This document shows, piece by piece, positions 1-64,000 of a DNA stretch of 64,000 bases. This stretch comes from Leptotrichia sp. oral taxon 212 (GTDB lineage Bacteria > Fusobacteriota > Fusobacteriia > Fusobacteriales > Leptotrichiaceae): positions 903,126 through 967,125 of the forward strand of contig NZ_CP012410.1 of assembly GCF_001274535.1 (NCBI RefSeq). The letters are read 5' to 3'. Both the position numbers and the translations under genes were made by a program. The notes under the pieces were generated by a model, which searched no databases, was not told the origin of the DNA, and saw nothing but the letters and a program-made list of their open reading frames with translations. Position 1 is the stretch's first letter. Each line of letters starts with the position of its first letter.

Positions 1-42
1 GTTCTAAATTTTAAAAAGAACCCAAGGAAAGGAAAAAAGACA

Positions 43-1059
43 GTGATTGAAATTTTAAATGTTGAAAAAGTATTTAAAAACAAAAAATCAGAAGTTCATG
101 CTTTAAGAAATGTTTCTTTAAAGGTAGAAAAAGGAGATATTTTTGGAATAGTTGGATATTCCGGTGCTGGTAAATCAACTTTGTTACGTCTAGTAAATTT
201 GCTTGAAAAACCTACTAGTGGAAGTGTAAAAATAGAAGAAAGAGAAATTATAAATTTATCAGAAAAAGAACTTAACATATTAAGAAAAAATATAGGAATG
301 GTTTTTCAGCAATTTAATTTGCTGGAATCACAGACAGTCTATCAAAATTTAAAAATACCTCTTATAATTTCTGAGACTCCTAAAAATAGCATAGATAAGA
401 GGATAGAAGAATTACTTGATTTTGTTGGGCTGAAAGATAAGAAAAATTCATCTGTTTCAAAACTTTCAGGAGGTCAGAAACAAAGAATAGGTATAGCTAG
501 AGCATTAGCTACACATCCAAAAATTCTTCTTTGCGATGAAGCTACAAGTGCTCTTGATCCGAAAACTACAAAGTCTATTCTTCAATTACTGAAAAAAATA
601 AATAATGAATTTGGTATTACAATACTTCTCATTACTCATGAAATGGAAGTAGTAAAGGAAATATGCAATAAGGTGGCTGTAATGCAGGATGGCGAAATAA
701 AGGAACAGGGAAATATTATTGAAATTTTTACAAATCCTCAGGAGAATATTACAAAAAACTTTATAAGTTCAATTATTAATAACAATATACCTGAATCTTT
801 AAAAGAAGAACTGGATTTAAACCTGCCTGTTGTAAAATTGACATTTCTGGGAGAAAAATCTGGGCAACCTTTAATATCTGAAATAAACAAAAAATTTGAT
901 ATAAGTACAAAAATATTATCTGCATCAGTAAATGAACTTAGTAATACTATATTAGGAGTTCTTGTTGTACAGCTTGAAGGAAATCCAGCAATTATAAATG
1001 AAGTTGAGGAGTTTATAAAAAATAGAGGAGTAAAAATTGAAAGGATGGAAATAATATGA
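43..1059 (+). CDS. metN: Methionine ABC transporter ATP-binding protein
   Basis: This is the cytoplasmic ATPase of a MetNIQ-type importer for methionine. The sequence shows Walker A GYSGAGKST near residue 40, the signature LSGGQKQR, and Walker B LLCDEATSALDP. A C-terminal domain from about residue 262 (LPVVKLTFLGE onward) matches the NIL regulatory domain that senses methionine in this family. The start is GTG, preceded by the A/G-rich ribosome site AAGGAAAGG. The stop overlaps the metI start by four bases (ATGA), so the two are translationally coupled. No metQ receptor follows; it may lie upstream of the window. Length (338 aa) is normal for the family. Confidence 0.93.
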   Translation: MIEILNVEKVFKNKKSEVHALRNVSLKVEKGDIFGIVGYSGAGKSTLLRLVNLLEKPTSGSVKIEEREIINLSEKELNILRKNIGMVFQQFNLLESQTVYQNLKIPLIISETPKNSIDKRIEELLDFVGLKDKKNSSVSKLSGGQKQRIGIARALATHPKILLCDEATSALDPKTTKSILQLLKKINNEFGITILLITHEMEVVKEICNKVAVMQDGEIKEQGNIIEIFTNPQENITKNFISSIINNNIPESLKEELDLNLPVVKLTFLGEKSGQPLISEINKKFDISTKILSASVNELSNTILGVLVVQLEGNPAIINEVEEFIKNRGVKIERMEII

Positions 1060-1724
1060 TTGAAAAATGGTTGAATATAACTTCGGACAAATTAATGACA
1101 TCAGCAATACAGACTGTTTATATGGTGGGATGGTCACTGTTTTTTGGAGCCTTCATTGGAATACCTCTTGGGCTTATACTTGTTTTAACAAGAAAAGGAG
1201 GATTGAGAGAAAATAAAATTGTATATTTTATTATAAATACAGCGGTTAATCTTGTACGTTCAGTTCCTTTTATAATATTACTTGTATTTATAGCACCTTT
1301 GACTAAAATTATTGTAGGAACAAGAATTGGTACAAATGCGGCAATTGTTCCTCTCGTATTCTTTATATCTCCTTATTTGTCAAGGTTGATAGAAAGTTCT
1401 CTTCTAGAAGTTAAACCTGGAATTTTAGAAGCCGCTAAAGCAATGGGAGCCAATACATGGCAAATAATAATATATTTTTTACTACCGGAAGCCAAAGCTT
1501 CTTTAATCCTTTCGTTTACAACAGGAACAATTGGTCTATTAGGAGCAACAGCTATGGCCGGAACAATTGGCGGTGGTGGAGTAGGAGATTTGGCTCTTAC
1601 TTATGGATATCAGCGATTTAATAATACTTTGATGTTTGTAACTGTAATTATTCTTATAATAATAGTTCAGTCTATACAGTCGTTTGGTAACTGGATTGCT
1701 GCAAGAATAAGAGAAAATAACTAA
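1056..1724 (+). CDS. metI: Methionine ABC transporter permease
   Basis: This 222-residue inner-membrane permease pairs with MetN. It has about five hydrophobic segments, and the EAA-type loop EAAKAMGANTWQII (around residue 127) is the docking site for the ATPase. The C-terminal GATAMAGTIGGGGVGDLAL stretch is typical of MetI. It overlaps metN by four bases and is the last gene of the visible operon. Substrate assignment to methionine comes from family resemblance and from the NIL domain of its partner. Nothing is missing. Confidence 0.93.
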   Translation: MIEKWLNITSDKLMTSAIQTVYMVGWSLFFGAFIGIPLGLILVLTRKGGLRENKIVYFIINTAVNLVRSVPFIILLVFIAPLTKIIVGTRIGTNAAIVPLVFFISPYLSRLIESSLLEVKPGILEAAKAMGANTWQIIIYFLLPEAKASLILSFTTGTIGLLGATAMAGTIGGGGVGDLALTYGYQRFNNTLMFVTVIILIIIVQSIQSFGNWIAARIRENN

Positions 1725-2104
1725 TGGGTCTGTCTCAAAAAGAAAACTTAAAAATTAATGTGAAAAACTATATATGGTCTTTAAACTTAAAAATAAAATT
1801 ATAGAGTTTAGAGATCATTTTTTTGTATCACATAAAATTTGCATTTAGAACAAGAATATATATGAGTAATAAAATTTAAAAAGATTTCTATATATAAAAA
1901 AAACTTCAAAAAAAAGATTAATATAACGGAATTAAAAGGAATTGATATTATTTTTTCTTGCAAAGTTCTAAGGAATTTAGTAAAATGTAATTGATTATTC
2001 AAGATATATTTTGGTCATAACATAACAACATTTATATTTTTTTAGAAATCTTTGGTGTAAAATTATAGAGTGAAATGTTTGTAAAATTAAAGGAGAAGAA
2101 AATT
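1725..2104. other. AT-rich gap without a recognisable gene
   Basis: This stretch of about 380 bases between metI and the outer-membrane protein gene is very AT-rich. It begins with GGGTCTGTCTCAAAAAG, which resembles one arm of the palindromic terminators elsewhere in the window, but no matching second arm was found. A minus-strand reading frame (1808-2002) is low-complexity and has no credible start context. A promoter for the next gene must lie here, but no clear -35/-10 pair was seen. Confidence 0.4.
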
Positions 2105-3691
2105 ATGAAAAAATTACATATTTTAGGTACAATGATGTTATCAGCAGTTACTGGAATGGCTCAGGAAATTAAAATCAGCGGAGGTTGGGATTTTGACAGG
2201 ACATATAAAAATGATTTAACTAAAAAGGAGAAAGGTCTTTCAAATATCAATTATGATTATAAATTCCAAAATGGTCCCGTTGCTGGAATTGAGTGGTTGT
2301 TTGATAATCAGGGAAGACTTGAATTAGGAATTGGAGCAGAACATAAATTTTCTGTAAAATCTTCGACTTTAAAAAATAAAAAAGAAATGAAAATGTATGA
2401 AATAACTCCGATGTATCTGACAGGAAAAGTTAACTTAGTAACTTCTAAAAAGGGGAATGACCTTGTATATATTATTGGAAGAGCAGGCTATGCTTATGCT
2501 GAAGCCGGAAGAGATAATATAGAAGACCTGAATGATAAAAATTTCCGTGGTGGACTTTATTATGCAGGAGGTATAGGTACTCAAGTGGGTCCCATTTCAA
2601 TTGAAGCTTTGTATGAAAGATCAAATTTACGATATGATAAAGTAAATCTGGGAAACATAAATAGAAATAATATAAATACTTTAAATAATTTTAAAAAGAC
2701 TAAAGATAGTATAAATACAATTGGTATAAGAATAGGATACAGTATTGGAAATACAAGAAATTTACCGAAGAAAAAAAATAAAGCTGTACCTTTTGATCCT
2801 TTCAGAACAGATATTTTTGCTAAAACAGGAGATATGCAATATACTACAGATAAAGTTGAGAAAATAAAGTGGAATGGCGGAGAACTGAGATTAAATGTAG
2901 GATATAATTTCAAGAACAGATATAATGTCCAGCCAAAAGAATTTCTGGGAACGGGAATGAAAAATAATAAGTGGCAATCTGCAGAATCAGATTTTGATAT
3001 TAAAAAAATGCCTGTTGTTGGATTGGAATATTTATTTGACAATCAGGGAGCTGTTGAACTAGGACTGGGTGTAGAGCAAAAATTCCTTGATATTTCTGCA
3101 TTTTTTAATGATAAAAAGCAGAAACATGTTTTAAAAACTTATCCTGCTTATGCTACAACGAAACTTAATTTAGTGAATAATAACGGGAATAATCTTCTTT
3201 ATGTAGTTGGAAGAATAGGATATGTACATGGAGAAATAAAAGAAAAAAATTTCAATAAGGAAGATCTTCGTGGCGGACTTTATTATGCAGGAGGATTAGG
3301 TACAGAATTAGGGCCTGTTTCCATAGAAGCTCTTTATGAAAGTTCAAACTTTAAATATCAACCAAAGGACACTGTCAGTCCTATAAAAATTAAAGGTAAA
3401 ATTGACACATTCGGTATAAGGGTAGGATATAGAATAGGAAGCACTAAAAATAAACCAAAAATAAAGGAAGTCAGAACAGCTGCTTATACTTATCAGGATA
3501 TGCATGAAAAAGATAGAATAAATATAACTGATAATTTGATTGAAGAAAGCAGTAAGATTTCAACTGTCAGAAATAATGATTTAAAAGATATAAAAAAAGT
3601 TGAAGATAAAATAACAAAAGAAAATGATGAGGTTATATCTGAAAAAGATGCTATAGATATAATTGATAATTTAACATTCAATAGATTATAA
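2105..3691 (+). CDS. Outer-membrane beta-barrel protein with two tandem barrel repeats
   Basis: This is a predicted outer-membrane protein of 528 residues. The ATG at 2105 is preferred over the ATG at 2075 because AGGAGAAG lies just before it and because it begins directly with a signal peptide (MKKLHILGTMMLSAVTGMAQ). The mature part holds two similar units, about residues 56-217 and 301-445. Both contain the series GxEWLFDNQG or GLEYLFDNQG, then GGLYYAGG, then SIEALYE, and end in a GIRxGYxIG strand. Alternating polar and hydrophobic strands suggest beta-barrels. A charged tail of about 80 residues follows the second unit. The function is unknown. It could be one 2x barrel or two barrels in one chain. 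Confidence 0.7.
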   Translation: MKKLHILGTMMLSAVTGMAQEIKISGGWDFDRTYKNDLTKKEKGLSNINYDYKFQNGPVAGIEWLFDNQGRLELGIGAEHKFSVKSSTLKNKKEMKMYEITPMYLTGKVNLVTSKKGNDLVYIIGRAGYAYAEAGRDNIEDLNDKNFRGGLYYAGGIGTQVGPISIEALYERSNLRYDKVNLGNINRNNINTLNNFKKTKDSINTIGIRIGYSIGNTRNLPKKKNKAVPFDPFRTDIFAKTGDMQYTTDKVEKIKWNGGELRLNVGYNFKNRYNVQPKEFLGTGMKNNKWQSAESDFDIKKMPVVGLEYLFDNQGAVELGLGVEQKFLDISAFFNDKKQKHVLKTYPAYATTKLNLVNNNGNNLLYVVGRIGYVHGEIKEKNFNKEDLRGGLYYAGGLGTELGPVSIEALYESSNFKYQPKDTVSPIKIKGKIDTFGIRVGYRIGSTKNKPKIKEVRTAAYTYQDMHEKDRINITDNLIEESSKISTVRNNDLKDIKKVEDKITKENDEVISEKDAIDIIDNLTFNRL

Positions 3692-3757
3692 AATTTTTAC
3701 ATGAAAGAAATTAAAGAGTAATTTAAAATAAAAAGGAAAAATATTAAACATATGTAG

Positions 3758-3788
3758 AAAAAGTCCAAAAAATTTAAGACTTTTTTGA
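3758..3788 (+). terminator. Hairpin downstream of the barrel gene
   Basis: The arms AAAAAGTC (3758-3765) and GACTTTTT (3778-3785) pair perfectly around a 12-base A-rich loop and end in T residues. This fits an intrinsic terminator after the barrel gene and before the glycoside hydrolase gene. Confidence 0.6.
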
Positions 3789-3824
3789 CTTTTACAAATT
3801 CCGAATCTGAAAAGGAGAAAGAAA

Positions 3825-6800
3825 ATGAGAAGATTTATAATCTGGGAATTATTCTTAATTTTTATAAGTTTTTCAATAATGGCTGAAAGTGTAAGTAATC
3901 CGTCATCTTCAATAAAGGAAATAAAAAACAATAATGAAGTATTGCTGAAATGTTCAAATATTATAGGAGAAAGTCCACAGAAAATTGGAATAACTGAAAA
4001 TAATGTTAATAACATATTTTTAAAATGTTTAAATTCAGAAAATAACAATGTTAATATGCCTGAAATAAATAGGATTAATTCTAAAGATATATTACTCGAA
4101 TGTTCGAATACAAATGAAAATATGACAGGTGAAACAGGAGGAAATGAAAGTTCCGGAGAGAAAATATTGAAGTGTTCAAACATAGTTAAAATGCTTAATG
4201 CAAAAGAGTTATTTCAAACAGATAAAATCGGAAGTATTAACGGAATACAGATGAAATGTTCGAGTATGGTAAAAAATGTAACTAAAACTGAAATACCCTT
4301 ATCAGACAGTACTGGATCAAATGACATAGTATTAAAATGTTCAGACGTGTCTGAAAATCTTATAAAAAATGAAATAGAGATAAATAACGGAACAGTAAAA
4401 TCAAATGAAGTAATATTAAAATGTTCAAATATAGTTAAAGTTATAGAAGAAAATGAAGTTTTTTCAGATGACTCAGAAAATAATGTTGCCATAATATTAA
4501 GTTGTTCAAATACAACGGAAAAAACTAAAAATACTATTACAAATATAGGGCCTTCAATAGGAAATGTAGGTAAAGTGCCTATTGGTCCTATTATAGGTGG
4601 AGCAGTAGGAATTCCTGCTGTGGGAGCAATTATTGGAGGAATCGGACGTCGTGGTGGCGGTGGTGAAGATGGAGGATCCAGACCACAAAATGGCGGGGAT
4701 AAAAATGATAATAAAAAACCTAAAAAAGAAAAAAAAGATGATCCTGAAATACATAATGTCAGAGGAATTGGAATACAGCCTGTTAATCCTTTTTGGAGAA
4801 GTAATCTTCAGGAAGCTGAAGATTCTTATTCCAAAATAGCAAAAGTAGGTTTTCAATGGATAAGAATCACAGCTTCATGGCATAGAATCCAATCACAGAA
4901 AAATAAATCTTACGACTGGCAGGATATAGATGATGCTATTACTCTTGCAAAAAAATATAACTTAAAAGTTCTAATGCAGATAAGTGGTGCTCCTGAGTGG
5001 GCAACAGGAGCAGACAAACTTTCTGCTGCTGAAAAGAATGCATTAAATGCAAGAAAAATATGGGTAGCCTCATTTGCTCCGCTTCCACAGTATGATGATG
5101 AGTTTTCAAATTTTGTAAGTGCACTGGTAAAAAGATATGCCCGAGAGGGAGTAATTGATTATGAATTTTGGAATGAACCAGGGAATCCTGAATTCTGGCA
5201 TGATACAATTCAGAATCCGCGGCCAAATCCTGAGCGATATACGCAGTTGCTAAAAAAAGTATATACAGCAGCCCATAATGCCCATAATGATGTAAATGTT
5301 ATGGCTGGTGGAATGACCGTGGGAGTTACCAATAATTTAACAGGATATATCGGGCCTATGGAATTTTTAGAGAGAATGTATAAAGCCGGAGCAAAAGGAT
5401 ATTTTGATGGTTTATCACATCATCCTTATGGAATTTATGCCAGAGCTTTTCGGGATAACGGTTGGGCAAATATGATAGGTGACGTTGTGAAACCTGGTGC
5501 AGGAGAAAAAACACTATATCAGATAATGTCAGAACATGGCGACGGTAACAAAAAAATATGGCCGTCAGAAGTAGGATTGGATGCCGCTTACCCTGGCGTT
5601 GATGAAACAAAACAGGCTAATGTAATAAGTCAAATTTTAGGATGGTATCAAAAATCAGATATATTTGGTCCCCTTATTTTTTATCAGGCAAAAGACAGAA
5701 AACCTTATATTACTTCAGGAGTGCTGGACAGGGACAGTAATGGCGATGGATGGCTTGATGTAAATATTGATACAAATGGAGATGGTATACCTGATGCAAA
5801 CATAGATACAGATAACAATGGACGTCCTGATATACTGGATGCTGCAGATCCTGAAAATTATTTTGGAATTTGGAAATCGGATGGTACTGAAAAAAAAGCA
5901 GTGGACGTAATTCGGAAATTTATTAAAAATCAACCGTCACAACCTCCAATTACAAACGGATGTCAAAGCGCCACAGATGCTTCTGGTCAATGGAAGAGTG
6001 TAAAGTGCTGGGAATTTAATGAAAGAAATATTCCGGCTAACTGGCAAAGTAAGAGAATTATTAATCATTTGGGAAGTCATTTGACTTATCTGCCAAATAA
6101 CATCAGCCTGGATGGAGAACATGCCAAAATTACAACTCGTCGTCATTGTGTTGATAGAAGAGGTGATCCTCTAACTGATGGAAATGCGACTACAGGTGTA
6201 TGTCCTGCAGGTAAGGTTACACAATATTCAAGTGGTAGACTGGAGTCAGACAAACTTGTGGATGCCTCTAAGCCTTTCCGTGCAGAAATACGTGCAAAAA
6301 TGAACTGGAATAACCTGCAAGGAATGCGTACAGCTCTTTGGATGCAAAAACAGAGAAATGATGTGGATACGCCAATCTGTAAAAATCCAGGTGGCAGTGC
6401 CCCTTATGGTTCACTATTAATTCTGGAATGGTTTGCGAGTACTCCTGCTTATGCATGGCCTGCAACTAATATTAGCTGTTATTACAGTAATGTCAATCAT
6501 GAATGGACTCCGCGTGGCTTTACACACCGTCTGGAAAATATTGTTGGTGGACACAGTAAATCTCTAACAGGTGAGTGGCATGTCTGGACAATTGAATTTG
6601 ACGGAACGAAAGTACGTTATTATATGGACGGAAGGCTGATTCCTGTGAGTCATTATCGTATTCAGGATGCCAGAAGAGTTAGCGTAATTGATAACACACG
6701 ATATGATCAATATGGTAACTATCTTTCTACTATGCCGGATGAAGACTTTAGCAAACTAAATACTTCTTCCGCTTTAATTAAACAGGGATTTGAAAACGAT

Positions 6801-6926
6801 AAATGGCATTTCATTTTTAATGACTATGTGGAATGGGAACCTGGTTTGAATCCACCTTCTGAAAACTTGCCGTTCCCGGTTCAAACTACAGAAATTGACT
6901 ATGTACGTCTGTATCGTAAAAACTGA
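3825..6926 (+). CDS. Secreted mosaic glycoside hydrolase (Cys repeats, GH39-like, Asp-rich linker, GH16-like lectin fold)
   Basis: This 1033-residue exported protein has a signal peptide (residues 1-20), then eight copies of an (I/V)LKCSN-type motif spaced 24-28 residues apart. A Gly-rich and Lys-rich linker follows (about 245-305). Residues 312-700 form a clan-A (beta/alpha)8 hydrolase-like domain. FWNEPG supplies a probable acid/base Glu451, and WPSEVG a probable nucleophile Glu582. An Asp-rich, thrombospondin-3-like calcium segment (DRDSNGDGWLD, DTNGDGIPD, DTDNNGRPD; 635-672) sits inside that region. Residues 730-1033 resemble a GH16/concanavalin-A fold (EWHVWTIEFDG, DYVRLYR), but the ExDxxE catalytic motif is not visible, so this part may only bind glycan. 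The 3' half uses CGT for Arg and looks richer in G and C than the AGA-rich 5' part, suggesting fusion or transfer. The substrate is unknown. Confidence 0.7.
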   Translation: MRRFIIWELFLIFISFSIMAESVSNPSSSIKEIKNNNEVLLKCSNIIGESPQKIGITENNVNNIFLKCLNSENNNVNMPEINRINSKDILLECSNTNENMTGETGGNESSGEKILKCSNIVKMLNAKELFQTDKIGSINGIQMKCSSMVKNVTKTEIPLSDSTGSNDIVLKCSDVSENLIKNEIEINNGTVKSNEVILKCSNIVKVIEENEVFSDDSENNVAIILSCSNTTEKTKNTITNIGPSIGNVGKVPIGPIIGGAVGIPAVGAIIGGIGRRGGGGEDGGSRPQNGGDKNDNKKPKKEKKDDPEIHNVRGIGIQPVNPFWRSNLQEAEDSYSKIAKVGFQWIRITASWHRIQSQKNKSYDWQDIDDAITLAKKYNLKVLMQISGAPEWATGADKLSAAEKNALNARKIWVASFAPLPQYDDEFSNFVSALVKRYAREGVIDYEFWNEPGNPEFWHDTIQNPRPNPERYTQLLKKVYTAAHNAHNDVNVMAGGMTVGVTNNLTGYIGPMEFLERMYKAGAKGYFDGLSHHPYGIYARAFRDNGWANMIGDVVKPGAGEKTLYQIMSEHGDGNKKIWPSEVGLDAAYPGVDETKQANVISQILGWYQKSDIFGPLIFYQAKDRKPYITSGVLDRDSNGDGWLDVNIDTNGDGIPDANIDTDNNGRPDILDAADPENYFGIWKSDGTEKKAVDVIRKFIKNQPSQPPITNGCQSATDASGQWKSVKCWEFNERNIPANWQSKRIINHLGSHLTYLPNNISLDGEHAKITTRRHCVDRRGDPLTDGNATTGVCPAGKVTQYSSGRLESDKLVDASKPFRAEIRAKMNWNNLQGMRTALWMQKQRNDVDTPICKNPGGSAPYGSLLILEWFASTPAYAWPATNISCYYSNVNHEWTPRGFTHRLENIVGGHSKSLTGEWHVWTIEFDGTKVRYYMDGRLIPVSHYRIQDARRVSVIDNTRYDQYGNYLSTMPDEDFSKLNTSSALIKQGFENDKWHFIFNDYVEWEPGLNPPSENLPFPVQTTEIDYVRLYRKN
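3942..4512 (+). repeat. Eightfold LKCSN-type coding repeat
   Basis: Eight related motifs with one cysteine each occur at residues 43, 68, 93, 117, 145, 172, 200 and 227 of the hydrolase protein. Most read LKCSN, with variants LKCLN, LECSN, MKCSS, LKCSD and LSCSN. The spacing is regular (24-28 residues), while the sequence between the motifs is variable and rich in Asn and Glu. At DNA level the element AAATGTTCAAATA recurs with small changes. Confidence 0.8.
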
Positions 6927-7017
6927 TAGTGGTATTGAATAGACATTTAATGTAATTATATATAACAGATACTGAAAATTATTTAAAGCTAAGAAACTAT
7001 TACAAAGAAAAAAGGGG

Positions 7018-7054
7018 CTGTTTCATAAGAATTATTACGTGAAACAGTTTTCTT
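7018..7054 (+). terminator. Terminator after the glycoside hydrolase
   Basis: The arms CTGTTTCA (7018-7025) and TGAAACAG (7040-7047) pair perfectly and are followed by TTTTCTTTT. This is a standard rho-independent terminator. The same CTGTTTC/GAAACAG stem recurs near 26.7 kb and 55.3 kb. Confidence 0.85.
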
Positions 7055-7219
7055 TTAATTTTATGAAAAAATTTTACTTCGTAAAATACTAACTTATTTA
7101 GCTATATCAAAAAATGCAAAGAAGCTAAAAAACATGCCAAAGTTTATTATAAGAATTACAAAAGTGTAAACAAAGCGCTAAACCATATAATGTGAAAAGT
7201 GAATTAAAAAGGAGTAGGA

Positions 7220-7948
7220 ATGAAAATAGTTGTATACGGTGCTGGAGTTATGGCACAATATGTAAAAGAATCTATACTTAATACAGGGAATGAATTTCTA
7301 GGTTTTATAGATCCTCTAGGAAATGGAGATTATGTAACTCTAAAAAATACAGATATAGAATATGAAGGAATTATAGACTTTTCTCATTTCAGCTTGTTGG
7401 AAGAAGTATTGGAATCAGCTATTGAAAAAAATGTTCCTTTATTAATTGCAACAACAGGTCATTCAGAAGAACAACTCAAAAAAATCAATGAAGCTGCAGA
7501 TAAAATACCATTGATAAAAGCAACAAATACATCTGTGGGAGTTTCTGTTCTAAATGAAATAGTTGCATATGCAACTAAACTGTTGCAAGGATTTGACATT
7601 GAAATTATTGAAAAACATCACAACCGTAAAATTGATGCACCAAGTGGTACAGCAAATACATTACTTGAAATTATAAATGAAAATTTGAAAGAAGAATATG
7701 ATACAGTTTACGGAAGGGAAGGACATAGTAAAAGAAAAGAAAAAGAAATAGGTATGCATTCAATAAGAGGAGGAAACATAGTAGGAGAACATAGTGTAAT
7801 ATTTGCTAAAAATGATGAAATAATAGAAATAAAACACGAGGCTCTGTCCAGAAAAATATTTTCTGATGGTTCTGTAAAAGCTATAAACTATCTCAAGGGT
7901 AAAAAGCCTGGAATGTACACAATGAAAGATGTTCTTGGAATCAAATAA
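7220..7948 (+). CDS. dapB: 4-hydroxy-tetrahydrodipicolinate reductase
   Basis: DapB reduces the dapA product with NAD(P)H on the way to lysine and diaminopimelate. The protein is 242 residues, close to the short DapB forms. It has an N-terminal nucleotide site (VVYGAGVMAQ), the ATTGHS segment near residue 93, the catalytic segment EIIEKHHNRKIDAPSGTA (about 136-153), and a C-terminal dimerisation part. The start is ATG after AAAAAGGAGTAGG. It lies 44 bases before dapH, so the two probably form an operon. dapA is not in the window. Confidence 0.93.
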   Translation: MKIVVYGAGVMAQYVKESILNTGNEFLGFIDPLGNGDYVTLKNTDIEYEGIIDFSHFSLLEEVLESAIEKNVPLLIATTGHSEEQLKKINEAADKIPLIKATNTSVGVSVLNEIVAYATKLLQGFDIEIIEKHHNRKIDAPSGTANTLLEIINENLKEEYDTVYGREGHSKRKEKEIGMHSIRGGNIVGEHSVIFAKNDEIIEIKHEALSRKIFSDGSVKAINYLKGKKPGMYTMKDVLGIK

Positions 7949-7992
7949 TTATAAATGTAAAATCTGATAAGAAAGAATGGAGGAGTAAGTAA

Positions 7993-8688
7993 ATGACAGA
8001 GTTAGAAAAGTCAAAAGAAATTATACAGTTCATTGCAAATGCTGAAAAAACAACACCAGTTGAGCTGTATACAGATGAAGAAATAGTTAATTCATATGCT
8101 TGTAAAGTTATTGGTAAGAATGGATTGAAAGTTATATTTGGTAACTGGGAGGAAATTAAAAAAATTATATCTGAAAACAGTTTAAAAAATTATTATTTGA
8201 AAAATGACAGAAGAAATTCAGGAGTGCCTATGCTGAATATAAAAAACATAAATGCCAGAATAGAACCTGGAGCAATAATAAGAGATAAAGTCATTATTGG
8301 AGACAAAGCTGTTATCATGATGGGAGCAGTTATAAATATAGGTGCAGAAATAGGGGAAGCAACTATGATTGATATGAATGCTGTTCTCGGAGGAAGAGCA
8401 AAAGTAGGAAAAAACTGTCATATTGGTGCAGGAACAGTACTTGCAGGAGTTATTGAACCACCTTCAGCTGATCCTGTAGTAATTGAAGATAATGTAGTTA
8501 TTGGTGCAAATGCAGTAGTTCTTGAAGGAGTAAGAATCGGTAAAGGATCAGTAATTGCAGCAGGAGCTGTAGTAACTGAAAATGTCCCAGAAAATGTTGT
8601 TGTTGCAGGAATGCCGGCTAAAATAATAAAAAATGTTGATGATAAAACTGCTTCAAAAACTGAACTGGTGGAAGAGTTAAGAAAATAA
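7993..8688 (+). CDS. dapH: Tetrahydrodipicolinate N-acetyltransferase
   Basis: DapH acetylates tetrahydrodipicolinate with acetyl-CoA, which indicates the acetylase branch of lysine synthesis. The 231-residue protein starts with the helical domain of this family. It then runs as a left-handed beta-helix of hexapeptide repeats from about residue 85 ([24 protein letters not shown]) to 205, ending with [11 protein letters not shown]. It is preceded by GGAGG and follows dapB directly. Length and motif order match the family. Confidence 0.93.
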
Positions 8689-8718
8689 TTAAATATATAG
8701 ACAAATTTAGGAGGAAAA

Positions 8719-9897
8719 ATGAAAAAATTATTATTAGTAGCAGCGATTTTATATGGAAGTGCTCTATCATTTGGGGATGCAAAGGCAGATTATGAAAATG
8801 CCAGAAAATTGGTACAAAATAACAAAATAAGTGATGCTGTAAAAGTTTTAGAAAAAATTTCAACTTCAGGAGACAAAGAATATGTAACAAAAGCTAACTT
8901 TGATTTGGGACTTTATTATTTCCAGAATAAAGATAATGCAAAAGCAAAAAAGTATTTATCTGAAGTATGGAATAACGGTTCTGCAGCAACACCTGAAGCA
9001 TTGGAAGCCGCAAAATGGTTACATGCAATTGCAAGTCAAAGTAAAAATACTGCTGAAGCAGAAAAATACATAGACTGGGCAGACAAAAATACGCAAGGAA
9101 AAGATGCAGATATAGTTTCAAGTCTGATTATGTTTTACTTTGAAAATAAAATGGATAGTAAAGCACAAAATAGATATAACACTGCTATAAAATCAACAGA
9201 TAAGAATTATGTTGCAGAAATAAATTATAATTTAGGACAATATTTTATTGAAAAAAATAATATACCAAAAGCAAAAAAATATTTACAGGATTCTTACAAA
9301 GCATCTCCTAATGCTGTAGTGCCTGCAGGATTTTTACTTTCACAGATAGCTTTATCTGAAAAAGATAATGCAACTGCTGAAAAATATCTGTTAGAAATGA
9401 GTAAAGCAACTCAGGACAAAAACTCTGAAATATTAGGTATGTTAGGATCTTATTATATAGGAGTAAATAATTTGACAAAAGCTGAAGATTATCTCAAAAA
9501 GTCTGTAACTGCAGACAGTAAGAACAGTGAATCATTATTAATGCTTTTAACAATGTATGAGTCTAAAAAAGATAATGCAAATATAAATTCAATATATAAT
9601 AAATTGAAAACAATTGTTCCTAAAGGATTAAATAAGGAATTAGGAATAACTTATGCAGGAATTGGGAATGCAGAACTATCTGAAAAATATTTCAAAAAAT
9701 CAATAAATGAAGATAAAGATAATGAATCTAAAATGTTCTTAGGACAGTTATACTACCTGACAGGAAAACAGGCTGACGGAATAAACTTAGTAAAAGAAGC
9801 AGTTAGTGCAAAAGTAAAAGGTGCAGATGAAGTATTGAAACAAATGCAATCTGGAGGAAGTAAAGCACCTGCAAAACAACCTTCAACTAAAAAATAA
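8719..9897 (+). CDS. Exported TPR-repeat protein
   Basis: This is a 392-residue protein with a signal peptide (MKKLLLVAAILYGSALSFGDA). After it, helical tetratricopeptide-like repeats of about 34-36 residues run almost to the end, with recurring motifs such as NLGQYFIEKNNIPKAKKYL and MLGSYYIGVNNLTKAEDYL. The C-terminus is Lys- and Pro-rich. It is probably periplasmic and a scaffold for protein contacts. GGAGG precedes the start 30 bases after dapH, so it may be cotranscribed with the lysine genes. No specific partner can be named. Confidence 0.75.
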   Translation: MKKLLLVAAILYGSALSFGDAKADYENARKLVQNNKISDAVKVLEKISTSGDKEYVTKANFDLGLYYFQNKDNAKAKKYLSEVWNNGSAATPEALEAAKWLHAIASQSKNTAEAEKYIDWADKNTQGKDADIVSSLIMFYFENKMDSKAQNRYNTAIKSTDKNYVAEINYNLGQYFIEKNNIPKAKKYLQDSYKASPNAVVPAGFLLSQIALSEKDNATAEKYLLEMSKATQDKNSEILGMLGSYYIGVNNLTKAEDYLKKSVTADSKNSESLLMLLTMYESKKDNANINSIYNKLKTIVPKGLNKELGITYAGIGNAELSEKYFKKSINEDKDNESKMFLGQLYYLTGKQADGINLVKEAVSAKVKGADEVLKQMQSGGSKAPAKQPSTKK

Positions 9898-9921
9898 TAA
9901 TTTGTAATAGAAATAATTTAT

Positions 9922-9950
9922 GAGAGCATTAATAAAAAATGCTCTTTTTA
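9922..9950 (+). terminator. Terminator after the dapB-dapH-TPR group
   Basis: The arms GAGAGCATT and AATGCTCTT pair around an A/T loop and are followed by a T run. The hairpin closes the dapB-dapH-TPR unit before the recA promoter. Confidence 0.85.
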
Positions 9951-9964
9951 TTTCATTAAAATTT

Positions 9965-9973
9965 TGATATAAT
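9965..9973 (+). promoter_or_regulatory. Extended -10 promoter candidate for recA
   Basis: TGATATAAT gives a perfect TATAAT (9968-9973) with the TG of an extended -10 element. No strong -35 is visible. It is the only clear promoter element in the 210 bases before recA. No LexA-like operator was recognised beside it. Confidence 0.5.
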
Positions 9974-10110
9974 ATATGGTAGACAGGGGGTGAAAATTGA
10001 GGATCCATTTAATAGTATAAGCTCTTATAAAAAAGAAAAATATTATAAATAGAGAGATGGATAAATAAAAGGGGAAAAAATAAAATGAAAATGTATAAGG
10101 AGAATAAAGA

Positions 10111-11292
10111 ATGGCGAAAAAGAAAGCAGTAGATGAAAAAGATGACAAGGCTTTGAGTGAAAGAGCAAAAGTGCTGGATTTGGCAATGAAACAGATACAT
10201 AAAGAATTTGGAGAAGGTTCTATCATGAAACTGGGAGAAAACCAGAAGATGAATATAAAGGTCATTTCAACAGGAAGTATGAATCTGGATATGGCATTAG
10301 GGCTTGGAGGAGTTCCAAGAGGGAGGATTATTGAAATATATGGAGCGGAATCTTCAGGAAAAACAACGCTTGCACTGCACATAATAGCGGAAGCACAGAA
10401 AGAAGGGGGAGTGGCTGCGTTTATCGATGCTGAACATGCTCTTGATCCTGTGTATGCAAAGGCTCTAGGAGTAAACATTGATGAACTTCTCATATCTCAG
10501 CCTGATACAGGGGAACAGGCTCTTGAGATAGCTGATATGCTTGTAAGAAGTGGTGCTATGGATGTAATAGTAGTAGATTCAGTTGCTGCACTTGTCCCTA
10601 AGGCTGAAATAGAAGGGGAAATGGGGGATCAGCAGATGGGACTTCAGGCAAGACTTATGTCAAAAGCCCTTAGAAAGCTGACAGGAAGCATTTCAAAGTC
10701 AAATACGGTTATGATTTTTATAAATCAGATAAGAGAAAAAATAGGAGGATTTTCATTTACACCGGGACCGCAGACAACTACTTCCGGCGGAAGGGCACTG
10801 AAATTTTTCTCAACTGTAAGAATGGAAGTAAAAAGAGTAGGTTCAGTTAAACAGGGAGATGAAGTAATAGGGAATGAAGTTACTGTAAAAGTTACTAAAA
10901 ATAAGGTTGCACCTCCATTTAAGGAAGCAAGATTTAATGTAATGTACGGAACAGGAATTTCAAGAATTGGTGAAGTTCTTGATGTTGCGCTGGAATTAGG
11001 AATAGCTTCTAAAAGTGGTGCATGGTTCAGCTATGGAGAAGAAAGACTTGGTCAGGGAAGAGTCAATGTGGAAAATATGCTGAAGGAAAATAGGGAATTA
11101 TATGAAAGAATAGAAAAAGATGTACTGAAAGCTATAAGACCTGATCTTGAAAATACTGAAGCGGAAGATGTGACAGAAGAAGTTGCAGAAACTGAAGAAA
11201 AAACTGTAAAGTCTACAAGAAAAAAAGCAAAGTCCGCTCCAAAAGAAGATGAGGAAATAGAGTTGGAAGTTGAAGAAATGGAAAATGAATAA
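10111..11292 (+). CDS. recA: Recombinase RecA
   Basis: RecA forms filaments on single-stranded DNA and drives strand exchange and the SOS response. The sequence has Walker [10 protein letters not shown], Walker [12 protein letters not shown], the L2 region with [10 protein letters not shown], and [15 protein letters not shown] near the N-terminus. It has 393 residues. The excess over the usual ~350 is a C-terminal acidic and Lys-rich tail (from about residue 345) that ends [12 protein letters not shown]. The ATG is preceded by AAGGAGAATAAAGA. Its stop overlaps the recX start (TAATG), so the two are coupled. Confidence 0.97.
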
Positions 11293-11873
11293 TGATAATT
11301 GAAAAAATTCAGAAAAATAAGCTGTATCTTTCAACAGATGAAATAATGGATGTAACTCCATTAATAAGACAGAAATACAGTTTAAAAGTAAATGATAATA
11401 TTGAGAGCCTCTATGATGAAATTTCTTATGAGGCTTCTCTTGAAAAAGGAATATTTTTACTTTCGTTGAGGGACAGGACAAAAAAGGAATTACAGCAAAA
11501 ACTGAATGAAAAATACAGAAATAGCAGGATGGTTGAAAAATCAGTCTTAAAACTTGTAGAACTCGGATATATTAACGACAAGGAATATGCTGTATCCTAT
11601 ATAATGAGCAGAAAATATGGAAAACAGAGAATAGCCTATAATCTTATGCAGAAGGGGATAGAGAGGGAAACAATTGAGGAAGCTTATTTTTCTATTGAAG
11701 AAGAATATGAAAAAAATATTGAAGATGAAAAGCTTGAAAAAGCAATAGAAAAAAATATAAAAAAGGAAGAAAATAAGTTGATTCAATATCTTGTAAGGCA
11801 AGGATTCAGTCTAAATAAAGTTCTTTCAAAATATAAGGAATTTAAAGAAAATAATGATCTGGAAGGAGAATAG
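11292..11873 (+). CDS. recX: Recombination regulatory protein RecX
   Basis: RecX modulates RecA filaments. The 193-residue protein has the helical RecX pattern. LSLRDRTKKELQQKL (about residue 57) and VLKLVELGYINDKEYAVSYI (about 85) are typical repeats, followed by an RIAYNLMQKGI segment. The start overlaps the recA stop by one base. The C-terminal part is rich in Lys and Glu. The assignment rests both on these repeats and on its place after recA. Confidence 0.88.
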   Translation: MIIEKIQKNKLYLSTDEIMDVTPLIRQKYSLKVNDNIESLYDEISYEASLEKGIFLLSLRDRTKKELQQKLNEKYRNSRMVEKSVLKLVELGYINDKEYAVSYIMSRKYGKQRIAYNLMQKGIERETIEEAYFSIEEEYEKNIEDEKLEKAIEKNIKKEENKLIQYLVRQGFSLNKVLSKYKEFKENNDLEGE

Positions 11874-11875
11874 CA

Positions 11876-12625
11876 TTGAGAACAATATTTTATCATTTTA
11901 TACTGGCCGGAACATTTATATATGGATTGTTTTTCAGATATCCCTATCTATTATTTGTCAAGGGAGAAAAGGCATATAAATTTGTCTGTAAAATAGCAAA
12001 AAACTGGGGTAAAAACTTAATTTGGGCTTCAGGAAGTAAAGTTAAGGTTATTTATAAGAATAACAGTGAAAATGAAATGAAAAAAGTGAAAGAGACAAGG
12101 GAACCGGTAATTTTGATTTCAAACCATCAGAGTAATGTGGATATACCTGCACTTTTGGGATATCTCCCTTTAGATTTTTCTTTTATAGCTAAGAAAGAAA
12201 TGAAAAAATGGCCTCTGATAGGACGTTGGATGAGAAGATTTGACTGCATATTTCTGGATAGAAAAAATGCACGTCAGGGAATGAAGGATATGAAGGAAGC
12301 TATTGATAAAATAAAAAAAGGGCATTCATATGTCATATTTCCGGAAGGAAGTAGAAGTAAGGATGGTAAAATTGGAGAATTTAAAAAAGGAAGCTTTAAA
12401 CTTGCGACAGATACAAAGGCAAGAATATTTCCAATAGCACTGGTAGGAACTTACGAGATTCAGAGCAGAAAAAGCCTAAAAGTGACTCCAAATAAAAATG
12501 TAAAGATAATAGTGGATAATCCCATAAATTTAGAAGATTTATCTAAGGAAGATCAGAAGAGAGTACATGAAATAGTAAATGAAATTGTGAAAAATAATTT
12601 TGCGGAATACAATAATAAAAATTAA
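11876..12625 (+). CDS. plsC: 1-acyl-sn-glycerol-3-phosphate acyltransferase
   Basis: PlsC adds the second acyl chain to make phosphatidic acid at the inner membrane. The protein has an N-terminal hydrophobic segment, the catalytic NHQSNVD (HX4D) motif near residue 83, FLDRKNAR, and the FPEGSRSKDG substrate motif near 160. The start is TTG, two bases after the recX stop, with GGAAGGAG just before it. This suggests an operon with recA-recX and the rdgB gene that follows. Confidence 0.88.
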   Translation: MRTIFYHFILAGTFIYGLFFRYPYLLFVKGEKAYKFVCKIAKNWGKNLIWASGSKVKVIYKNNSENEMKKVKETREPVILISNHQSNVDIPALLGYLPLDFSFIAKKEMKKWPLIGRWMRRFDCIFLDRKNARQGMKDMKEAIDKIKKGHSYVIFPEGSRSKDGKIGEFKKGSFKLATDTKARIFPIALVGTYEIQSRKSLKVTPNKNVKIIVDNPINLEDLSKEDQKRVHEIVNEIVKNNFAEYNNKN

Positions 12626-12636
12626 GAGGTAAATAG

Positions 12637-13226
12637 ATGAAAATAATTTTGGCGACAAAAAATAGAGGAAAGATAAAAGATTTTGAAAAACTTACAGATG
12701 GAATGGATATAGAGGTGCTGTCAATTTTAGATAATATTGATTTTCCCGACGTAGTGGAAGATGGTAAGACATTTGAAGAAAATTCTGCTAAAAAAGCATT
12801 GGAAATAGCAAAATATACTGGAATTGTAACTGTTTCAGATGATTCAGGATTGTGCGTTGATATCTTAAATGGAGAACCAGGAATATATTCTGCAAGATAT
12901 TCCGGAGAAGATGGAAATGATGAAAAAATATTGAAAAACTTCTGGAAAATTTGTCAGATATTGAAAAAAATGATAGAAAAGCTCATTTTGTTTCAGTAGT
13001 AAGTATTGCTTTTCCTGATGGAACTGTAAAATCATTCAGGGGAGAAACCCAGGGAGAAATTCTCTTTGAAAAGGAAGGAAATAATGGATTCGGTTATGAT
13101 TCTTTGTTTTATTCATATGATTTGGGAAAATCTTTTGGAGTTGCAACTATTGATGAGAAGAAAAGTGTGAGCCATAGAGGACGGGCATTTGAAAAGTTAA
13201 AGAAAGAAGTGCTTGAGAAATTATAA
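12637..13226 (+). CDS. rdgB: XTP/dITP pyrophosphatase, interrupted by an apparent frameshift
   Basis: This family hydrolyses non-canonical purine nucleotides (XTP, dITP) to clean the nucleotide pool. The first frame (12637-12999) carries the start motif ILATKNRGKIKDF and the DDSGLCVDIL and GIYSARYSGE segments. The second frame (to 13226) carries NGFGYDSLF and SHRGRAFEKL. The frames join if one A is added to the six-A run at 12923-12928: the reading then becomes NDEKNIEKLLENLSDIEK, as expected. All family motifs are otherwise present, so the break is one base, either a sequencing error, a slippage site or a recent mutation. Confidence 0.85.
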
Positions 13227-13259
13227 AAAAGAGGCTATCTTAGAAAAAATGTATATAAT

Positions 13260-13416
13260 AAAAACTATATTTATTCATTTACTAAAATTTTACTCATATA
13301 AAACAGTCATTCATTAAGAAAAAGACAAAATTAGCCTAAAGGTTGCTGTCTTTTTCTTAATTCATTTTCTGTTTCTTATTGTAAAATTTCAAATAATTCA
13401 AAAATATAGTTTTTTT
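13260..13416. repeat. Long imperfect palindrome, copy A
   Basis: The two arms of this 157-base element are nearly full-length complements. The outer ends are AAAAACTATATTTATTC and its partner around 13399-13416, and the inner ends are AAGAAAAAGACA and TGTCTTTTTCTT around a short loop. It is clearly related to the element at 20137-20297. The homology continues leftward to about 13227 (AGGCTATCTTAG versus AGGCTATATTAG). It lies between convergent rdgB and yciI and may also end transcription. Confidence 0.8.
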
Positions 13417-13459
13417 AATTTGCAATTTTATCTGAAAATGTCAATCTTTATTAACGATA

Positions 13460-13756
13460 TTATTTCACAAAACTTTCAAACTCTTCTGCATATTTTGCAG
13501 GAGTAAATTCAATTATTCTAAAATCAACGAGGTCATTTTTATAGAAAGGGTCTTCTTTCAGGATAGATTCCAGCTCTTCCTTAGTGATATTATTAGCTAT
13601 TATAATCCCACCTTCCGGAGGTGTCTGTCTACCTGAAACTATAAATTTTCCAGATTTGTAGTATGTTTCCAGAAAGTCAAGATGTTCCGGACGGAACTTT
13701 GAAACTTCTTCCAATGATTTTTTATAAGTCAGTACTGCTATAAAAATATTTTTCAT
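13460..13756 (-). CDS. YciI-family protein
   Basis: This is a 98-residue ferredoxin-fold protein of the YciI/DGPF-like family. Recognisable parts are an N-terminal strand and helix with RPEHLDFLETYYKSGKF, the turn SGRQTPPEGGIIIA, and FYKNDLVDFRIIEFTPA near the end. Conserved His and Asp residues suggest a small catalytic or binding site, but no reaction is established for this branch. GGAAGG precedes the start on the minus strand. It is transcribed in the same direction as the upstream fabV, but the distance suggests separate control. Confidence 0.8.
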   Translation of the reverse strand: MKNIFIAVLTYKKSLEEVSKFRPEHLDFLETYYKSGKFIVSGRQTPPEGGIIIANNITKEELESILKEDPFYKNDLVDFRIIEFTPAKYAEEFESFVK

Positions 13757-13850
13757 AATTTTACCTTCCTTTCAGATTTAATAATTTATATAATTTCAGT
13801 TTTTCTGTACAAAAAATGCTTGCAAATTAACACAAGCAATTTTTTATTTA

Positions 13851-15044
13851 TTACGGCTGTAATTTCGCCAGTTCTTCTAAATCAATATCAGCATCATAAT
13901 CAACATTATCGAAATCAAATCCGTTCAGTTGCATGAATTCTTCCCTTGCACCTTTGTAATCGCTGATTTCCTTAAAGTTTTCAGGCGTAACTTTATCCCA
14001 CAATGCTTCAACTTCAGACTGAACATCTTCCCTCATTTCCCAGTTATCAGGTCTAAGTCTTCTTTCATCATCTATTTCAGGTTTTCCACCATAAATCATA
14101 TCTTTAAGAAGTCTATGCTTCTGCTCAATAGTACCTTCATGAATGCCTTTTTCCTTCATTACTCTATAAAGTAATGCTGCGTATAAGGGGAAAATAGGTA
14201 TAACGGCACTGGCTTTTGTCATAAGAGCCTTACTTAATGAAACATATGCTTCTCCGTTATATTTTTTCTTAAGGAAATCATTCAGTACATCAGAAGTATG
14301 TTCCAAATCTCTTTTAGCGGCACCTATTGTACCGTCTTTATAAATTCCATAAGTAACTTTTGGTCCTAAATAAGAATATGCTACAGTTTTAAATCCATCA
14401 GTCAGTACCCCGGCTTCATCAAGAGCATCAACCCAAAGCTTCCAGTCTTCTCCTCCCATTACTTTTACTGTACTGTGAATTTCTTCAGGAGTGGCAACTC
14501 CCATAACAGTTTCTTCCATAGCTTCCTTTTCAAGATTGATGGAAGGTCCAACAATTTCTTCTTTTGTGGATTTTAGTGCAGATCTGTAAGTAACTCCATC
14601 TTTAGGATCAGTTCTGACTGCACTTGCAAGACTGTAAATAAGCAAGTCTATTTTTCCACCAAATTCTTCTTTTATATATTTTATGACATCAGCTTTCATT
14701 TCGTCTGAAAAAGCATCTCCCATAAAATTTTTAGAAATAAGCCCTTCTTCTTTTGCTGATTCATTGAAGGCAATGGTATTCCACCAACCTGCAGATCCTA
14801 CTCTTTTCCCTTCAACACCTTTTTCAAATGCAACTCCAATAGTGTCAGCTCCTGCACCAAATGCCAATGAAACTCTTGAAGCAAGTCCATAACCGGATGA
14901 TGATCCTATTATTAAAACTTTTTTTGGTCCTGTATATTTATCCTGTGATTTGATATAATCAATTTGTCTCTTTACAAATTCCTTAGCACCAAGTGGATGG
15001 TTTGTTAAAGCTAAGCTACCTTTTAATCTTGGTTTTATAACCAT
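13851..15044 (-). CDS. fabV: Enoyl-[acyl-carrier-protein]/trans-2-enoyl-CoA reductase FabV
   Basis: FabV reduces enoyl thioesters with NAD(P)H in fatty-acid elongation and is an alternative to FabI. The 397-residue protein begins IKPRLKGSLALTNHP, has the nucleotide site GSSSGYGLASR (about 47-57), and contains the LIYSLASAVRTDP segment. The region SKALMTKASAVIPIFPLY carries catalytic Lys and Tyr side chains. Length is typical. GGAGGG precedes the minus-strand start. Resistance to triclosan-type inhibitors is known for the family but not shown here. Confidence 0.93.
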   Translation of the reverse strand: MVIKPRLKGSLALTNHPLGAKEFVKRQIDYIKSQDKYTGPKKVLIIGSSSGYGLASRVSLAFGAGADTIGVAFEKGVEGKRVGSAGWWNTIAFNESAKEEGLISKNFMGDAFSDEMKADVIKYIKEEFGGKIDLLIYSLASAVRTDPKDGVTYRSALKSTKEEIVGPSINLEKEAMEETVMGVATPEEIHSTVKVMGGEDWKLWVDALDEAGVLTDGFKTVAYSYLGPKVTYGIYKDGTIGAAKRDLEHTSDVLNDFLKKKYNGEAYVSLSKALMTKASAVIPIFPLYAALLYRVMKEKGIHEGTIEQKHRLLKDMIYGGKPEIDDERRLRPDNWEMREDVQSEVEALWDKVTPENFKEISDYKGAREEFMQLNGFDFDNVDYDADIDLEELAKLQP

Positions 15045-15154
15045 TTTTCCCTCCTAAAAAATTATTTATCACTACAGTATACAATAATTATGTGAAATTT
15101 ACAATAGTCTATTTTAAAGAAAAGCTCGTAAATGGTTATGTATACTAAAAAGAT

Positions 15155-15183
15155 TAGACAAAAATTTTAATAAGTGCTATAAT
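15155..15183 (+). promoter_or_regulatory. Sigma-70 type promoter for the lipoprotein gene
   Basis: TAGACA (15155-15160) and TATAAT (15178-15183) are separated by 17 bases. The transcript would start about 55 bases before the lipoprotein gene at 15248 and may continue into secA. Confidence 0.7.
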
Positions 15184-15247
15184 ACTTTGATTGATATAAA
15201 AATAGAAATTAAATGAAAAATTAATAAATAGATATTGTGGAGTGAAA

Positions 15248-15643
15248 ATGAAAAAAAATAACAGATTTATTTTTATTATAACATGTCTTCTTATTACAAT
15301 AAACTGCTCGAGTTTATTTGGTACAGCAGGACTTAATAAGCAGCTTAATGTATTTGTCAATGAAAATAATTTAAGTCATGAGGACATACAGAAAATATTA
15401 ACAGAATTGAATCAGATAGAATATACGAAGTATAATAAACAGTTAAAAAAAGGTCTGAAAAAGATAGGAAAACTGAAGGAGAAGGAATCAGAAGATAAGA
15501 AAATACTTGTATCTGATGAAAGCAGAAAGTATTTTATAGAATATATTGAAGATAAAAATGAAATTCAGGAGAATAATCGTTCTGACATTCTGATAGTTAA
15601 GACTTTCAAAATGAAAGAAAATATATTGAAATTAAGGGAGTAA
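15248..15643 (+). CDS. Small putative lipoprotein
   Basis: This protein of about 131 residues begins with Lys/Asn residues and a hydrophobic stretch ending LLITINC, which can serve as a lipoprotein signal. Asn before the Cys is unusual for the lipobox but recurs in the lipoprotein at 60.2 kb. The rest is helical and highly charged with Lys and Glu. The ATG at 15248 is preferred to the GTG at 15242 because GTGGAG lies five bases before it. It lies upstream of secA. It has no recognisable domain. Confidence 0.6.
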   Translation: MKKNNRFIFIITCLLITINCSSLFGTAGLNKQLNVFVNENNLSHEDIQKILTELNQIEYTKYNKQLKKGLKKIGKLKEKESEDKKILVSDESRKYFIEYIEDKNEIQENNRSDILIVKTFKMKENILKLRE

Positions 15644-15706
15644 AAAATATATTTTTATTATGGGAAATAAGAATAAAAATATATCGAATGAAGGAAAGGG
15701 AAATAA

Positions 15707-18384
15707 ATGCTAGTAGATAAAATTACAAAAAAATTATTTGGAACACAGGATGAACGTGAAGTAAAGAAAATGAGAAAAATTGTGGATAAAATAAATGCAA
15801 TTGAACCACAGTTTCAAAATTATACAGATGGAGAACTATCAGCAAAAACAGCTGAATTTAAGGAAAGACTTGAAAAAGGGGAAACACTTGACGATATACT
15901 TGTTGAAGCTTTTGCAACAGTAAGGGAAGCAGCAAGAAGAATTTTAGGAATGAGAGCTTATGACGTGCAGCTGATAGGTGGAATGATACTTCATAGTGGA
16001 AATATTGCAGAGATGAAAACAGGAGAAGGAAAAACACTGATGTCAACTATGCCGATTTACCTGAATGCATTGACAGGTAAAGGTGTACACGTAGTAACTG
16101 TAAATGATTATCTTGCAAAGCGTGACAGGGATTTGATGAGTGAAATGTTTGAATTTCTAGGACTAACTTCAGGAGTTATAGTTGCAAATATTTCAAATGA
16201 TGCAAGAAAAAGAGCATATGATGCAGATATAACATATGGAACGAACAATGAGTTTGGATTTGATTATCTGAGAGACAATATGGTTGGAGAACTGGAAGAG
16301 AAAGTTCAGAGAAAACATAATTTTGCAATTGTCGATGAGATAGATTCGATTTTAATTGATGAAGCGAGAACACCTTTAATTATATCCGGAGCCGCTGAAG
16401 AAACTACAGAATGGTATAATACATTTGCTGAGGTGGCAAAGCGTTTAAAGAGAAGTTATAAGACAGAAGAAATAAAAGATAAGAAAAATACAGTCATTCC
16501 TGATGAAGACTGGGAAGATTATGAAGTTGATGAAAAATCACATACTGTTACAATAACTGACAAAGGTATCAGAAATGTTGAGAAAATGCTTAAGATTGAC
16601 AACCTTTACTCACCTGAATATGTAGAACTTACACATTTTCTGACACAGGCACTGAAGGCAAAGGAACTGTTTAAGCTTGACAGGGATTATATTATAAATG
16701 AAAAGGGAGAAGTAATAATAGTTGATGAGTTTACAGGAAGGCTTATGGATGGAAGAAGATATTCCGATGGACTTCATCAGGCTATAGAAGCAAAGGAAAA
16801 ACTTGAAGTTGCCGGAGAAAACCAGACACTTGCAACAATTACCCTGCAGAATTATTTCAGAATGTATACAAAGTTGTCAGGGATGACAGGTACTGCAAAA
16901 ACAGAAGAGGAAGAATTTAAACAGATATACAATCTGAAGGTTATAGAAGTTCCTACAAACAGACCTGTTATAAGAATAGATTTACCTGATGTTGTTTACA
17001 TGACGACCAGGGCAAAATATAAGGCAATTGGAGACAAGATAAAGGAGCTGTATGAAAAAGGACAGCCGGTTCTTGTAGGAACAGCTTCGATTCAGCATTC
17101 AGAAGAAGTATCAGAATTATTAAAAAAATGCAAATACCTCATGAAATACTGAATGCAAAGCATCATGAAAGAGAAGCAGAAATAATAGCTCAGGCCGGAA
17201 GATTTAAGACTGTTACAATTGCAACAAATATGGCAGGAAGAGGAACTGATATAAAACTTGGAGGAGATCCTGATTCGTTTGCAGCAAAGGTTGCTGAAAA
17301 AGGAACTGATGAATATGATGAAATTTATAAAGTATATCAGAAGGACTGTGAAGAAAATAGAGAGAAAGTACTGAAAGCAGGAGGACTTTTTATACTTGGA
17401 ACAGAAAGACATGAAAGCAGACGTATTGACAATCAGCTAAGAGGACGTTCAGGTAGACAGGGGGATCCCGGAACATCTGAATTTTATCTGTCACTGGATG
17501 ACGATCTTATGAGACTATTTGGTGGAGATAAACTGAAATCAATGATGAAGGTTCTGAATATAGGGGAATACGAGGAAATAAGACACAGACAGATAAGCAA
17601 GGCTGTAGAAAATGCTCAGAAAAGAATAGAAAGCAGAAACTTTTCATCAAGAAAAAGTCTGATAGAATATGATGATGTAAACAACACTCAGAGGGAAGTT
17701 ATTTACACTCAAAGAGATGCTGTACTGAGTAATGAAAATCTGAAAGAGCTTATTTTTGATATGATAAGGGAAACTGTAGAAGATACTGTTGAAATGTCCT
17801 TAAGTGGAGATTCAAAATCTGACTGGGATTTCAACCTGCTGGAAGATAAATTGAATGAAATTTTTGAATATGAAATGGATTCATTGCTTCAAAATGAAGG
17901 TAAGGATCAAATAATTGATAAAGTTTATGATGATCTTATAAAGAGATATAATGAAAAAGAAGAAATGACAGGTGAAGAAGTATTCAGAAGAATTGAAAGA
18001 TATATAATGCTTGAAGTTCTTGATCAGAAATGGAGACAGCACTTGAAAGATCTTACAGAATTAAGGGAAGGAATAAGACTTAGATCATATGGACAGAGAA
18101 ATCCTATTCATGACTATAAAATAGTAGCTTTTGAAATCTACAATGAAATGATTGATGCCATAAAAAGGGAAACAGGTTCATTCCTTCTGAAATTGAAACT
18201 TAGAAATGAAGAGGAAACAGCTAACTTAAAGCATGAAGAAGCAAAAAATCTGAAATATGAACATATCGATAATGAAGCGGAAGATGCTGAAACGGTTGAA
18301 GAATCTCCTCAGAGAAAGCTTTCAAGAAGAGAGAGAAGAGAAATGGAAAGAAAAAATAGTACGAGAAATTTTATTGAGATGTAA
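15707..18384 (+). CDS. secA: Preprotein translocase ATPase SecA, with an apparent one-base frameshift
   Basis: SecA is the motor that pushes proteins through SecYEG. The first frame (15707-17152) has the DEAD-type motifs MKTGEGKT and [14 protein letters not shown]. The second (17128-18384) has [37 protein letters not shown], and the C-terminal scaffold. Adding one A to the seven-A run at 17122-17128 restores [20 protein letters not shown], the expected sequence. SecA is essential in bacteria, so a true null is unlikely. A homopolymer sequencing error or transcriptional slippage is the better reading. The usual C-terminal Cys-rich zinc motif is absent; the protein ends [16 protein letters not shown]. 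Confidence 0.93.
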
Positions 18385-18428
18385 AATTATAGTTAGAAAA
18401 AAATAAAAAACACGGTTATTTAGAAATA

Positions 18429-18455
18429 AAGGAGCTTTGAAGCTCCTCTTTTTTA
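18429..18455 (+). terminator. Terminator after secA
   Basis: GGAGCT (18431-18436) and AGCTCC (18441-18446) form a tight hairpin with a four-base loop, followed by TCTTTTTT. This is a strong intrinsic terminator. Confidence 0.9.
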
Positions 18456-18525
18456 TGAAATTTTACATTTAAAAATATTTTAACAAGAAATAATTTTCAC
18501 ATAAATATTTTTTTAGTCAATGCAC

Positions 18526-18572
18526 TTGAATTTTTTCAAAATGAGGATATACTATAGTAGTATACGTTATAC
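18526..18572 (+). promoter_or_regulatory. Promoter and palindromic operator candidates for the aldehyde dehydrogenase gene
   Basis: TTGAAT (18526-18531) and TATACT (18548-18553) are 16 bases apart. Overlapping and following the -10 are two perfect palindromes: TACTATAGTA (18550-18559) and GTATA-CGT-TATAC (18560-18572). Their position over the start site fits a repressor operator. The regulator is unknown. Confidence 0.55.
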
Positions 18573-18599
18573 TAAAATAAAAATGAGAGGATGATGTAA

Positions 18600-20084
18600 A
18601 TGGCAATAGAATTACAGAAAAAGTATGATTTATTTATTGACGGGAAATGGGTACCTTCTTCTGATGGGGGTACATTAAAGGCATACAGTCCTTCTACAGG
18701 GGAAGAACTGGCACTTATTTCAGAAGCGACAGCTGAAGATGTTGATTTAGCAGTAAAAGCTGCAGAAAAAGCATTTGAAAGCTGGAAAAAAACATCTCCG
18801 ATTGAACGACAGGATATCCTGTTAAAAATTGCTGACATAATTGATAAAAATAAAGATTTTTTAGCGGCAGTGGAAAGCATGGACAATGGAAAACCGATAA
18901 GAGAAACTTCTTTTGCTGATATTCCACTGGGAGCGGATCATTTCAGATATTTTGCAGGAGCAATAAGAAGTGAAGAAGGAACTTCAAAAATGCTTGATGA
19001 AAATACATTAAACCTTATATTGAGAGAACCTATAGGGGTAGTTGGACAAATTATACCATGGAATTTCCCATTCCTTATGGCTGCATGGAAACTGGCTCCG
19101 GCTCTTGCGGCAGGATGTACAGTGGTGTTAAAGCCTTCAAGTCACACATCACTTTCAGTACTTGAACTGATGAGACTTATAGCAGATGTAGTTCCAAAAG
19201 GTGTAATTAATGTTGTAACAGGAAGCGGTTCAAAATCAGGAAATTATATGTTGAAACATAATGGATTTAAGAAACTCGCATTTACAGGATCAACTGCAGT
19301 AGGACAGGATGTATATTCAGCAGCATGTTCATTAATGATTCCAGCAACATTGGAGCTTGGAGGAAAATCTGCAAATATATTCTTTGAAGACTGTGACTTA
19401 GATATGGCAATGGATGGAGCACAGCTAGGAATACTATTTAATCAGGGACAGGTATGTTCTGCAGGTTCACGTATATTTGTTCAGGATACAATTTATGATA
19501 AATTTGTTGAAAGACTAAAAAATGTATTTGAAAAGGTTAAAGTAGGAAATCCTCTGGATCCTTCCACACAAATGGGATCTTTAATATATGAAAGACATTT
19601 GAAAGATGTACTTAATTATGTAGAAATAGGTAAAAAAGAAGGAGCACGTCTAGTTACAGGAGGAACAAGAATAGAAGATGGAGACCTTAAAAATGGATTC
19701 TTTGTAAGACCTACAATTTTTGCAGATGTAACAAATGATATGAGAATTGCACAGGAAGAAATTTTTGGCCCGGTAGTAGTAGTGGAAAAATTCCATAGTG
19801 AAGAAGAAGTTATAAAAGCTGCAAATGACAGTATATATGGTCTTGGAGGAGGAGTGTTCACTCGTGACCTTAACTGTGCAATCCGTGTTTCAAGAGGAAT
19901 TGAAACAGGACGTGTGTGGGTAAATACATATAACCAGTTCCCTGCTGGAGCACCTTTCGGAGGATATAAACAGTCAGGAATAGGACGTGAAACTCACAAA
20001 GTTATATTGGAACACTATACTCAAATGAAAAATATTCTTATTAATCTAAATGAAAAACCATCTGGATTCTACGAAACAGAATAG
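18600..20084 (+). CDS. NAD(P)-dependent aldehyde dehydrogenase
   Basis: This 494-residue cytosolic enzyme oxidises an aldehyde to the acid. It has the cofactor segment PWNFPFLMAAWK, the FTGSTAVGQ glycine motif, the general base in LELGGKSANIFF, and the catalytic cysteine in NQGQVCSAGSR. The late motifs EIFGPVVVV and PFGGYKQSGIGRE are intact. Length is that of the classical ALDH family. It appears to be a single-gene unit between a terminator and the palindromic repeat, with its own promoter. The aldehyde cannot be named from sequence; acetaldehyde is one option. Confidence 0.9.
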   Translation: MAIELQKKYDLFIDGKWVPSSDGGTLKAYSPSTGEELALISEATAEDVDLAVKAAEKAFESWKKTSPIERQDILLKIADIIDKNKDFLAAVESMDNGKPIRETSFADIPLGADHFRYFAGAIRSEEGTSKMLDENTLNLILREPIGVVGQIIPWNFPFLMAAWKLAPALAAGCTVVLKPSSHTSLSVLELMRLIADVVPKGVINVVTGSGSKSGNYMLKHNGFKKLAFTGSTAVGQDVYSAACSLMIPATLELGGKSANIFFEDCDLDMAMDGAQLGILFNQGQVCSAGSRIFVQDTIYDKFVERLKNVFEKVKVGNPLDPSTQMGSLIYERHLKDVLNYVEIGKKEGARLVTGGTRIEDGDLKNGFFVRPTIFADVTNDMRIAQEEIFGPVVVVEKFHSEEEVIKAANDSIYGLGGGVFTRDLNCAIRVSRGIETGRVWVNTYNQFPAGAPFGGYKQSGIGRETHKVILEHYTQMKNILINLNEKPSGFYETE

Positions 20085-20098
20085 TTAATAAAAAATGA

Positions 20099-20339
20099 AA
20101 AAGGCTATATTAGGGAGAAATATAAATATAATATACGAAAACTATATTGATTCATTTATTAAAATTTCACTGATATAAAACTGTCATTTATTAAGAAAAA
20201 GGTAAAATTCACCTGAAAAATCAGGCTGTTACCTTTTTCTAAATTCATTTCCAGTTTTAAATTATGAAATTTCAAATAACTCATCAATATAGTTTTCTTA
20301 ATTATTTTACTATTTATCTACTGGAGTAAGCCTTTTTCC
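20099..20339. repeat. Long imperfect palindrome, copy B, with outer stem
   Basis: The core (20137-20297) has perfectly complementary ends, GAAAACTATATTGAT and ATCAATATAGTTTTC, and inner arms AGAAAAAGGTAA and TTACCTTTTTCT. An outer pair GAAAAAGGCT (from 20099) and AAGCCTTTTTC (ending 20339) also matches. It fills most of the gap between the aldehyde dehydrogenase and HAD genes. The sequence is related throughout to copy A at 13.3 kb. No coding potential is seen. Confidence 0.8.
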
Positions 20340-20429
20340 TTTTTTATAGACTGTCCGCTATGGACTATCTAACTTGTTTTTATTGGTTTTATAGTATATA
20401 ATATAAAAAGTGAAAATAGGGTGATATGT

Positions 20430-21167
20430 ATGGAAAGAAATATAGCGGCATTTTTTGATATTGATGGGACGATTCATAGAAATTCATTGCTCATTGAGCA
20501 TTTTAAGCTTCTTGTGAAATATGAATATATTAATGTGATGTCATGGGAAGGAAAAGTTAAGGAAAAATTTTCCAAATGGGAAAGCAGAACAGGAGATTAT
20601 GATGATTATCTTGAAGAACTTGTAGAAATTTATGTGGAGGCACTTAAAAACTTCAGTAAGGCTGACATGGATTTTCTTGCAAAAAGAGTTATAGAATTAA
20701 AGGGTGACAAGGTTTATAAATATACTAGGGACAGACTCCTGTATCATACAAAAAATGGACATGAAGTAATTATTATTTCAGGAAGTCCGGATTTTCTTGT
20801 GGGAAAGATGGCTGAAAAATGTAATGTAAGAAACTATACTGCTTCAAAATACCTGACTGATGAAAATGGTATTTTTACTGGAGAAGTGATACCTATGTGG
20901 GATGCCAAGAGTAAGAAAAAAGCTATTGCCGAATACTGTGAAAAATATGATATAGATTTAGAAAAGTCTTACGCATATGGTGATACAACAGGAGATTTTA
21001 CAATGTTTAAAAAAGTTGGAAATGCAATAGCAATAAATCCTGCGAGAAAATTACTTGAAAAAATAAAAAAAGATAAGGAATTAAAGGAAAAAGTAATGAT
21101 TGTAGTTGAAAGAAAAGATGTTGTATATAAATTTAAACCTGATGTTGAAATTGTATCAAATATATAA
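20430..21167 (+). CDS. HAD-family phosphatase (HAD-IB, SerB-like)
   Basis: This soluble HAD hydrolase of about 245 residues has the nucleophile motif FFDIDGTI near the N-terminus, a helical cap insert, the Ser motif IIISGSPDFLV, and the late motif AYGDTTGDFTMFK. The layout matches the HAD-IB group that includes phosphoserine phosphatase-like and lipid phosphatases. The ATG at 20430 is preferred over the GTG at 20421 because AGGGTGAT precedes it at a good distance. The substrate is unknown. It lies 37 bases before the dehydrogenase gene and is probably cotranscribed with it. Confidence 0.8.
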   Translation: MERNIAAFFDIDGTIHRNSLLIEHFKLLVKYEYINVMSWEGKVKEKFSKWESRTGDYDDYLEELVEIYVEALKNFSKADMDFLAKRVIELKGDKVYKYTRDRLLYHTKNGHEVIIISGSPDFLVGKMAEKCNVRNYTASKYLTDENGIFTGEVIPMWDAKSKKKAIAEYCEKYDIDLEKSYAYGDTTGDFTMFKKVGNAIAINPARKLLEKIKKDKELKEKVMIVVERKDVVYKFKPDVEIVSNI

Positions 21168-21204
21168 AATTATAATATAAATTTAGAAGAAGGATGATAT
21201 TCTT

Positions 21205-22179
21205 ATGGAAAAAAAACTTAAAATAGTCTTTCTGGATAGAATAACAGCAGGACCGATTGAACTTAAAGAAAGATTTTCAAAATATGGAGAGTACATTGAA
21301 TATGATGATACGAATCCGGAGAAAATTGTCGAAAGAATAAGTGATGCAGATGTAATAATAACAAACAGGATTAAGTTGAGAAAGGAGCATTTTGAAAAGG
21401 CTCCTAAATTAAAGCTGATTCTTATAACAGCTACAGGATTTAATCATATTGACATAGAAGGTGGAAATGAAAAAGGAATAAAAACTGCCAATGTATCAGA
21501 TTATTCTACAAATTCAGTGGCACAGCTTGCAATCACTTATCTGCTGAATGAGCTGACCCCGATAACAGAATATAGTAAAGAAGTGAAGAATAACAAATGG
21601 CTGGATATAACTATTCCTGAATTTCAAAGTTATCCTGTGAACGATGCTGAAGGGAAAATTCTTGGAATAGTTGGATTTGGAACTATTGGGAAAAAGGTAG
21701 CGGCAATAGCGGAAATTTTGGGAATGGAAGTAATGATTGCAAAAATTCCCGGAAGAAATTATGATGAAAATAAACCTCAAAATATTCATGAAAAAAGATA
21801 TGATTTAGATGAAGTACTTGAGAAATGTGATATTTTAACACTTCATACGCCTTTGACAGAATTAACAAGGAATTTGATAAATCTTGAAAGAATGAAGAAA
21901 ATGAAAAAAAGTTCGATAATATTGAATTTGGCAAGGGGTCCTGTTATAAATCAGGAAGATCTATATTTTGCACTGAAAAATAAAATAATAAAGTCAGCAG
22001 CAATTGATGTTACCAGTGTTGAGCCGATTGAAAATGATTCCAAACTGTTTGAGCTGGAAAATCTTCTTATAACACCGCATATAGCATGGAAATCTGAAAA
22101 AAGTTTAATAAGACTCATGGATAATGTGGAAAACAATCTTAAAATGTTTCTTGAAGGGAAACTGGAAGGTCTGAAGTAA
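21205..22179 (+). CDS. D-isomer-specific 2-hydroxyacid dehydrogenase
   Basis: This 324-residue NAD-linked enzyme reduces a 2-keto acid or oxidises a D-2-hydroxyacid. The nucleotide site GFGTIGKKVAA is at about residue 155. The catalytic Arg lies in LNLARGPVIN, and the catalytic Glu and His lie in the SVEPIE and LITPHIAW segments. The pattern is closest to glycerate/hydroxypyruvate-type members, but the substrate cannot be fixed. GAAGGATGAT lies upstream of the ATG. It fits a short operon 20.4-23.4 kb. Confidence 0.87.
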   Translation: MEKKLKIVFLDRITAGPIELKERFSKYGEYIEYDDTNPEKIVERISDADVIITNRIKLRKEHFEKAPKLKLILITATGFNHIDIEGGNEKGIKTANVSDYSTNSVAQLAITYLLNELTPITEYSKEVKNNKWLDITIPEFQSYPVNDAEGKILGIVGFGTIGKKVAAIAEILGMEVMIAKIPGRNYDENKPQNIHEKRYDLDEVLEKCDILTLHTPLTELTRNLINLERMKKMKKSSIILNLARGPVINQEDLYFALKNKIIKSAAIDVTSVEPIENDSKLFELENLLITPHIAWKSEKSLIRLMDNVENNLKMFLEGKLEGLK

Positions 22180-22216
22180 GGGTTAATGAATAATAATTGG
22201 AAGAGGTGAATAAAAA

Positions 22217-22861
22217 ATGTTTTCAAATACATTTAGTGGAATAAAGCTTGAATTTGATGGGCTTTATTATGGCGGGAATTATGAGATAGAAATTTTTTCT
22301 GATGGAAGATTTTATTATTCATATATTGAAAATGATTCCATAGAAATAAAAAAAGGATCATTCCAGGTAACTCAGAAGGAAGTAATGATTTTTGAAGAAA
22401 TGATGGAATATTTTGAATTTTTAAAAACCCAGAGAAACTATATGGTAAGTGAGTACGGATTTGGCAATGGAGTACTTGTAATTCAGAAAAAAAATGGAAG
22501 AGAAGAGAAAATACGTTCAGGTAAGGAAATGATGTTTGAATATGCTAAAATTCTGATTGACAAATACACTGTAAAATCAAGACAGATATTTTTGCTGGAT
22601 ACATACCTTGTAGGAATAAAATATATAAGAAATTTCAATATTAAAATGAAGTATGCAAATGTATTGGATCTTTTCAGGGAGTTTAATGGAGCTTCATTAA
22701 ATCTGGTGGCAGTATACAATGAAAATAAAGAAAGAGTAGGATATCTTCCAAAGGAACAAAGTGAGATAATAGCAAGACTTATTGATTCAGGGAAAAAGAT
22801 GATAGCGATTCCTATTCCCTTTGATGGAGAAGTTGCATTGAAAATTTATCTGGTAGATTAA
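22217..22861 (+). CDS. HIRAN-like domain protein
   Basis: This is a 214-residue cytosolic protein. Its first 110 residues are a beta-rich region without a known name. Residues 130-210 resemble a HIRAN domain: the run LVGIKYI, then SLNLVAVYNENKERVGYLP, then EIIARLIDSGKKM, matches the family pattern of a strand-rich DNA-end-binding fold. HIRAN domains often accompany helicases, but none is next to it. GAAGAGGTG precedes the start, 37 bases after the dehydrogenase gene. Confidence 0.6.
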   Translation: MFSNTFSGIKLEFDGLYYGGNYEIEIFSDGRFYYSYIENDSIEIKKGSFQVTQKEVMIFEEMMEYFEFLKTQRNYMVSEYGFGNGVLVIQKKNGREEKIRSGKEMMFEYAKILIDKYTVKSRQIFLLDTYLVGIKYIRNFNIKMKYANVLDLFREFNGASLNLVAVYNENKERVGYLPKEQSEIIARLIDSGKKMIAIPIPFDGEVALKIYLVD

Positions 22862-22888
22862 AAATATAAATTAAAAAAAGGAGTCAGA

Positions 22889-23431
22889 ATGAAAAAAATA
22901 TTATTTGTTTTGATTATACTGGCAAGTTTTTTAGGATTTTCAGAAAATTTTGAAAAATATTATAGAGAGTTTATAACAAATAACAATTTTAAAACGTATA
23001 TTACAAATGAAAGGACATTTGTTTACGATACAGATGAACCGTATGATTCGAGAAAGCTTGAGAAAATGCCGGTCCGTATAGTTCTGCATGTGCTTCCTGT
23101 TGAAGATGGAAAATATGTGATAGCTTATTCATACATATTTATTGATGAAAAATATATAGATTCAAAAGGATATCCTTTATTTGACAAAATAAATGACTAT
23201 ACAGAAGATGCAGATATCAGGGATTATGGATTCAGTCCTAAAATTGATACAAAGCATCTTAATTTAATGGCAAATTATGAGATAATGGGAACAGGAGAGA
23301 TGGAAAAATTACTGAAATCATCAAATGCAAAAGAGTATGATCTTTTTAAGGATAAAAAACTGCTAAAATATCTGAGATATTTTGACAGATATCTGGGTTA
23401 TGAAGGAGAAGACTGGTGGCCATCATATTAA
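22889..23431 (+). CDS. Exported protein of unknown function
   Basis: This is a 180-residue protein with a clear signal peptide (MKKILFVLIILASFLGFS) and no lipobox Cys. The mature part is acidic and rich in Tyr and Asp, with no recognised domain. AAAAAGGAG precedes the ATG 27 bases after the HIRAN-like gene, so the two are probably cotranscribed. It is likely periplasmic. Confidence 0.55.
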   Translation: MKKILFVLIILASFLGFSENFEKYYREFITNNNFKTYITNERTFVYDTDEPYDSRKLEKMPVRIVLHVLPVEDGKYVIAYSYIFIDEKYIDSKGYPLFDKINDYTEDADIRDYGFSPKIDTKHLNLMANYEIMGTGEMEKLLKSSNAKEYDLFKDKKLLKYLRYFDRYLGYEGEDWWPSY

Positions 23432-23443
23432 ATTATTTTACTG

Positions 23444-23472
23444 TTGCGAAAATATTACAAATCATATATAAT
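23444..23472 (+). promoter_or_regulatory. Promoter of the P-type ATPase gene
   Basis: TTGCGA (23444-23449) and TATAAT (23467-23472) are 17 bases apart, 37 bases before the start codon. The gene following is a single transcription unit. Confidence 0.7.
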
Positions 23473-23508
23473 AGTGAGATAATAAAATAGAAAGAGGTGG
23501 AATAAAAT

Positions 23509-26196
23509 ATGTGGTTTACAAAATCACAGGAAGAAGTACTGAAAGAACTGAATGTAGATTCTAAAACGGGACTGACAACAGAAGAAGTAAATAAAAGACT
23601 TGAAAAATATGGCCAGAATAAATTAAAGGGGAAACCTAAAAAAAGTTTATTTCAGCTATTTTTAGGGCAGCTTCAGGATGTACTTATTTATGTATTGATT
23701 GGAGCGGCGGCAATTAATATAATTGCTCATGGACTTGAAGGAGTGACAGATGCAATAATCATACTTGCAGTTGTACTTATAAATGCAGTTGTAGGAGTAG
23801 TTCAGGAGTCAAAAGCTGAAAAAGCATTGGAAGCATTGCAGCAGATGACAACACCTAAAAGTGCCGTAAGACGTAATGGAGAAGTTATAGAAATAAATTC
23901 AGAGGATTTAGTTCCGGGAGATATAATAATAATTGATGCCGGACGTTTTATACCGGCTGATATAAGACTTATTGAAAGTGCAAATTTACAGATAGAAGAA
24001 TCTGCATTGACAGGGGAGTCTGTTCCGAGCGAAAAAAATGCTGACTTTATAACGGAAGATATTAAAATACCGGTAGGGGATAAGGAAAATATGGCATTTA
24101 TGTCTACAATGGCGACTTATGGAAGAGGAGAAGGAGTTGTTGTAGCAACTGCGATGGAGACGGAAATAGGAAAAATAGCTAAAATACTTGATGAAGATGA
24201 AAATACACTTACTCCGTTACAGGTGAAACTCGATGAACTTGGAAAAACATTAGGATACATGGCAATGGTCATTTGTGCCCTTATATTTGTAATAGGACTT
24301 CTACAGGGAAGAAACTGGGTAGATATGCTAATGACAGCAATAAGTCTTGCAGTTGCAGCAATACCTGAAGGACTTGTAGCAATAGTTGCGATAGTTCTTT
24401 CCATGGGTGTAACAAGAATGTCAAAAATAAATGCCATCGTAAGAAAACTTCCAGCTGTAGAAACTCTTGGAGCAGTAAATATAATATGTTCAGATAAAAC
24501 AGGAACATTGACGCAAAATAAAATGACGGTTGTAAAAATTTATACTCCTGACAATTTGAGGGAAATTCCATCAGAAGGAAGAGATTTCGAAGCAAATAGA
24601 GATGAAAAAGAACTGATAAGATCATTTGTCCTATGTTCAGATGCATCGATTGATAGCGGACAGGATATAGGGGATCCTACAGAAGTTGCATTAGTTGTAC
24701 TGGGAGACAGGTTCAATCTTGAAAAAAATACATTGAATACAGAATATAAAAGAGTAGGTGAATTTCCTTTTGATTCAGACAGGAAATTAATGTCTACGCT
24801 GAATGAAGAAGAAGGAAAATACAGAGTTCATACTAAAGGTGCCATTGACAATATTCTTGTTAAATCTGACAGAGCCCTTGTGAATGGCAATATTGTTCCG
24901 TTAACTCAGGAAATGAAAGATAAGATATTAAAAGCTGCCGAAGAAATGTCTGACTCTGCTTTAAGAGTTTTAGGAGTAGCATTTAAGGATACTAAAAGCG
25001 TAATTTCATCAGAAGAAATGGAGAAAAATCTTGTTGTAGTAGGAATTGTAGGAATGATAGATCCTCCGAGAACAGAAGTTAAAGACTCAATTTCAGAAGC
25101 TAAAAAAGCAGGAATAACTCCGATTATGATAACAGGGGATCATAAAAATACTGCTGTTGCCATTGCAAAAGAACTTGGGATAGCAACAGATATAAATCAA
25201 AGCCTGACTGGAGCAGAAATAGATGAAATTCCGGATGAGCAGTTTGCAAAAGAGATAAGTAGATACAGAGTATTTGCAAGAGTTTCCCCTGAACATAAGG
25301 TTAAGATAGTAAAAGCATTTAAAGAACAGGGAAATATAGTTTCAATGACAGGAGATGGAGTAAATGATGCACCATCATTAAAATTTGCTGATATAGGTGT
25401 AGCGATGGGAATAACAGGAACTGATGTTTCAAAAGGTGCAAGTGACATGATTCTTACAGATGATAACTTTACTACTATTGTTCATGCAATAGAAGAAGGA
25501 AGAAATATTTATAACAATATTAAAAAGACAATAATGTTCCTTCTGTCATGTAATCTTGGAGAAGTAATATGTGTATTTATTGCAACAATGTTCAACTGGC
25601 CATTACCTCTGGTCCCTATACAGTTATTATGGATTAACCTTGTAACTGATACATTACCTGCAATTTCATTGGGAGTGGATCCGGGAGATAAAGATGTAAT
25701 GAATAAGAAACCGAGAAATCCTAAAGAAAGTTTTTTTGCAGAAGGTGCAGGATTTAGGGCAATAATAGCAGGAATACTTATTGGAGCTTTAACTTTGACC
25801 GCATTTTATATAGGTGTTAAGGAACATGGGTTTGCAGTCAATGAAGTGATTGGTAATAAAAGCGAAGAAGCTTTAAGTGCGTTAACATATGGAAGAACAA
25901 TGGCATTTATAGTACTTACTGTCTCCCAGCTGTTTTATTCACTCACTATGAGAAATAGTAAAAAAACAATATTTGAAGTAGGATTCTTTAAAAATAAATT
26001 CCTGATTTTATCAATAATAACAGGAATAATTTTACAGGTAGGACTGACATCAATATCTGGAATTGCAGCAATATTCAAAGTTACACAATTATCGTTTGCT
26101 GATTGGGATATAGTGTTTATATTTGCTCTAATACCATTTTTAGTAAATGAGATAATAAAAGTTGTCTCAAGAAGAAAAAATAATCAACTTTCATAA
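23509..26196 (+). CDS. Calcium-type P-type ATPase (P2 family)
   Basis: This is a membrane pump of 895 residues that uses ATP to move cations, most likely Ca2+. It begins with a cation-ATPase N-terminal domain (TGLTTEEVNKRLEKYGQN). Next come the actuator motif ALTGESVPSEK, the phosphorylated Asp in CSDKTGTLTQNKM at about residue 329, the hinge TGDGVNDAPSLKFAD, and a C-terminal membrane domain. The ion-site segment VAAIPEGL in TM4 is typical of SERCA-like bacterial pumps. AGAGGTGG precedes the start. Mn2+ or another ion cannot be excluded. Confidence 0.9.
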   Translation: MWFTKSQEEVLKELNVDSKTGLTTEEVNKRLEKYGQNKLKGKPKKSLFQLFLGQLQDVLIYVLIGAAAINIIAHGLEGVTDAIIILAVVLINAVVGVVQESKAEKALEALQQMTTPKSAVRRNGEVIEINSEDLVPGDIIIIDAGRFIPADIRLIESANLQIEESALTGESVPSEKNADFITEDIKIPVGDKENMAFMSTMATYGRGEGVVVATAMETEIGKIAKILDEDENTLTPLQVKLDELGKTLGYMAMVICALIFVIGLLQGRNWVDMLMTAISLAVAAIPEGLVAIVAIVLSMGVTRMSKINAIVRKLPAVETLGAVNIICSDKTGTLTQNKMTVVKIYTPDNLREIPSEGRDFEANRDEKELIRSFVLCSDASIDSGQDIGDPTEVALVVLGDRFNLEKNTLNTEYKRVGEFPFDSDRKLMSTLNEEEGKYRVHTKGAIDNILVKSDRALVNGNIVPLTQEMKDKILKAAEEMSDSALRVLGVAFKDTKSVISSEEMEKNLVVVGIVGMIDPPRTEVKDSISEAKKAGITPIMITGDHKNTAVAIAKELGIATDINQSLTGAEIDEIPDEQFAKEISRYRVFARVSPEHKVKIVKAFKEQGNIVSMTGDGVNDAPSLKFADIGVAMGITGTDVSKGASDMILTDDNFTTIVHAIEEGRNIYNNIKKTIMFLLSCNLGEVICVFIATMFNWPLPLVPIQLLWINLVTDTLPAISLGVDPGDKDVMNKKPRNPKESFFAEGAGFRAIIAGILIGALTLTAFYIGVKEHGFAVNEVIGNKSEEALSALTYGRTMAFIVLTVSQLFYSLTMRNSKKTIFEVGFFKNKFLILSIITGIILQVGLTSISGIAAIFKVTQLSFADWDIVFIFALIPFLVNEIIKVVSRRKNNQLS

Positions 26197-26246
26197 ATAT
26201 AAAAATTAATTTATAATTAATTATAGACAAAAAGCAATATTTATAC

Positions 26247-26274
26247 TTGACAAATCAAAAAAATATAATACAAT
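26247..26274 (+). promoter_or_regulatory. Promoter of the HU gene
   Basis: A consensus TTGACA (26247-26252) is followed after 16 bases by TACAAT (26269-26274). This fits the high expression expected for a histone-like protein. Confidence 0.75.
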
Positions 26275-26338
26275 ATACTATATAGCTTCAAGGCTATAAT
26301 ATCAGTTTAAGTACAATTAATAACAGGAGGACAGTAGT

Positions 26339-26626
26339 ATGTCAAAAAAAGAATTTGTGGAAGCTTATGCAAAAGCTACAGGAGAAACTAAAAAAAGAGC
26401 TGAAGAATTAGTAAATGAATTTTTAGGAACAGTTGAAAAATCATTAACTAAAGGAAATAGTGTTCAATTTGTTGGTTGGGGAACTTTCGGAGTTCAAAAA
26501 AGAGCGGCAAGAAAAGGAAGAAATCCTCAAACTGGAAAAGAAATCAAAATAGCTGCTAAAAAAGTAGTTAAGTTTAAAGTTGGAAAAAAATTAGCTGATA
26601 AAGTAGCTGCTTCAAAAGGAAAATAG
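26339..26626 (+). CDS. hup: HU-family DNA-binding protein
   Basis: HU compacts and bends DNA in the nucleoid. The 95-residue protein shows the helical N-terminus (KEFVEAYAKATGETKKRAEELVNEF), the GWGTFGVQKRAARKGRNPQTGKEI beta-arm segment in two parts with the conserved RNP turn, and the C-terminal FKVGKKLADKV. Length and residues match standard HU. AGGAGG precedes the start. It has its own promoter and terminator. Confidence 0.95.
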   Translation: MSKKEFVEAYAKATGETKKRAEELVNEFLGTVEKSLTKGNSVQFVGWGTFGVQKRAARKGRNPQTGKEIKIAAKKVVKFKVGKKLADKVAASKGK

Positions 26627-26655
26627 AAATAATTTAAATTTAATAAGAAAAATAG

Positions 26656-26694
26656 AAAACTGTTTCGAAATAAAGATTTTGGAACAGTTTTTTC
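26656..26694 (+). terminator. Terminator after HU
   Basis: AAAACTGTTTC (26656-26666) pairs with GGAACAGTTTT (26681-26691) and is followed by more T residues. The stem shares CTGTTTC with the terminators near 7.0 and 55.3 kb. Confidence 0.85.
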
Positions 26695-26749
26695 TATCAT
26701 GAATTAAGAAATTGAATAGTAATATTTAATATATGAATAATAACATATA

Positions 26750-26799
26750 TTGCTTTAAATAAAAAAAAATGTTATTATTATACTAATCAAAAATTAGTA
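26750..26799 (+). promoter_or_regulatory. Promoter and operator candidate of the ABC importer operon
   Basis: TTGCTT (26750-26755) and TATTAT (26773-26778) are 17 bases apart. Just downstream lies a perfect palindrome, TACTAAT-caaaa-ATTAGTA (26781-26799), placed where a repressor would block transcription. AGGAGGAG follows before the start codon. No T-box or other riboswitch was seen in the short leader. Confidence 0.6.
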
Positions 26800-26819
26800 G
26801 GATAGTAGGAGGAGTAGGT

Positions 26820-27785
26820 ATGAAAAAGATATTATTATTAGTAAGCATTGCTATAATGCTTGTTTTAAGTTGTGGGAATGAAGTGAAGAAAAGTAGTGAA
26901 ACAGGAGGGGAAAAATCTAAGGACACTTTCAAGGTAGGAATTACTCAGATAGTTGCTCATCCTGCACTGGACAGTGCAAGGGAAGGCTTTAAGGATGCTT
27001 TTAAAGAATCAGGTCTAAAAGTCACTTTTGATGAAAAAAATGCTAATGGAGAAATTGCAACAGCAAATATGATTGCAAATAATTTTGTTACGGAAAAGGT
27101 TGATTTAATCTATGCAATAGCAACCAGCACGGCACAATCTGCAGCACAGGCAACAAATAAATTGCCAGTGGTATTTTCAGCCATTACTGATCCTGAAGCG
27201 GCAGGACTTATCAAGGAAAATGTAACAGGAATAAGTGACAGAGTAAATGTGAAGCAGCAACTGGAACTTCTGTTGAAACTTGACAGTAAAATAAAAAAAG
27301 TAGGTGTTATCTATAATTCTTCAGAACAAAATTCAAAGGTGCAGGTTGATGACCTGAAAAAGGCGGCATCAGAACTTGGAATAACAATTGTAGAAAAAAG
27401 TGTTACACAGGTAAGTGAAATTCCACAAGCTTCTGAAACTTTAGTAAAATCCTCAGATGCATTATATCTTCCAACAGATAATCTGGTAGCTTCTGTTATA
27501 AATCTTATTACTGAAAAGGCTATATCAGCTAAGAAAATAGCCTTTGGAGCTGAATCGGCCCATGTAAAAGGTGGAGCTTTGATAACACAGGGGATAGACT
27601 ATTATGAAATGGGAAAAGAAGCAGGAAAGATAGCTGTAGAAATATTGAAAAATGGTAAAAAACCATCTGAAATAAGCTTTAAGAAGATGAATTTAAATGA
27701 CATAGTAATAAATAATAAAACACTGGCAGCAATTGGAATAAGCTTGCCGGAAGATATAAAATCAAAAGCGAAAACAATAGAATAA
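26820..27785 (+). CDS. ABC importer substrate-binding lipoprotein (TrpX-like), first copy
   Basis: This 321-residue receptor has a lipoprotein signal with the LVLSCGN lipobox and a short polar linker. The two-lobe binding fold matches the COG2984 family (TrpX-like): FKVGITQIVAHPALD at the start, VVFSAITDPEAAGL, GVIYNSSEQNSKVQ, and ALYLPTDNLVAS later. It heads the operon. Members of this family in Firmicutes bind tryptophan or tyrosine, so aromatic amino-acid uptake is the working assignment. The copy at 27.8 kb is clearly homologous. Confidence 0.85.
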   Translation: MKKILLLVSIAIMLVLSCGNEVKKSSETGGEKSKDTFKVGITQIVAHPALDSAREGFKDAFKESGLKVTFDEKNANGEIATANMIANNFVTEKVDLIYAIATSTAQSAAQATNKLPVVFSAITDPEAAGLIKENVTGISDRVNVKQQLELLLKLDSKIKKVGVIYNSSEQNSKVQVDDLKKAASELGITIVEKSVTQVSEIPQASETLVKSSDALYLPTDNLVASVINLITEKAISAKKIAFGAESAHVKGGALITQGIDYYEMGKEAGKIAVEILKNGKKPSEISFKKMNLNDIVINNKTLAAIGISLPEDIKSKAKTIE

Positions 27786-27831
27786 ATACAGAATAGGGAA
27801 ATAAAATTTAAAAATTGAGTTGGGAGAAACT

Positions 27832-28806
27832 ATGATGAAAAAAATAATGTTGTTAATCATAAGCAGTCTTATGCTGTTATCTTGTGGAAAGACAGATGAA
27901 GTTTCAAATAAGAATCCAGGAAGTAAGAATAATGGAACAAATGAAACTTATAAAATTGGAATTACACAGATAGCAACACATCCGTCATTAGATTTAGTTA
28001 AGCAGGGATTTAAAAAAGCATTTGAAGATGCAGGTATAAAAGCTGAGTTTGATGAAAAAAATGCAGAAGGTACTATAGCAAATGCAACTTTAATAGCTAA
28101 CGGCTATAAGAGTGATAAAAAAAATCTGGTTCTTGGAATAGGAACTCCTTCGGCACAGGCTTTAGTAAATACTATAACAGATATGCCTGTATTATTTTCA
28201 GCAGTTACAGATCCTGAAAGTGCAAAATTACTTAACAAAAATGTAACAGGAACAAGTGACAGACTTGATAATGTTGGTGAACAGCTGGATCTGCTTTTAA
28301 AATTAAAGCCGGAAGTAAAAAAAATTGCTGTGCTGTATAATCCTTCTGAACAGAATTCAGTTGTTCAGGTAAAAGAAATAGAAGCAAAGGCAAAAGAAAA
28401 AAATCTGGCAGTTATGTTACAGGGAGTAAGTTCATTATCTGAATTACCTCAGGCTACTAAGAATGCATTGGTTGAAAGTGATGCATTATATCTTCCAACA
28501 GATAATCTTGTAGTTTCCGGAATAAAATTGATTACTTCAGAAGCAAAAAGTGCAAAAAAACCTGTTGTTTCAAGTGAAAGTTCTTCTGTAGAAGCAGGAG
28601 CATTGTTTACAATGGGACTTGATTATTTTGAACTTGGAAAAAGAACTGGAGAAATGGCAATTGAAATTTTAAAAGGAAAACCTGTGGATCAGATACCATA
28701 TGAATTATCTAAAAAAATGACATTGTATGTAAATGAAACTACTGCAAAAGAATTAGGATTAGATCTAAAGAAAATTGATTTAACAAATGCCAAAATATAT
28801 AAATAA
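27832..28806 (+). CDS. ABC importer substrate-binding lipoprotein (TrpX-like), second copy
   Basis: This is a tandem homologue of the preceding gene, with the same lipobox type (LLSCGK) and the same landmarks (YKIGITQIATHPSLD, VLFSAVTDPESAKL, AVLYNPSEQNSVVQ, ALYLPTDNLVVS). The ATG at 27832 is preferred to the TTG at 27820 because GGGAG lies five bases before it; the ATG at 27835 is also possible. Two receptors with one permease and one ATPase suggest two substrates or different affinities. The duplication looks old, since the proteins differ at many positions. Confidence 0.85.
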   Translation: MMKKIMLLIISSLMLLSCGKTDEVSNKNPGSKNNGTNETYKIGITQIATHPSLDLVKQGFKKAFEDAGIKAEFDEKNAEGTIANATLIANGYKSDKKNLVLGIGTPSAQALVNTITDMPVLFSAVTDPESAKLLNKNVTGTSDRLDNVGEQLDLLLKLKPEVKKIAVLYNPSEQNSVVQVKEIEAKAKEKNLAVMLQGVSSLSELPQATKNALVESDALYLPTDNLVVSGIKLITSEAKSAKKPVVSSESSSVEAGALFTMGLDYFELGKRTGEMAIEILKGKPVDQIPYELSKKMTLYVNETTAKELGLDLKKIDLTNAKIYK

Positions 28807-28846
28807 AATAAAAAGTAAAACAAAAAAGAAGGATAGGAAAAAATAA

Positions 28847-29989
28847 ATGAATGAATTATTAATATTTATACAGAGTCTCCCTACAGCAATGAAAACAGGG
28901 CTAATATATTCAATAATGGTAATGGGAGTTTATATAACTTATAAAATTCTGGATTTTCCAGATTTATCAGTAGATGGAACATTTCCATTAGGAGGATTTA
29001 TATTTGCTGCTTTTTCACTTTCTCCAAATGGTTTCTTTGGAATAACTAATCCAATAATAGGGTTAATATTGGCTACGATAGGTGGAATGCTTGCAGGATA
29101 TATAACAGGAGCATTACATGTATATTTTGATATTGAAGGTCTGCTTTCAGGAATACTTGTAGGGACAGGACTTCACAGTATAAACTTTAGGATTAACAGT
29201 TCTTCAAATGCCATTATACCTGGAGATAGAAGTATATATGAAATGATAACGTATGAAAAATATTTTATAATATTTACAGTAGTTTTTGTGTTATTACTTA
29301 TTTTAAAGGGATTTTACGATTATAAAATAAAAGAAAATAAATATGTAATAAGAACAATGATTGTCTATATAATTATATTTATACTTTTAGAATTTTATGT
29401 AGTTTCAACACAGGATATTAAACTTATGCTGACTGCACTGGTAGTATTTATAATTAAAATGATAATAGACTATATACTTACTTCAAAATTTGGATTTGCA
29501 TTAAGAGCCTTAGGAAATAATGAGCAGCTTGTTGTAAGCCTTGGAGTAAATGAAAAAAGGCTTAAAATTTTTGGACTGATGATTTCTAATGGACTGGTAG
29601 CACTATCAGGAGCATTGTTTGCTCAGGACTTAAAAGTGGCGGATTTACAGTCTGGAGTTGGGACAATCGTAGTTGGGCTTGCAGCAATAATACTTGGTTT
29701 GGGTGTACTTAAAAAATCAAGAATGGTAAATGAAGTTTCAATAATAATAGTAGGTTCGTTATTGTATTACTGTATAGTAAATATGGCACTGATGTCAAAC
29801 AACTGGACTCAGAATCTGTACAGAAGCCTCAATATCAATGAGAATATAACTAAAATACTTGAAGTAAAACCAACAGATACTAAAGTGATAACATCAGTAA
29901 TTCTTGGAATAATTTTATGGAATGAATATAGAAAAAAATCAAAAAAAGGTAAGAATAAAGTAAAATTACTGGAAAAAGGAGAAGCATAG
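28847..29989 (+). CDS. ABC importer permease (TrpY-like)
   Basis: This is the membrane channel of the importer. The N-terminal half has the family motif LIYSIMVMGVYITYKILDF and the PDLSVDGTFPLGG segment. The C-terminal half has the loop FALRALGNNEQLVVSLGV and repeated Gly-rich helices. At 380 residues it is longer than the ~290-300 usual for this family (COG4120). A hydrophobic insert sits in the middle (about residues 140-205), and the tail is Lys-rich. It follows the receptors and ends directly before the ATPase start. Confidence 0.85.
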   Translation: MNELLIFIQSLPTAMKTGLIYSIMVMGVYITYKILDFPDLSVDGTFPLGGFIFAAFSLSPNGFFGITNPIIGLILATIGGMLAGYITGALHVYFDIEGLLSGILVGTGLHSINFRINSSSNAIIPGDRSIYEMITYEKYFIIFTVVFVLLLILKGFYDYKIKENKYVIRTMIVYIIIFILLEFYVVSTQDIKLMLTALVVFIIKMIIDYILTSKFGFALRALGNNEQLVVSLGVNEKRLKIFGLMISNGLVALSGALFAQDLKVADLQSGVGTIVVGLAAIILGLGVLKKSRMVNEVSIIIVGSLLYYCIVNMALMSNNWTQNLYRSLNINENITKILEVKPTDTKVITSVILGIILWNEYRKKSKKGKNKVKLLEKGEA

Positions 29990-30775
29990 ATGATAAAAAT
30001 AGAAAATTTATATAAGACATTCTTCTCCGAATTAGGTACTGAAAAAGAAGTATTTAAAAATTTGAATCTAGAAATAAATGACGGAGATTTTATAACAATA
30101 ATAGGAAGTAACGGAGCTGGAAAGTCAACTTTGCTGAATGTCCTGAATGGACAGATAATACCGGATAAGGGAACTGTCATGTTAAATGATATTAACCTTA
30201 CAAATGTTGAAAGACATAAGAGAGCAAAGTGGATTTCTCAGGTATATCAGAATCCGTCTCAAGGAACTGCTCCTTCGATGACAGTTCTTGAAAATCTTTC
30301 AATGGCTAAAAACAAAGGGAAAAAATTTAATTTTACTTTTGGACTTGATGTGAAAAATTTAGAGTTTTATAAAAAGCAGCTGCAAAGTATAGGATTAGGC
30401 CTAGAAAATCAGTTATTCACTCAGGTTGCATTATTGTCGGGAGGTCAGAGACAGTGTCTTTCACTGATAATGGCAACATTAAATCAGCCGGACATACTGT
30501 TGTTGGATGAACATACTGCCGCACTTGATCCTCAGACTTCATCTATAATTTTAAATAAGACAAAGGAAATTATAGAAAAAAATAATATTACGAGTTTGAT
30601 GATTACACATAATATGCAGGATGCAATAAATTATGGAAACAGACTGATAATGTTACATGCAGGTGAAATAATATTTGATATAAAAGGTGAAGAAAAAAAA
30701 CATTTGACTGTAGAAAAACTGCTTGAAATGTTTAAAACAAAAGATGCAATGCTATCAGATAAAGATGTATTTTAA
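29990..30775 (+). CDS. ABC importer ATP-binding protein (TrpZ-like)
   Basis: This is the cytoplasmic ATPase of the importer, 261 residues. It has Walker A GSNGAGKST, the signature LSGGQRQ, and Walker B LLLDEHTAALDP, followed by the MITHNMQDAINYGNR switch segment. The start follows the permease stop immediately. The features match the COG1101 ATPases that accompany TrpX/TrpY-type proteins. It closes the operon and is followed by a long hairpin terminator. Confidence 0.9.
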   Translation: MIKIENLYKTFFSELGTEKEVFKNLNLEINDGDFITIIGSNGAGKSTLLNVLNGQIIPDKGTVMLNDINLTNVERHKRAKWISQVYQNPSQGTAPSMTVLENLSMAKNKGKKFNFTFGLDVKNLEFYKKQLQSIGLGLENQLFTQVALLSGGQRQCLSLIMATLNQPDILLLDEHTAALDPQTSSIILNKTKEIIEKNNITSLMITHNMQDAINYGNRLIMLHAGEIIFDIKGEEKKHLTVEKLLEMFKTKDAMLSDKDVF

Positions 30776-30793
30776 TGAATAAGAATCATATTG

Positions 30794-30880
30794 CTATCTC
30801 ATAAGAGAGGTATACTGTTATTAAATTATATTTAGTAATTTAATATTTCAGTTATCATTTCTTTTTTGAGATAGTTTTTT
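30794..30880 (+). terminator. Long hairpin terminator after the ABC operon
   Basis: The ends CTATCTCA (30794-30801) and TGAGATAG (30867-30874) pair perfectly, are followed by six T residues, and continue inward as an imperfect stem of roughly 35 bases per arm. It resembles the other long palindromes in this window in size and position. Confidence 0.75.
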
Positions 30881-30902
30881 ATAACCATAGATTGTATAAT
30901 AT

Positions 30903-31945
30903 ATTGCGACAAAATTAGAAAATGTAAAAACTCATGATAATTTCGTGTTAAAATGTTAGTAACCACAAAAACATTAACGAAAGGAAATATATCACGAGTT
31001 ATAAATATTTTACCATAAATGAAAGAAATAAACTAGAGGTTCTGTTAAAGGAAAATTACAAAATTTCTGAAATTGCTAGAATCCTTAATAGACACAGGGC
31101 TACCATTTACCGTGAAATAAAGAGGAATAATGGTGAATACTCTTCTGAAAATGCTCAGGCAGATGCCAATGCAAAAGCTGCTAATAAAGGAAGAAATTCA
31201 AAGATTACTCCCGAACTGAAAAGTCTGATAGAAGACAGGCTCTGCAAAACCTGGTCACCTGAACAGATTATTGGCAGGGAATTAAAAGGAAGATTGTCCT
31301 TTAAAACTATCTATAACTGGCTGTACAGCAATTTTCTAGATGTTTCCCTGAAAGTTTTAAGAAGAAAGGGAAGGAGGGTAAAAACCAAAGAGACAAGAGG
31401 AAAATTTAATATTGGAAAAACAATTGAAGAAAGACCGTCTGAAGTAAGTACAAAGGAAGTTTTGGGCATTGGGAGGTGGATTCTGTAGTTTCATCAAGAG
31501 GGGAAAGCAAAGCCTGTTTTGCGACATTTGTGGAGTTAAAGACACGGTTTTATGTAGCAATGAAGCTGGAAGATAGAAGTAAAAGTTCAATGCTGGAAGC
31601 AATAAAGCAGCTGACAACCAGTATTCCCAAAGGAGCATTTAAGACTTTTACATCAGTCAGGGGGAAGGAATTTTCATGCTGGGAAGAGGTGGAAAAGATG
31701 GGAATAGATTTCTATTTTGCAGATCCGTACTGCTCTTGGCAGAGAGGCTGTAACGAAAACAGCAACGGTCTTCTGAGAGAATTTTATCCAAAGAAGACAG
31801 ATATATCAAAAATAGAGACGGAAGACCTGATAAAGAACTTAATGCTAATAAATTCAAGACCAAGAAAATGTTTAAACTATGCAACACCATTTGAAAAATT
31901 TTTACACGAAATTAGCTTTTAAAAAATTTGGTAAAATGTCGCAAT
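30903..31945 (+). mobile_element. IS30-family insertion sequence, decayed
   Basis: The element of about 1043 bases has terminal inverted repeats starting ATTGCGACA on the left and matching in reverse at the right (TGTCGCAAT). A second shared block, TAATTTCGTGT, lies 30-40 bases inside each end. A possible 6-bp target duplication, TAATAT, flanks it (30897-30902 and 31946-31951), though this could be chance in AT-rich DNA. The single gene inside is broken. It sits just upstream of the promoter of the injection-system-like operon. Confidence 0.85.
30991..31922 (+). pseudogene. IS30-family transposase, frameshifted and active-site mutated
   Basis: The N-terminal part is a helix-turn-helix (ISEIARILNRHRATIYREIKRN), and the C-terminal part has the IS30 motif PYCSWQRGCNENSNGLLR with the catalytic Glu. 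The frame breaks after EVLG; adding one G to GGG at 31464-31466 restores GHWEVDSVV, which carries the first catalytic Asp. The second Asp (usually DRGKEF) is Val here (VRGKEF). No ATG, GTG or TTG start exists in frame; ATC at 30991 follows AAAGGAA and would be the only likely start. With three defects the gene is very probably dead. Confidence 0.85.
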
Positions 31946-32035
31946 TAATATTGCAATTTAGGTTTCAGAAAAAAACTTACAACATATGTATTTAGATTAT
32001 GTAATTTAAAAAATTAAAAAATAATAATAAATAAC

Positions 32036-32064
32036 TTGACAAATTTTTAAAATAAGTGTATTAT
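32036..32064 (+). promoter_or_regulatory. Strong promoter of injection-system half 1
   Basis: TTGACA (32036-32041) and TATTAT (32059-32064) are exactly 17 bases apart. This is the best promoter in the window by match to the sigma-70 consensus. It sits about 90 bases after the IS30 end. Confidence 0.8.
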
Positions 32065-32065
32065 A

Positions 32066-32161
32066 TTTTTAATTAATAAATAGTTAATTAAAAATTTTAA
32101 TTATTTATAAAATAAAGGGGGAGGAAAAGTATAAAATATTCATAATATTTTAATACTTTAT
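32066..32161 (+). promoter_or_regulatory. Structured leader with displaced ribosome site
   Basis: Right after the -10, TTTTTAATTAA and TTAATTAAAAA (32066-32094) form a perfect 11-bp inverted repeat, a possible operator or 5' hairpin. A very strong ribosome site AAAGGGGGAGG (32114-32124) follows, but the first usable start codon is about 37 bases further. Between them GTATAAAATATT (32129-32140) pairs with AATATTTTAATAC (32144-32156), with one bulged A. Folding this stem leaves about nine bases between the site and the TTG at 32162. Confidence 0.55.
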
Positions 32162-34330
32162 TTGAGTATGAATAATAAAAATATTATTACACAGACAAAC
32201 AGAACAATTCTATTTGAGGAAATAAATCCGGAAAAACCGGATCTGCTGACATTAATTGATGAAGTAAAGGATATGGATTCCCTTTCTGATGAAAGAATAA
32301 TAGAAATTAATAAATATCTTTTAGTATCAGATTTTGATGACTTCCTTAGAAAATTTGAACCAAAAGTTTACAGTTATTACAATTCAACTACACAAAATAT
32401 AAAATATCTTTTAAAAAGACCTGAAGGAATTCCAGATGAGCTGATTAGTGAAATAAAAATAGACAATGGAAATACTTTCTTTAAGATGTTAAATACACTT
32501 ATTGAAGCAAGAAAATCACAGGGAAATAAAAATGTTGATTTTAAATTTGAAAATATTTTAGAATTACTGTCACCAAAAAAAGTAATTGAGGATATAAAAC
32601 AGATTAGAAAAGAAATAGCATATATTTATAATAAATATGAGGAACTTGATGAAGAAAATCCACAAAAATATGAGCTTGGTGACAGGCTTAATGAAAAATT
32701 CGAGGAGGCATCACAAAACTATAACAATGTGCTTGGAATGTTACCTTTGGCCATTGAGGATATTAAAACCAGGCTTCTTTTAGGGCATGATGAAAATACA
32801 TTCAAATCTGATCAGATAAAACTTGGTATGTTAAAGGTGGGAGAAAAAGGTGAACTGGAAGTAATAGAGTATAAAAAAGATGAAACAACTGCATTAACAA
32901 TTACAGAAGATAAAAATACAAATGCATTAGTTGAAACATTTAAGCAGGATTACGAGAGTGTTACAGAAGAACCAAATCAATATATAAAAGATCTGGTTGT
33001 AAGGACTTTTGTACCTCTGGCAGAAAGCATAGTAAATATTGAGCCTGAACAGGAGGTAGTAAATTATAACAATTATTTGAGTTTCTACAAGGAGGCACAG
33101 GAAAGTTTTATTAAAATTGCAAAACCGTTAATTGAAAAACTTCTTGGAGTAAAAATGTTTTTTGAGCAATATAATACAAAGCTTTCCTTAATGAAACCAA
33201 AATTACTTATAACAAACATTAAATCGGAAATGCTGGTTAAAACAGGAAATAAGGAAAGACTGAAAGCTTTTTTCAATACGGTAAATTCAAAAAATGATTT
33301 CGAAAATACTATATGGTTTGGTATATACCCTAATGTAGATTTAGATATAAATAGAGGGGAAAAGAAAATAAGGGAAAGATTTAAAGGACAGCAGAATGAA
33401 GAAAAGACTGAAAAAAATACAATGGAAAGTTTAACAAATTTAATGACAATTTTAGGAGAGTATAAAGTACAGATATTTTTTAATTTTGAAAGAAATAATG
33501 AAACAACATTTAACAGTCTTGCAGTAGAAGGTCCGGATAAATATATGGAAAAAACTGCAATTTTGGAAAATCAAAACTATTCAGAATATCTGATATCTGC
33601 AATGCCAAATTTTACAATAATACCAAAGGATAAGTCGGGAGTATTACTGGATTATAAAATGAAGTATGAAGAAGAAAATGGGGTAAAACTGTCTTCAGAA
33701 AAAGAAGATCTTATGAAATTCTGGATTGAAGGAATATATATAGATGCCTCATATGTGGCAGCAGGAATTACGGCTGCATATCAGTGTCCTAATTATTTGA
33801 GGGAAAGATTTAATTCGGTTTCACAGATGTATCCTGGCGTAAGATTTGACATAGAATCTGAAGATAATTCATATAAGGCCAGAACAACTATGGCAAAGGA
33901 AATATCAGGATTTACAAATACTATTAAAGATAAAATAAATCAATTTGGATATGGATTTATATTTTCTTCAGATACAGCACATGTTAAAAAAGAAAAAATT
34001 AAGAATATTATTGTGTATAAAGCCAGAACATTGTCAAAAAATAATAGCGGAATATATGAACCGCTATATAAGACATTAACAACAACTTTTATAGAAAGAA
34101 CATTGAGATTTATAACAACAGATTTTAAGGAAGACAAGCTGGATTTCTTTTTCAGTACACATCCTGAAAGCCAGAAATCTATATGGGCAAAAGATGAAAA
34201 GTTTGTTAATGGAATTATGCAGAAGGGAGATGATATGTCGCATATTATAGATGAGGAAAATGGAATATGTCAGTTAAATATAACATTTGCAGGAAATGTT
34301 AAAAATCTTCAGGTGGAGATAAATAAATAG
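32162..34330 (+). CDS. Putative contractile sheath protein (TssC/phage-sheath-like)
   Basis: This 722-residue protein has no signal peptide or membrane segment. The first ~200 residues are helical and acidic and might play the role of a TssB-like partner. The segment IDASYVAAGITAAYQCPNY near residue 530 resembles the conserved core of TssC. The last ~100 residues (FIERTLRFITTDF onward) end in CQLNITFAGNVKNLQVEI, like the final strand of sheath proteins. It leads an operon whose next gene is Hcp-like, the usual sheath-tube order. Identity with TssC is low by eye. The start is TTG 32162 or ATG 32168. Confidence 0.5.
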   Translation: MSMNNKNIITQTNRTILFEEINPEKPDLLTLIDEVKDMDSLSDERIIEINKYLLVSDFDDFLRKFEPKVYSYYNSTTQNIKYLLKRPEGIPDELISEIKIDNGNTFFKMLNTLIEARKSQGNKNVDFKFENILELLSPKKVIEDIKQIRKEIAYIYNKYEELDEENPQKYELGDRLNEKFEEASQNYNNVLGMLPLAIEDIKTRLLLGHDENTFKSDQIKLGMLKVGEKGELEVIEYKKDETTALTITEDKNTNALVETFKQDYESVTEEPNQYIKDLVVRTFVPLAESIVNIEPEQEVVNYNNYLSFYKEAQESFIKIAKPLIEKLLGVKMFFEQYNTKLSLMKPKLLITNIKSEMLVKTGNKERLKAFFNTVNSKNDFENTIWFGIYPNVDLDINRGEKKIRERFKGQQNEEKTEKNTMESLTNLMTILGEYKVQIFFNFERNNETTFNSLAVEGPDKYMEKTAILENQNYSEYLISAMPNFTIIPKDKSGVLLDYKMKYEEENGVKLSSEKEDLMKFWIEGIYIDASYVAAGITAAYQCPNYLRERFNSVSQMYPGVRFDIESEDNSYKARTTMAKEISGFTNTIKDKINQFGYGFIFSSDTAHVKKEKIKNIIVYKARTLSKNNSGIYEPLYKTLTTTFIERTLRFITTDFKEDKLDFFFSTHPESQKSIWAKDEKFVNGIMQKGDDMSHIIDEENGICQLNITFAGNVKNLQVEINK

Positions 34331-34369
34331 GTTGCAACAAATTTAAATAAATATTTTAGGAGGTAGTTA

Positions 34370-34807
34370 ATGGGTTTCAGACTAAATGTAAAGGGACAGA
34401 ATGAGGAAATTTTACTGGACAAGGAGAGTATTCTCGATGTTAGATATATATCAGAAACTCCCGATGACAGTAATGCCAGAGCAACAGACTTAAGCGTAAT
34501 ACTTGAAATTAAAGGAAAAATTTTGGCAGCAGCAGGCGGAGATACGGAAGATGACACAAGAAAGGTTGCCAGATGGTCGCTAGTACCGTCAGAATCAAGT
34601 GATGCCTATAGACAGGCTTCGCTAGAAATAATTTCTGCGGGTCAGATGGTAAGAAAAATTGACATGACAAATGTATTTGTGGTGGACTATATTGAAGAAT
34701 ATGGAAATCAGGCAGGTACAGGAACTTTTATGTTAAAAATCAAACAGAAAAAAGAAAAAGTAAAAGAAGTAGCTATTGAAGGAGGTTATGCTTCACAGGA
34801 GGCATAG
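34370..34807 (+). CDS. Hcp/tube-like protein, copy 1
   Basis: This 145-residue soluble protein with a beta-rich pattern resembles the Hcp/phage-tube group. Strands around DLSVILEIKGKIL and TFMLKIKQKKEK bracket a helix (KVARWSL). The gene follows the sheath-like gene after a short gap with AGGAGG before the ATG. It shares layout and several blocks with the 155-residue protein at 58.1 kb. In the usual systems such proteins stack as hexamers inside the sheath. The tube role is inferred from position and from this paralogy. Confidence 0.55.
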   Translation: MGFRLNVKGQNEEILLDKESILDVRYISETPDDSNARATDLSVILEIKGKILAAAGGDTEDDTRKVARWSLVPSESSDAYRQASLEIISAGQMVRKIDMTNVFVVDYIEEYGNQAGTGTFMLKIKQKKEKVKEVAIEGGYASQEA

Positions 34808-34811
34808 ACAG

Positions 34812-35678
34812 ATGAAAGGAGATGTCTTTGAGAAATTTATTTTCAAAGGCACTCTCCTTAAACAACTATACCAAGATAAGACTGGGGTTAAAAATATGTT
34901 TGAAAATAGATACCCCATATTTAAAAGGGGAGAACTGATAGACAAAAAAGAGCTGGATTTACTAAGGGATAACCCTGAAGAAATGCTGAAACTTATGTAT
35001 ATGGACAGGAAAAATGGAATAATTAAAGGATTTGAAATAATAAGTGATACAGAAAAAAGGGAAGTGAAAATAATGAGAGGAATTGTAAAATATAGAGAAA
35101 CTCTTTATAAAATGAGTGAAGATTATATATTTTCAATGCCGGAAGTAGAAAATAAATATATATTAAAATTAAGACTTATGTCAGATATGGAGGATAAAAA
35201 ATATTATATAAGAAGAGGAGAATTTATACTGACAGAAGAAGAAAAAATTCTGGATAATGAAATAGAAATAACAAGATTTATAACTAGAACAGGGGCAGAA
35301 TTGAGAAATGACTATAAAGATTTTAAGGATTTGAGAAGGGATTTCAATTTACTTGAAATAATAAATGTAAAATATTCTTCTAGAAATGAGAAAGGAACTT
35401 TACATCCAAAAATCTTGAAATTATGGGGTATGGAAGCTTCTAAAAAAGAAAATCTTGATATATTTGATATTAATTTTTATAACATCTGTTTGCAACAGGA
35501 TATTATTGAAAGAGAAATAATAATAGCATATATAAATAGAAAATTGAGGAATAATAAAGAAGATTACACAAATGAAGAAATTTATAAAAACTTATTAAAG
35601 ATATTGGAAAATTTGGGAAATGAACGAACTGTACCAGAGAAAAAAAGAATAATTCCTAAAAAAATAACTATTGAATAG
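34812..35678 (+). CDS. Baseplate/fibre-like protein candidate in injection-system operon
   Basis: The likely start is ATG 34812, with GGAGG (34797-34801) before it, giving 288 residues; an in-frame ATG at 34776 lies inside the preceding gene. The segment from RKNGIIKGFEIISD to YRETLYKMSEDYIF recalls phage baseplate or tail-fibre heads, where a value is set and a beta-sandwich begins (here IMRGIVKYRE). The C-terminal half is helical and Lys-rich. No family is certain. Its position after sheath and tube genes supports a structural role. Confidence 0.4.
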   Translation: MKGDVFEKFIFKGTLLKQLYQDKTGVKNMFENRYPIFKRGELIDKKELDLLRDNPEEMLKLMYMDRKNGIIKGFEIISDTEKREVKIMRGIVKYRETLYKMSEDYIFSMPEVENKYILKLRLMSDMEDKKYYIRRGEFILTEEEKILDNEIEITRFITRTGAELRNDYKDFKDLRRDFNLLEIINVKYSSRNEKGTLHPKILKLWGMEASKKENLDIFDINFYNICLQQDIIEREIIIAYINRKLRNNKEDYTNEEIYKNLLKILENLGNERTVPEKKRIIPKKITIE

Positions 35679-35813
35679 TCTAAGAAAGCTATAGCAGAAA
35701 TTTATGGTAAAAAAAGCTTATTATTCAATGGCTAACTGAGGAATATAATTCTTTTAACGTTTAAAGAGGCTTATAAAAGGGGAAAAATACATTTTCGGGG
35801 GAGGTAATAAAGA

Positions 35814-36245
35814 ATAGAAGAAGATTATTATGAAATTTTAGGGGTTTCAGAGGATTCAAAAATAGATGAAATAAAATCAAAATATAGAAAATTAGCTTTT
35901 AAATATCATCCGGACAGAAATCCTGATAATGAAAATGCTTCAGAAAAATTCAGAAAAATTTCTGAAGCATATGAAATATTATCAGATAATGAAAAAAGGG
36001 AAAAATATGATAAAAAAAGAAAAGAGTCAAATTTAAAAGCTGATAAAAAAGAAAATAGAAATTTTAATGAGTATAAAAATACTTTTGGTAATTTTTCATT
36101 TATGCCGAATGATATAAGAAACATGTTTAATTCCAGATTTAATGTGGAAAATATTGATAAAATAAATACGAAAAATGCAGAAAGATATAAAAAGAACATA
36201 GAAAAAAATTTTGAGGATTTTTTTAAGACAAGAAAGAAACAGTAA
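35814..36245 (+). CDS. J-domain protein (non-AUG start)
   Basis: This 143-residue protein opens with a complete J domain: [12 protein letters not shown], the HPD motif at residues 32-34 (KYHPDRNPD), and [14 protein letters not shown]. The C-terminal part is Lys- and Asn-rich without known domains. No ATG, GTG or TTG is available in frame upstream; an in-frame TAA lies at 35808-35810. ATA at 35814 is the natural start: it gives (M)[10 protein letters not shown] and has GGGGGAGG nine bases before it. It may recruit the Hsp70-like protein at 42-44.6 kb. Alternatively the ATA is a sequence error for ATG. Confidence 0.75.
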
Positions 36246-36265
36246 AAAAATTCAAAAGGGGGAGT

Positions 36266-37081
36266 ATGAAAAATATATTGTATTTTTTTAATCCAATAAG
36301 ATTGTTTAGAAGATTTGCAATTAGAAAAGGAAATTTAGATAGATTTAGAAAATTGATAAATAGGAAAGAAACAAGTGATGGAATAACTGAAAATAAGAGC
36401 AATGATGAAAATTTAGTAAATAGAGGAATTAAAAAATATGAAAAAAGAATAATTTTGGCAAGAGAGAAAAAAGGGAGAAATCTTTTCAATTTGAAAAACA
36501 GTATAATTTTAATAATTTTATTTATGACTTTTGTATATATTCATTTTTCCGGATATTCTATAAAAAGCATGTATGTTTCAATTTTTATATTCATAGCGAT
36601 AACATTATATCTGCTTATTGTAGAAAGATTCAATGAAAAAATAAATATAGAAAATGAAATAAAGGAAATAAAAAATGAAAGAACAAGGGAACATGATGTA
36701 TTTTTAGAAAAGGTTAAAGATATTGAGCAGATTGAAAAAAATCAGCTGGAAAATATAATATTAAAAAATTCAGATGACTATGACATTAAAGTCTGGAAAA
36801 TAGGAAGAGCAACTTCTTTGTTATTAGGAAAAAAAACTCCTGGAAATAAAGTTGATATTGATGTTGGAGAGGCTATATATGGGAATCTTGTGAGCAGGGC
36901 ACATGGAATATTAAACAGGGTAAATGGTCTATGGTATTATGAGGATCTGGGATCACAGAATGGAAGTGGAATTGAACGGATAAAAGATAAGAGAAAAGTT
37001 AAACTTAAAAAGAATACACCAGTAAAAGTGGAATCAGGAGATATTATATATTTAGCTACAACAAAGTTATTATTAAAATAA
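36266..37081 (+). CDS. Membrane protein with C-terminal FHA domain
   Basis: This 271-residue protein has a basic N-terminal region, two hydrophobic segments (about 76-118) and a C-terminal FHA domain (about 170-271). In the FHA domain, WKIGRATS, the phosphothreonine-binding SRAHG, and LGSQNGSGI are recognisable. FHA domains bind phosphothreonine. The topology places the domain in the cytoplasm if the N-terminus is inside. The gene begins 20 bases after the J-domain gene with GGGGGAG upstream. It could be the Fha-like switch of the system. Confidence 0.75.
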   Translation: MKNILYFFNPIRLFRRFAIRKGNLDRFRKLINRKETSDGITENKSNDENLVNRGIKKYEKRIILAREKKGRNLFNLKNSIILIILFMTFVYIHFSGYSIKSMYVSIFIFIAITLYLLIVERFNEKINIENEIKEIKNERTREHDVFLEKVKDIEQIEKNQLENIILKNSDDYDIKVWKIGRATSLLLGKKTPGNKVDIDVGEAIYGNLVSRAHGILNRVNGLWYYEDLGSQNGSGIERIKDKRKVKLKKNTPVKVESGDIIYLATTKLLLK

Positions 37082-37118
37082 TGGATAAAATATAAGTGTG
37101 TAAAAATGGGGGAAAGCA

Positions 37119-37664
37119 ATGAAATTAGATAGATGTAAAAATGGTCATATGTATGATGTTTCAAGATATGCCACATGTCCATACTGTAAATCTGAAGGAC
37201 TGGATCTGGAAATAAAGGAAGATAAAATAAATCTGGTTGAAGAAATGGAAGATGATGATAAAACAATGGCCTACTGGTCAAAAGATGTAAATATTGATCC
37301 GGTTGTTGGCTGGCTGACATGTATTGAGGGAGCAGAAAAGGGAAAAGATTTTCGGATAGTCAGTGAAAGAAATTTCATTGGACGGGGAGATGATATGGAT
37401 ATTCAGCTGACAGGAGACAATTCAATTTCAAGAAAAAATCACTGTTCAATAAGCTACAATCCTAAAAAAAGAATTTTTATGATAACGCCAGGTCAGGCGA
37501 ACGGTCTTATATATATAGATAATGAAGCATTATATGATACAAGGGAATTAAAGGCATATAATTTAATTGAAATAGGAGAAAGTAAGTTTATTTTTGTGAA
37601 TTTATGCGGGGAAAACTTTGACTGGAACAAGGAAAAATCAAAATCAGATAAAGAGGTATTATAA
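37119..37664 (+). CDS. Zinc-ribbon plus FHA protein
   Basis: This is a 181-residue soluble protein. The N-terminus has a zinc-ribbon pattern with Cys6, His10, Cys20 and Cys23 (CKNGHMYD...CPYC). The C-terminal FHA domain has IGRGDDMDIQL, SRKNHCSI and NGLIYI. It follows the membrane FHA gene and precedes the phosphatase gene, so both FHA proteins are likely to be read-outs of kinase/phosphatase control. AATGGGGGAAAG lies before the start. Confidence 0.75.
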   Translation: MKLDRCKNGHMYDVSRYATCPYCKSEGLDLEIKEDKINLVEEMEDDDKTMAYWSKDVNIDPVVGWLTCIEGAEKGKDFRIVSERNFIGRGDDMDIQLTGDNSISRKNHCSISYNPKKRIFMITPGQANGLIYIDNEALYDTRELKAYNLIEIGESKFIFVNLCGENFDWNKEKSKSDKEVL

Positions 37665-37687
37665 AAGGGAAATCAGGAGCGGGTTAA

Positions 37688-39994
37688 ATGAGAAAAAATG
37701 AAGCAAAATTTACTACAGTTTTCTTCAGTGAAGCAGGTACAAAAAATAAAAATAATGACTATTTTGGATATGTTCAGTTAGATAATTATGCCATATGGGC
37801 AGTGGCAGATGGTTTTGATGAGGAAGAAGGGGCAGATTTGGCAGCCAGATTAGCAGTTAAATCTGCAATAGAATATTTTATGCTGTACCCAAAATTCAAT
37901 ACAGAAATCATTAGTGAAATAATATCATATGTAAACTTAAAAGTAAGGGAAAAACAGGCTGAAACAGAAAGATATTCATTGATGCATACTTCTTTTCTAG
38001 TTGTAATAAGCAATTATAATGCATTGTTATATGGAAATATTGGAAATGCTAGATTCTATCATTTGAGAAATGGATATGTGCTGTCACAGAGCAGTGATGA
38101 TACTGTTTCTCAGCTGCTTGTAGAAGAAGGAGCTCTAAATACAGGGGATTTGAAATATCATAGACAGAGAAACGATTTACTTCAGGCAATAGGGGATTAT
38201 GGGAAAATAAAACCTAATATATTGAAAACTCCTATAACATTGCAGGAAAAAGATGTTTTTTGCCTTACGACAATGGGGTTCTGGGAAAATGTTGATGAAA
38301 AAGAAATGGAAGTAGAACTTTCAAGATATGATGAAAGCAGAAAATGGTTGGTTTCCCTTGAAAAAAAGGTCATGGCAACTTTAAGAGATGATGTTGAAAA
38401 CTATACTTTCGCTGCAGTAAGTATTGAAGCTGTTGCGGTACCTTTACCAATGGAAAAAGATAACAGGAAATTTTTTATAAAAATTGCAATAGCAGTAATA
38501 CTGAGTATTATCATAATTTTAACTTTAACATTATGGCAGGTAAAGAAACGGAAGGATATTATGAATAAGGTAATAGCTTATGAACAGCAGGCTGATGAAG
38601 AACTTATAAAGAAAAATTTTGATAATTCAGTAAAGGAACTGGAGCTGGTTATAGGAGAATATGAAAAATTAAAACCAAAAAGCAGGGGCGTAATAGGATT
38701 TTTTTTAAATGCAGATGCACGAAGAAAAGAAATGGATAAAAAAATAGAGGAGACAAAAAGTAAAATAAAGGATACAGAAAAATTAAAGAAGGTTTTCAGT
38801 GATATAAGAGAGGGAAATGAGCTTTTTAATAATGGAAATTATGAAGAGGCTTCAAAAAAATATCAGGAAGCAAAATATAATTTGGAACAAAGTACATATA
38901 AGAGAGATGAATTGAATACAGAAGATGTTCTGTCAGAAATAAATGGCAGAATAAATGCAACTTCAAAACTGAAGGAGGCAAAAAATCTCGAAATGACAGG
39001 TGACACTGCCTTTGTTTCAGGAAATTATAATTTAGCCAAAGAAAATTATAAAATGGCTTCAGATATATATTTAGCAAATGGAAAAGCAGATTACGTTTCT
39101 AGTATGGAAGGAAAAATAAGGGAAATAAATGATAAGGAAAAACAGTCATATAATGGGGCCTTATTAGCTGAAAACAGGGGAGATACTTTGTCACAGTCAG
39201 ATACGGATATGTCCAGGGAGGCATATTATCAGGCAAGGGAAACGTATCAGATTCTTGGAGATACTGTAAAAACTCAGGAAATAGATAATAAAATACAGGA
39301 ACTGAATTCCAGACAGATGGCAAAGCTGCAGACGGCAAATAATATGGTACAGGAGGGTTTGAATCAGATAATGGCAAATAATCCTTCAGAAGCCTTGTCA
39401 CTTTTGACAAAAGCAAAAACAATGTATCAGGAACTTAAGGATAGTAATAATGTAAATAATGTAGATAAATTCATAAATCAGACTCAGGAATTTATAAAAT
39501 ATGAAAGTGAAAAGGAAAAACAGCTTATTCGACAATCTGAGCAGTCAAGGCTGGAAATTCAGTTAAAGGAAGAAGAAATAGAGCAGGAAAGAATAAAGAG
39601 GGAAAAAATATCAAGAGATATTGAGAGTGCAACTAATTTTGAAATACAGGGAGATCAGATGTATGTTCTGAAAAGATATTTAGAAAGTATTTTGAAATAT
39701 GAGGAATCAAAGAAACTTTTTGAATCTTTAAAAAATGAAGGCAATTTTAATAATCAGCTAAAACTGGAATTTTTAGAAAGAAAAATGAAAAGATCAGAAG
39801 CTTTCCTGTATGAAGAAGAAGGAGACAGGGAATCAGGAAATAAAAACTGGAAAGAAGCTGAAAAGAAATATGAACAGGCCAGAGAAAATATAAAGTTATC
39901 AGATGTAAGTACAGAAGATGAACAGAGAATAGATAAAAAATTAAAGAAAATACAGAAAAAATCCAGTAAAAAATGGTGGCAGTTCTGGAGGTAA
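37688..39994 (+). CDS. PP2C-family phosphatase with membrane anchor and helical repeat tail
   Basis: This 768-residue protein starts with a PP2C domain (about 1-250). AVADGFDEEEGADLA supplies the metal-binding Asp pattern, and NIGNARFYHL and SSDDTVSQLL match later motifs. One membrane segment follows (about 262-283). From residue 290 to the end the protein is a long charged helical array with TPR-like units (GNYEEASKKYQEA, GNYNLAKENYKMA). This tail would lie outside the cytoplasm if the phosphatase is inside. It resembles PppA-type phosphatases of T6SS in role, but the tail is unusual. Confidence 0.75.
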   Translation: MRKNEAKFTTVFFSEAGTKNKNNDYFGYVQLDNYAIWAVADGFDEEEGADLAARLAVKSAIEYFMLYPKFNTEIISEIISYVNLKVREKQAETERYSLMHTSFLVVISNYNALLYGNIGNARFYHLRNGYVLSQSSDDTVSQLLVEEGALNTGDLKYHRQRNDLLQAIGDYGKIKPNILKTPITLQEKDVFCLTTMGFWENVDEKEMEVELSRYDESRKWLVSLEKKVMATLRDDVENYTFAAVSIEAVAVPLPMEKDNRKFFIKIAIAVILSIIIILTLTLWQVKKRKDIMNKVIAYEQQADEELIKKNFDNSVKELELVIGEYEKLKPKSRGVIGFFLNADARRKEMDKKIEETKSKIKDTEKLKKVFSDIREGNELFNNGNYEEASKKYQEAKYNLEQSTYKRDELNTEDVLSEINGRINATSKLKEAKNLEMTGDTAFVSGNYNLAKENYKMASDIYLANGKADYVSSMEGKIREINDKEKQSYNGALLAENRGDTLSQSDTDMSREAYYQARETYQILGDTVKTQEIDNKIQELNSRQMAKLQTANNMVQEGLNQIMANNPSEALSLLTKAKTMYQELKDSNNVNNVDKFINQTQEFIKYESEKEKQLIRQSEQSRLEIQLKEEEIEQERIKREKISRDIESATNFEIQGDQMYVLKRYLESILKYEESKKLFESLKNEGNFNNQLKLEFLERKMKRSEAFLYEEEGDRESGNKNWKEAEKKYEQARENIKLSDVSTEDEQRIDKKLKKIQKKSSKKWWQFWR

Positions 39995-40019
39995 GAAGAG
40001 AAAACAGGAGGAAAAAATA

Positions 40020-41120
40020 GTGGAAATAGGAAATAAGTATACTACTTTCTTTTTTGAAGAGTATGAAAAAATGGCTGAAAAAAATACTTTTTCAGCTTTT
40101 CTTCCAAGTAAAAACAAAGGTTTGTGGTGTATGTCAAAGGTCGATAATTTAAAAAAGAATCTGGCTAAAATGGCAGTAGAAAAAATAGTTGAGGAATACT
40201 TAAAAAATGACAGTATTTCAGTTGAAAATATAAATAAATTTTTAAATGAGGCTGTAAAGAAATTATGGAAAACTATACCTGAAAATAGAGACAGGATAGA
40301 AAATATATCAATTTTAACTGTTATGATAGAAAATAACAGGATGATAGCAGGCAACATAGGAAAGAACAGGTTAAAAATATTTAGAGAAAATAAATTATTT
40401 GAAGAATTAACTGGAAATAAAATAAAGGAAGTCACTTTGAAACAGGATGATTATATCCTTGTAGGAACAGAAATGTTCTGGGAACTGATAAATGAATATG
40501 AAATTTGTGAAATGCTGAAAAAATTTGAAAATAGAAATATTGTTGAAAAAAATTTATCGCTAAAAATACAAAGAGAAGAAAAAAATAATAAGTCAGTCAT
40601 TCCTTTTCTATCAATACTTGTGGAAAATTTAAAAGATGAAGAAATAACAGTTTTATATGAAAAATATAAAAATGAAGAATATAGAAATCCTTTAGGCTTT
40701 TTAATGGTAATGATGATATTTTTATTCTTTTTTATAGCTGCAGGAAAGCAGATAAAATATTCAAGTAATAGAGAAAATATTAAAAATAATTCAGAAATAA
40801 TACAGAATATACCGATTAAATTAAATGAAAGAAAACTTATAAGAGTGCAAGATAATACAGAAAGTGAAAAGGTTGATGAAAAAAATTATAAAGATACAGG
40901 TATGGCCGAAATAGATAAAATTGTAAATAATAAAAGCATGAGAATAGCTCAGAATAACAGAAAGAAAAATATTAATAAAAATTCTAGAGAAAAAATAAAA
41001 AATAGAAAGATGAAAGAAAATTTAAATATAGAGAATTTGGAAAGTGAAATTCAGAAAAATTGGGAAATATTAGGTAGAGACAGTAATGGAAATAAAAAAA
41101 TTGAAAAACAGTTATTATAA
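40020..41120 (+). CDS. Degenerate PP2C-like membrane protein
   Basis: This 366-residue protein (GTG start after GGAGG) follows the same outline as the preceding phosphatase: a domain of about 210 residues, one membrane segment (about 223-243), and a charged tail. GNIGKNRLKIFREN parallels NIGNARFYHLRNG of the phosphatase. The early Asp-Gly metal motif is replaced by GLWCMSKVD, and other metal-binding Asp residues are not visible. It is therefore probably inactive and may be a scaffold or an inhibitor of the phosphatase. It lies between the phosphatase and kinase genes. Confidence 0.55.
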   Translation: MEIGNKYTTFFFEEYEKMAEKNTFSAFLPSKNKGLWCMSKVDNLKKNLAKMAVEKIVEEYLKNDSISVENINKFLNEAVKKLWKTIPENRDRIENISILTVMIENNRMIAGNIGKNRLKIFRENKLFEELTGNKIKEVTLKQDDYILVGTEMFWELINEYEICEMLKKFENRNIVEKNLSLKIQREEKNNKSVIPFLSILVENLKDEEITVLYEKYKNEEYRNPLGFLMVMMIFLFFFIAAGKQIKYSSNRENIKNNSEIIQNIPIKLNERKLIRVQDNTESEKVDEKNYKDTGMAEIDKIVNNKSMRIAQNNRKKNINKNSREKIKNRKMKENLNIENLESEIQKNWEILGRDSNGNKKIEKQLL

Positions 41121-41147
41121 AAATATTCAGGAATTGAAAGGATAAAA

Positions 41148-41969
41148 TTGAATAAACTATCATTAAACTATGAATTGAAAAATAGATACAGAATAATAAA
41201 ACATGTATCAGAAAGTAATTTTTCCAATATTTATCTGGTATTATATAAAAATAGAAAATATATTGTAAAAGAATGTTTTCCTTTAAATATTGTCATAAGA
41301 GATGAAGAGAATAAAGTATTTACAGAAAAATATAAAAGAAAATTTGAAATGATAAAAAATGATTTCATGAAGGAAGCAGAAATAATAAGAAAATTTAATG
41401 AAGAAAGCATTGTACAGTTTAAAGATTATTTTAAAGAAAATAACACAGAATATATGCTGCTCGAATATTGTGAAGGCTCAAGCTTGAAACAGTATATTCT
41501 GGAAAATGAACTGGCTGAAGAGGAAATTCTGGAGATATTTGTAAAAATAGTAAAAGCGGTAAGAAAGATACATGAAAAGAATGTAATACATAGGGATTTG
41601 AAGCCTTCAAACATAATAGTGGATATTAATAACAACATAAAAATAATAGATTTTGGCTCAAGTATAAATATTAGTGAGAAAAATAAAGGATATTTAAAAT
41701 GGACATCGGGATATTCTCCGCTTGAAATGTATTCGCTTAAAGCGGAAAATGATCAGAAAACGGACATTTACAGTTTATGTGCATTGCTGTATTTCATGCT
41801 GAATAAATACAGGCCTATGGATTCATTAAAAAGGTTTTATTATCCTGAACTGATTTATGAAGACTATGTGAGCAGAAAAATAAGAAAAATAATTGAAAAG
41901 GGAATGAATATGGAAAGAAAGGAAAGATACGAAAATATAGAAGAGCTGGAAAAAGAATTAACAAATTAA
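41148..41969 (+). CDS. Serine/threonine protein kinase, compact
   Basis: This 273-residue eukaryote-like kinase (TTG start after AAAGGAT) has Lys41 in KYIVKE, HRDLKPSNII with catalytic Asp150, and IIDFGSS with Asp168. The activation part (TSGYSPLEMYS) is present. The Gly-rich loop is replaced by SESNFSNIY, with no glycine, which is unusual. No membrane segment is present, unlike PpkA. It sits in the phosphatase/FHA group and is the likely source of phosphothreonine for them. Confidence 0.8.
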   Translation: MNKLSLNYELKNRYRIIKHVSESNFSNIYLVLYKNRKYIVKECFPLNIVIRDEENKVFTEKYKRKFEMIKNDFMKEAEIIRKFNEESIVQFKDYFKENNTEYMLLEYCEGSSLKQYILENELAEEEILEIFVKIVKAVRKIHEKNVIHRDLKPSNIIVDINNNIKIIDFGSSINISEKNKGYLKWTSGYSPLEMYSLKAENDQKTDIYSLCALLYFMLNKYRPMDSLKRFYYPELIYEDYVSRKIRKIIEKGMNMERKERYENIEELEKELTN

Positions 41970-41984
41970 AAACTAGGGGGGAAA

Positions 41985-44600
41985 ATGAGACTTTTTTATG
42001 AAGAGGAACTGAGACGAAAATCATATTATGAAATGTATCAGATTGCAAAAGATGAAAAACTTGTAGAGGCATATGCTAATACTCCTGACAGGGAAGAACT
42101 GATAAATATACTTTTAAAATACAGAGGAGCAAAACCTGATTACTGTATCAATATTTATAATGAAAATGGATTGTCATATTTGCAGGCTTTGTTTGATGAC
42201 AAGCTGCATACAAGAATACATCACGAAAATAGCATAAAGATACCTCATAAAATAATAATGTATAAGGAGCTTAATCTGACAAGGGAAGACAATTATAAAA
42301 TAATACTTCCTGAGCATATAAGCAGTGCAAATGCCTTTTTAGTAAATGCAAACAATTATTTATGTGGTATTTTTCAGCTTGAAAAGGATTTAGATTCTAA
42401 AGATTCTTATTATTTAGTATCTGATAAACAGTTTTTTAGAGTGGAAAATTTGAAAAATAATAAATTTTCCTTGTTATTCTTTAAGGAACCGGAATTAAAA
42501 TTCATAAATAAATTTTATAATATAAAAAATGAGAATGAGTTACCTACATATCCCTATAAACTGGATTATTACAAAGTTGATATTGAAAATTTTGAAGTAA
42601 GGGAACTGGAAGAAACAAGTACAATTCTATGTATAGATTTTGGAACAACGAATACAGCATTGGGGGCATATCTTGACAGTAACTATGTAAAAAATCTTCC
42701 TACAAATGATATATTAAATGGTAGTATAAAGTTAAATGAAATAAATTATGTAAAATTCAGTGATGGAGAAAGGAACAGCAGGGAAATAATTCCTACACTG
42801 GCTTATGTAGATAACTGCAGTAATTCAGAAGATATAAAATATTCATTTGGATATGATGTAGTCAGAAAACTTGAAATGAATAACTATATAGTAAATGGAA
42901 CGCTTTTTTATGGTCTTAAAAGATGGGTACATAATCATGAAGATGAAGAAAAAATTGTTGACGGCTTTGGAAATACGGCATATATAAAAAGAAAGGAAAT
43001 AATAAAGGCATATTTAAAATATATAGTAGAAAGAGCGGAATATGTTTTCAAATGCAAGTTTAAAAAAATTCATGCTTCAAGTCCTGTAAGACTTAAGGAG
43101 CAGTTTCTTAATATGTTTCAGGAGATTTTTACAAAAGATGTCGGAGGAGAAAGAGTATACGAATATGAAATAGTAAGAAAAAATGCTATGGATGAAGCAA
43201 TTGCAGTACTTTATAATACAATAGAAAATCAGATAAAAAAGGGAAAATATAGTGAAAATAAAGAGTACAGCGCCTTAATAATAGATTGTGGTGGTGGGAC
43301 AACAGACCTTGCCGCATGTAAATATAAGATAGAAAATGGAAGAATATCCTACCATCTTGATATTAAGACAAGTTTTGAAAATGGGGATGAAAATTTTGGT
43401 GGAAACAATCTTACATATAGAATAATGCAATATCTGAAAATAGTGTTTTCTGCTAAATACTCTGAAAACAGGACAGTATCCACAGATGAACTTATTAAAT
43501 ACGATAATAACATGATTTATAAAGTTATTGATGAATATGGGACAGAAAAAATATTTGAAAAAATAAATGAGGAATATGAAAAATGTGAAAAAATTATACC
43601 AACAAAATTTGCAAAATTCGAAAATAAAATGAGTGAAGAATATAGAAAAATAAGAAATAATTTCTATATGTTATGGGAAGCCGCTGAAAATATGAAAAAG
43701 GAATTTTTTACAGTTGACAGCAGATTGAGAACAAAATTTGATGTGCCTAAAATATATGAAAAAGTAAATGATTTACATATAACTCAGTTAAAATCATGGA
43801 AATTACATACAATGCAAAAAGGAAGTTTTAGAACAATAACAGATTACCCTGAAAAAATATTCACAATAAAGGAAATAGAAAAAATCGTAAAATCAGATAT
43901 ATACGGAATGTTAAGAAAATTTTTGAATACCTATTATAATGAAGGTCTGTTATTTGAATATTCTTTAATAAAATTGAGCGGACAGTCCACAAAAATAAAT
44001 ACGTTTCAGGAAGTGCTGAAGGAATTCGTGCCAGGGAAAATGATAGAATACAAGGAGTTAAGCCATAGAGATGACTATGAACTTAAACTTAACTGTCTTG
44101 ATGGAGCCATAAAATATCTTGATTATAAAAGATTCGGCCATATGGATGTCAATATTGAAAATGAAGTTCCTCTGGTACCTTATTCGGTAAAAGTAGAAAA
44201 ATACAATGGAGAGAAATTTGTAATATTACAGACTTCAAGAAAGGCAGATATTCTTGTAGGATACATAGACAAATCAATATCAGCAATGGAACTTAAAATA
44301 TATTTACATAATGCAGAAGATGAGCTGAAAAAAGAAATAATCTACAAGAATGAATCAGACTATGTGGAAGAGGATGCAGAAGAAATAATGCCGAAATTTG
44401 AAGGAATAATAACACAAAATGATACAGACACAATACAAAATGGCACAGTAAGATTTTTTATCTATACAGATATGAATAACTGGGGCTTTTTTGTATGCCC
44501 TGTGCAGAGAAAAAATGACCAGCTATATCTGGGAAGAAAACAATATTTTCCATATGAGGATAATCTGAATGAAATATCGTATTTTGATGGAGAACATTAA
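41985..44600 (+). CDS. Large Hsp70/actin-superfamily ATPase
   Basis: This 871-residue protein has an actin/Hsp70 nucleotide fold. LCIDFGTTNTALG (about residue 212) is phosphate-1 and IIDCGGGTTDLAAC (about 430) is phosphate-2. A first part of 200 residues is without known domain, and beta-rich sequence follows the fold at the C-terminus. The distant resemblance is to large Hsp70-like proteins found in operons with kinases, not to DnaK itself. It follows the kinase by 15 bases. With the J-domain protein of the same operon it may form a chaperone pair for assembly or disassembly of the structure. That role is inferred. Confidence 0.6.
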   Translation: MRLFYEEELRRKSYYEMYQIAKDEKLVEAYANTPDREELINILLKYRGAKPDYCINIYNENGLSYLQALFDDKLHTRIHHENSIKIPHKIIMYKELNLTREDNYKIILPEHISSANAFLVNANNYLCGIFQLEKDLDSKDSYYLVSDKQFFRVENLKNNKFSLLFFKEPELKFINKFYNIKNENELPTYPYKLDYYKVDIENFEVRELEETSTILCIDFGTTNTALGAYLDSNYVKNLPTNDILNGSIKLNEINYVKFSDGERNSREIIPTLAYVDNCSNSEDIKYSFGYDVVRKLEMNNYIVNGTLFYGLKRWVHNHEDEEKIVDGFGNTAYIKRKEIIKAYLKYIVERAEYVFKCKFKKIHASSPVRLKEQFLNMFQEIFTKDVGGERVYEYEIVRKNAMDEAIAVLYNTIENQIKKGKYSENKEYSALIIDCGGGTTDLAACKYKIENGRISYHLDIKTSFENGDENFGGNNLTYRIMQYLKIVFSAKYSENRTVSTDELIKYDNNMIYKVIDEYGTEKIFEKINEEYEKCEKIIPTKFAKFENKMSEEYRKIRNNFYMLWEAAENMKKEFFTVDSRLRTKFDVPKIYEKVNDLHITQLKSWKLHTMQKGSFRTITDYPEKIFTIKEIEKIVKSDIYGMLRKFLNTYYNEGLLFEYSLIKLSGQSTKINTFQEVLKEFVPGKMIEYKELSHRDDYELKLNCLDGAIKYLDYKRFGHMDVNIENEVPLVPYSVKVEKYNGEKFVILQTSRKADILVGYIDKSISAMELKIYLHNAEDELKKEIIYKNESDYVEEDAEEIMPKFEGIITQNDTDTIQNGTVRFFIYTDMNNWGFFVCPVQRKNDQLYLGRKQYFPYEDNLNEISYFDGEH

Positions 44601-44602
44601 TT

Positions 44603-45784
44603 ATGAAAAACATTAAAGACAATGTTATATGGTTGCTGCCTTCTATATTTATTCTTGTAATTTTGCTGATGATAGGCACCTGTACACCAAGAATAAATGA
44701 CAAATTTTTAGTGGAAAAGGTAAGGAGAGAAAATCTTGAAATATTTGAAAAAATGAGAGGAAAAGCGGAAGCAAAAGATTTAATAGCTATCGGGATTGAC
44801 ATTCAAATGGGAATTGATGAAATATATTTTAAAGAAGGAGAGAAAGTAAGAAAAGGGGATGTAATAATAAAATTCAGTGATTATAAGCAAACTGATGTGG
44901 ATAATCAGATGAAAGATAAAAAGAGAATTCTGGCAGCAAAAAAATCACAGCTGAGATTTCTGGAAGAACAGTATAAACATGGAATGAATGTGAAAAATCA
45001 GTTGCAGCAGATAAAAGGTGAAATAAAAGCCATTGAAGATGAACTTGGTATGATTGAGAAAAATGATGCTCTGATACAGAGAAATATAGTAAGTCCTATA
45101 GATGGCTATATAGTAAAGATAAATGTTATTAAAGGAGGAACAGGTGATAAAAATATTCCGCTTGTTTTATTGACAAAAAATAATGACATAAAGATAGTAA
45201 GTGATCCTCTGAGATTATCAGGAAATGAATATATAAATATAGGAAATCAGGCAGAAATAGAAAGTATAGCAGAAAAAGAGAGAAAGGCTCCTGCAACACT
45301 GTATAAAATAAATGATACAGGAGTAAAAGAGCTTAAAACTCTGGAATTTTTAATGAATACAGCTACAGATTTTAAATTAAATGAAATATTTGACATATAT
45401 CTGTACTACCAGAAAAGGGAAAATGTTCTTACAGTTCCGGTAAGTTCAGTAGTACAAAAGAAAAAGGGGAATGAGAATAAATTTTTTATTTATTTGATTA
45501 ATGATGAAGATAGAGTCACTGAAAAGGAAATATACTTAGGTGTAAGTAATGGGAAAAAAATAGAAATATACGGAAAAGATTTAAAAGAAGGTATGGAAAT
45601 AATAAAAAATCCAAACAACAGACTACAAAATAATATAATTGTCAGAAGAAGAAGTTTACAGGAAGAGAAACGGGAAAAAGAAGAAAAAATGAAAAAGTTG
45701 AAGAGTGAAAATGAGAGGAAAGAAAAGGAAATAGAAAAAAATAAAAGGGAAATAATAATCCTGGAAAAAGGTGAAGAAAGATGA
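44603..45784 (+). CDS. HlyD-like membrane fusion protein
   Basis: This 393-residue protein has an N-terminal membrane segment (about 9-30) and then a HlyD/MacA-like layout. The lipoyl half-motif is EGEKVRKGDVIIKF, a coiled-coil hairpin runs from about 105 to 155, the other lipoyl half is NIVSPIDGYIVKINV, and the beta-barrel part follows (NVLTVPVSSVV). A Glu/Lys-rich coil ends the protein. The body lies in the periplasm. Such proteins usually bridge the inner and outer membrane in exporters, but no ABC exporter or outer-membrane channel is beside it. Confidence 0.7.
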   Translation: MKNIKDNVIWLLPSIFILVILLMIGTCTPRINDKFLVEKVRRENLEIFEKMRGKAEAKDLIAIGIDIQMGIDEIYFKEGEKVRKGDVIIKFSDYKQTDVDNQMKDKKRILAAKKSQLRFLEEQYKHGMNVKNQLQQIKGEIKAIEDELGMIEKNDALIQRNIVSPIDGYIVKINVIKGGTGDKNIPLVLLTKNNDIKIVSDPLRLSGNEYINIGNQAEIESIAEKERKAPATLYKINDTGVKELKTLEFLMNTATDFKLNEIFDIYLYYQKRENVLTVPVSSVVQKKKGNENKFFIYLINDEDRVTEKEIYLGVSNGKKIEIYGKDLKEGMEIIKNPNNRLQNNIIVRRRSLQEEKREKEEKMKKLKSENERKEKEIEKNKREIIILEKGEER

Positions 45785-46671
45785 TGAATGGGTCAGGAAT
45801 TAGAATTACAGGGAAAAAATTGCAATATGATATAGAAAAAAAAGCAGGTATTTTAATAATTGCCATACTGTTTTTTTGTATATTATTTCAGATAAACCAG
45901 ACAGTTAATATAAATAGTGGTTATTTAGAAGAAGAAATAACTGAAAATATAGAAGAAAAATTACAGAATATTATCAATACAGAGGAAAAAAGGTTGTCTG
46001 AAACAGCAGTAAAAGAAACAGTAAAAAATGAAAAAATAAATCATATAGAAAAAGATCGAGGAATTATAAAAATATCGGAAGAAGAAGGAGAAAGTATTAA
46101 AAATACTGGAATAATTAGAATAAGAGACAACATAGCAGATATTAATACAAAAAAAGATATGGAAAGCATTTCTCTGTCACGTACAGAAAGCTTTAAAGGT
46201 AAAGTACGAGAAAATATAAATGAAAAGGATAGAGCGGATAATCAGAATATTCAAATAGAAAGTATTGAAAGCAAAGGCTTTGGAAAAATTTTATGGCCTG
46301 TAAAATATGGAAAAATAACAAGTAAATTTGGAAATAGAAACCATCCTGTCCTAAAATCAGTGAAATTTCATAGAGGAGTGGATATTGCAGTATCAATAGG
46401 AACTCCAGTATATTCAGGAATAAAAGGAAGAGTAACTTTCGCCGGAAGAAAAGGTAACTATGGAAATCTTGTAGAAATTGAAGGAAATAACAGAATAAAA
46501 GTGAGGTATGCCCACTTAAACAGTATAGATGTTGTTACAGGTCAGAAAGTGTCAGATGGAGAAAAGGTGGCAGAAACAGGAAATACAGGAATGTCAACAG
46601 GACCTCATCTACATTATGAAATTATTATAGATGAAAATCCTGTAAATCCATTAGATTTTGCCCATGATTAA
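45781..46671 (+). CDS. M23-family peptidase with membrane anchor
   Basis: This 296-residue protein overlaps the HlyD-like gene by four bases. It has one N-terminal membrane segment (about 22-42), a charged linker, and a LytM/M23 domain (about 175-292). Zinc ligands are His197 and Asp201 (FHRGVDIA) and the HLHYE pair; YAHLNS supplies the other conserved His. The family cuts peptidoglycan cross-links or is an inactive binder. All catalytic residues are present here. It could open the wall for the injection apparatus. It ends the first half. Confidence 0.8.
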   Translation: MMNGSGIRITGKKLQYDIEKKAGILIIAILFFCILFQINQTVNINSGYLEEEITENIEEKLQNIINTEEKRLSETAVKETVKNEKINHIEKDRGIIKISEEEGESIKNTGIIRIRDNIADINTKKDMESISLSRTESFKGKVRENINEKDRADNQNIQIESIESKGFGKILWPVKYGKITSKFGNRNHPVLKSVKFHRGVDIAVSIGTPVYSGIKGRVTFAGRKGNYGNLVEIEGNNRIKVRYAHLNSIDVVTGQKVSDGEKVAETGNTGMSTGPHLHYEIIIDENPVNPLDFAHD

Positions 46672-46693
46672 AGTTACATAAGACATAAAATTT

Positions 46694-47068
46694 TTATACA
46701 AAATCTATAAGAATTTCTATTTTGCCATCTTCTGTAACGAAAAGACCTGTTACAGCTATTTCAGGCAAATGCTCATGAATCATGTTAACAGCTTTTTTTA
46801 TATATTCTTTCTGTGTGTTGTCATCAGTTGGACAACCGGCACAGTCACTGTGTCCGGCAACAAAAATATGATCAGATTTATGTTTATTGATTGAAATAAG
46901 GACAATTTTATCTTCCACAGATTTAAGATAGTCATCATAAACAATTTTACTTACAGGGCCTGCATCAGTAATAGTATCTACAAACTCATAACGGTAGTTT
47001 TCTCTAATATGTTCATTAATTATATGAATAAATCTTCCATCCATGCAGCAGATTAAAGTACAGAACAT
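46694..47068 (-). CDS. Small carbonic-anhydrase-like zinc protein
   Basis: This 124-residue protein starts at ATG 47068, where GGAGG precedes the start on the minus strand; the first ATG at 47101 has no such site. It has CMDGRFIH near the N-terminus and HSDCAGCP later, matching the Cys/Asp/Arg and His/Cys zinc-site pattern of beta-carbonic anhydrases in a shortened form. The family relation is clear but catalytic activity is not proven. It is convergent with the M23 gene and marks the start of the housekeeping block. Confidence 0.7.
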   Translation of the reverse strand: MFCTLICCMDGRFIHIINEHIRENYRYEFVDTITDAGPVSKIVYDDYLKSVEDKIVLISINKHKSDHIFVAGHSDCAGCPTDDNTQKEYIKKAVNMIHEHLPEIAVTGLFVTEDGKIEILIDFV

Positions 47069-47177
47069 TTTTAATCCTCCTAATTTATTTAGATTTCTCA
47101 ACGTTTTAAGTATAATTCTAATTTATTATTTTAGAATACTGTACAAAGTATACCATAATAGAATGGAGTTTCTCAAG

Positions 47178-47206
47178 TTGTAAAGGCACCAAATATATGG
47201 TACAAT
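47178..47206 (+). promoter_or_regulatory. Promoter before the DUF896 gene
   Basis: TTGTAA (47178-47183) and TACAAT (47201-47206) are separated by 17 bases. The promoter lies 59 bases before the start and may serve the following plus-strand genes. Confidence 0.65.
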
Positions 47207-47265
47207 AAAATAGCTTTACTTATAAAATATGAATATAGATAGCCGGAAGGAAAATGGTGAAATAA

Positions 47266-47487
47266 ATGGACGAAATAGTAAAAAAAATAAATGAATTTAC
47301 AAGATTATCAAAAGAGAGGGAATTAACTGAAGAAGAAAAAAAGGAAAGAGAAAAATATAGAAGAATTTATATTGACAAATTCAAGGAAAGCCTCAAAGGT
47401 CATTTAGATAACATAAAGATTGTAAAGGTGGATGATGAAGGAAACCCTGTAGATGATGATGGTAATGTGATTCCAACAGAAGCATAA
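47266..47487 (+). CDS. DUF896/YnzC-family small protein
   Basis: This 73-residue cytosolic protein starts with VKKINEFTRLSKERELTEEE and continues with REKYRRIYIDKFKESLKGHL, the hallmark of the DUF896 (YnzC) family. An acidic tail follows. The family has a helical-bundle fold and no fixed biochemical role; in Firmicutes it is linked with the SOS response. AAATGGTGA precedes the start. No unusual sites were seen. Confidence 0.88.
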   Translation: MDEIVKKINEFTRLSKERELTEEEKKEREKYRRIYIDKFKESLKGHLDNIKIVKVDDEGNPVDDDGNVIPTEA

Positions 47488-47592
47488 ATATTATAAAATT
47501 TGGAAAAAAACAAATAGGGAACTGTAAAACAAGGGATTCTAAAGGATTAGAATAATTAAAAAGTAATATGTGAAATTAATGAAGGTGGAAAA

Positions 47593-48258
47593 ATGAAATA
47601 TAAATTAGTTTTATTTGATCTGGACGGAACATTGACAGATACATTGGAAGCTATTGCAAAATCTGTAAATTCTGCATTTGAAGAATTAAATTTAAAAACA
47701 TACAGTCTTGCAGAATGCAGCGGATTAATTGGAAACGGAATTGCAGGAATTGCAGATAAAGTTTTTGCTATGGAAAAATACGATGAAAATACTGTAACTC
47801 CTGAAATAATGAAAAAAATACTGAGAAAACATTACAGTAAGCACTATAACTATAATGTGAAATTGTATGAAGGAATTGATAAATTACTGGATTTTCTGGA
47901 AGAAAATAATATAGAGGCAGGTATTGTGACAAATAAAGATCATGAACTGGCATTAGATACAGTTAAAAAAAATCTATCTAAATGGAAATTTGTTCATATA
48001 ATAGGGGCTTCTGATAAAGAACATCCTAGAAAGCCTTCTTCTTACGGAATTGATAAAATTTCAGAAGAGACAGGAATTGGAAAAGAAGAGATACTTTATG
48101 TCGGTGATATGGATGTAGATGTACAGACAGCGAAAAATTCAGGAGTGGACATTGTTTACTGTAACTGGGGATTTGGTAAACTGAAAGGTGAAAAAAATAT
48201 TCCTGAAAATATAAAAGTTGATACAGTAAATGAAATAATTGAGAAAATAAAGGCATAA
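47593..48258 (+). CDS. gph: HAD-family phosphoglycolate phosphatase-like protein
   Basis: This 221-residue soluble HAD enzyme has LFDLDGTLTDT at the N-terminus, a helical cap, GIVTNKDHE in motif II, and VGDMDVDVQTAKNSG in motif IV. The layout matches Gph/PGPase-type members that dephosphorylate phosphoglycolate and similar small substrates. Substrate specificity cannot be set from sequence. AAGGTGG precedes the ATG. The gene before it is the DUF896 protein. Confidence 0.8.
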   Translation: MKYKLVLFDLDGTLTDTLEAIAKSVNSAFEELNLKTYSLAECSGLIGNGIAGIADKVFAMEKYDENTVTPEIMKKILRKHYSKHYNYNVKLYEGIDKLLDFLEENNIEAGIVTNKDHELALDTVKKNLSKWKFVHIIGASDKEHPRKPSSYGIDKISEETGIGKEEILYVGDMDVDVQTAKNSGVDIVYCNWGFGKLKGEKNIPENIKVDTVNEIIEKIKA

Positions 48259-48318
48259 CATATAAATATAAATGACAGTACTTTAAAAAATCTTGAATTC
48301 TTGTAGGAGAAAAGTTAA

Positions 48319-49173
48319 ATGGAAGAGATTGAAAAAGTAATAAGAAATTTTGAAAATACTGAATATTTTGGATATATATTTTATATTGAATATGATGGAA
48401 AAAAATTTAGTTCCTTTGATGAAAATCCAAATGAAAAAAGTATAAAATCTGAATTTAGAAAATTACTGGAGAAAAATGGAATAAAAATCTTTAAGGGGAT
48501 TCAGCAGGCAGGAAGAACAGATAAGGATGTAAGTGCTAAAGAAAATATGCTTTATATTAATTCAAAACATCATATAGAATTTGAAAAGATTGAGCATAAG
48601 GAGATAGACGGACTGAAAATACTGAAAATTGAAAAAACGCTTCCTTTTCTGGAGTTTCCTGAATTAATAGAAAAAAGGCACTATATTTATGAGTATCCGA
48701 AAAAGCTTATAAAAAATACTGAAGAAAAAATAATTTTAAACTGTATGGAATTGTCAGGAAGAAAAAATTTTAAGAAATTCACATCAAAAAAAGGTGAAAA
48801 ACTTAAAAATCATGTGAGAGAAATTAAAGTTGAATATAAAGAAGGGAAGCTTTATTTTACTGGAGATGGATTTCTTCCGCAACAGGTCAGGATAATGAGC
48901 AGTTTTATTTTAAATGGAAGTATGAAACCTTTACCTGGAGAATTTTTGATTTTAGTAAAGGTAGATTTTTCAGATAAACTTAAAAAAATGATTTTAAAAA
49001 ATGAAAATGTTGAAGAAACAATTGAAGATATAGAAAAAATAGAAAAAAATGATTATTTCTATATTTTTTATGTGAATAAAGGAAATAAAGGCAGATTAAT
49101 TGGGAAAAAGGGAAAAAATATAAAAAATTTGAAGAAGTTATATGGAGATATAGTTGTTAAAGAAAAAAAATAA
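48319..49173 (+). CDS. TruA-like pseudouridine synthase with C-terminal KH motif
   Basis: This 284-residue protein has a TruA-type fold. YIFYIEYDGKKF begins it, AGRTDKDVSA has the likely catalytic Asp68, and FLPQQVRIM resembles the late FLRHQVR-type motif. TruA normally has TDKGVHA, so the site is modified. The last ~30 residues (KGRLIGKKGKNIKNLKKL) are a KH-type GxxG RNA-binding element, not found in TruA itself. The protein may modify tRNA, but the target is unknown. The gene is followed closely by an HD-domain gene. Confidence 0.72.
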   Translation: MEEIEKVIRNFENTEYFGYIFYIEYDGKKFSSFDENPNEKSIKSEFRKLLEKNGIKIFKGIQQAGRTDKDVSAKENMLYINSKHHIEFEKIEHKEIDGLKILKIEKTLPFLEFPELIEKRHYIYEYPKKLIKNTEEKIILNCMELSGRKNFKKFTSKKGEKLKNHVREIKVEYKEGKLYFTGDGFLPQQVRIMSSFILNGSMKPLPGEFLILVKVDFSDKLKKMILKNENVEETIEDIEKIEKNDYFYIFYVNKGNKGRLIGKKGKNIKNLKKLYGDIVVKEKK

Positions 49174-49215
49174 ATAAAATCTAAGAATATTAATGTATAA
49201 TGAAACGAGGAAAAT

Positions 49216-49632
49216 ATGTATATTTTAAGAAAAGGCCTTGAGTACTTTTTTCCGAAGATAGATGAAAAATTTATGAATAAAGTTATTGAAATACTTGATT
49301 CTGATGAAAAGAAGATATTTTTAGAAATGGACAGGTATGACAAATTTCATTCGTTGGAAGTATATAAAAAAGTAAGTAAGACAAATTTAAAAGATAAAAT
49401 TATATATTTGAAGCTTGCACTTCTTCATGACTGTGGAAAAGGTAAAATTCCGATGATAACAAGAATTCTACATAAATTTAAAATAAAAACATCATTAAGG
49501 GAGCATGCTGAAAGAGGATATGAGAAACTTAGAAATACAGATACTGAACTTGCATTATTAATAAGAAATCATCATAATAGAAATTATTCAGAAGAAATGA
49601 CAGTTTTTCAGCAGTGTGATGATGAAAGTTAA
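49216..49632 (+). CDS. HD-domain protein
   Basis: This 138-residue protein of the HD phosphohydrolase superfamily has HSLEVYKKV, LLHDCGKG (the HD pair), HAERGYEKL and IRNHHN. It ends FQQCDDES. All metal-binding His/Asp positions of the fold are present. The substrate, often a nucleotide or cyclic dinucleotide, cannot be named. The start ATG has GAGG close before it, and the gene follows the TruA-like one by about 40 bases. Confidence 0.75.
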   Translation: MYILRKGLEYFFPKIDEKFMNKVIEILDSDEKKIFLEMDRYDKFHSLEVYKKVSKTNLKDKIIYLKLALLHDCGKGKIPMITRILHKFKIKTSLREHAERGYEKLRNTDTELALLIRNHHNRNYSEEMTVFQQCDDES

Positions 49633-49724
49633 GGTTTAAAAGTTTATGGTATGATAATTTACCTTGATAGCTTAAACAGCCTTAGAAAAGAAATTAAAAA
49701 GATAAGTGGCGAGGAAAAATTAGA

Positions 49725-50678
49725 ATGGAATCAAAACTGATAATAAACGTTTCCGATGAAGAAACTGGAGAGAGAATAGACAGTTTTTTATCAGGAAAAA
49801 CAGAGTTTACAAGAACGAGAATACAGCAGCTGATAAAAGAACGGAATATAATGGTAAATGGAAAAGCAACAAAATCTTCATATAAAATTGAGAAAGATGA
49901 TGAAATTGTAATTGAAGTTCCTGAAGCAGAAACGACAGAGATTAAACCTGAAAATATAAAAATTGACATTGTTTACGAGGATTCTTATATAGCTGTCATT
50001 AATAAGCAGGCAGGAATGGTTGTTCATCCTGCTCATGGACACTATTCAGGAACACTTGTGAATGCCATTTTATACCACATAAAAGATTTATCTGGCATAA
50101 ATGGGGAAATAAGACCAGGTATAGTGCACAGACTTGATAAGGATACGAGCGGGCTTATTGTAATTGCGAAAAATGACAAAGTTCATGCAGCTCTTACAGA
50201 AATGTTTCAGGAAAAGAAGATTAAAAAAACATATCTGGCAATATTAAAGGGAAAACTCAATAAAAGTGAAGGAAAAGTTGTCACTCAGATTGGAAGAGAT
50301 AAAATTGACAGAAAAAAAATGACTGTTATTGATGATGCTTCAAAGGGAAAAATTGCAATAACAAATTACAGGGTAATTTCTCAGAATAGCCTGTTTACGC
50401 TTGTAAAAGTAAATATTGAAACAGGCAGAACACACCAGATAAGGGTTCATATGAGGCATCTTGGATATCCGATACTTGGAGACAGTGTATACGGAAGAAA
50501 AGATAATGAAAAAAGGCAGATGCTTCATGCTTACAGGCTTAAATTTTTACATCCTGTAACAGGAAATCCAATGGAATTTACAGGAGAAATACCTGAAGAT
50601 TTTCAAAGGGCATTAAAAAAATCGGATTTAGAAATAGATGAGATAACAAGATTAACGGATGGAAGAGAAAATGAATAA
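49725..50678 (+). CDS. rluD: RluA/RluD-family 23S rRNA pseudouridine synthase
   Basis: This 317-residue enzyme isomerises uridines of large rRNA. It begins with an S4-type RNA-binding domain (TRTRIQQLIKERNIMVNG), followed by the catalytic domain. HRLDKDTSGLIVIAKN carries the active Asp, and GRTHQIRVHMRHLGYPILGD is diagnostic. The exact target cannot be deduced, though RluD-type is closest. Its end overlaps the rnhB start by 8 bases. Confidence 0.85.
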   Translation: MESKLIINVSDEETGERIDSFLSGKTEFTRTRIQQLIKERNIMVNGKATKSSYKIEKDDEIVIEVPEAETTEIKPENIKIDIVYEDSYIAVINKQAGMVVHPAHGHYSGTLVNAILYHIKDLSGINGEIRPGIVHRLDKDTSGLIVIAKNDKVHAALTEMFQEKKIKKTYLAILKGKLNKSEGKVVTQIGRDKIDRKKMTVIDDASKGKIAITNYRVISQNSLFTLVKVNIETGRTHQIRVHMRHLGYPILGDSVYGRKDNEKRQMLHAYRLKFLHPVTGNPMEFTGEIPEDFQRALKKSDLEIDEITRLTDGRENE

Positions 50679-51360
50679 TTTAAGGGAATTTGATGAAAGA
50701 TATGAAGGAACAGTGTTAGGTATAGATGAGGCAGGAAGAGGGCCTCTTGCCGGGTCAGTAGTTGCCGGTGCTGTTATAATTCCTGAATATTTTTCTGAAC
50801 TTGATGAAATAAATGACTCAAAGAAACTGACAGAGAAAAAAAGAGAAAAGTTATTTGAAATCATAATGGAAAAATGCATAGTTGGAATAGGTATTTCTGA
50901 TGAAAAGGAAATTGATGAAGTAAATATACTAAATGCAACTTTTTCCGCAATGAGAAAGGCAATCGACCGGATAACTGAAAAAGCTGAATTTGATGTGGTT
51001 CTAGTGGATGGAAATCATAAAATAAAAGGTTATAAAGGAAAACAGGAGGAGATAATAAAAGGAGATGCAACATCATTGTCCATTGCGGCAGCATCAATTG
51101 TGGCAAAAGTGACGAGAGACAGGATGATGGTGGAGATAGACAGGGAATTTCCTGAATATAAGTTTGCAAAGCATAAAGGATATGGAACAAAATTACATAG
51201 GGAGATATTGCTTGAGAAAGGGTCTTGTAAATATCATCGTAAATCTTTTCTGAAAAAGATATTGGGAAATGAAGATCAGGATGAAATGTCTAAAGAAAAA
51301 AATAGTAAAAGAAAATCAGGGAATAAGGTAGATGAAAACAGGGGGTTAAAATTATTTTAA
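50671..51360 (+). CDS. rnhB: Ribonuclease HII
   Basis: RNase HII removes ribonucleotides and RNA from RNA-DNA hybrids. The start ATG 50671 is chosen because GGAAGAG lies just before it; an in-frame ATG at 50659 is upstream. The protein (about 229 residues) shows GIDEAGRGPLAG, INDSKKLTEKKRE, VDGNHKI and SIVAKVTRDRMM. The Asp/Glu metal ligands are present. The C-terminus is a Lys-rich extension. Its start overlaps the end of the rluD-type gene and its stop overlaps yraN by one base. Confidence 0.93.
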   Translation: MNNLREFDERYEGTVLGIDEAGRGPLAGSVVAGAVIIPEYFSELDEINDSKKLTEKKREKLFEIIMEKCIVGIGISDEKEIDEVNILNATFSAMRKAIDRITEKAEFDVVLVDGNHKIKGYKGKQEEIIKGDATSLSIAAASIVAKVTRDRMMVEIDREFPEYKFAKHKGYGTKLHREILLEKGSCKYHRKSFLKKILGNEDQDEMSKEKNSKRKSGNKVDENRGLKLF

Positions 51361-51719
51361 TGAAGAAGAAAAGGGAAATAGGGTTTGAATTTGAGGATTT
51401 GGCAAAAAAATATCTTATTGAAAAGGGAATGAGATATATTGAGAGTAATTTTTATACAAGATATGGGGAAATAGATCTTATCTTTACTGATGAAGATGAC
51501 AAGATACTTGTATTTGTAGAAGTAAGATATAGGAAAAATACTGAATTTGGTGAGCCATTAGAAACAATTGACAGAAGAAAACTCGAAAAAATAATGATTT
51601 CTTCACAGATATACATAAAAGAAAAAAGATGGAAACAAAATGTAAGATATGATGTTATAGGAATAAAGAAAGATAAATCAGGTAATAATAAAATAGACTG
51701 GATAAAAAATGCATTTTGA
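51360..51719 (+). CDS. yraN: YraN/UPF0102-family endonuclease-like protein
   Basis: This 119-residue protein starts on the last base of rnhB. It has the GFEFEDLAKKYLIEKG, YTRYGEIDLIF, and VFVEVRYRKNTEFG pattern of the YraN family, a nuclease-like fold with EID and EVR in place of EVK. Its biological role is not established; gene order rnhB-yraN is common in bacteria. No problem is visible in the sequence. Confidence 0.88.
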   Translation: MKKKREIGFEFEDLAKKYLIEKGMRYIESNFYTRYGEIDLIFTDEDDKILVFVEVRYRKNTEFGEPLETIDRRKLEKIMISSQIYIKEKRWKQNVRYDVIGIKKDKSGNNKIDWIKNAF

Positions 51720-51729
51720 GGTGAGAAAA

Positions 51730-51930
51730 ATGAAAAATCATGAAAAATGTTTAAAATGCGGCTCAACCTCATGTGAGGTAAAGACAATTGTATTGCCTAC
51801 TAAAAAATTGACAGGAGCAAAAATTTCCCTTGATACATTTTATTTAAAAATATGTCAGAATTGCGGTTATACTGAAATGTACTCGACAAAAGTCATTGAA
51901 AAAGCAAAAGACCCTATTAAGAACTACTAA
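51730..51930 (+). CDS. Zinc-ribbon nucleic-acid-binding-type protein
   Basis: This 66-residue protein is best started at ATG 51730, which has GAGGTGAG before it; an upstream ATG at 51709 lies inside yraN. It has CLKCGS near residue 6 and CQNCGYTEMYS near 45, two CxxC pairs forming a zinc ribbon (COG3478-like). Its stop overlaps the next gene by about 35 bases if the listed start of that gene is right. No function beyond nucleic-acid or metal binding can be inferred. Confidence 0.65.
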   Translation: MKNHEKCLKCGSTSCEVKTIVLPTKKLTGAKISLDTFYLKICQNCGYTEMYSTKVIEKAKDPIKNY

Positions 51931-52657
51931 TAAAATAATAGAGGACAAAGTTGATAAAATTATTTCAACTTTTAGAGGAGTTTTATTTAAAAACAGGGAT
52001 ATAATTTCAGGGAGGGAGTTAGTCGGGGAAGGCATAGTATCAGAGGAAACAGAAAGTAGGCTCGAAAATTTAAAAAAATTAAGAAAATTGAATAATATCT
52101 ATTATATTTGGGATTATAATGAAGAGTTTAAGAAACTGATTTTTTCTTACAAGTATAATAGGAAAAAAAGTCTTGCTAAATTAATCGCTAGATTAATAGA
52201 AGAAGAATTTAAATTTATTATTCAGAAGGAAAAAATAGATTTTATAGTAAGTGTTCCAATAAATAAAAAAAGGGAAAATGAAAGGGGATATAATCAGGTA
52301 GATGAAATTCTGAAACAGCTGAATGTAAATTATGTGGAAATAAAGAGAATTAAGAATACAGAAAAAATGCATAAGCTGTTAAATGAAAAACTGAGAGAGG
52401 AAAATATCAGAGGAAGTTTCAGGATAGAAAGCGACTTTGATTTTAAGAATAAAAAGATACTTTTAGTTGATGATATAATTACTACAGGCGCAACACTTAA
52501 GGAAATAAAAAGTAGTATTTTAAATGATATTGATAGAAAACATTTTATAAATTCAAAAAATCATAAAATTGCCGGAGAAGGAAATAAAAAAACGGAAATT
52601 ACAGTTTTTTGTCTGGCAGCGGCAAGAGAAATCAAGATAAATAAAGGAGAAGTATGA
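51896..52657 (+). CDS. ComF-like phosphoribosyltransferase
   Basis: This protein (about 253 residues, start uncertain) has the ComF/PRTase core. YNEEFKKLIFSYKYNRKKSL matches the segment before the catalytic part, SVPINKKRENERGYNQV is the hinge, and ILLVDDIITTGATL is the PRPP-binding motif. The usual N-terminal CxxC zinc part of ComF is absent. The TTG at 51896 lies inside the zinc-ribbon gene, has no ribosome site, and is the only start codon before the core, so the true start is unknown. ComF is linked to DNA uptake, but that role here is unproven. Confidence 0.75.
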   Translation: MKKQKTLLRTTNKIIEDKVDKIISTFRGVLFKNRDIISGRELVGEGIVSEETESRLENLKKLRKLNNIYYIWDYNEEFKKLIFSYKYNRKKSLAKLIARLIEEEFKFIIQKEKIDFIVSVPINKKRENERGYNQVDEILKQLNVNYVEIKRIKNTEKMHKLLNEKLREENIRGSFRIESDFDFKNKKILLVDDIITTGATLKEIKSSILNDIDRKHFINSKNHKIAGEGNKKTEITVFCLAAAREIKINKGEV

Positions 52658-55233
52658 ATTCGTTAAAATTAAAATTAGTAATATTAGCATGTGCAATGAT
52701 GAATACCGCAAATTCCTTTACTAATACAAATAATAGTAAAAAAAGTGAAAAAAAATCAGTTGAGATTGAAAAGACAGTATCAGATAAAAATGAAAGCAAT
52801 GATGATAAAAACGGAAATAAAGCAAGTAAAAATGTAGAAAATGAAATAGAAGAAAAAATAGAAGAAGAGTCAAAAAGCCCTACTAAATATAGTCAGAGGG
52901 ATGATAGCAGCATTGATATAAAGGCATTGGTTCACGAAGAAACTCCGGATTACAGAATTGTTAACGGAAATAACGTAAGACTGATATTGAAAACTAAAAA
53001 TAATGATGTTTATTCTGCGAAGATTGTATACAGTGGCGGAGAAAAAATGATGAGAAGTATTGGAAACTATGGTGGAAATGAAATATTTGCCGCTGAAATT
53101 CCCAATACTGTAAGAGAATATTATTTTAAACTGGTTGACGGTAAAGTAAAATATTTTTATGGAAAAAATACTACAACTTCAGAAAGTAGTGTACAGAAAT
53201 TTCAATATAAAAAATCGGAAAAGTTGACCTATATTCCAGAATGGGCAAGAGGATCAGTAGGATATCAGATATATATAGATTCATTCAGAAATGGAAATGT
53301 GGATAATGATCCTATTTTTAACGAATTTGGAACTGACGATTTTGCTCCACCTGAAGGAGAAATACGTTCAGGTACTCAGAAAAAGGATCTTGTAACTGCT
53401 GAATGGGGAACAACACCGTATTCTTTTTCTGTAAATGAATGGAATGGAAATTATGAAACTAAAAATGAGTGGGAAGAAAATGCACTGAATGATGTTCAGA
53501 ACTATACAAGATATTACGGAGGAGATCTTCAGGGGATAAAGGAAAAACTGGATTATCTGAAGGAACTTGGAGTGGAATATATTATAATTTCTTCACCATT
53601 TTATTCTCTTTCAAATCATAAATATGATACGATATATTTCAATCATGTAGACCCTTATTTCGGATATATAGAACAGACAGGTACAAATAAGGGACTGGAT
53701 ATAAAGGGGAAAGTACATAACAATAACGGGGATAAGGAACTGAATCTGCTTATTTTTAATCCTGGAACTAAGAAGAATCTTCTGGATGAAAATTTAACTG
53801 ACACAGCTACATGGGTCTGGACAGATTCTGATCTTGAATTTGCCAGCCTTATGAAAGAAGCACATAAAAAAGGTCTGAAGGTTGTTCTGGAAGTAGCTCC
53901 GGACACAGTTTCAACGAAATTTTTTGCAGGAACAAATTCAGAGTATAAAAAATGGTATAAGAATGGAGAAAATACAAAACTTGATCTGTCTTCAAAAGCG
54001 GCGAAGGAATATGTTGAAAATTCATTGAAAAAATGGGTTTTAGGACCTGATGAAACATTCAAGGAAAATGTTTATGATGATGGAATTGACGGAATAAGAT
54101 ATGTTTATTACGACAGTAAGAACAAACAGCATCTTGTTGAAATAACAGAAAATTTGAAAAAATTTAAAAAAGATCTTTTAATAGTAGGAGAATTTTCCAG
54201 AAATTTTGCTGATGATATAGATGCAGGGCTGTATGACAGTGGAACAGACTATAATATTGTAAATAATATGATAAAATATACGATAAACAGTAACTCGAAT
54301 TATAGAATCGGAAGCGTGGAATTTGCTACTAAAATGAATGAAATTTACAATAAATATTCAAGCGAAAGATTTAATCTGACACAGATTTATATTGATTCGC
54401 TTGACACAGATAGAATTTTCAGTGGAATTATAAATCCAAACAGGGTTTTTGACAGAAATAACCAGTCAAATCAGGGATATCTGAATATACGACCGGATTT
54501 ATACGATGGAAATGCGATAAGTAAACTTAAGAGAATAATAGCTGTTCAGCTGACAATGCCTGCCACTCCTGTAATATATTACGGAGATGAAAAAGGAATG
54601 TGGGGAGCAGATTCTCCAAGAAATAGGAAACCGATGTTATGGGATGATTATGAACCTTATGAAGATGAAACTGATGATTTAAGTAAATATGATATTAATG
54701 TGCTGAGAAACTTTCCGCCTGAAATCATCCAGATAAATGAAGTTCAAAAAACGGTTTCTTATCCTGTTAAGGGAAATGCTGAAATTGAGAATTTTTATAG
54801 GACATTATTAAAGGTGAGAAGTGAAAATAAGGAACTGTTTAAAAATGGGAAATTTAGAGTTCTTGAAGTATACAATGATCCTAAGACTAAAGGAAGAATT
54901 GATGCTGAAATACAGCAATATCTAAATGAGGAAAAAAGAAAAGCAAAGACATACCAGAACAAGGATATAAATCCGCAACGGCCTAATACTGATTTTCTTT
55001 CATATGAAGTGTCTGACGGTAATAAATCGATGATTGTCATAATAAATAATTCGGGAGACTCGTATCCTGTAAGTTTGCAGGTTCCAAAACTTTTTGGATT
55101 TTACGAAAATCAGCTGAATAAAAAGGAAGTTTATTCAATTTCTGACAAGAAAATAAGCGTTATATTAAAACCGAATGAAGTAAAAGTTTTGTACAGTAAT
55201 GATAAAAGTATTTTTGATTCATTTAAAAAGTAG
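52654..55233 (+). CDS. Secreted GH13-like protein with altered active site
   Basis: This 859-residue protein has a signal peptide at the N-terminus and a charged linker. Next comes a CBM34-like domain (about 95-175, VRLILKTKNNDVYS to YFKLVDGKVKYFYG) and a GH13 (beta/alpha)8 domain of neopullulanase type. YYGGDLQGIKEKLDYLKELGV is typical. Region I (LEVAPDTVS) lacks the NH pair. Region II (DGIDGIRYVYYDS) keeps Arg but not the nucleophile Asp. Region III VGEF has the Glu, and region IV reads SLDTDR with Leu for His. The protein is therefore likely inactive or altered. It may bind alpha-glucan. It overlaps comF by four bases. Confidence 0.72.
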   Translation: MNSLKLKLVILACAMMNTANSFTNTNNSKKSEKKSVEIEKTVSDKNESNDDKNGNKASKNVENEIEEKIEEESKSPTKYSQRDDSSIDIKALVHEETPDYRIVNGNNVRLILKTKNNDVYSAKIVYSGGEKMMRSIGNYGGNEIFAAEIPNTVREYYFKLVDGKVKYFYGKNTTTSESSVQKFQYKKSEKLTYIPEWARGSVGYQIYIDSFRNGNVDNDPIFNEFGTDDFAPPEGEIRSGTQKKDLVTAEWGTTPYSFSVNEWNGNYETKNEWEENALNDVQNYTRYYGGDLQGIKEKLDYLKELGVEYIIISSPFYSLSNHKYDTIYFNHVDPYFGYIEQTGTNKGLDIKGKVHNNNGDKELNLLIFNPGTKKNLLDENLTDTATWVWTDSDLEFASLMKEAHKKGLKVVLEVAPDTVSTKFFAGTNSEYKKWYKNGENTKLDLSSKAAKEYVENSLKKWVLGPDETFKENVYDDGIDGIRYVYYDSKNKQHLVEITENLKKFKKDLLIVGEFSRNFADDIDAGLYDSGTDYNIVNNMIKYTINSNSNYRIGSVEFATKMNEIYNKYSSERFNLTQIYIDSLDTDRIFSGIINPNRVFDRNNQSNQGYLNIRPDLYDGNAISKLKRIIAVQLTMPATPVIYYGDEKGMWGADSPRNRKPMLWDDYEPYEDETDDLSKYDINVLRNFPPEIIQINEVQKTVSYPVKGNAEIENFYRTLLKVRSENKELFKNGKFRVLEVYNDPKTKGRIDAEIQQYLNEEKRKAKTYQNKDINPQRPNTDFLSYEVSDGNKSMIVIINNSGDSYPVSLQVPKLFGFYENQLNKKEVYSISDKKISVILKPNEVKVLYSNDKSIFDSFKK

Positions 55234-55288
55234 ATGACTTATAAAATGAGGAAAAAATAACTATGAAATATCAAAATACACAAGGGAG

Positions 55289-55407
55289 CTGTTTCAAAAT
55301 GAAAAAATAGTAATAGAATATATGGAAAATAGAGGGTGTGTAATAAATTTTACTGATATAATTTTTCATATTATCTTTTAAATTTTTCTTTTGAAACAGT
55401 TTTTTTA
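55289..55407 (+). terminator. Long palindromic terminator after the GH13-like gene
   Basis: CTGTTTCAAAA (55289-55299) pairs with TTTTGAAACAG (55389-55399), followed by a T run to 55407. The inner parts (TGAAAAAATAG and its partner near 55375) are partly complementary, giving a large imperfect hairpin of about 110 bases. No T run follows on the minus strand, so it acts for the plus strand. It abuts the end of the minus-strand gene. Confidence 0.75.
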
Positions 55408-55971
55408 TTTAAAAATCACATCGCTACGTAAATAATCAGTTTCAGTTACTCCCATTCTGACATTTATCAGGCAGGCAACAGTAAAAAAATAATCTGAAAG
55501 TCTATTAATATATCTTAATCCTGCTTCATTAACATGTTCTTCTGTTTCAATGAGGGCAACTATTCTTCTTTCCAGTTTTCTTGTAAAAGTTCTTAATATG
55601 TGAAATTCAGCAGCAATCTTGCTTCCCCCGGGAATAATGAAATGCTTGAGTTCAGGTAGCTTCGGAAGATATTCATCTATTCTGCTTTCAAGCCATTCTA
55701 CATCTTTTTCTGTCTGTTTGTATGGACGTAGCCCTCCAGGAGTTGCCAAATCGCTTCCACAATCAAACAGATGATGCTGTATAATAACACATTCTTTCCT
55801 AATATCAGACAATTCCGGATAATTTTCCATTTTTGCTACAACTGATCCAAGCAATGAACATAATTCATCTGCTGTTCCGTATGTTTCAACTCTTATATGT
55901 GTTTTACTTACGCGTTCACCGCCGTACAGTCTTGTATGTCCCTTATCTCCATATTTCGTGTATATTTTCAT
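55405..55971 (-). CDS. PduO-type cob(I)alamin adenosyltransferase
   Basis: This 188-residue enzyme makes adenosylcobalamin from cobalamin and ATP. It starts KIYTKYGDKGHTRLYGGERVSK with the ATP-binding part, has ETYGTADELCSLLG, and IIQHHLFDCGSDLATPGG, all typical of PduO/MMAB. TFTRKLERRIVAL is the later motif. No B12-dependent enzyme is nearby. GGAGG precedes the start on the minus strand. It transcribes against the GH13-like gene and away from half 2. Confidence 0.92.
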   Translation of the reverse strand: MKIYTKYGDKGHTRLYGGERVSKTHIRVETYGTADELCSLLGSVVAKMENYPELSDIRKECVIIQHHLFDCGSDLATPGGLRPYKQTEKDVEWLESRIDEYLPKLPELKHFIIPGGSKIAAEFHILRTFTRKLERRIVALIETEEHVNEAGLRYINRLSDYFFTVACLINVRMGVTETDYLRSDVIFK

Positions 55972-56048
55972 ATTGTACCTCCAACAAATTATTTTTAAAT
56001 TATATCATATAAATAAGTTATATATAATAAATGAATATTAAAATTATC

Positions 56049-56077
56049 TTGAAACTTAAATTAATTTATGATATAAT
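56049..56077 (+). promoter_or_regulatory. Promoter of injection-system half 2
   Basis: TTGAAA (56049-56054) and TATAAT (56072-56077) are separated by exactly 17 bases, 34 bases before the first gene of half 2. It is comparable in quality to the half 1 promoter, although no matching inverted repeat follows. Confidence 0.8.
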
Positions 56078-56110
56078 TAAAATAAAGTTAAGGGGTGAAG
56101 GAATAGAGGC

Positions 56111-57382
56111 ATGGACAGGGGAACGATAGAACTTGAAAAAGAACTGACAGGTAAAACAGTGAAGGAAACTTTCTTTGAATTGAGAAAAGAGATAGATGAG
56201 AGATTTTCTGAAATAAAGGAAAGATATTTAAACAGCAGAATAAAATCAAAAGGGGATGTGTTTATTGAAACAATACTTTCTGATAGCGATAAAATATATA
56301 ATTTCAGGGAAAGTTATTATCCTGTTATGGAAAAAAAGCATAATATAACAGATTTAGAAGATGAATTTTATTTAAATGAAGTTTATATAGATATTTCCTA
56401 TAATCAGCTGGAAGATATTGTTCAGGAGGAATATGAGGCGTGGATAAATATTGACGGGGAAAATTATGAAATGAAAGTTGTCTTTGAACATGACGGCAGG
56501 TATCAAAGTAAAATAAGAAGGTTATATGAAGCCTTTAAACTGAAAGGCAAAAAATGGAAGACTGTCAATATGGCACATTTTAAACGTATGTATAGAATAA
56601 AAGTGGTAAGATATAATTTTCGGATGACAAAGGAATTATATGAAAAAATAAAGGAAAACAAGGATGAAACAGTGTATGAATTTGGTATTTATGAGGAAAA
56701 TATATTGTTTAACAAAACTTTATTATGGAATATAGAAGAGAAACAGATAATAAGTTCAATATTTGTAAGGCCTGTAAAAAATGATGTTTCATTTGAATAT
56801 GTTATAAAAAAAGATGAAAATGAAATGCTTGTGGAGAATAATGATACAGGTGACATATTATGCTGCTATTCTGAAAATTTAAATAGTCTTCATATAATAA
56901 GCAGGAAAAAACTGGAAAATGTATGGAGTGTATTTTCGATAAAATCTATTCAGGAATGCAGAAAATATTTAATGATAAATTCAATAACATTGGAAGAAAT
57001 GCCTGAATATTTTCATTTTACAAATTTTAAAAAAGAAAATTTCATAGATAAGCTTAAAGAAAGTACAGAAACAGAAAATAGGATAAACAGTAAAGTGGAG
57101 CTATATAAGATTTTTTCAGATTATGAATTTATAAAGGAGAATTTTTCTCTTAAGGAAATAAATATAGGGAAAGATGCTATGGACAATATAAAAACCTATA
57201 ATTGCAATGAATTTATAAAAAATGATTTTGATCTGTTTTTTCATAATGAGAAAATAAATCTGAATTTATTTGCTGAGTGCATTGAAAGGAATAACTATAC
57301 AGAAGATATGGTAAGCTTTATAGTAAGTGAAGTACAGCTAAAATTACCTGAATTCATATGCAGGGGGCATCTGTATGGGTAA
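56111..57382 (+). CDS. Unrecognised protein, first gene of injection-system half 2
   Basis: This 423-residue soluble protein is not recognised. It is rich in Glu, Lys, Asn and Tyr and has no signal peptide, membrane segment or known motif. The first ~60 residues are helical (TVKETFFELRKEIDERFSEIKERYL); beta-rich segments then alternate with helices. Its promoter, its overlap of eight bases with the next gene and the tube/spike genes that follow suggest a structural or baseplate role. That is inference from context only. Confidence 0.5.
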   Translation: MDRGTIELEKELTGKTVKETFFELRKEIDERFSEIKERYLNSRIKSKGDVFIETILSDSDKIYNFRESYYPVMEKKHNITDLEDEFYLNEVYIDISYNQLEDIVQEEYEAWINIDGENYEMKVVFEHDGRYQSKIRRLYEAFKLKGKKWKTVNMAHFKRMYRIKVVRYNFRMTKELYEKIKENKDETVYEFGIYEENILFNKTLLWNIEEKQIISSIFVRPVKNDVSFEYVIKKDENEMLVENNDTGDILCCYSENLNSLHIISRKKLENVWSVFSIKSIQECRKYLMINSITLEEMPEYFHFTNFKKENFIDKLKESTETENRINSKVELYKIFSDYEFIKENFSLKEINIGKDAMDNIKTYNCNEFIKNDFDLFFHNEKINLNLFAECIERNNYTEDMVSFIVSEVQLKLPEFICRGHLYG

Positions 57383-58076
57383 TGGTAAAAAATATGGATA
57401 TGAATATTTGTGGGCTGTTTCAGGGGAAAATATAAAATTTATATCAGAAGAAGGATATTCTCCGTATCTGGAAATTAATGGGAATTTTCTCAATGAATAC
57501 AGGATAGAAAATGAAATAAATGTAAATCCTTTTATTAGATTTAATAATATATTTTCTAAATTTCTAGAAGTTTTTAAAGAGACAGAAAAAGACGAACATA
57601 AAGAGCTTAAAAAAAGAATTGTACACGAGGTTTCAATGTGTTTGAGGGAGATGGACTATGTTACAGGAACGACTGTTATAGATATATATTGTGAAAACAT
57701 ACTGAAAGACATTGAGAGGGGTGATTTTGGAGATGAACTGATGAGAGATTTTAAAAATTTGACAGAAAAAGAAAAAAATATATTGGTTCTGTTATATTAC
57801 GATAAAATTGTGATGGAAAAAGAGAGTTTTTCTGTATTTTGTAACGGAATAAAATATTTTTTTCCTGACTCAATAATTTATCAGAAAAAACACGAAAGAA
57901 AAAAAGTAGTAATTTACATTAACAGTGAAAAGAAAAAGGAAAATAGACGTAAAGTAAAAATAATGGAAAATTTATTTTTGCCATTGGGAGTAAAAGTAAA
58001 ATATTACTGGGAAAATCATTTTGGTGTAATAAATGTAGAAAAAACGTTAAAATTGGGAGAGGTTTCAGTTTTCTAA
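57375..58076 (+). CDS. Unrecognised protein in half 2, baseplate candidate
   Basis: This 233-residue soluble protein is not recognised. It starts GKKYGYEYLWAVSGE and is helical in the middle; LTEKEKNILVLLYYDKIV is notable. The end (IMENLFLPLGVKVKYYWENHF) loosely recalls baseplate-wedge proteins, whose last part contains a Pro-Leu-Gly turn. It overlaps the upstream gene by eight bases and precedes the second Hcp-like gene by 20 bases. No catalytic motif is visible. Confidence 0.45.
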   Translation: MGNGKKYGYEYLWAVSGENIKFISEEGYSPYLEINGNFLNEYRIENEINVNPFIRFNNIFSKFLEVFKETEKDEHKELKKRIVHEVSMCLREMDYVTGTTVIDIYCENILKDIERGDFGDELMRDFKNLTEKEKNILVLLYYDKIVMEKESFSVFCNGIKYFFPDSIIYQKKHERKKVVIYINSEKKKENRRKVKIMENLFLPLGVKVKYYWENHFGVINVEKTLKLGEVSVF

Positions 58077-58096
58077 ATAAATGGAGGGGATTTGGA

Positions 58097-58564
58097 ATGA
58101 AATACAAAATAAAAATTATTGATGAAAATAAGCAAAAGGAAATAAATATAGGGGAAGATGAAATAATAGAAATAAAATATAATATAGGACTGGCTGAAAA
58201 TACTGATTTTGCAAATAACAGGAGCAGTATTGAAATGACAGTTACAGGAAAAGTCATATCGAACATAGAAAATAATACAAATATTGAAAATAATGAAAAT
58301 GGTAATAATACAGATCTATATGAACAGAATAAAAAAAATATTATTGATCTAGCAAAATGGGCAGAATCGTATCTTGAAAAAAATGATTACAGAAATGTGG
58401 AGATATTTGTAAATCTCGGATCAAATAAAAACATAGATTATAAGTTTGCAAATATGTTTGTAAAAAATTTTAGACAGGAACTGAGCATTGAAAAAGGAAT
58501 AGGAGTATTTGTACTTCATCTGAAGCAGAAGTTTCATCAGAAAAATAAACTGGATATAAAATAA
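58097..58564 (+). CDS. Hcp/tube-like protein, copy 2
   Basis: This 155-residue soluble protein follows the outline of the tube-like protein at 34.4 kb. DEIIEIKYNIG parallels ESILDVRYISE, then SSIEMTVTGKVIS parallels DLSVILEIKGKIL, LAKWAES parallels VARWSL, and GVFVLHLKQKF parallels TFMLKIKQKKEK. An Asn-rich insert of about 18 residues (NTNIENNENGNN) is specific to this copy. GGAGGGG precedes the start. Sequence similarity is low, so two different tube rings or an adaptor are possible. Confidence 0.5.
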   Translation: MKYKIKIIDENKQKEINIGEDEIIEIKYNIGLAENTDFANNRSSIEMTVTGKVISNIENNTNIENNENGNNTDLYEQNKKNIIDLAKWAESYLEKNDYRNVEIFVNLGSNKNIDYKFANMFVKNFRQELSIEKGIGVFVLHLKQKFHQKNKLDIK

Positions 58565-58618
58565 AAAGAGGCGGGAACAGGTTATATACTAAAATATGGG
58601 GAAGTTGAGGTTGATAGG

Positions 58619-60136
58619 GTGAATATGAGCAATATTAATGAAAATATGTATGAAGGAAGAAATATACATTTAATTCTGAATAACAGAAAAATGGAAAATT
58701 ATCTTATAAGGGAGTTTGAACTGATGGAAGGCATAAATGAACATCAGAAACTGAAATTAAGGATAGAAGTGGAAAACGACAAAAAAAATGAACTTGAGGA
58801 AATAATCGGAAAAGAAGAAACGGAAATAAGGATAGAAGTTTCAGGAGAGGATACTTCTATTGGGGAAAAGGAAATTTTCAAGGGAATAATTAATTACTTT
58901 GAAATGCTTGAATATGGAAGTGAAGGCTATTCGGTTTTTATAGAGGCATTTTCATATAGTATTATTTTTGACAGAAAAATCGAAAAGAAATACAGGGCAT
59001 TTCAGGATAAAAATTTTACCTATGCAAATATAATTGATGAAATAAACAAAACTTACAGTAATAAAGATACACAGATAAAATATTTTAAGGAGGCAGATGT
59101 CCCCATAGGAAAACTGATAATCCAGTATAATGAAACAGACTGGGAATTTCTTGTACGAATGGCTTCACATCTGAAGACAGGATTGCTTGTTACTGAACAG
59201 GGGATAATTACATTTGGAATAATAGAATCTGGAAATGTAAAAAGTGAGAATAAACTCTATTCTGATTATTCAATTGTCAGAGACTATAAAAATTTATATT
59301 ATAAAGTTTATTCGAATAAGGTTGTGAGTCTTGGAGATTCAGTTTCAATTAACAGGAATTATATTCCTGACAGGGAAGATAAAAATGAAAATGATGCATT
59401 AACGGTTTTAAAAACAAAAATATATTTAAAAAATAATCTTGTAAAAAGTGAATTTCTGGCGACAGATATGAAAAATTATCACATATTAAAGAAATATAAT
59501 ACAGAAATAAAAGGATGCAGAATTGAGGCAAAGGTGGAAAGAGTGTTTTCAGAAGATGATGTTGCTAAAATGGAAGTACTATTTTATGAGGGTTTGAATA
59601 AAATAATAGAACAGAAGGGAGAAGTGGAGTTCAGCAGGGCCTATTCTGATTATGGGATAAAAAGGTATCCATTAAGTTATCAGACTTTCTATTCACAAAC
59701 AAATACAGGATTTTTCTGCACTCCTGAAGTAAATGATACGGTGGAGGTTTATTTTCCAAATGAAGATGAAAGTCTTGCAAAAGTTTCCTGGGCAGTAAAT
59801 AATAAAGGAAATGGAAGGTTCAGTGACTATGAAAAAAGGAATTTTCATATTAATGGAAATGATTTCAATCTTACAGTTAATAAAAATAAGATGGAGCTGA
59901 ATATGGAAAATTCATACACAAGAAATTCCAAAACAAGCAGTGAAACAGCTGAGAATTTTGTAAACAAGGGATTAAAAAATATGGTGGTTGTGTCAGACGA
60001 CTACGTTGGAATAGAGTCAATAGGCGAAATGGCAATTTATGGGGATAATATTAATATTGTTGGAAAGACAAAGGACATCAGGATAGAAGCTTCAGGGGAT
60101 ATAAGAGTGAAAGGAAAGAAGATACATAATAATTGA
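58619..60136 (+). CDS. VgrG-like spike protein
   Basis: This 505-residue protein matches VgrG/gpD outline. The gp27-like part is about 1-350 (ENYLIREFELMEGINEHQKL, then IIQYNETDWEFLVRMASHLK). A gp5-like OB part is near 380-420 (TGFFCTPEVNDTVEVYFPNED, SLAKVSWAVNNKG). A C-terminal beta-needle of GDNINIVGKTKD-type repeats (about 450-505) ends the chain. No extra effector domain follows. The start is GTG 58619 (GAGG eight bases before it) or ATG 58625. It lies between the second tube-like gene and the lipoprotein/spike-effector genes. Confidence 0.7.
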   Translation: MNMSNINENMYEGRNIHLILNNRKMENYLIREFELMEGINEHQKLKLRIEVENDKKNELEEIIGKEETEIRIEVSGEDTSIGEKEIFKGIINYFEMLEYGSEGYSVFIEAFSYSIIFDRKIEKKYRAFQDKNFTYANIIDEINKTYSNKDTQIKYFKEADVPIGKLIIQYNETDWEFLVRMASHLKTGLLVTEQGIITFGIIESGNVKSENKLYSDYSIVRDYKNLYYKVYSNKVVSLGDSVSINRNYIPDREDKNENDALTVLKTKIYLKNNLVKSEFLATDMKNYHILKKYNTEIKGCRIEAKVERVFSEDDVAKMEVLFYEGLNKIIEQKGEVEFSRAYSDYGIKRYPLSYQTFYSQTNTGFFCTPEVNDTVEVYFPNEDESLAKVSWAVNNKGNGRFSDYEKRNFHINGNDFNLTVNKNKMELNMENSYTRNSKTSSETAENFVNKGLKNMVVVSDDYVGIESIGEMAIYGDNINIVGKTKDIRIEASGDIRVKGKKIHNN

Positions 60137-60165
60137 GGAAACTGATTTAAAATAATGGAGGTAAA

Positions 60166-61041
60166 ATGATGAGAAGGAATTTATTTATTTTAATAATTTT
60201 TGTCATGTTATTTATAAATTGTAATAAAGGTAACAGTATGGGGATAACTGAGAAAAATGTAACTCAGATAAATAATGATGCTTATGAGTTGTATAAAAAA
60301 GGAAATTTATCAGAATCAAAGAAAATATTAGAGGAAATATTAAATAAGTTTCCAAAAAGAATTGTAGCTAATTTAAATTATGCAGATGTATTATGGAAAT
60401 TAGGTGAAAAAACTAAAGCGGAAAAATTTTATATAGAGTACATAAAATTATTAATAAAATCAGGTAAACTTGAGAAAAATCTGATAAATGAAAAAAGTAT
60501 AAAGTTTGCAAATGGTATAACTTTAAAAACAACAAAGTCAGGGTATATAAACAGAGATAATAAGAAAGATTATATTTTGGAATATTCTAATATTGAATCT
60601 GTAAAATCAAAAGATAGGGAGCCTAATGAATTATATGAAATGTATAAAATTGGAAGAAATTTAAGCTGTTTAAAATTTTTTATAAGTGAAGGAGAGGATT
60701 ATAAAATTTTTGATAGTTGTAAATTAATTATTCCAATTGGAATAGAAGGCGTAGGAGGTTCCTATGGAGAAGAAAGTTCATATGAAATAAAAAATAATAC
60801 AGTAATTATAAAAGATGTGTCAATGGTAAAATTATCAGCATTTAAGAAATATTTTATTGAACTTAGCTATAAAAATAATAATATGATAATTGACAATGTT
60901 TATGTAGAAGGATATTCCAAAACAACGACAAAAGAAGGAGATGACTTTAAAGTATCAAAATTTCCTAAAAAATATATAAACAAACCAATAGAAAGGTTTG
61001 ATGTAGATACAGAAATATCAAAATTATTTGAAAAATATTAA
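60166..61041 (+). CDS. Lipoprotein with TPR-like repeats
   Basis: This 291-residue protein has a hydrophobic signal that ends VMLFINC, a likely lipoprotein site like that of the 15.2-kb gene. One or two TPR-type helix pairs follow (AYELYKKGNLSESKKILEEIL, VLWKLGEKTKAEKFYIEYI). The rest is beta-rich without a known fold. GGAGG precedes the ATG (60166 or 60169). It sits between the spike and the GH19-containing gene. A periplasmic immunity protein against that effector, or a chaperone for it, are possible roles. Neither is demonstrated. Confidence 0.5.
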   Translation: MMRRNLFILIIFVMLFINCNKGNSMGITEKNVTQINNDAYELYKKGNLSESKKILEEILNKFPKRIVANLNYADVLWKLGEKTKAEKFYIEYIKLLIKSGKLEKNLINEKSIKFANGITLKTTKSGYINRDNKKDYILEYSNIESVKSKDREPNELYEMYKIGRNLSCLKFFISEGEDYKIFDSCKLIIPIGIEGVGGSYGEESSYEIKNNTVIIKDVSMVKLSAFKKYFIELSYKNNNMIIDNVYVEGYSKTTTKEGDDFKVSKFPKKYINKPIERFDVDTEISKLFEKY

Positions 61042-61060
61042 TCATGAAAAGGGGGATTTC

Positions 61061-64000
61061 ATGGAGGTTACAATAGAACAACTGAGAATGATGTTTAAAA
61101 ATGGAAGTGAAGAAGCTTTTAAGAAAACAATTGATGAAATAAACAGTTGTTTTAAAAAACTTGAAATGAATGATTGTTTGGCATATGCCCATATTTTTGC
61201 ACATTTTAGAGGTGAAACAGATTACAGAGATTTTAATGAAACTTTTAACTATAGTGAAAAAAGATTGAAGGAAATATTCAAAAGATATAGAAATAATCCT
61301 AGTTTAGCAGAAAAACATGGTAGAAATAAAAGTCATCCTGCTAATCAAAAAGCAATAGCAGATACAGTGTATGATAATAGAAAAGAATTAGGGAACGGTA
61401 CAGGAGATGGATATAAATTTAGAGGTAGAGGAATAATGCAGGTTACAGGGCGATATAATTATACTCTGGCTACAAAATTATATAAAAAAACATTTAATGA
61501 AAATATTGATTATATATCTGATCCAGATATAATTTTAAGGGATTATAAACATAATGTGAGAGCTTCATTTATGGATTTGTTAGGGAAAAATTGCCATGAA
61601 TATGTAAAAATTATTGAAAATAATAAAGAAGGGATTGAAAAATACAGAAAAGCATTTGATAAAATAATGACTAAAATAAATAATGGTCTTCCAAATGCAG
61701 ATAAAGAAAAACGATGGAGATATTTTAAAGAAAATTTTACTAAGGTATTCCAATGTAGAATAAACGGAAAAGTAGTAGAAAAAAATGACTCTCAGGTGGA
61801 TAATAAGAATATAAACAGTCAGGCTAAAATAAAGGAAGGAAATAATAATAAAAATACAGAAAATTCAGGTTCTGCTGTAAATTCTTCTGAGGAAACTGTC
61901 GGACAAGGGGTATTTATATTTAATGGACAGAAGTTTGAAGAAGTATGGGATAATGAAGAATACAGAAAAGACAGGTTTGAAAACAGTAAGGCTCCTGAGA
62001 TGGTTTTTGTAAATTCTGAAGAAGCTGTATTAGAAAGATTACAGATTAAGTTCAATGATGAAAATATGTATAATAGCGATTATGCAAAATATCTGGAAAC
62101 AAAAACTGCAAGAAAAATCCTGGAAGAAAATAAGGAAGATACAAATATAATTTTGAAAATATATGACGAGGCAACCAAAGATAGTGATAATATAGGAAAT
62201 GTAATAAGACAACAGGGATTTGATATTTTAAGGGGTAGAGAAGAAAATGAAAGTGTAGGAATACAGGATATAATTTATTATGTCTGGAGTAACCCTATTT
62301 CTAATAAAAGCAGGATAGAATCGCTGGAACATGTGTTAAGTCAGTATTCAGCAAAATATGTAAAATATCCTGATAGAAAACCTATTTTAGAAAATAATAT
62401 CAAAACAGGATTTACAGAGAAAATACAGAATACATTAAATAATAGTTCAGATAATGTGAAAGATGGGAAGAACACACATAAAATAGAAAAAAATGTGCTT
62501 CCTGAGAGATATGACAAGTATATGAAAGGAATAAAAGATATTGATGAAATAGTAATAAGGATTGCTAAAAAAGATTCTTCAGATTTTCCAGCAATGAAAT
62601 GTTTGAATTTATTGAAAGAACTGCATTCAAGTGATACTGAATATAAGAAATTTTATGGAATTGATGAAAATGGAATAAATCAGTATCCGTTGGCTAAAAG
62701 ATTAATTGATAATATAATAATAGAATTTCTATCAGTTCAGACAGGTTTTAAGGGAGAAAATGAAACAAAATATTTTGATAATCATAGATATAAAGACAAT
62801 AACATAGTTAGGAATTATCTTTTATGGTATATCAAAACACAGAGGGGAATGGATATTCCGTCAAAAACAGAGATGGGACTATATAATAGACTTGAAAAAC
62901 TTGGAAATGAAATAAGGGTAACTACTGTTTTAAATGACTGGATAACTTCAAAATCAGCAATAAAAGTAAGGAATATCAGGAAAATAAGTAATCTAATAGA
63001 TGAAATATACGAAAACTACAGGGATAAATCTGATTTTGAAAAAGACAGGTCAATAATACATAAATTATTTAAAGACTGCAAAGAATTGAGAGATTATTCA
63101 GCGAACATAGACTCCATGGATATTTATTCCTTTTATAAATCGTTCTATGACTTTCAGAATATAGTGAAACCGACAGGGGAACTGTTTGTAAATGACAACT
63201 GCATGTTGAAATGTACTTTAGGTGAAGATATAAGTAAATTAGTCATAAGTCAGAACAATATAACTTTAAGGGGCGGAAAACAGGCAAATATAAATGATAA
63301 AAATATTTTGCCATTTAAAAAATGTCATGCAATTGGGATATGCAAACCTGAATTACTGGGTCAATGGGAAAAGAATACAGATGTAAAAGTTGGAGAATAC
63401 CCTGCATTATTGGATATTTCTACAATAAAGTGCAAGTACGGGGGGATTATCAGTATTGATGATGCAGGCCAGAAAGAAATAGGAATAGCAAAGGATAAAA
63501 AGACAGAAGTTAAAGAAAGTGCGAGAGATGCTGACTGTGTATATAAACTGTTAGTAGATGTATGCAGGGATATAAATAATAATTTTATGCAGACTTCATT
63601 AAAAAAATCCTGCCAGAAGTTTGCCAGTGCAAAAAAATACATGAGTCAGACAGAAAATAAGCTAAGACCGTATATAAATAAAAGAACTGCCGGAATGCTT
63701 ACAGGAAAAGGTCTTACTGTGGATGAAGAAAAAGAATATAATAAGATTATAAATAATAGCAGAAAAAAAATGTCAATAATGAAATCGGAGGTGACAAAAG
63801 AAAAGGAAAATCAGTTAAGAGCGAAGATTTTCCAGGCGTTTAGAGGTTCTTATAAGAGGGTGAAACAGCTGTCTAATCCTAATATTGATACAAAAGGAAT
63901 AATAAGGGAAAAAGGAATTTCCCTGTGTGATTATGAAAGAAAAAAATTCTACTCTGCAAAAATTCTGCCGGCAATGGTATACGGTTATTTGATGCAGGCC
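61061..64000 (+). CDS. GH19-DUF4280 (PAAR-like) effector protein, partial at window end
   Basis: An uninterrupted frame of at least 980 residues starts at ATG 61061 (GGGGGA before it) and runs off the window. Residues 40-215 match GH19 chitinase/endolysin-type domains: AHFRGETDYRDFNETFNYS has Glu52 and Glu60, then KELGNGTGDGYKFRGRGI and MQVTGRYNY. The middle (220-700) is long, helical and unnamed. Residues ~710-805 match DUF4280, a PAAR-like spike domain: CMLKCTLGEDISKL, HAIGICKPELLGQW, STIKCKYGGIISIDDAGQ. More helical sequence follows and the end is outside the window. It probably sits at the tip of the spike and attacks peptidoglycan. Confidence 0.7.
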   Translation, partial: MEVTIEQLRMMFKNGSEEAFKKTIDEINSCFKKLEMNDCLAYAHIFAHFRGETDYRDFNETFNYSEKRLKEIFKRYRNNPSLAEKHGRNKSHPANQKAIADTVYDNRKELGNGTGDGYKFRGRGIMQVTGRYNYTLATKLYKKTFNENIDYISDPDIILRDYKHNVRASFMDLLGKNCHEYVKIIENNKEGIEKYRKAFDKIMTKINNGLPNADKEKRWRYFKENFTKVFQCRINGKVVEKNDSQVDNKNINSQAKIKEGNNNKNTENSGSAVNSSEETVGQGVFIFNGQKFEEVWDNEEYRKDRFENSKAPEMVFVNSEEAVLERLQIKFNDENMYNSDYAKYLETKTARKILEENKEDTNIILKIYDEATKDSDNIGNVIRQQGFDILRGREENESVGIQDIIYYVWSNPISNKSRIESLEHVLSQYSAKYVKYPDRKPILENNIKTGFTEKIQNTLNNSSDNVKDGKNTHKIEKNVLPERYDKYMKGIKDIDEIVIRIAKKDSSDFPAMKCLNLLKELHSSDTEYKKFYGIDENGINQYPLAKRLIDNIIIEFLSVQTGFKGENETKYFDNHRYKDNNIVRNYLLWYIKTQRGMDIPSKTEMGLYNRLEKLGNEIRVTTVLNDWITSKSAIKVRNIRKISNLIDEIYENYRDKSDFEKDRSIIHKLFKDCKELRDYSANIDSMDIYSFYKSFYDFQNIVKPTGELFVNDNCMLKCTLGEDISKLVISQNNITLRGGKQANINDKNILPFKKCHAIGICKPELLGQWEKNTDVKVGEYPALLDISTIKCKYGGIISIDDAGQKEIGIAKDKKTEVKESARDADCVYKLLVDVCRDINNNFMQTSLKKSCQKFASAKKYMSQTENKLRPYINKRTAGMLTGKGLTVDEEKEYNKIINNSRKKMSIMKSEVTKEKENQLRAKIFQAFRGSYKRVKQLSNPNIDTKGIIREKGISLCDYERKKFYSAKILPAMVYGYLMQA

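What the first reader, a model, noticed from the sequence alone, without database searches (positions are those of the whole stretch)
3825..6926. Mosaic hydrolase with cysteine-repeat head and two carbohydrate domains
One chain has eight regular single-Cys repeats, a GH39-like domain, an Asp-rich calcium segment and a GH16-like fold without its catalytic motif. Codon use shifts within the gene (AGA-rich 5' part; CGT-rich 3' half), which fits fusion with acquired DNA. The Cys ladder is unusual and could cross-link to itself or the surface.
Basis: partly seen in the sequence, partly recalled or inferred. Interest (0 to 1): 0.55.

Follow-up and report, generated by a model that had tools for sequence, protein, structure and literature searches.

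The report
Shared cysteine-ladder sugar-cutting surface enzyme
Leptotrichia and a related bacterium share a two-gene cassette that makes an outer-membrane protein and a secreted sugar-cutting enzyme whose front end carries eight evenly spaced, never-changing cysteines, which is odd because their other exported proteins seem to hold very few.

Summary
The same full-length architecture occurs in 10 of 33 Leptotrichiaceae genomes. All eight head Cys are invariant in 10 of 10 while the linkers drift. The barrel's best structural match is PslG (Z 27), with both catalytic Glu conserved, so it is probably a working retaining endo-glycosidase. The codon shift is real (CGT in the C-terminal domain) and shared by all ten, so any fusion is old. 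The gene always lies beside a double-barrel outer-membrane protein found full-length only in the same ten genomes; the pair sits at several genomic addresses, is far more alike than the hosts, and the GH+C half has been swapped between species apart from the Cys head. The host has no hit to DsbA, VKOR or Thioredoxin_4, and other exported proteins sampled are nearly Cys-free, so the ladder is an anomaly. Best guess: a surface-held, matrix-remodelling GH39 enzyme whose ladder forms disulfide-linked assemblies outside the cell; the ladder's role is inferred.

The parts
3825..6926 (+). Cys-ladder GH39 protein, 1033 aa
   Evidence: ORF; 10 full-length orthologues counting itself
3825..3884 (+). signal peptide, residues 1-20
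   Evidence: basic start plus hydrophobic stretch ending SIMA-E, read by eye; AF2 helix 2-20
3885..4544 (+). Cys-ladder head, residues 21-240: eight copies of hhL[KE]C[SL]N at Cys 43, 68, 93, 117, 145, 172, 200, 227 separated by Asn/Ser/Glu-rich variable linkers
   Evidence: a strand predicted at each of the 8 Cys, at low confidence
4569..4679 (+). Gly-rich hydrophobic segment, residues 249-285
   Evidence: sequence; partly invariant in 10 of 10
4680..4748 (+). Lys/Asp-rich linker, residues 286-308; breakpoint zone of recombination
   Evidence: G012-G013 identity jumps from 66-77% to 97% here
4749..5930 (+). GH39-fold catalytic barrel, residues 309-702; no Cys
   Evidence: PF00150 1.7e-7; PslG best fold match, Z 27.0
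5175..5177 (+). Glu451, predicted acid/base (WNEP)
   Evidence: invariant in alignments A5 and A7; matches the PslG NEP Glu in the alignment
5568..5570 (+). Glu582, predicted nucleophile (W-x-[ST]-E)
   Evidence: invariant in A5, nearly invariant in A7; role by analogy with PslG Glu276 (passages of PMC11912335)
5733..5831 (+). Asp-rich insert, residues 637-669: three D-x-[DN]-x-[DN]-G-x-x-D units, probable Ca2+ sites, near the end of the barrel
   Evidence: 10 of 10; absent from the 5 distant GH relatives in A5
5958..6923 (+). C-terminal domain, residues 712-1033: GH16-like, no catalytic motif, six conserved Cys, CGT-rich
2075..3691 (+). partner gene: outer-membrane protein with two OMP_b-brl stretches, no Cys
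   Evidence: PF13505 2.3e-10, 2 stretches; full-length only in the ten genomes that carry the target
1931..6927 (+). extent of the shared two-gene cassette (approximate)
   Evidence: blastn homology to 9 relatives begins at 1931-1947 and ends at 6915-6933

Best explanation
This is a secreted GH39-type retaining endo-glycosidase (PslG-like) held at the cell surface or in the biofilm matrix. The barrel cuts a beta-linked polysaccharide; the C-terminal GH16-like domain has lost the catalytic motif and probably binds the polysaccharide; the Asp-rich insert probably binds Ca2+. The N-terminal head is a string of eight short beta-strand motifs, each with one Cys, on flexible linkers. Outside the cell, where oxygen or thiol exchange is available, these Cys most likely form disulfides between chains or to other thiol proteins, making a multivalent anchor. 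The double-barrel outer-membrane protein is its functional partner and travels with it. Shown: architecture, Cys conservation, catalytic residues, GH39 fold (predicted model), fixed pairing with the OMP, horizontal spread and module swapping. Inferred: activity, substrate, surface location, disulfide cross-linking, interaction with the OMP.
For: GH39 fold: PslG 5bx9 Foldseek E 4.2e-13; VIA Z 27.0, rmsd 2.8 over 274 residues, with GH39 5jvk and xylosidases next. E447, N450, E451, H533 and Y535 invariant across 17 sequences and E582 nearly so. Eight head Cys invariant in 10 of 10 although the linkers vary and two orthologues lack 15 residues between Cys5 and Cys6. Exported-like proteins other than the target: 16 Cys in 8632 aa, 20 of 27 with none (counted from the list); the OMP has 0 Cys in 9 of 9 examined. 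OMP adjacent in 10 of 10; full-length OMP in 10 of 10 carriers and 0 of 23 non-carriers.
Against: The window's genome has no hit to PF01323 DSBA, PF07884 VKOR or PF13462 Thioredoxin_4, so no known enzyme to make disulfides was found. The head model has low confidence (pLDDT about 25-48 over most of it), so strands and exposure of the Cys are unproven; the alternation I-x-L-x-C suggests Cys may face a core rather than solvent. The C-domain model failed (mean pLDDT 31). Surface location and OMP partnership rest on gene linkage alone, and the target has been exchanged without the OMP. Pfam's GH39 model was not among the hits.
Confidence: 0.5

Rival explanations
1. The head is an ordered repeat structure (beta-solenoid or amyloid-like stack) in which the Cys are buried core residues that need not be oxidised; it is a stalk or oligomerisation unit, and disulfides are incidental.
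For: Period 24-28 suits a solenoid rung; motif alternation hydrophobic-x-L-x-C; a strand at each Cys in the model; no Dsb-type enzyme found.
Against: Spacing is free (12 to 34 residues between neighbouring Cys across orthologues); linkers are Asn/Ser/Glu-rich and poorly conserved; other core positions tolerate change (I/V/L/M/F) whereas Cys never does.
Confidence: 0.25
2. The Cys motifs are docking segments for the partner OMP, or attachment sites for a modification (lipid, sugar, metal), rather than cross-links.
For: OMP and target are always paired; the OMP has no Cys in 9 of 9 examined, so a disulfide to it is excluded; short conserved motifs on variable linkers look like linear motifs.
Against: Target genes have been exchanged without the OMP (G010-G016: target 96.6%, OMP 81.6% nt), so a tightly co-evolved interface is not required; no modifying enzyme lies in the cassette.
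Confidence: 0.15
3. The protein is an ordinary diffusible hydrolase for nutrition; the head is only a spacer.
For: Secreted GH39-type barrel with a binding-type domain; GH39 enzymes include xylosidases.
Against: Invariant Cys in an otherwise drifting spacer, where other exported proteins sampled are nearly Cys-free.
Confidence: 0.1

Closest known systems
PslG of Pseudomonas aeruginosa (GH39 endo-glycosidase acting on the Psl matrix polysaccharide)
   Same: Barrel fold (Z 27.0), WNEP acid/base Glu and nucleophile Glu, exported enzyme (PMC11912335, passages)
   Different: 18% identity; a Cys head, Asp-rich insert or OMP partner is not known to me for PslG (recalled, not tested); no Psl-type synthesis genes were looked for here
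GH39 beta-xylosidases (XynB1 2bs9, 1px8) and 5jvk
   Same: Barrel fold, Z 23-25
   Different: 16-22% identity; other accessory domains (recalled)
GH16 laminarinases (3azx, 6jhj) for the C-terminal domain
   Same: Short collinear blocks...RAEIRAKM..., EWHVWxIEFDGT..YYMDG, EIDYVRLY
   Different: Below family cut-offs; catalytic E-x-D-x(x)-E lost in 10 of 10
CdeC, cysteine-rich spore protein of Clostridioides difficile (named in PMC12453122, passages)
   Same: Cys-rich extracytoplasmic protein in an anaerobe
   Different: No sequence comparison made; spore protein, not an enzyme

Membership tests
GH39 | (beta/alpha)8 barrel whose nearest solved folds are GH39 | tested here: met
   Top Foldseek and VIA rows are PslG and GH39 enzymes; other clan GH-A folds follow at Z about 22
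GH39 | Acid/base Glu in NEP and nucleophile Glu | tested here: met
   E451 and E582, conserved in A5 and A7
GH39 | Match to the Pfam GH39 model (PF01229, number recalled) | tested here: not met
   Not among hits up to E 1; PF00150 and PF02449 were. So GH39-like by fold; formal family assignment stays open
GH39 | Retaining activity on a beta-glycoside | not testable with these tools
   needs an assay
GH16 (C-terminal domain) | Catalytic E-x-D-x(x)-E | tested here: not met
   No match in 10 of 10
GH16 (C-terminal domain) | beta-jelly-roll fold | tested here: inconclusive
   Sub-threshold profile hits; AF2 mean pLDDT 31
Disulfide cross-linked surface protein | Cys oxidised between chains | not testable with these tools
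   Cys conservation only
Disulfide cross-linked surface protein | Host has a known disulfide catalyst | tested here: inconclusive
   No hit to three families in the window's genome; DsbB and AhpC-type SdbA not searched

The most novel reading that the evidence does not exclude
The head is a new kind of extracellular thiol-ladder domain: evenly spaced single-Cys beta-strand motifs that cross-link outside the cell without the usual disulfide machinery (to each other, to the matrix, or to host thiol proteins such as mucins), spread between genera as part of a two-gene enzyme-plus-barrel cassette whose catalytic half is exchanged independently.
Probability: 0.22. Interest if true: 0.8.

Novelty: new variant of a known kind. 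Interest (0 to 1): 0.52.

Why it matters
Obligate anaerobes are reported to keep cysteine out of exported proteins (PMC12453122, passages), so an exported protein with fourteen invariant Cys, eight of them in a ladder, makes a direct test of how such organisms use extracellular thiols. It also gives a concrete case of modular exchange between oral-type species in which the enzyme half and the head of one secreted protein move separately, and a candidate biofilm-matrix enzyme in Leptotrichia. No paper describing this protein was seen in the listings of searches made.

Tried and rejected
A second Cys-ladder gene in the genome: the weak DNA match L002 lies in SMC and is taken as chance; the LKCSN-type pattern clusters only in this gene. 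Viral origin: no relatives of the head or the C domain among viral contigs, no match in the phage collection. Donor of the CGT-rich C domain: none among plasmids, nor of any part in the phylum outside the family (0 of 65 genomes); the single genome-contig scan found only L. hongkongensis. High expression as the cause of CGT use is not excluded: an aldehyde dehydrogenase-like ORF at 18600-20084 has CGN 7 of 18, while recA has 0 of 18. DNA-level tandem duplication as the source of the head: only a 12-base 1.9-copy repeat at the gene's start was found. Homology of the C domain to the genome's own active-looking GH16 (L024): hhalign probability 4.8, one 22-column block. C-domain fold: the job failed on a 2-sequence alignment. 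In the head tree, holding G012+G013 together was not rejected at 0.05 (p 0.057); incongruence rests on GH and C (p 0.0015 and 0.0017 against G013+G015), with clades chosen after the identities were seen. Several branches of these trees are weak, and SMC puts G013 with G006 and G008, next to G015. Fold rows only test residues 310-628.

Full report
In the head, eight Cys stand 24-28 residues apart; none of 200,000 random placements with the two end Cys fixed was as even, and each Cys sits in a motif like hydrophobic-hydrophobic-L-[KE]-C-[SL]-N.

Relatives settle whether this is chance. A full-length search of 33 Leptotrichiaceae genomes finds the gene in 10: the window's genome and 9 of 13 genomes of a sister genus (g6), at 79-83% identity over the whole length; nothing more appears in 98 phylum genomes. 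One named relative is Leptotrichia hongkongensis, whose record has the same length as the g6 genome G007. In the alignment all eight head Cys are kept in 10 of 10, although only 72 of 220 head columns are invariant, linker lengths vary, and two orthologues lack 15 residues between Cys5 and Cys6. The GH domain has no Cys and the C domain six, in 10 of 10.

The catalytic part is a clan GH-A barrel. Pfam gives PF00150 (1.7e-7) and PF02449 (5.3e-5); matches in plasmids cover the barrel region only, at 21-33% identity, in 12 of 12 records found. An AlphaFold2 model from the window protein, L. hongkongensis and 15 viral-contig pieces is confident over most of residues 311-626 and poor elsewhere (mean pLDDT 51.6). 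Its best solved match is PslG (Foldseek 4.2e-13; VIA Z 27.0, rmsd 2.8, 274 residues), then GH39 enzymes. PslG's acid/base Glu165 and nucleophile Glu276 (passages of PMC11912335) should correspond to E451 and E582, conserved across distant relatives; for E451 the alignment shows it, for E582 it is by position in the barrel. The barrel is therefore predicted active. The Asp-rich stretch is three D-x-[DN]-x-[DN]-G-x-x-D units inserted near the end of the barrel, in 10 of 10 orthologues and in none of the five distant relatives compared.

The C-terminal domain matches GH16 laminarinases in short collinear blocks at sub-threshold scores and lacks E-x-D-x(x)-E in 10 of 10. Its model failed, so the fold is likely but not shown.

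Codon use does shift. Among Arg codons, CGN makes 2 of 6 in the head, 6 of 16 in the barrel and 12 of 21 in the C domain, against 44 of 587 in the other window ORFs of 200 aa or more (Fisher 1.8e-8 for the C domain, 0.07 for the head). In the ten genomes CGT alone takes 8-12 of 17-21 C-domain Arg codons, largely at the same positions. The shift is thus old and shared, not a recent event in this genome.

The gene travels with a partner. The ORF at 2075-3691 has two outer-membrane barrel stretches. A full-length relative lies next to the target on the same strand in 10 of 10 carriers, upstream in 8 and downstream in 2. The 23 non-carriers have only shorter partial matches, at most about 50% identical, and one has none. 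Outside the pair the neighbours fall into at least four arrangements, and DNA similarity to the window starts at 1931-1947 and stops at 6915-6933.

The pair has moved between lineages. SMC of the window's genome is 55-60% identical to that of seven g6 carriers, with 36-42% identity at fourfold sites, while the OMP is 80-84% and the GH domain 88-91% identical, with about 60-70% at fourfold sites. The window genome's SMC is nearer to genera that lack the gene (64% to G020 and G021). Within g6 the gene is a mosaic: G012 and G013 share 99% of GH and C protein with 89-95% fourfold identity, but 72% of the head, 84.5% of the OMP and 62% of SMC; identity jumps at the linker, about residues 285-310. 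Trees put G012 with G013 for GH and C, and G013 with G015 for OMP and head. G010 and G016 share 96.6% of the target's DNA but 81.6% of the OMP's. SMC of G007 and G010 was broken up in the search and not used.

The chemistry is odd. The window's genome has no hit to DSBA, VKOR or Thioredoxin_4, while 8, 3 and 9 of 14 control genomes do; DsbB and SdbA-type proteins were not searched. Of 37 exported-like ORFs picked by a simple rule in the window and 11 fetched loci, 10 are the target; the other 27 hold 16 Cys in 8632 aa after residue 25 and 20 have none, against 296 in 54,005 aa for ORFs without the export rule (the rule is rough, lets in some likely cytosolic proteins, and misses the OMP of the other genomes). 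Obligate anaerobes are reported to tend to exclude cysteine from exported proteins (PMC12453122, passages). Fourteen invariant Cys in this one protein are therefore against the trend.

My reading: a matrix- or surface-bound GH39-type endo-glycosidase whose Cys ladder makes extracellular disulfide assemblies. The enzyme part is well supported; the ladder's role is inference, with a buried-Cys repeat structure and an OMP-docking role as live rivals.

Noticed in passing
L018 and L020 (G010, G012), oriented coordinates about 8300-13900: The cassette is permuted: target first, OMP second, and the usual OMP-target intergenic region with its ribosome-binding site and ATG now leads into an ABC-transporter ATPase-like ORF.
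   Followed up: partly
L024 (G000:C1:2304434-2304994): A separate 334-aa GH16 protein with an intact-looking EIDIFE motif lies next to a nucleotide-sugar dehydratase-like ORF; it may belong to exopolysaccharide turnover.
   Followed up: no
G000:C1:252129-252734 and similar places in other Leptotrichiaceae: A shorter relative of the double-barrel OMP (open frame about 360-390 aa, 44-50% identical over parts) occurs in many family genomes and could be the ancestor of the cassette's OMP.
   Followed up: no
window 18600-20084: An aldehyde dehydrogenase-like ORF also has raised CGN use (7 of 18 Arg) for this window.
   Followed up: no
window 3757-3794: AAAAGTC...GACTTTTTTGACTTTT could form a terminator-like hairpin between the OMP and the target, with a similar stretch after the OMP in L018 and L020 (by eye); it may set the ratio of the two products.
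   Followed up: no
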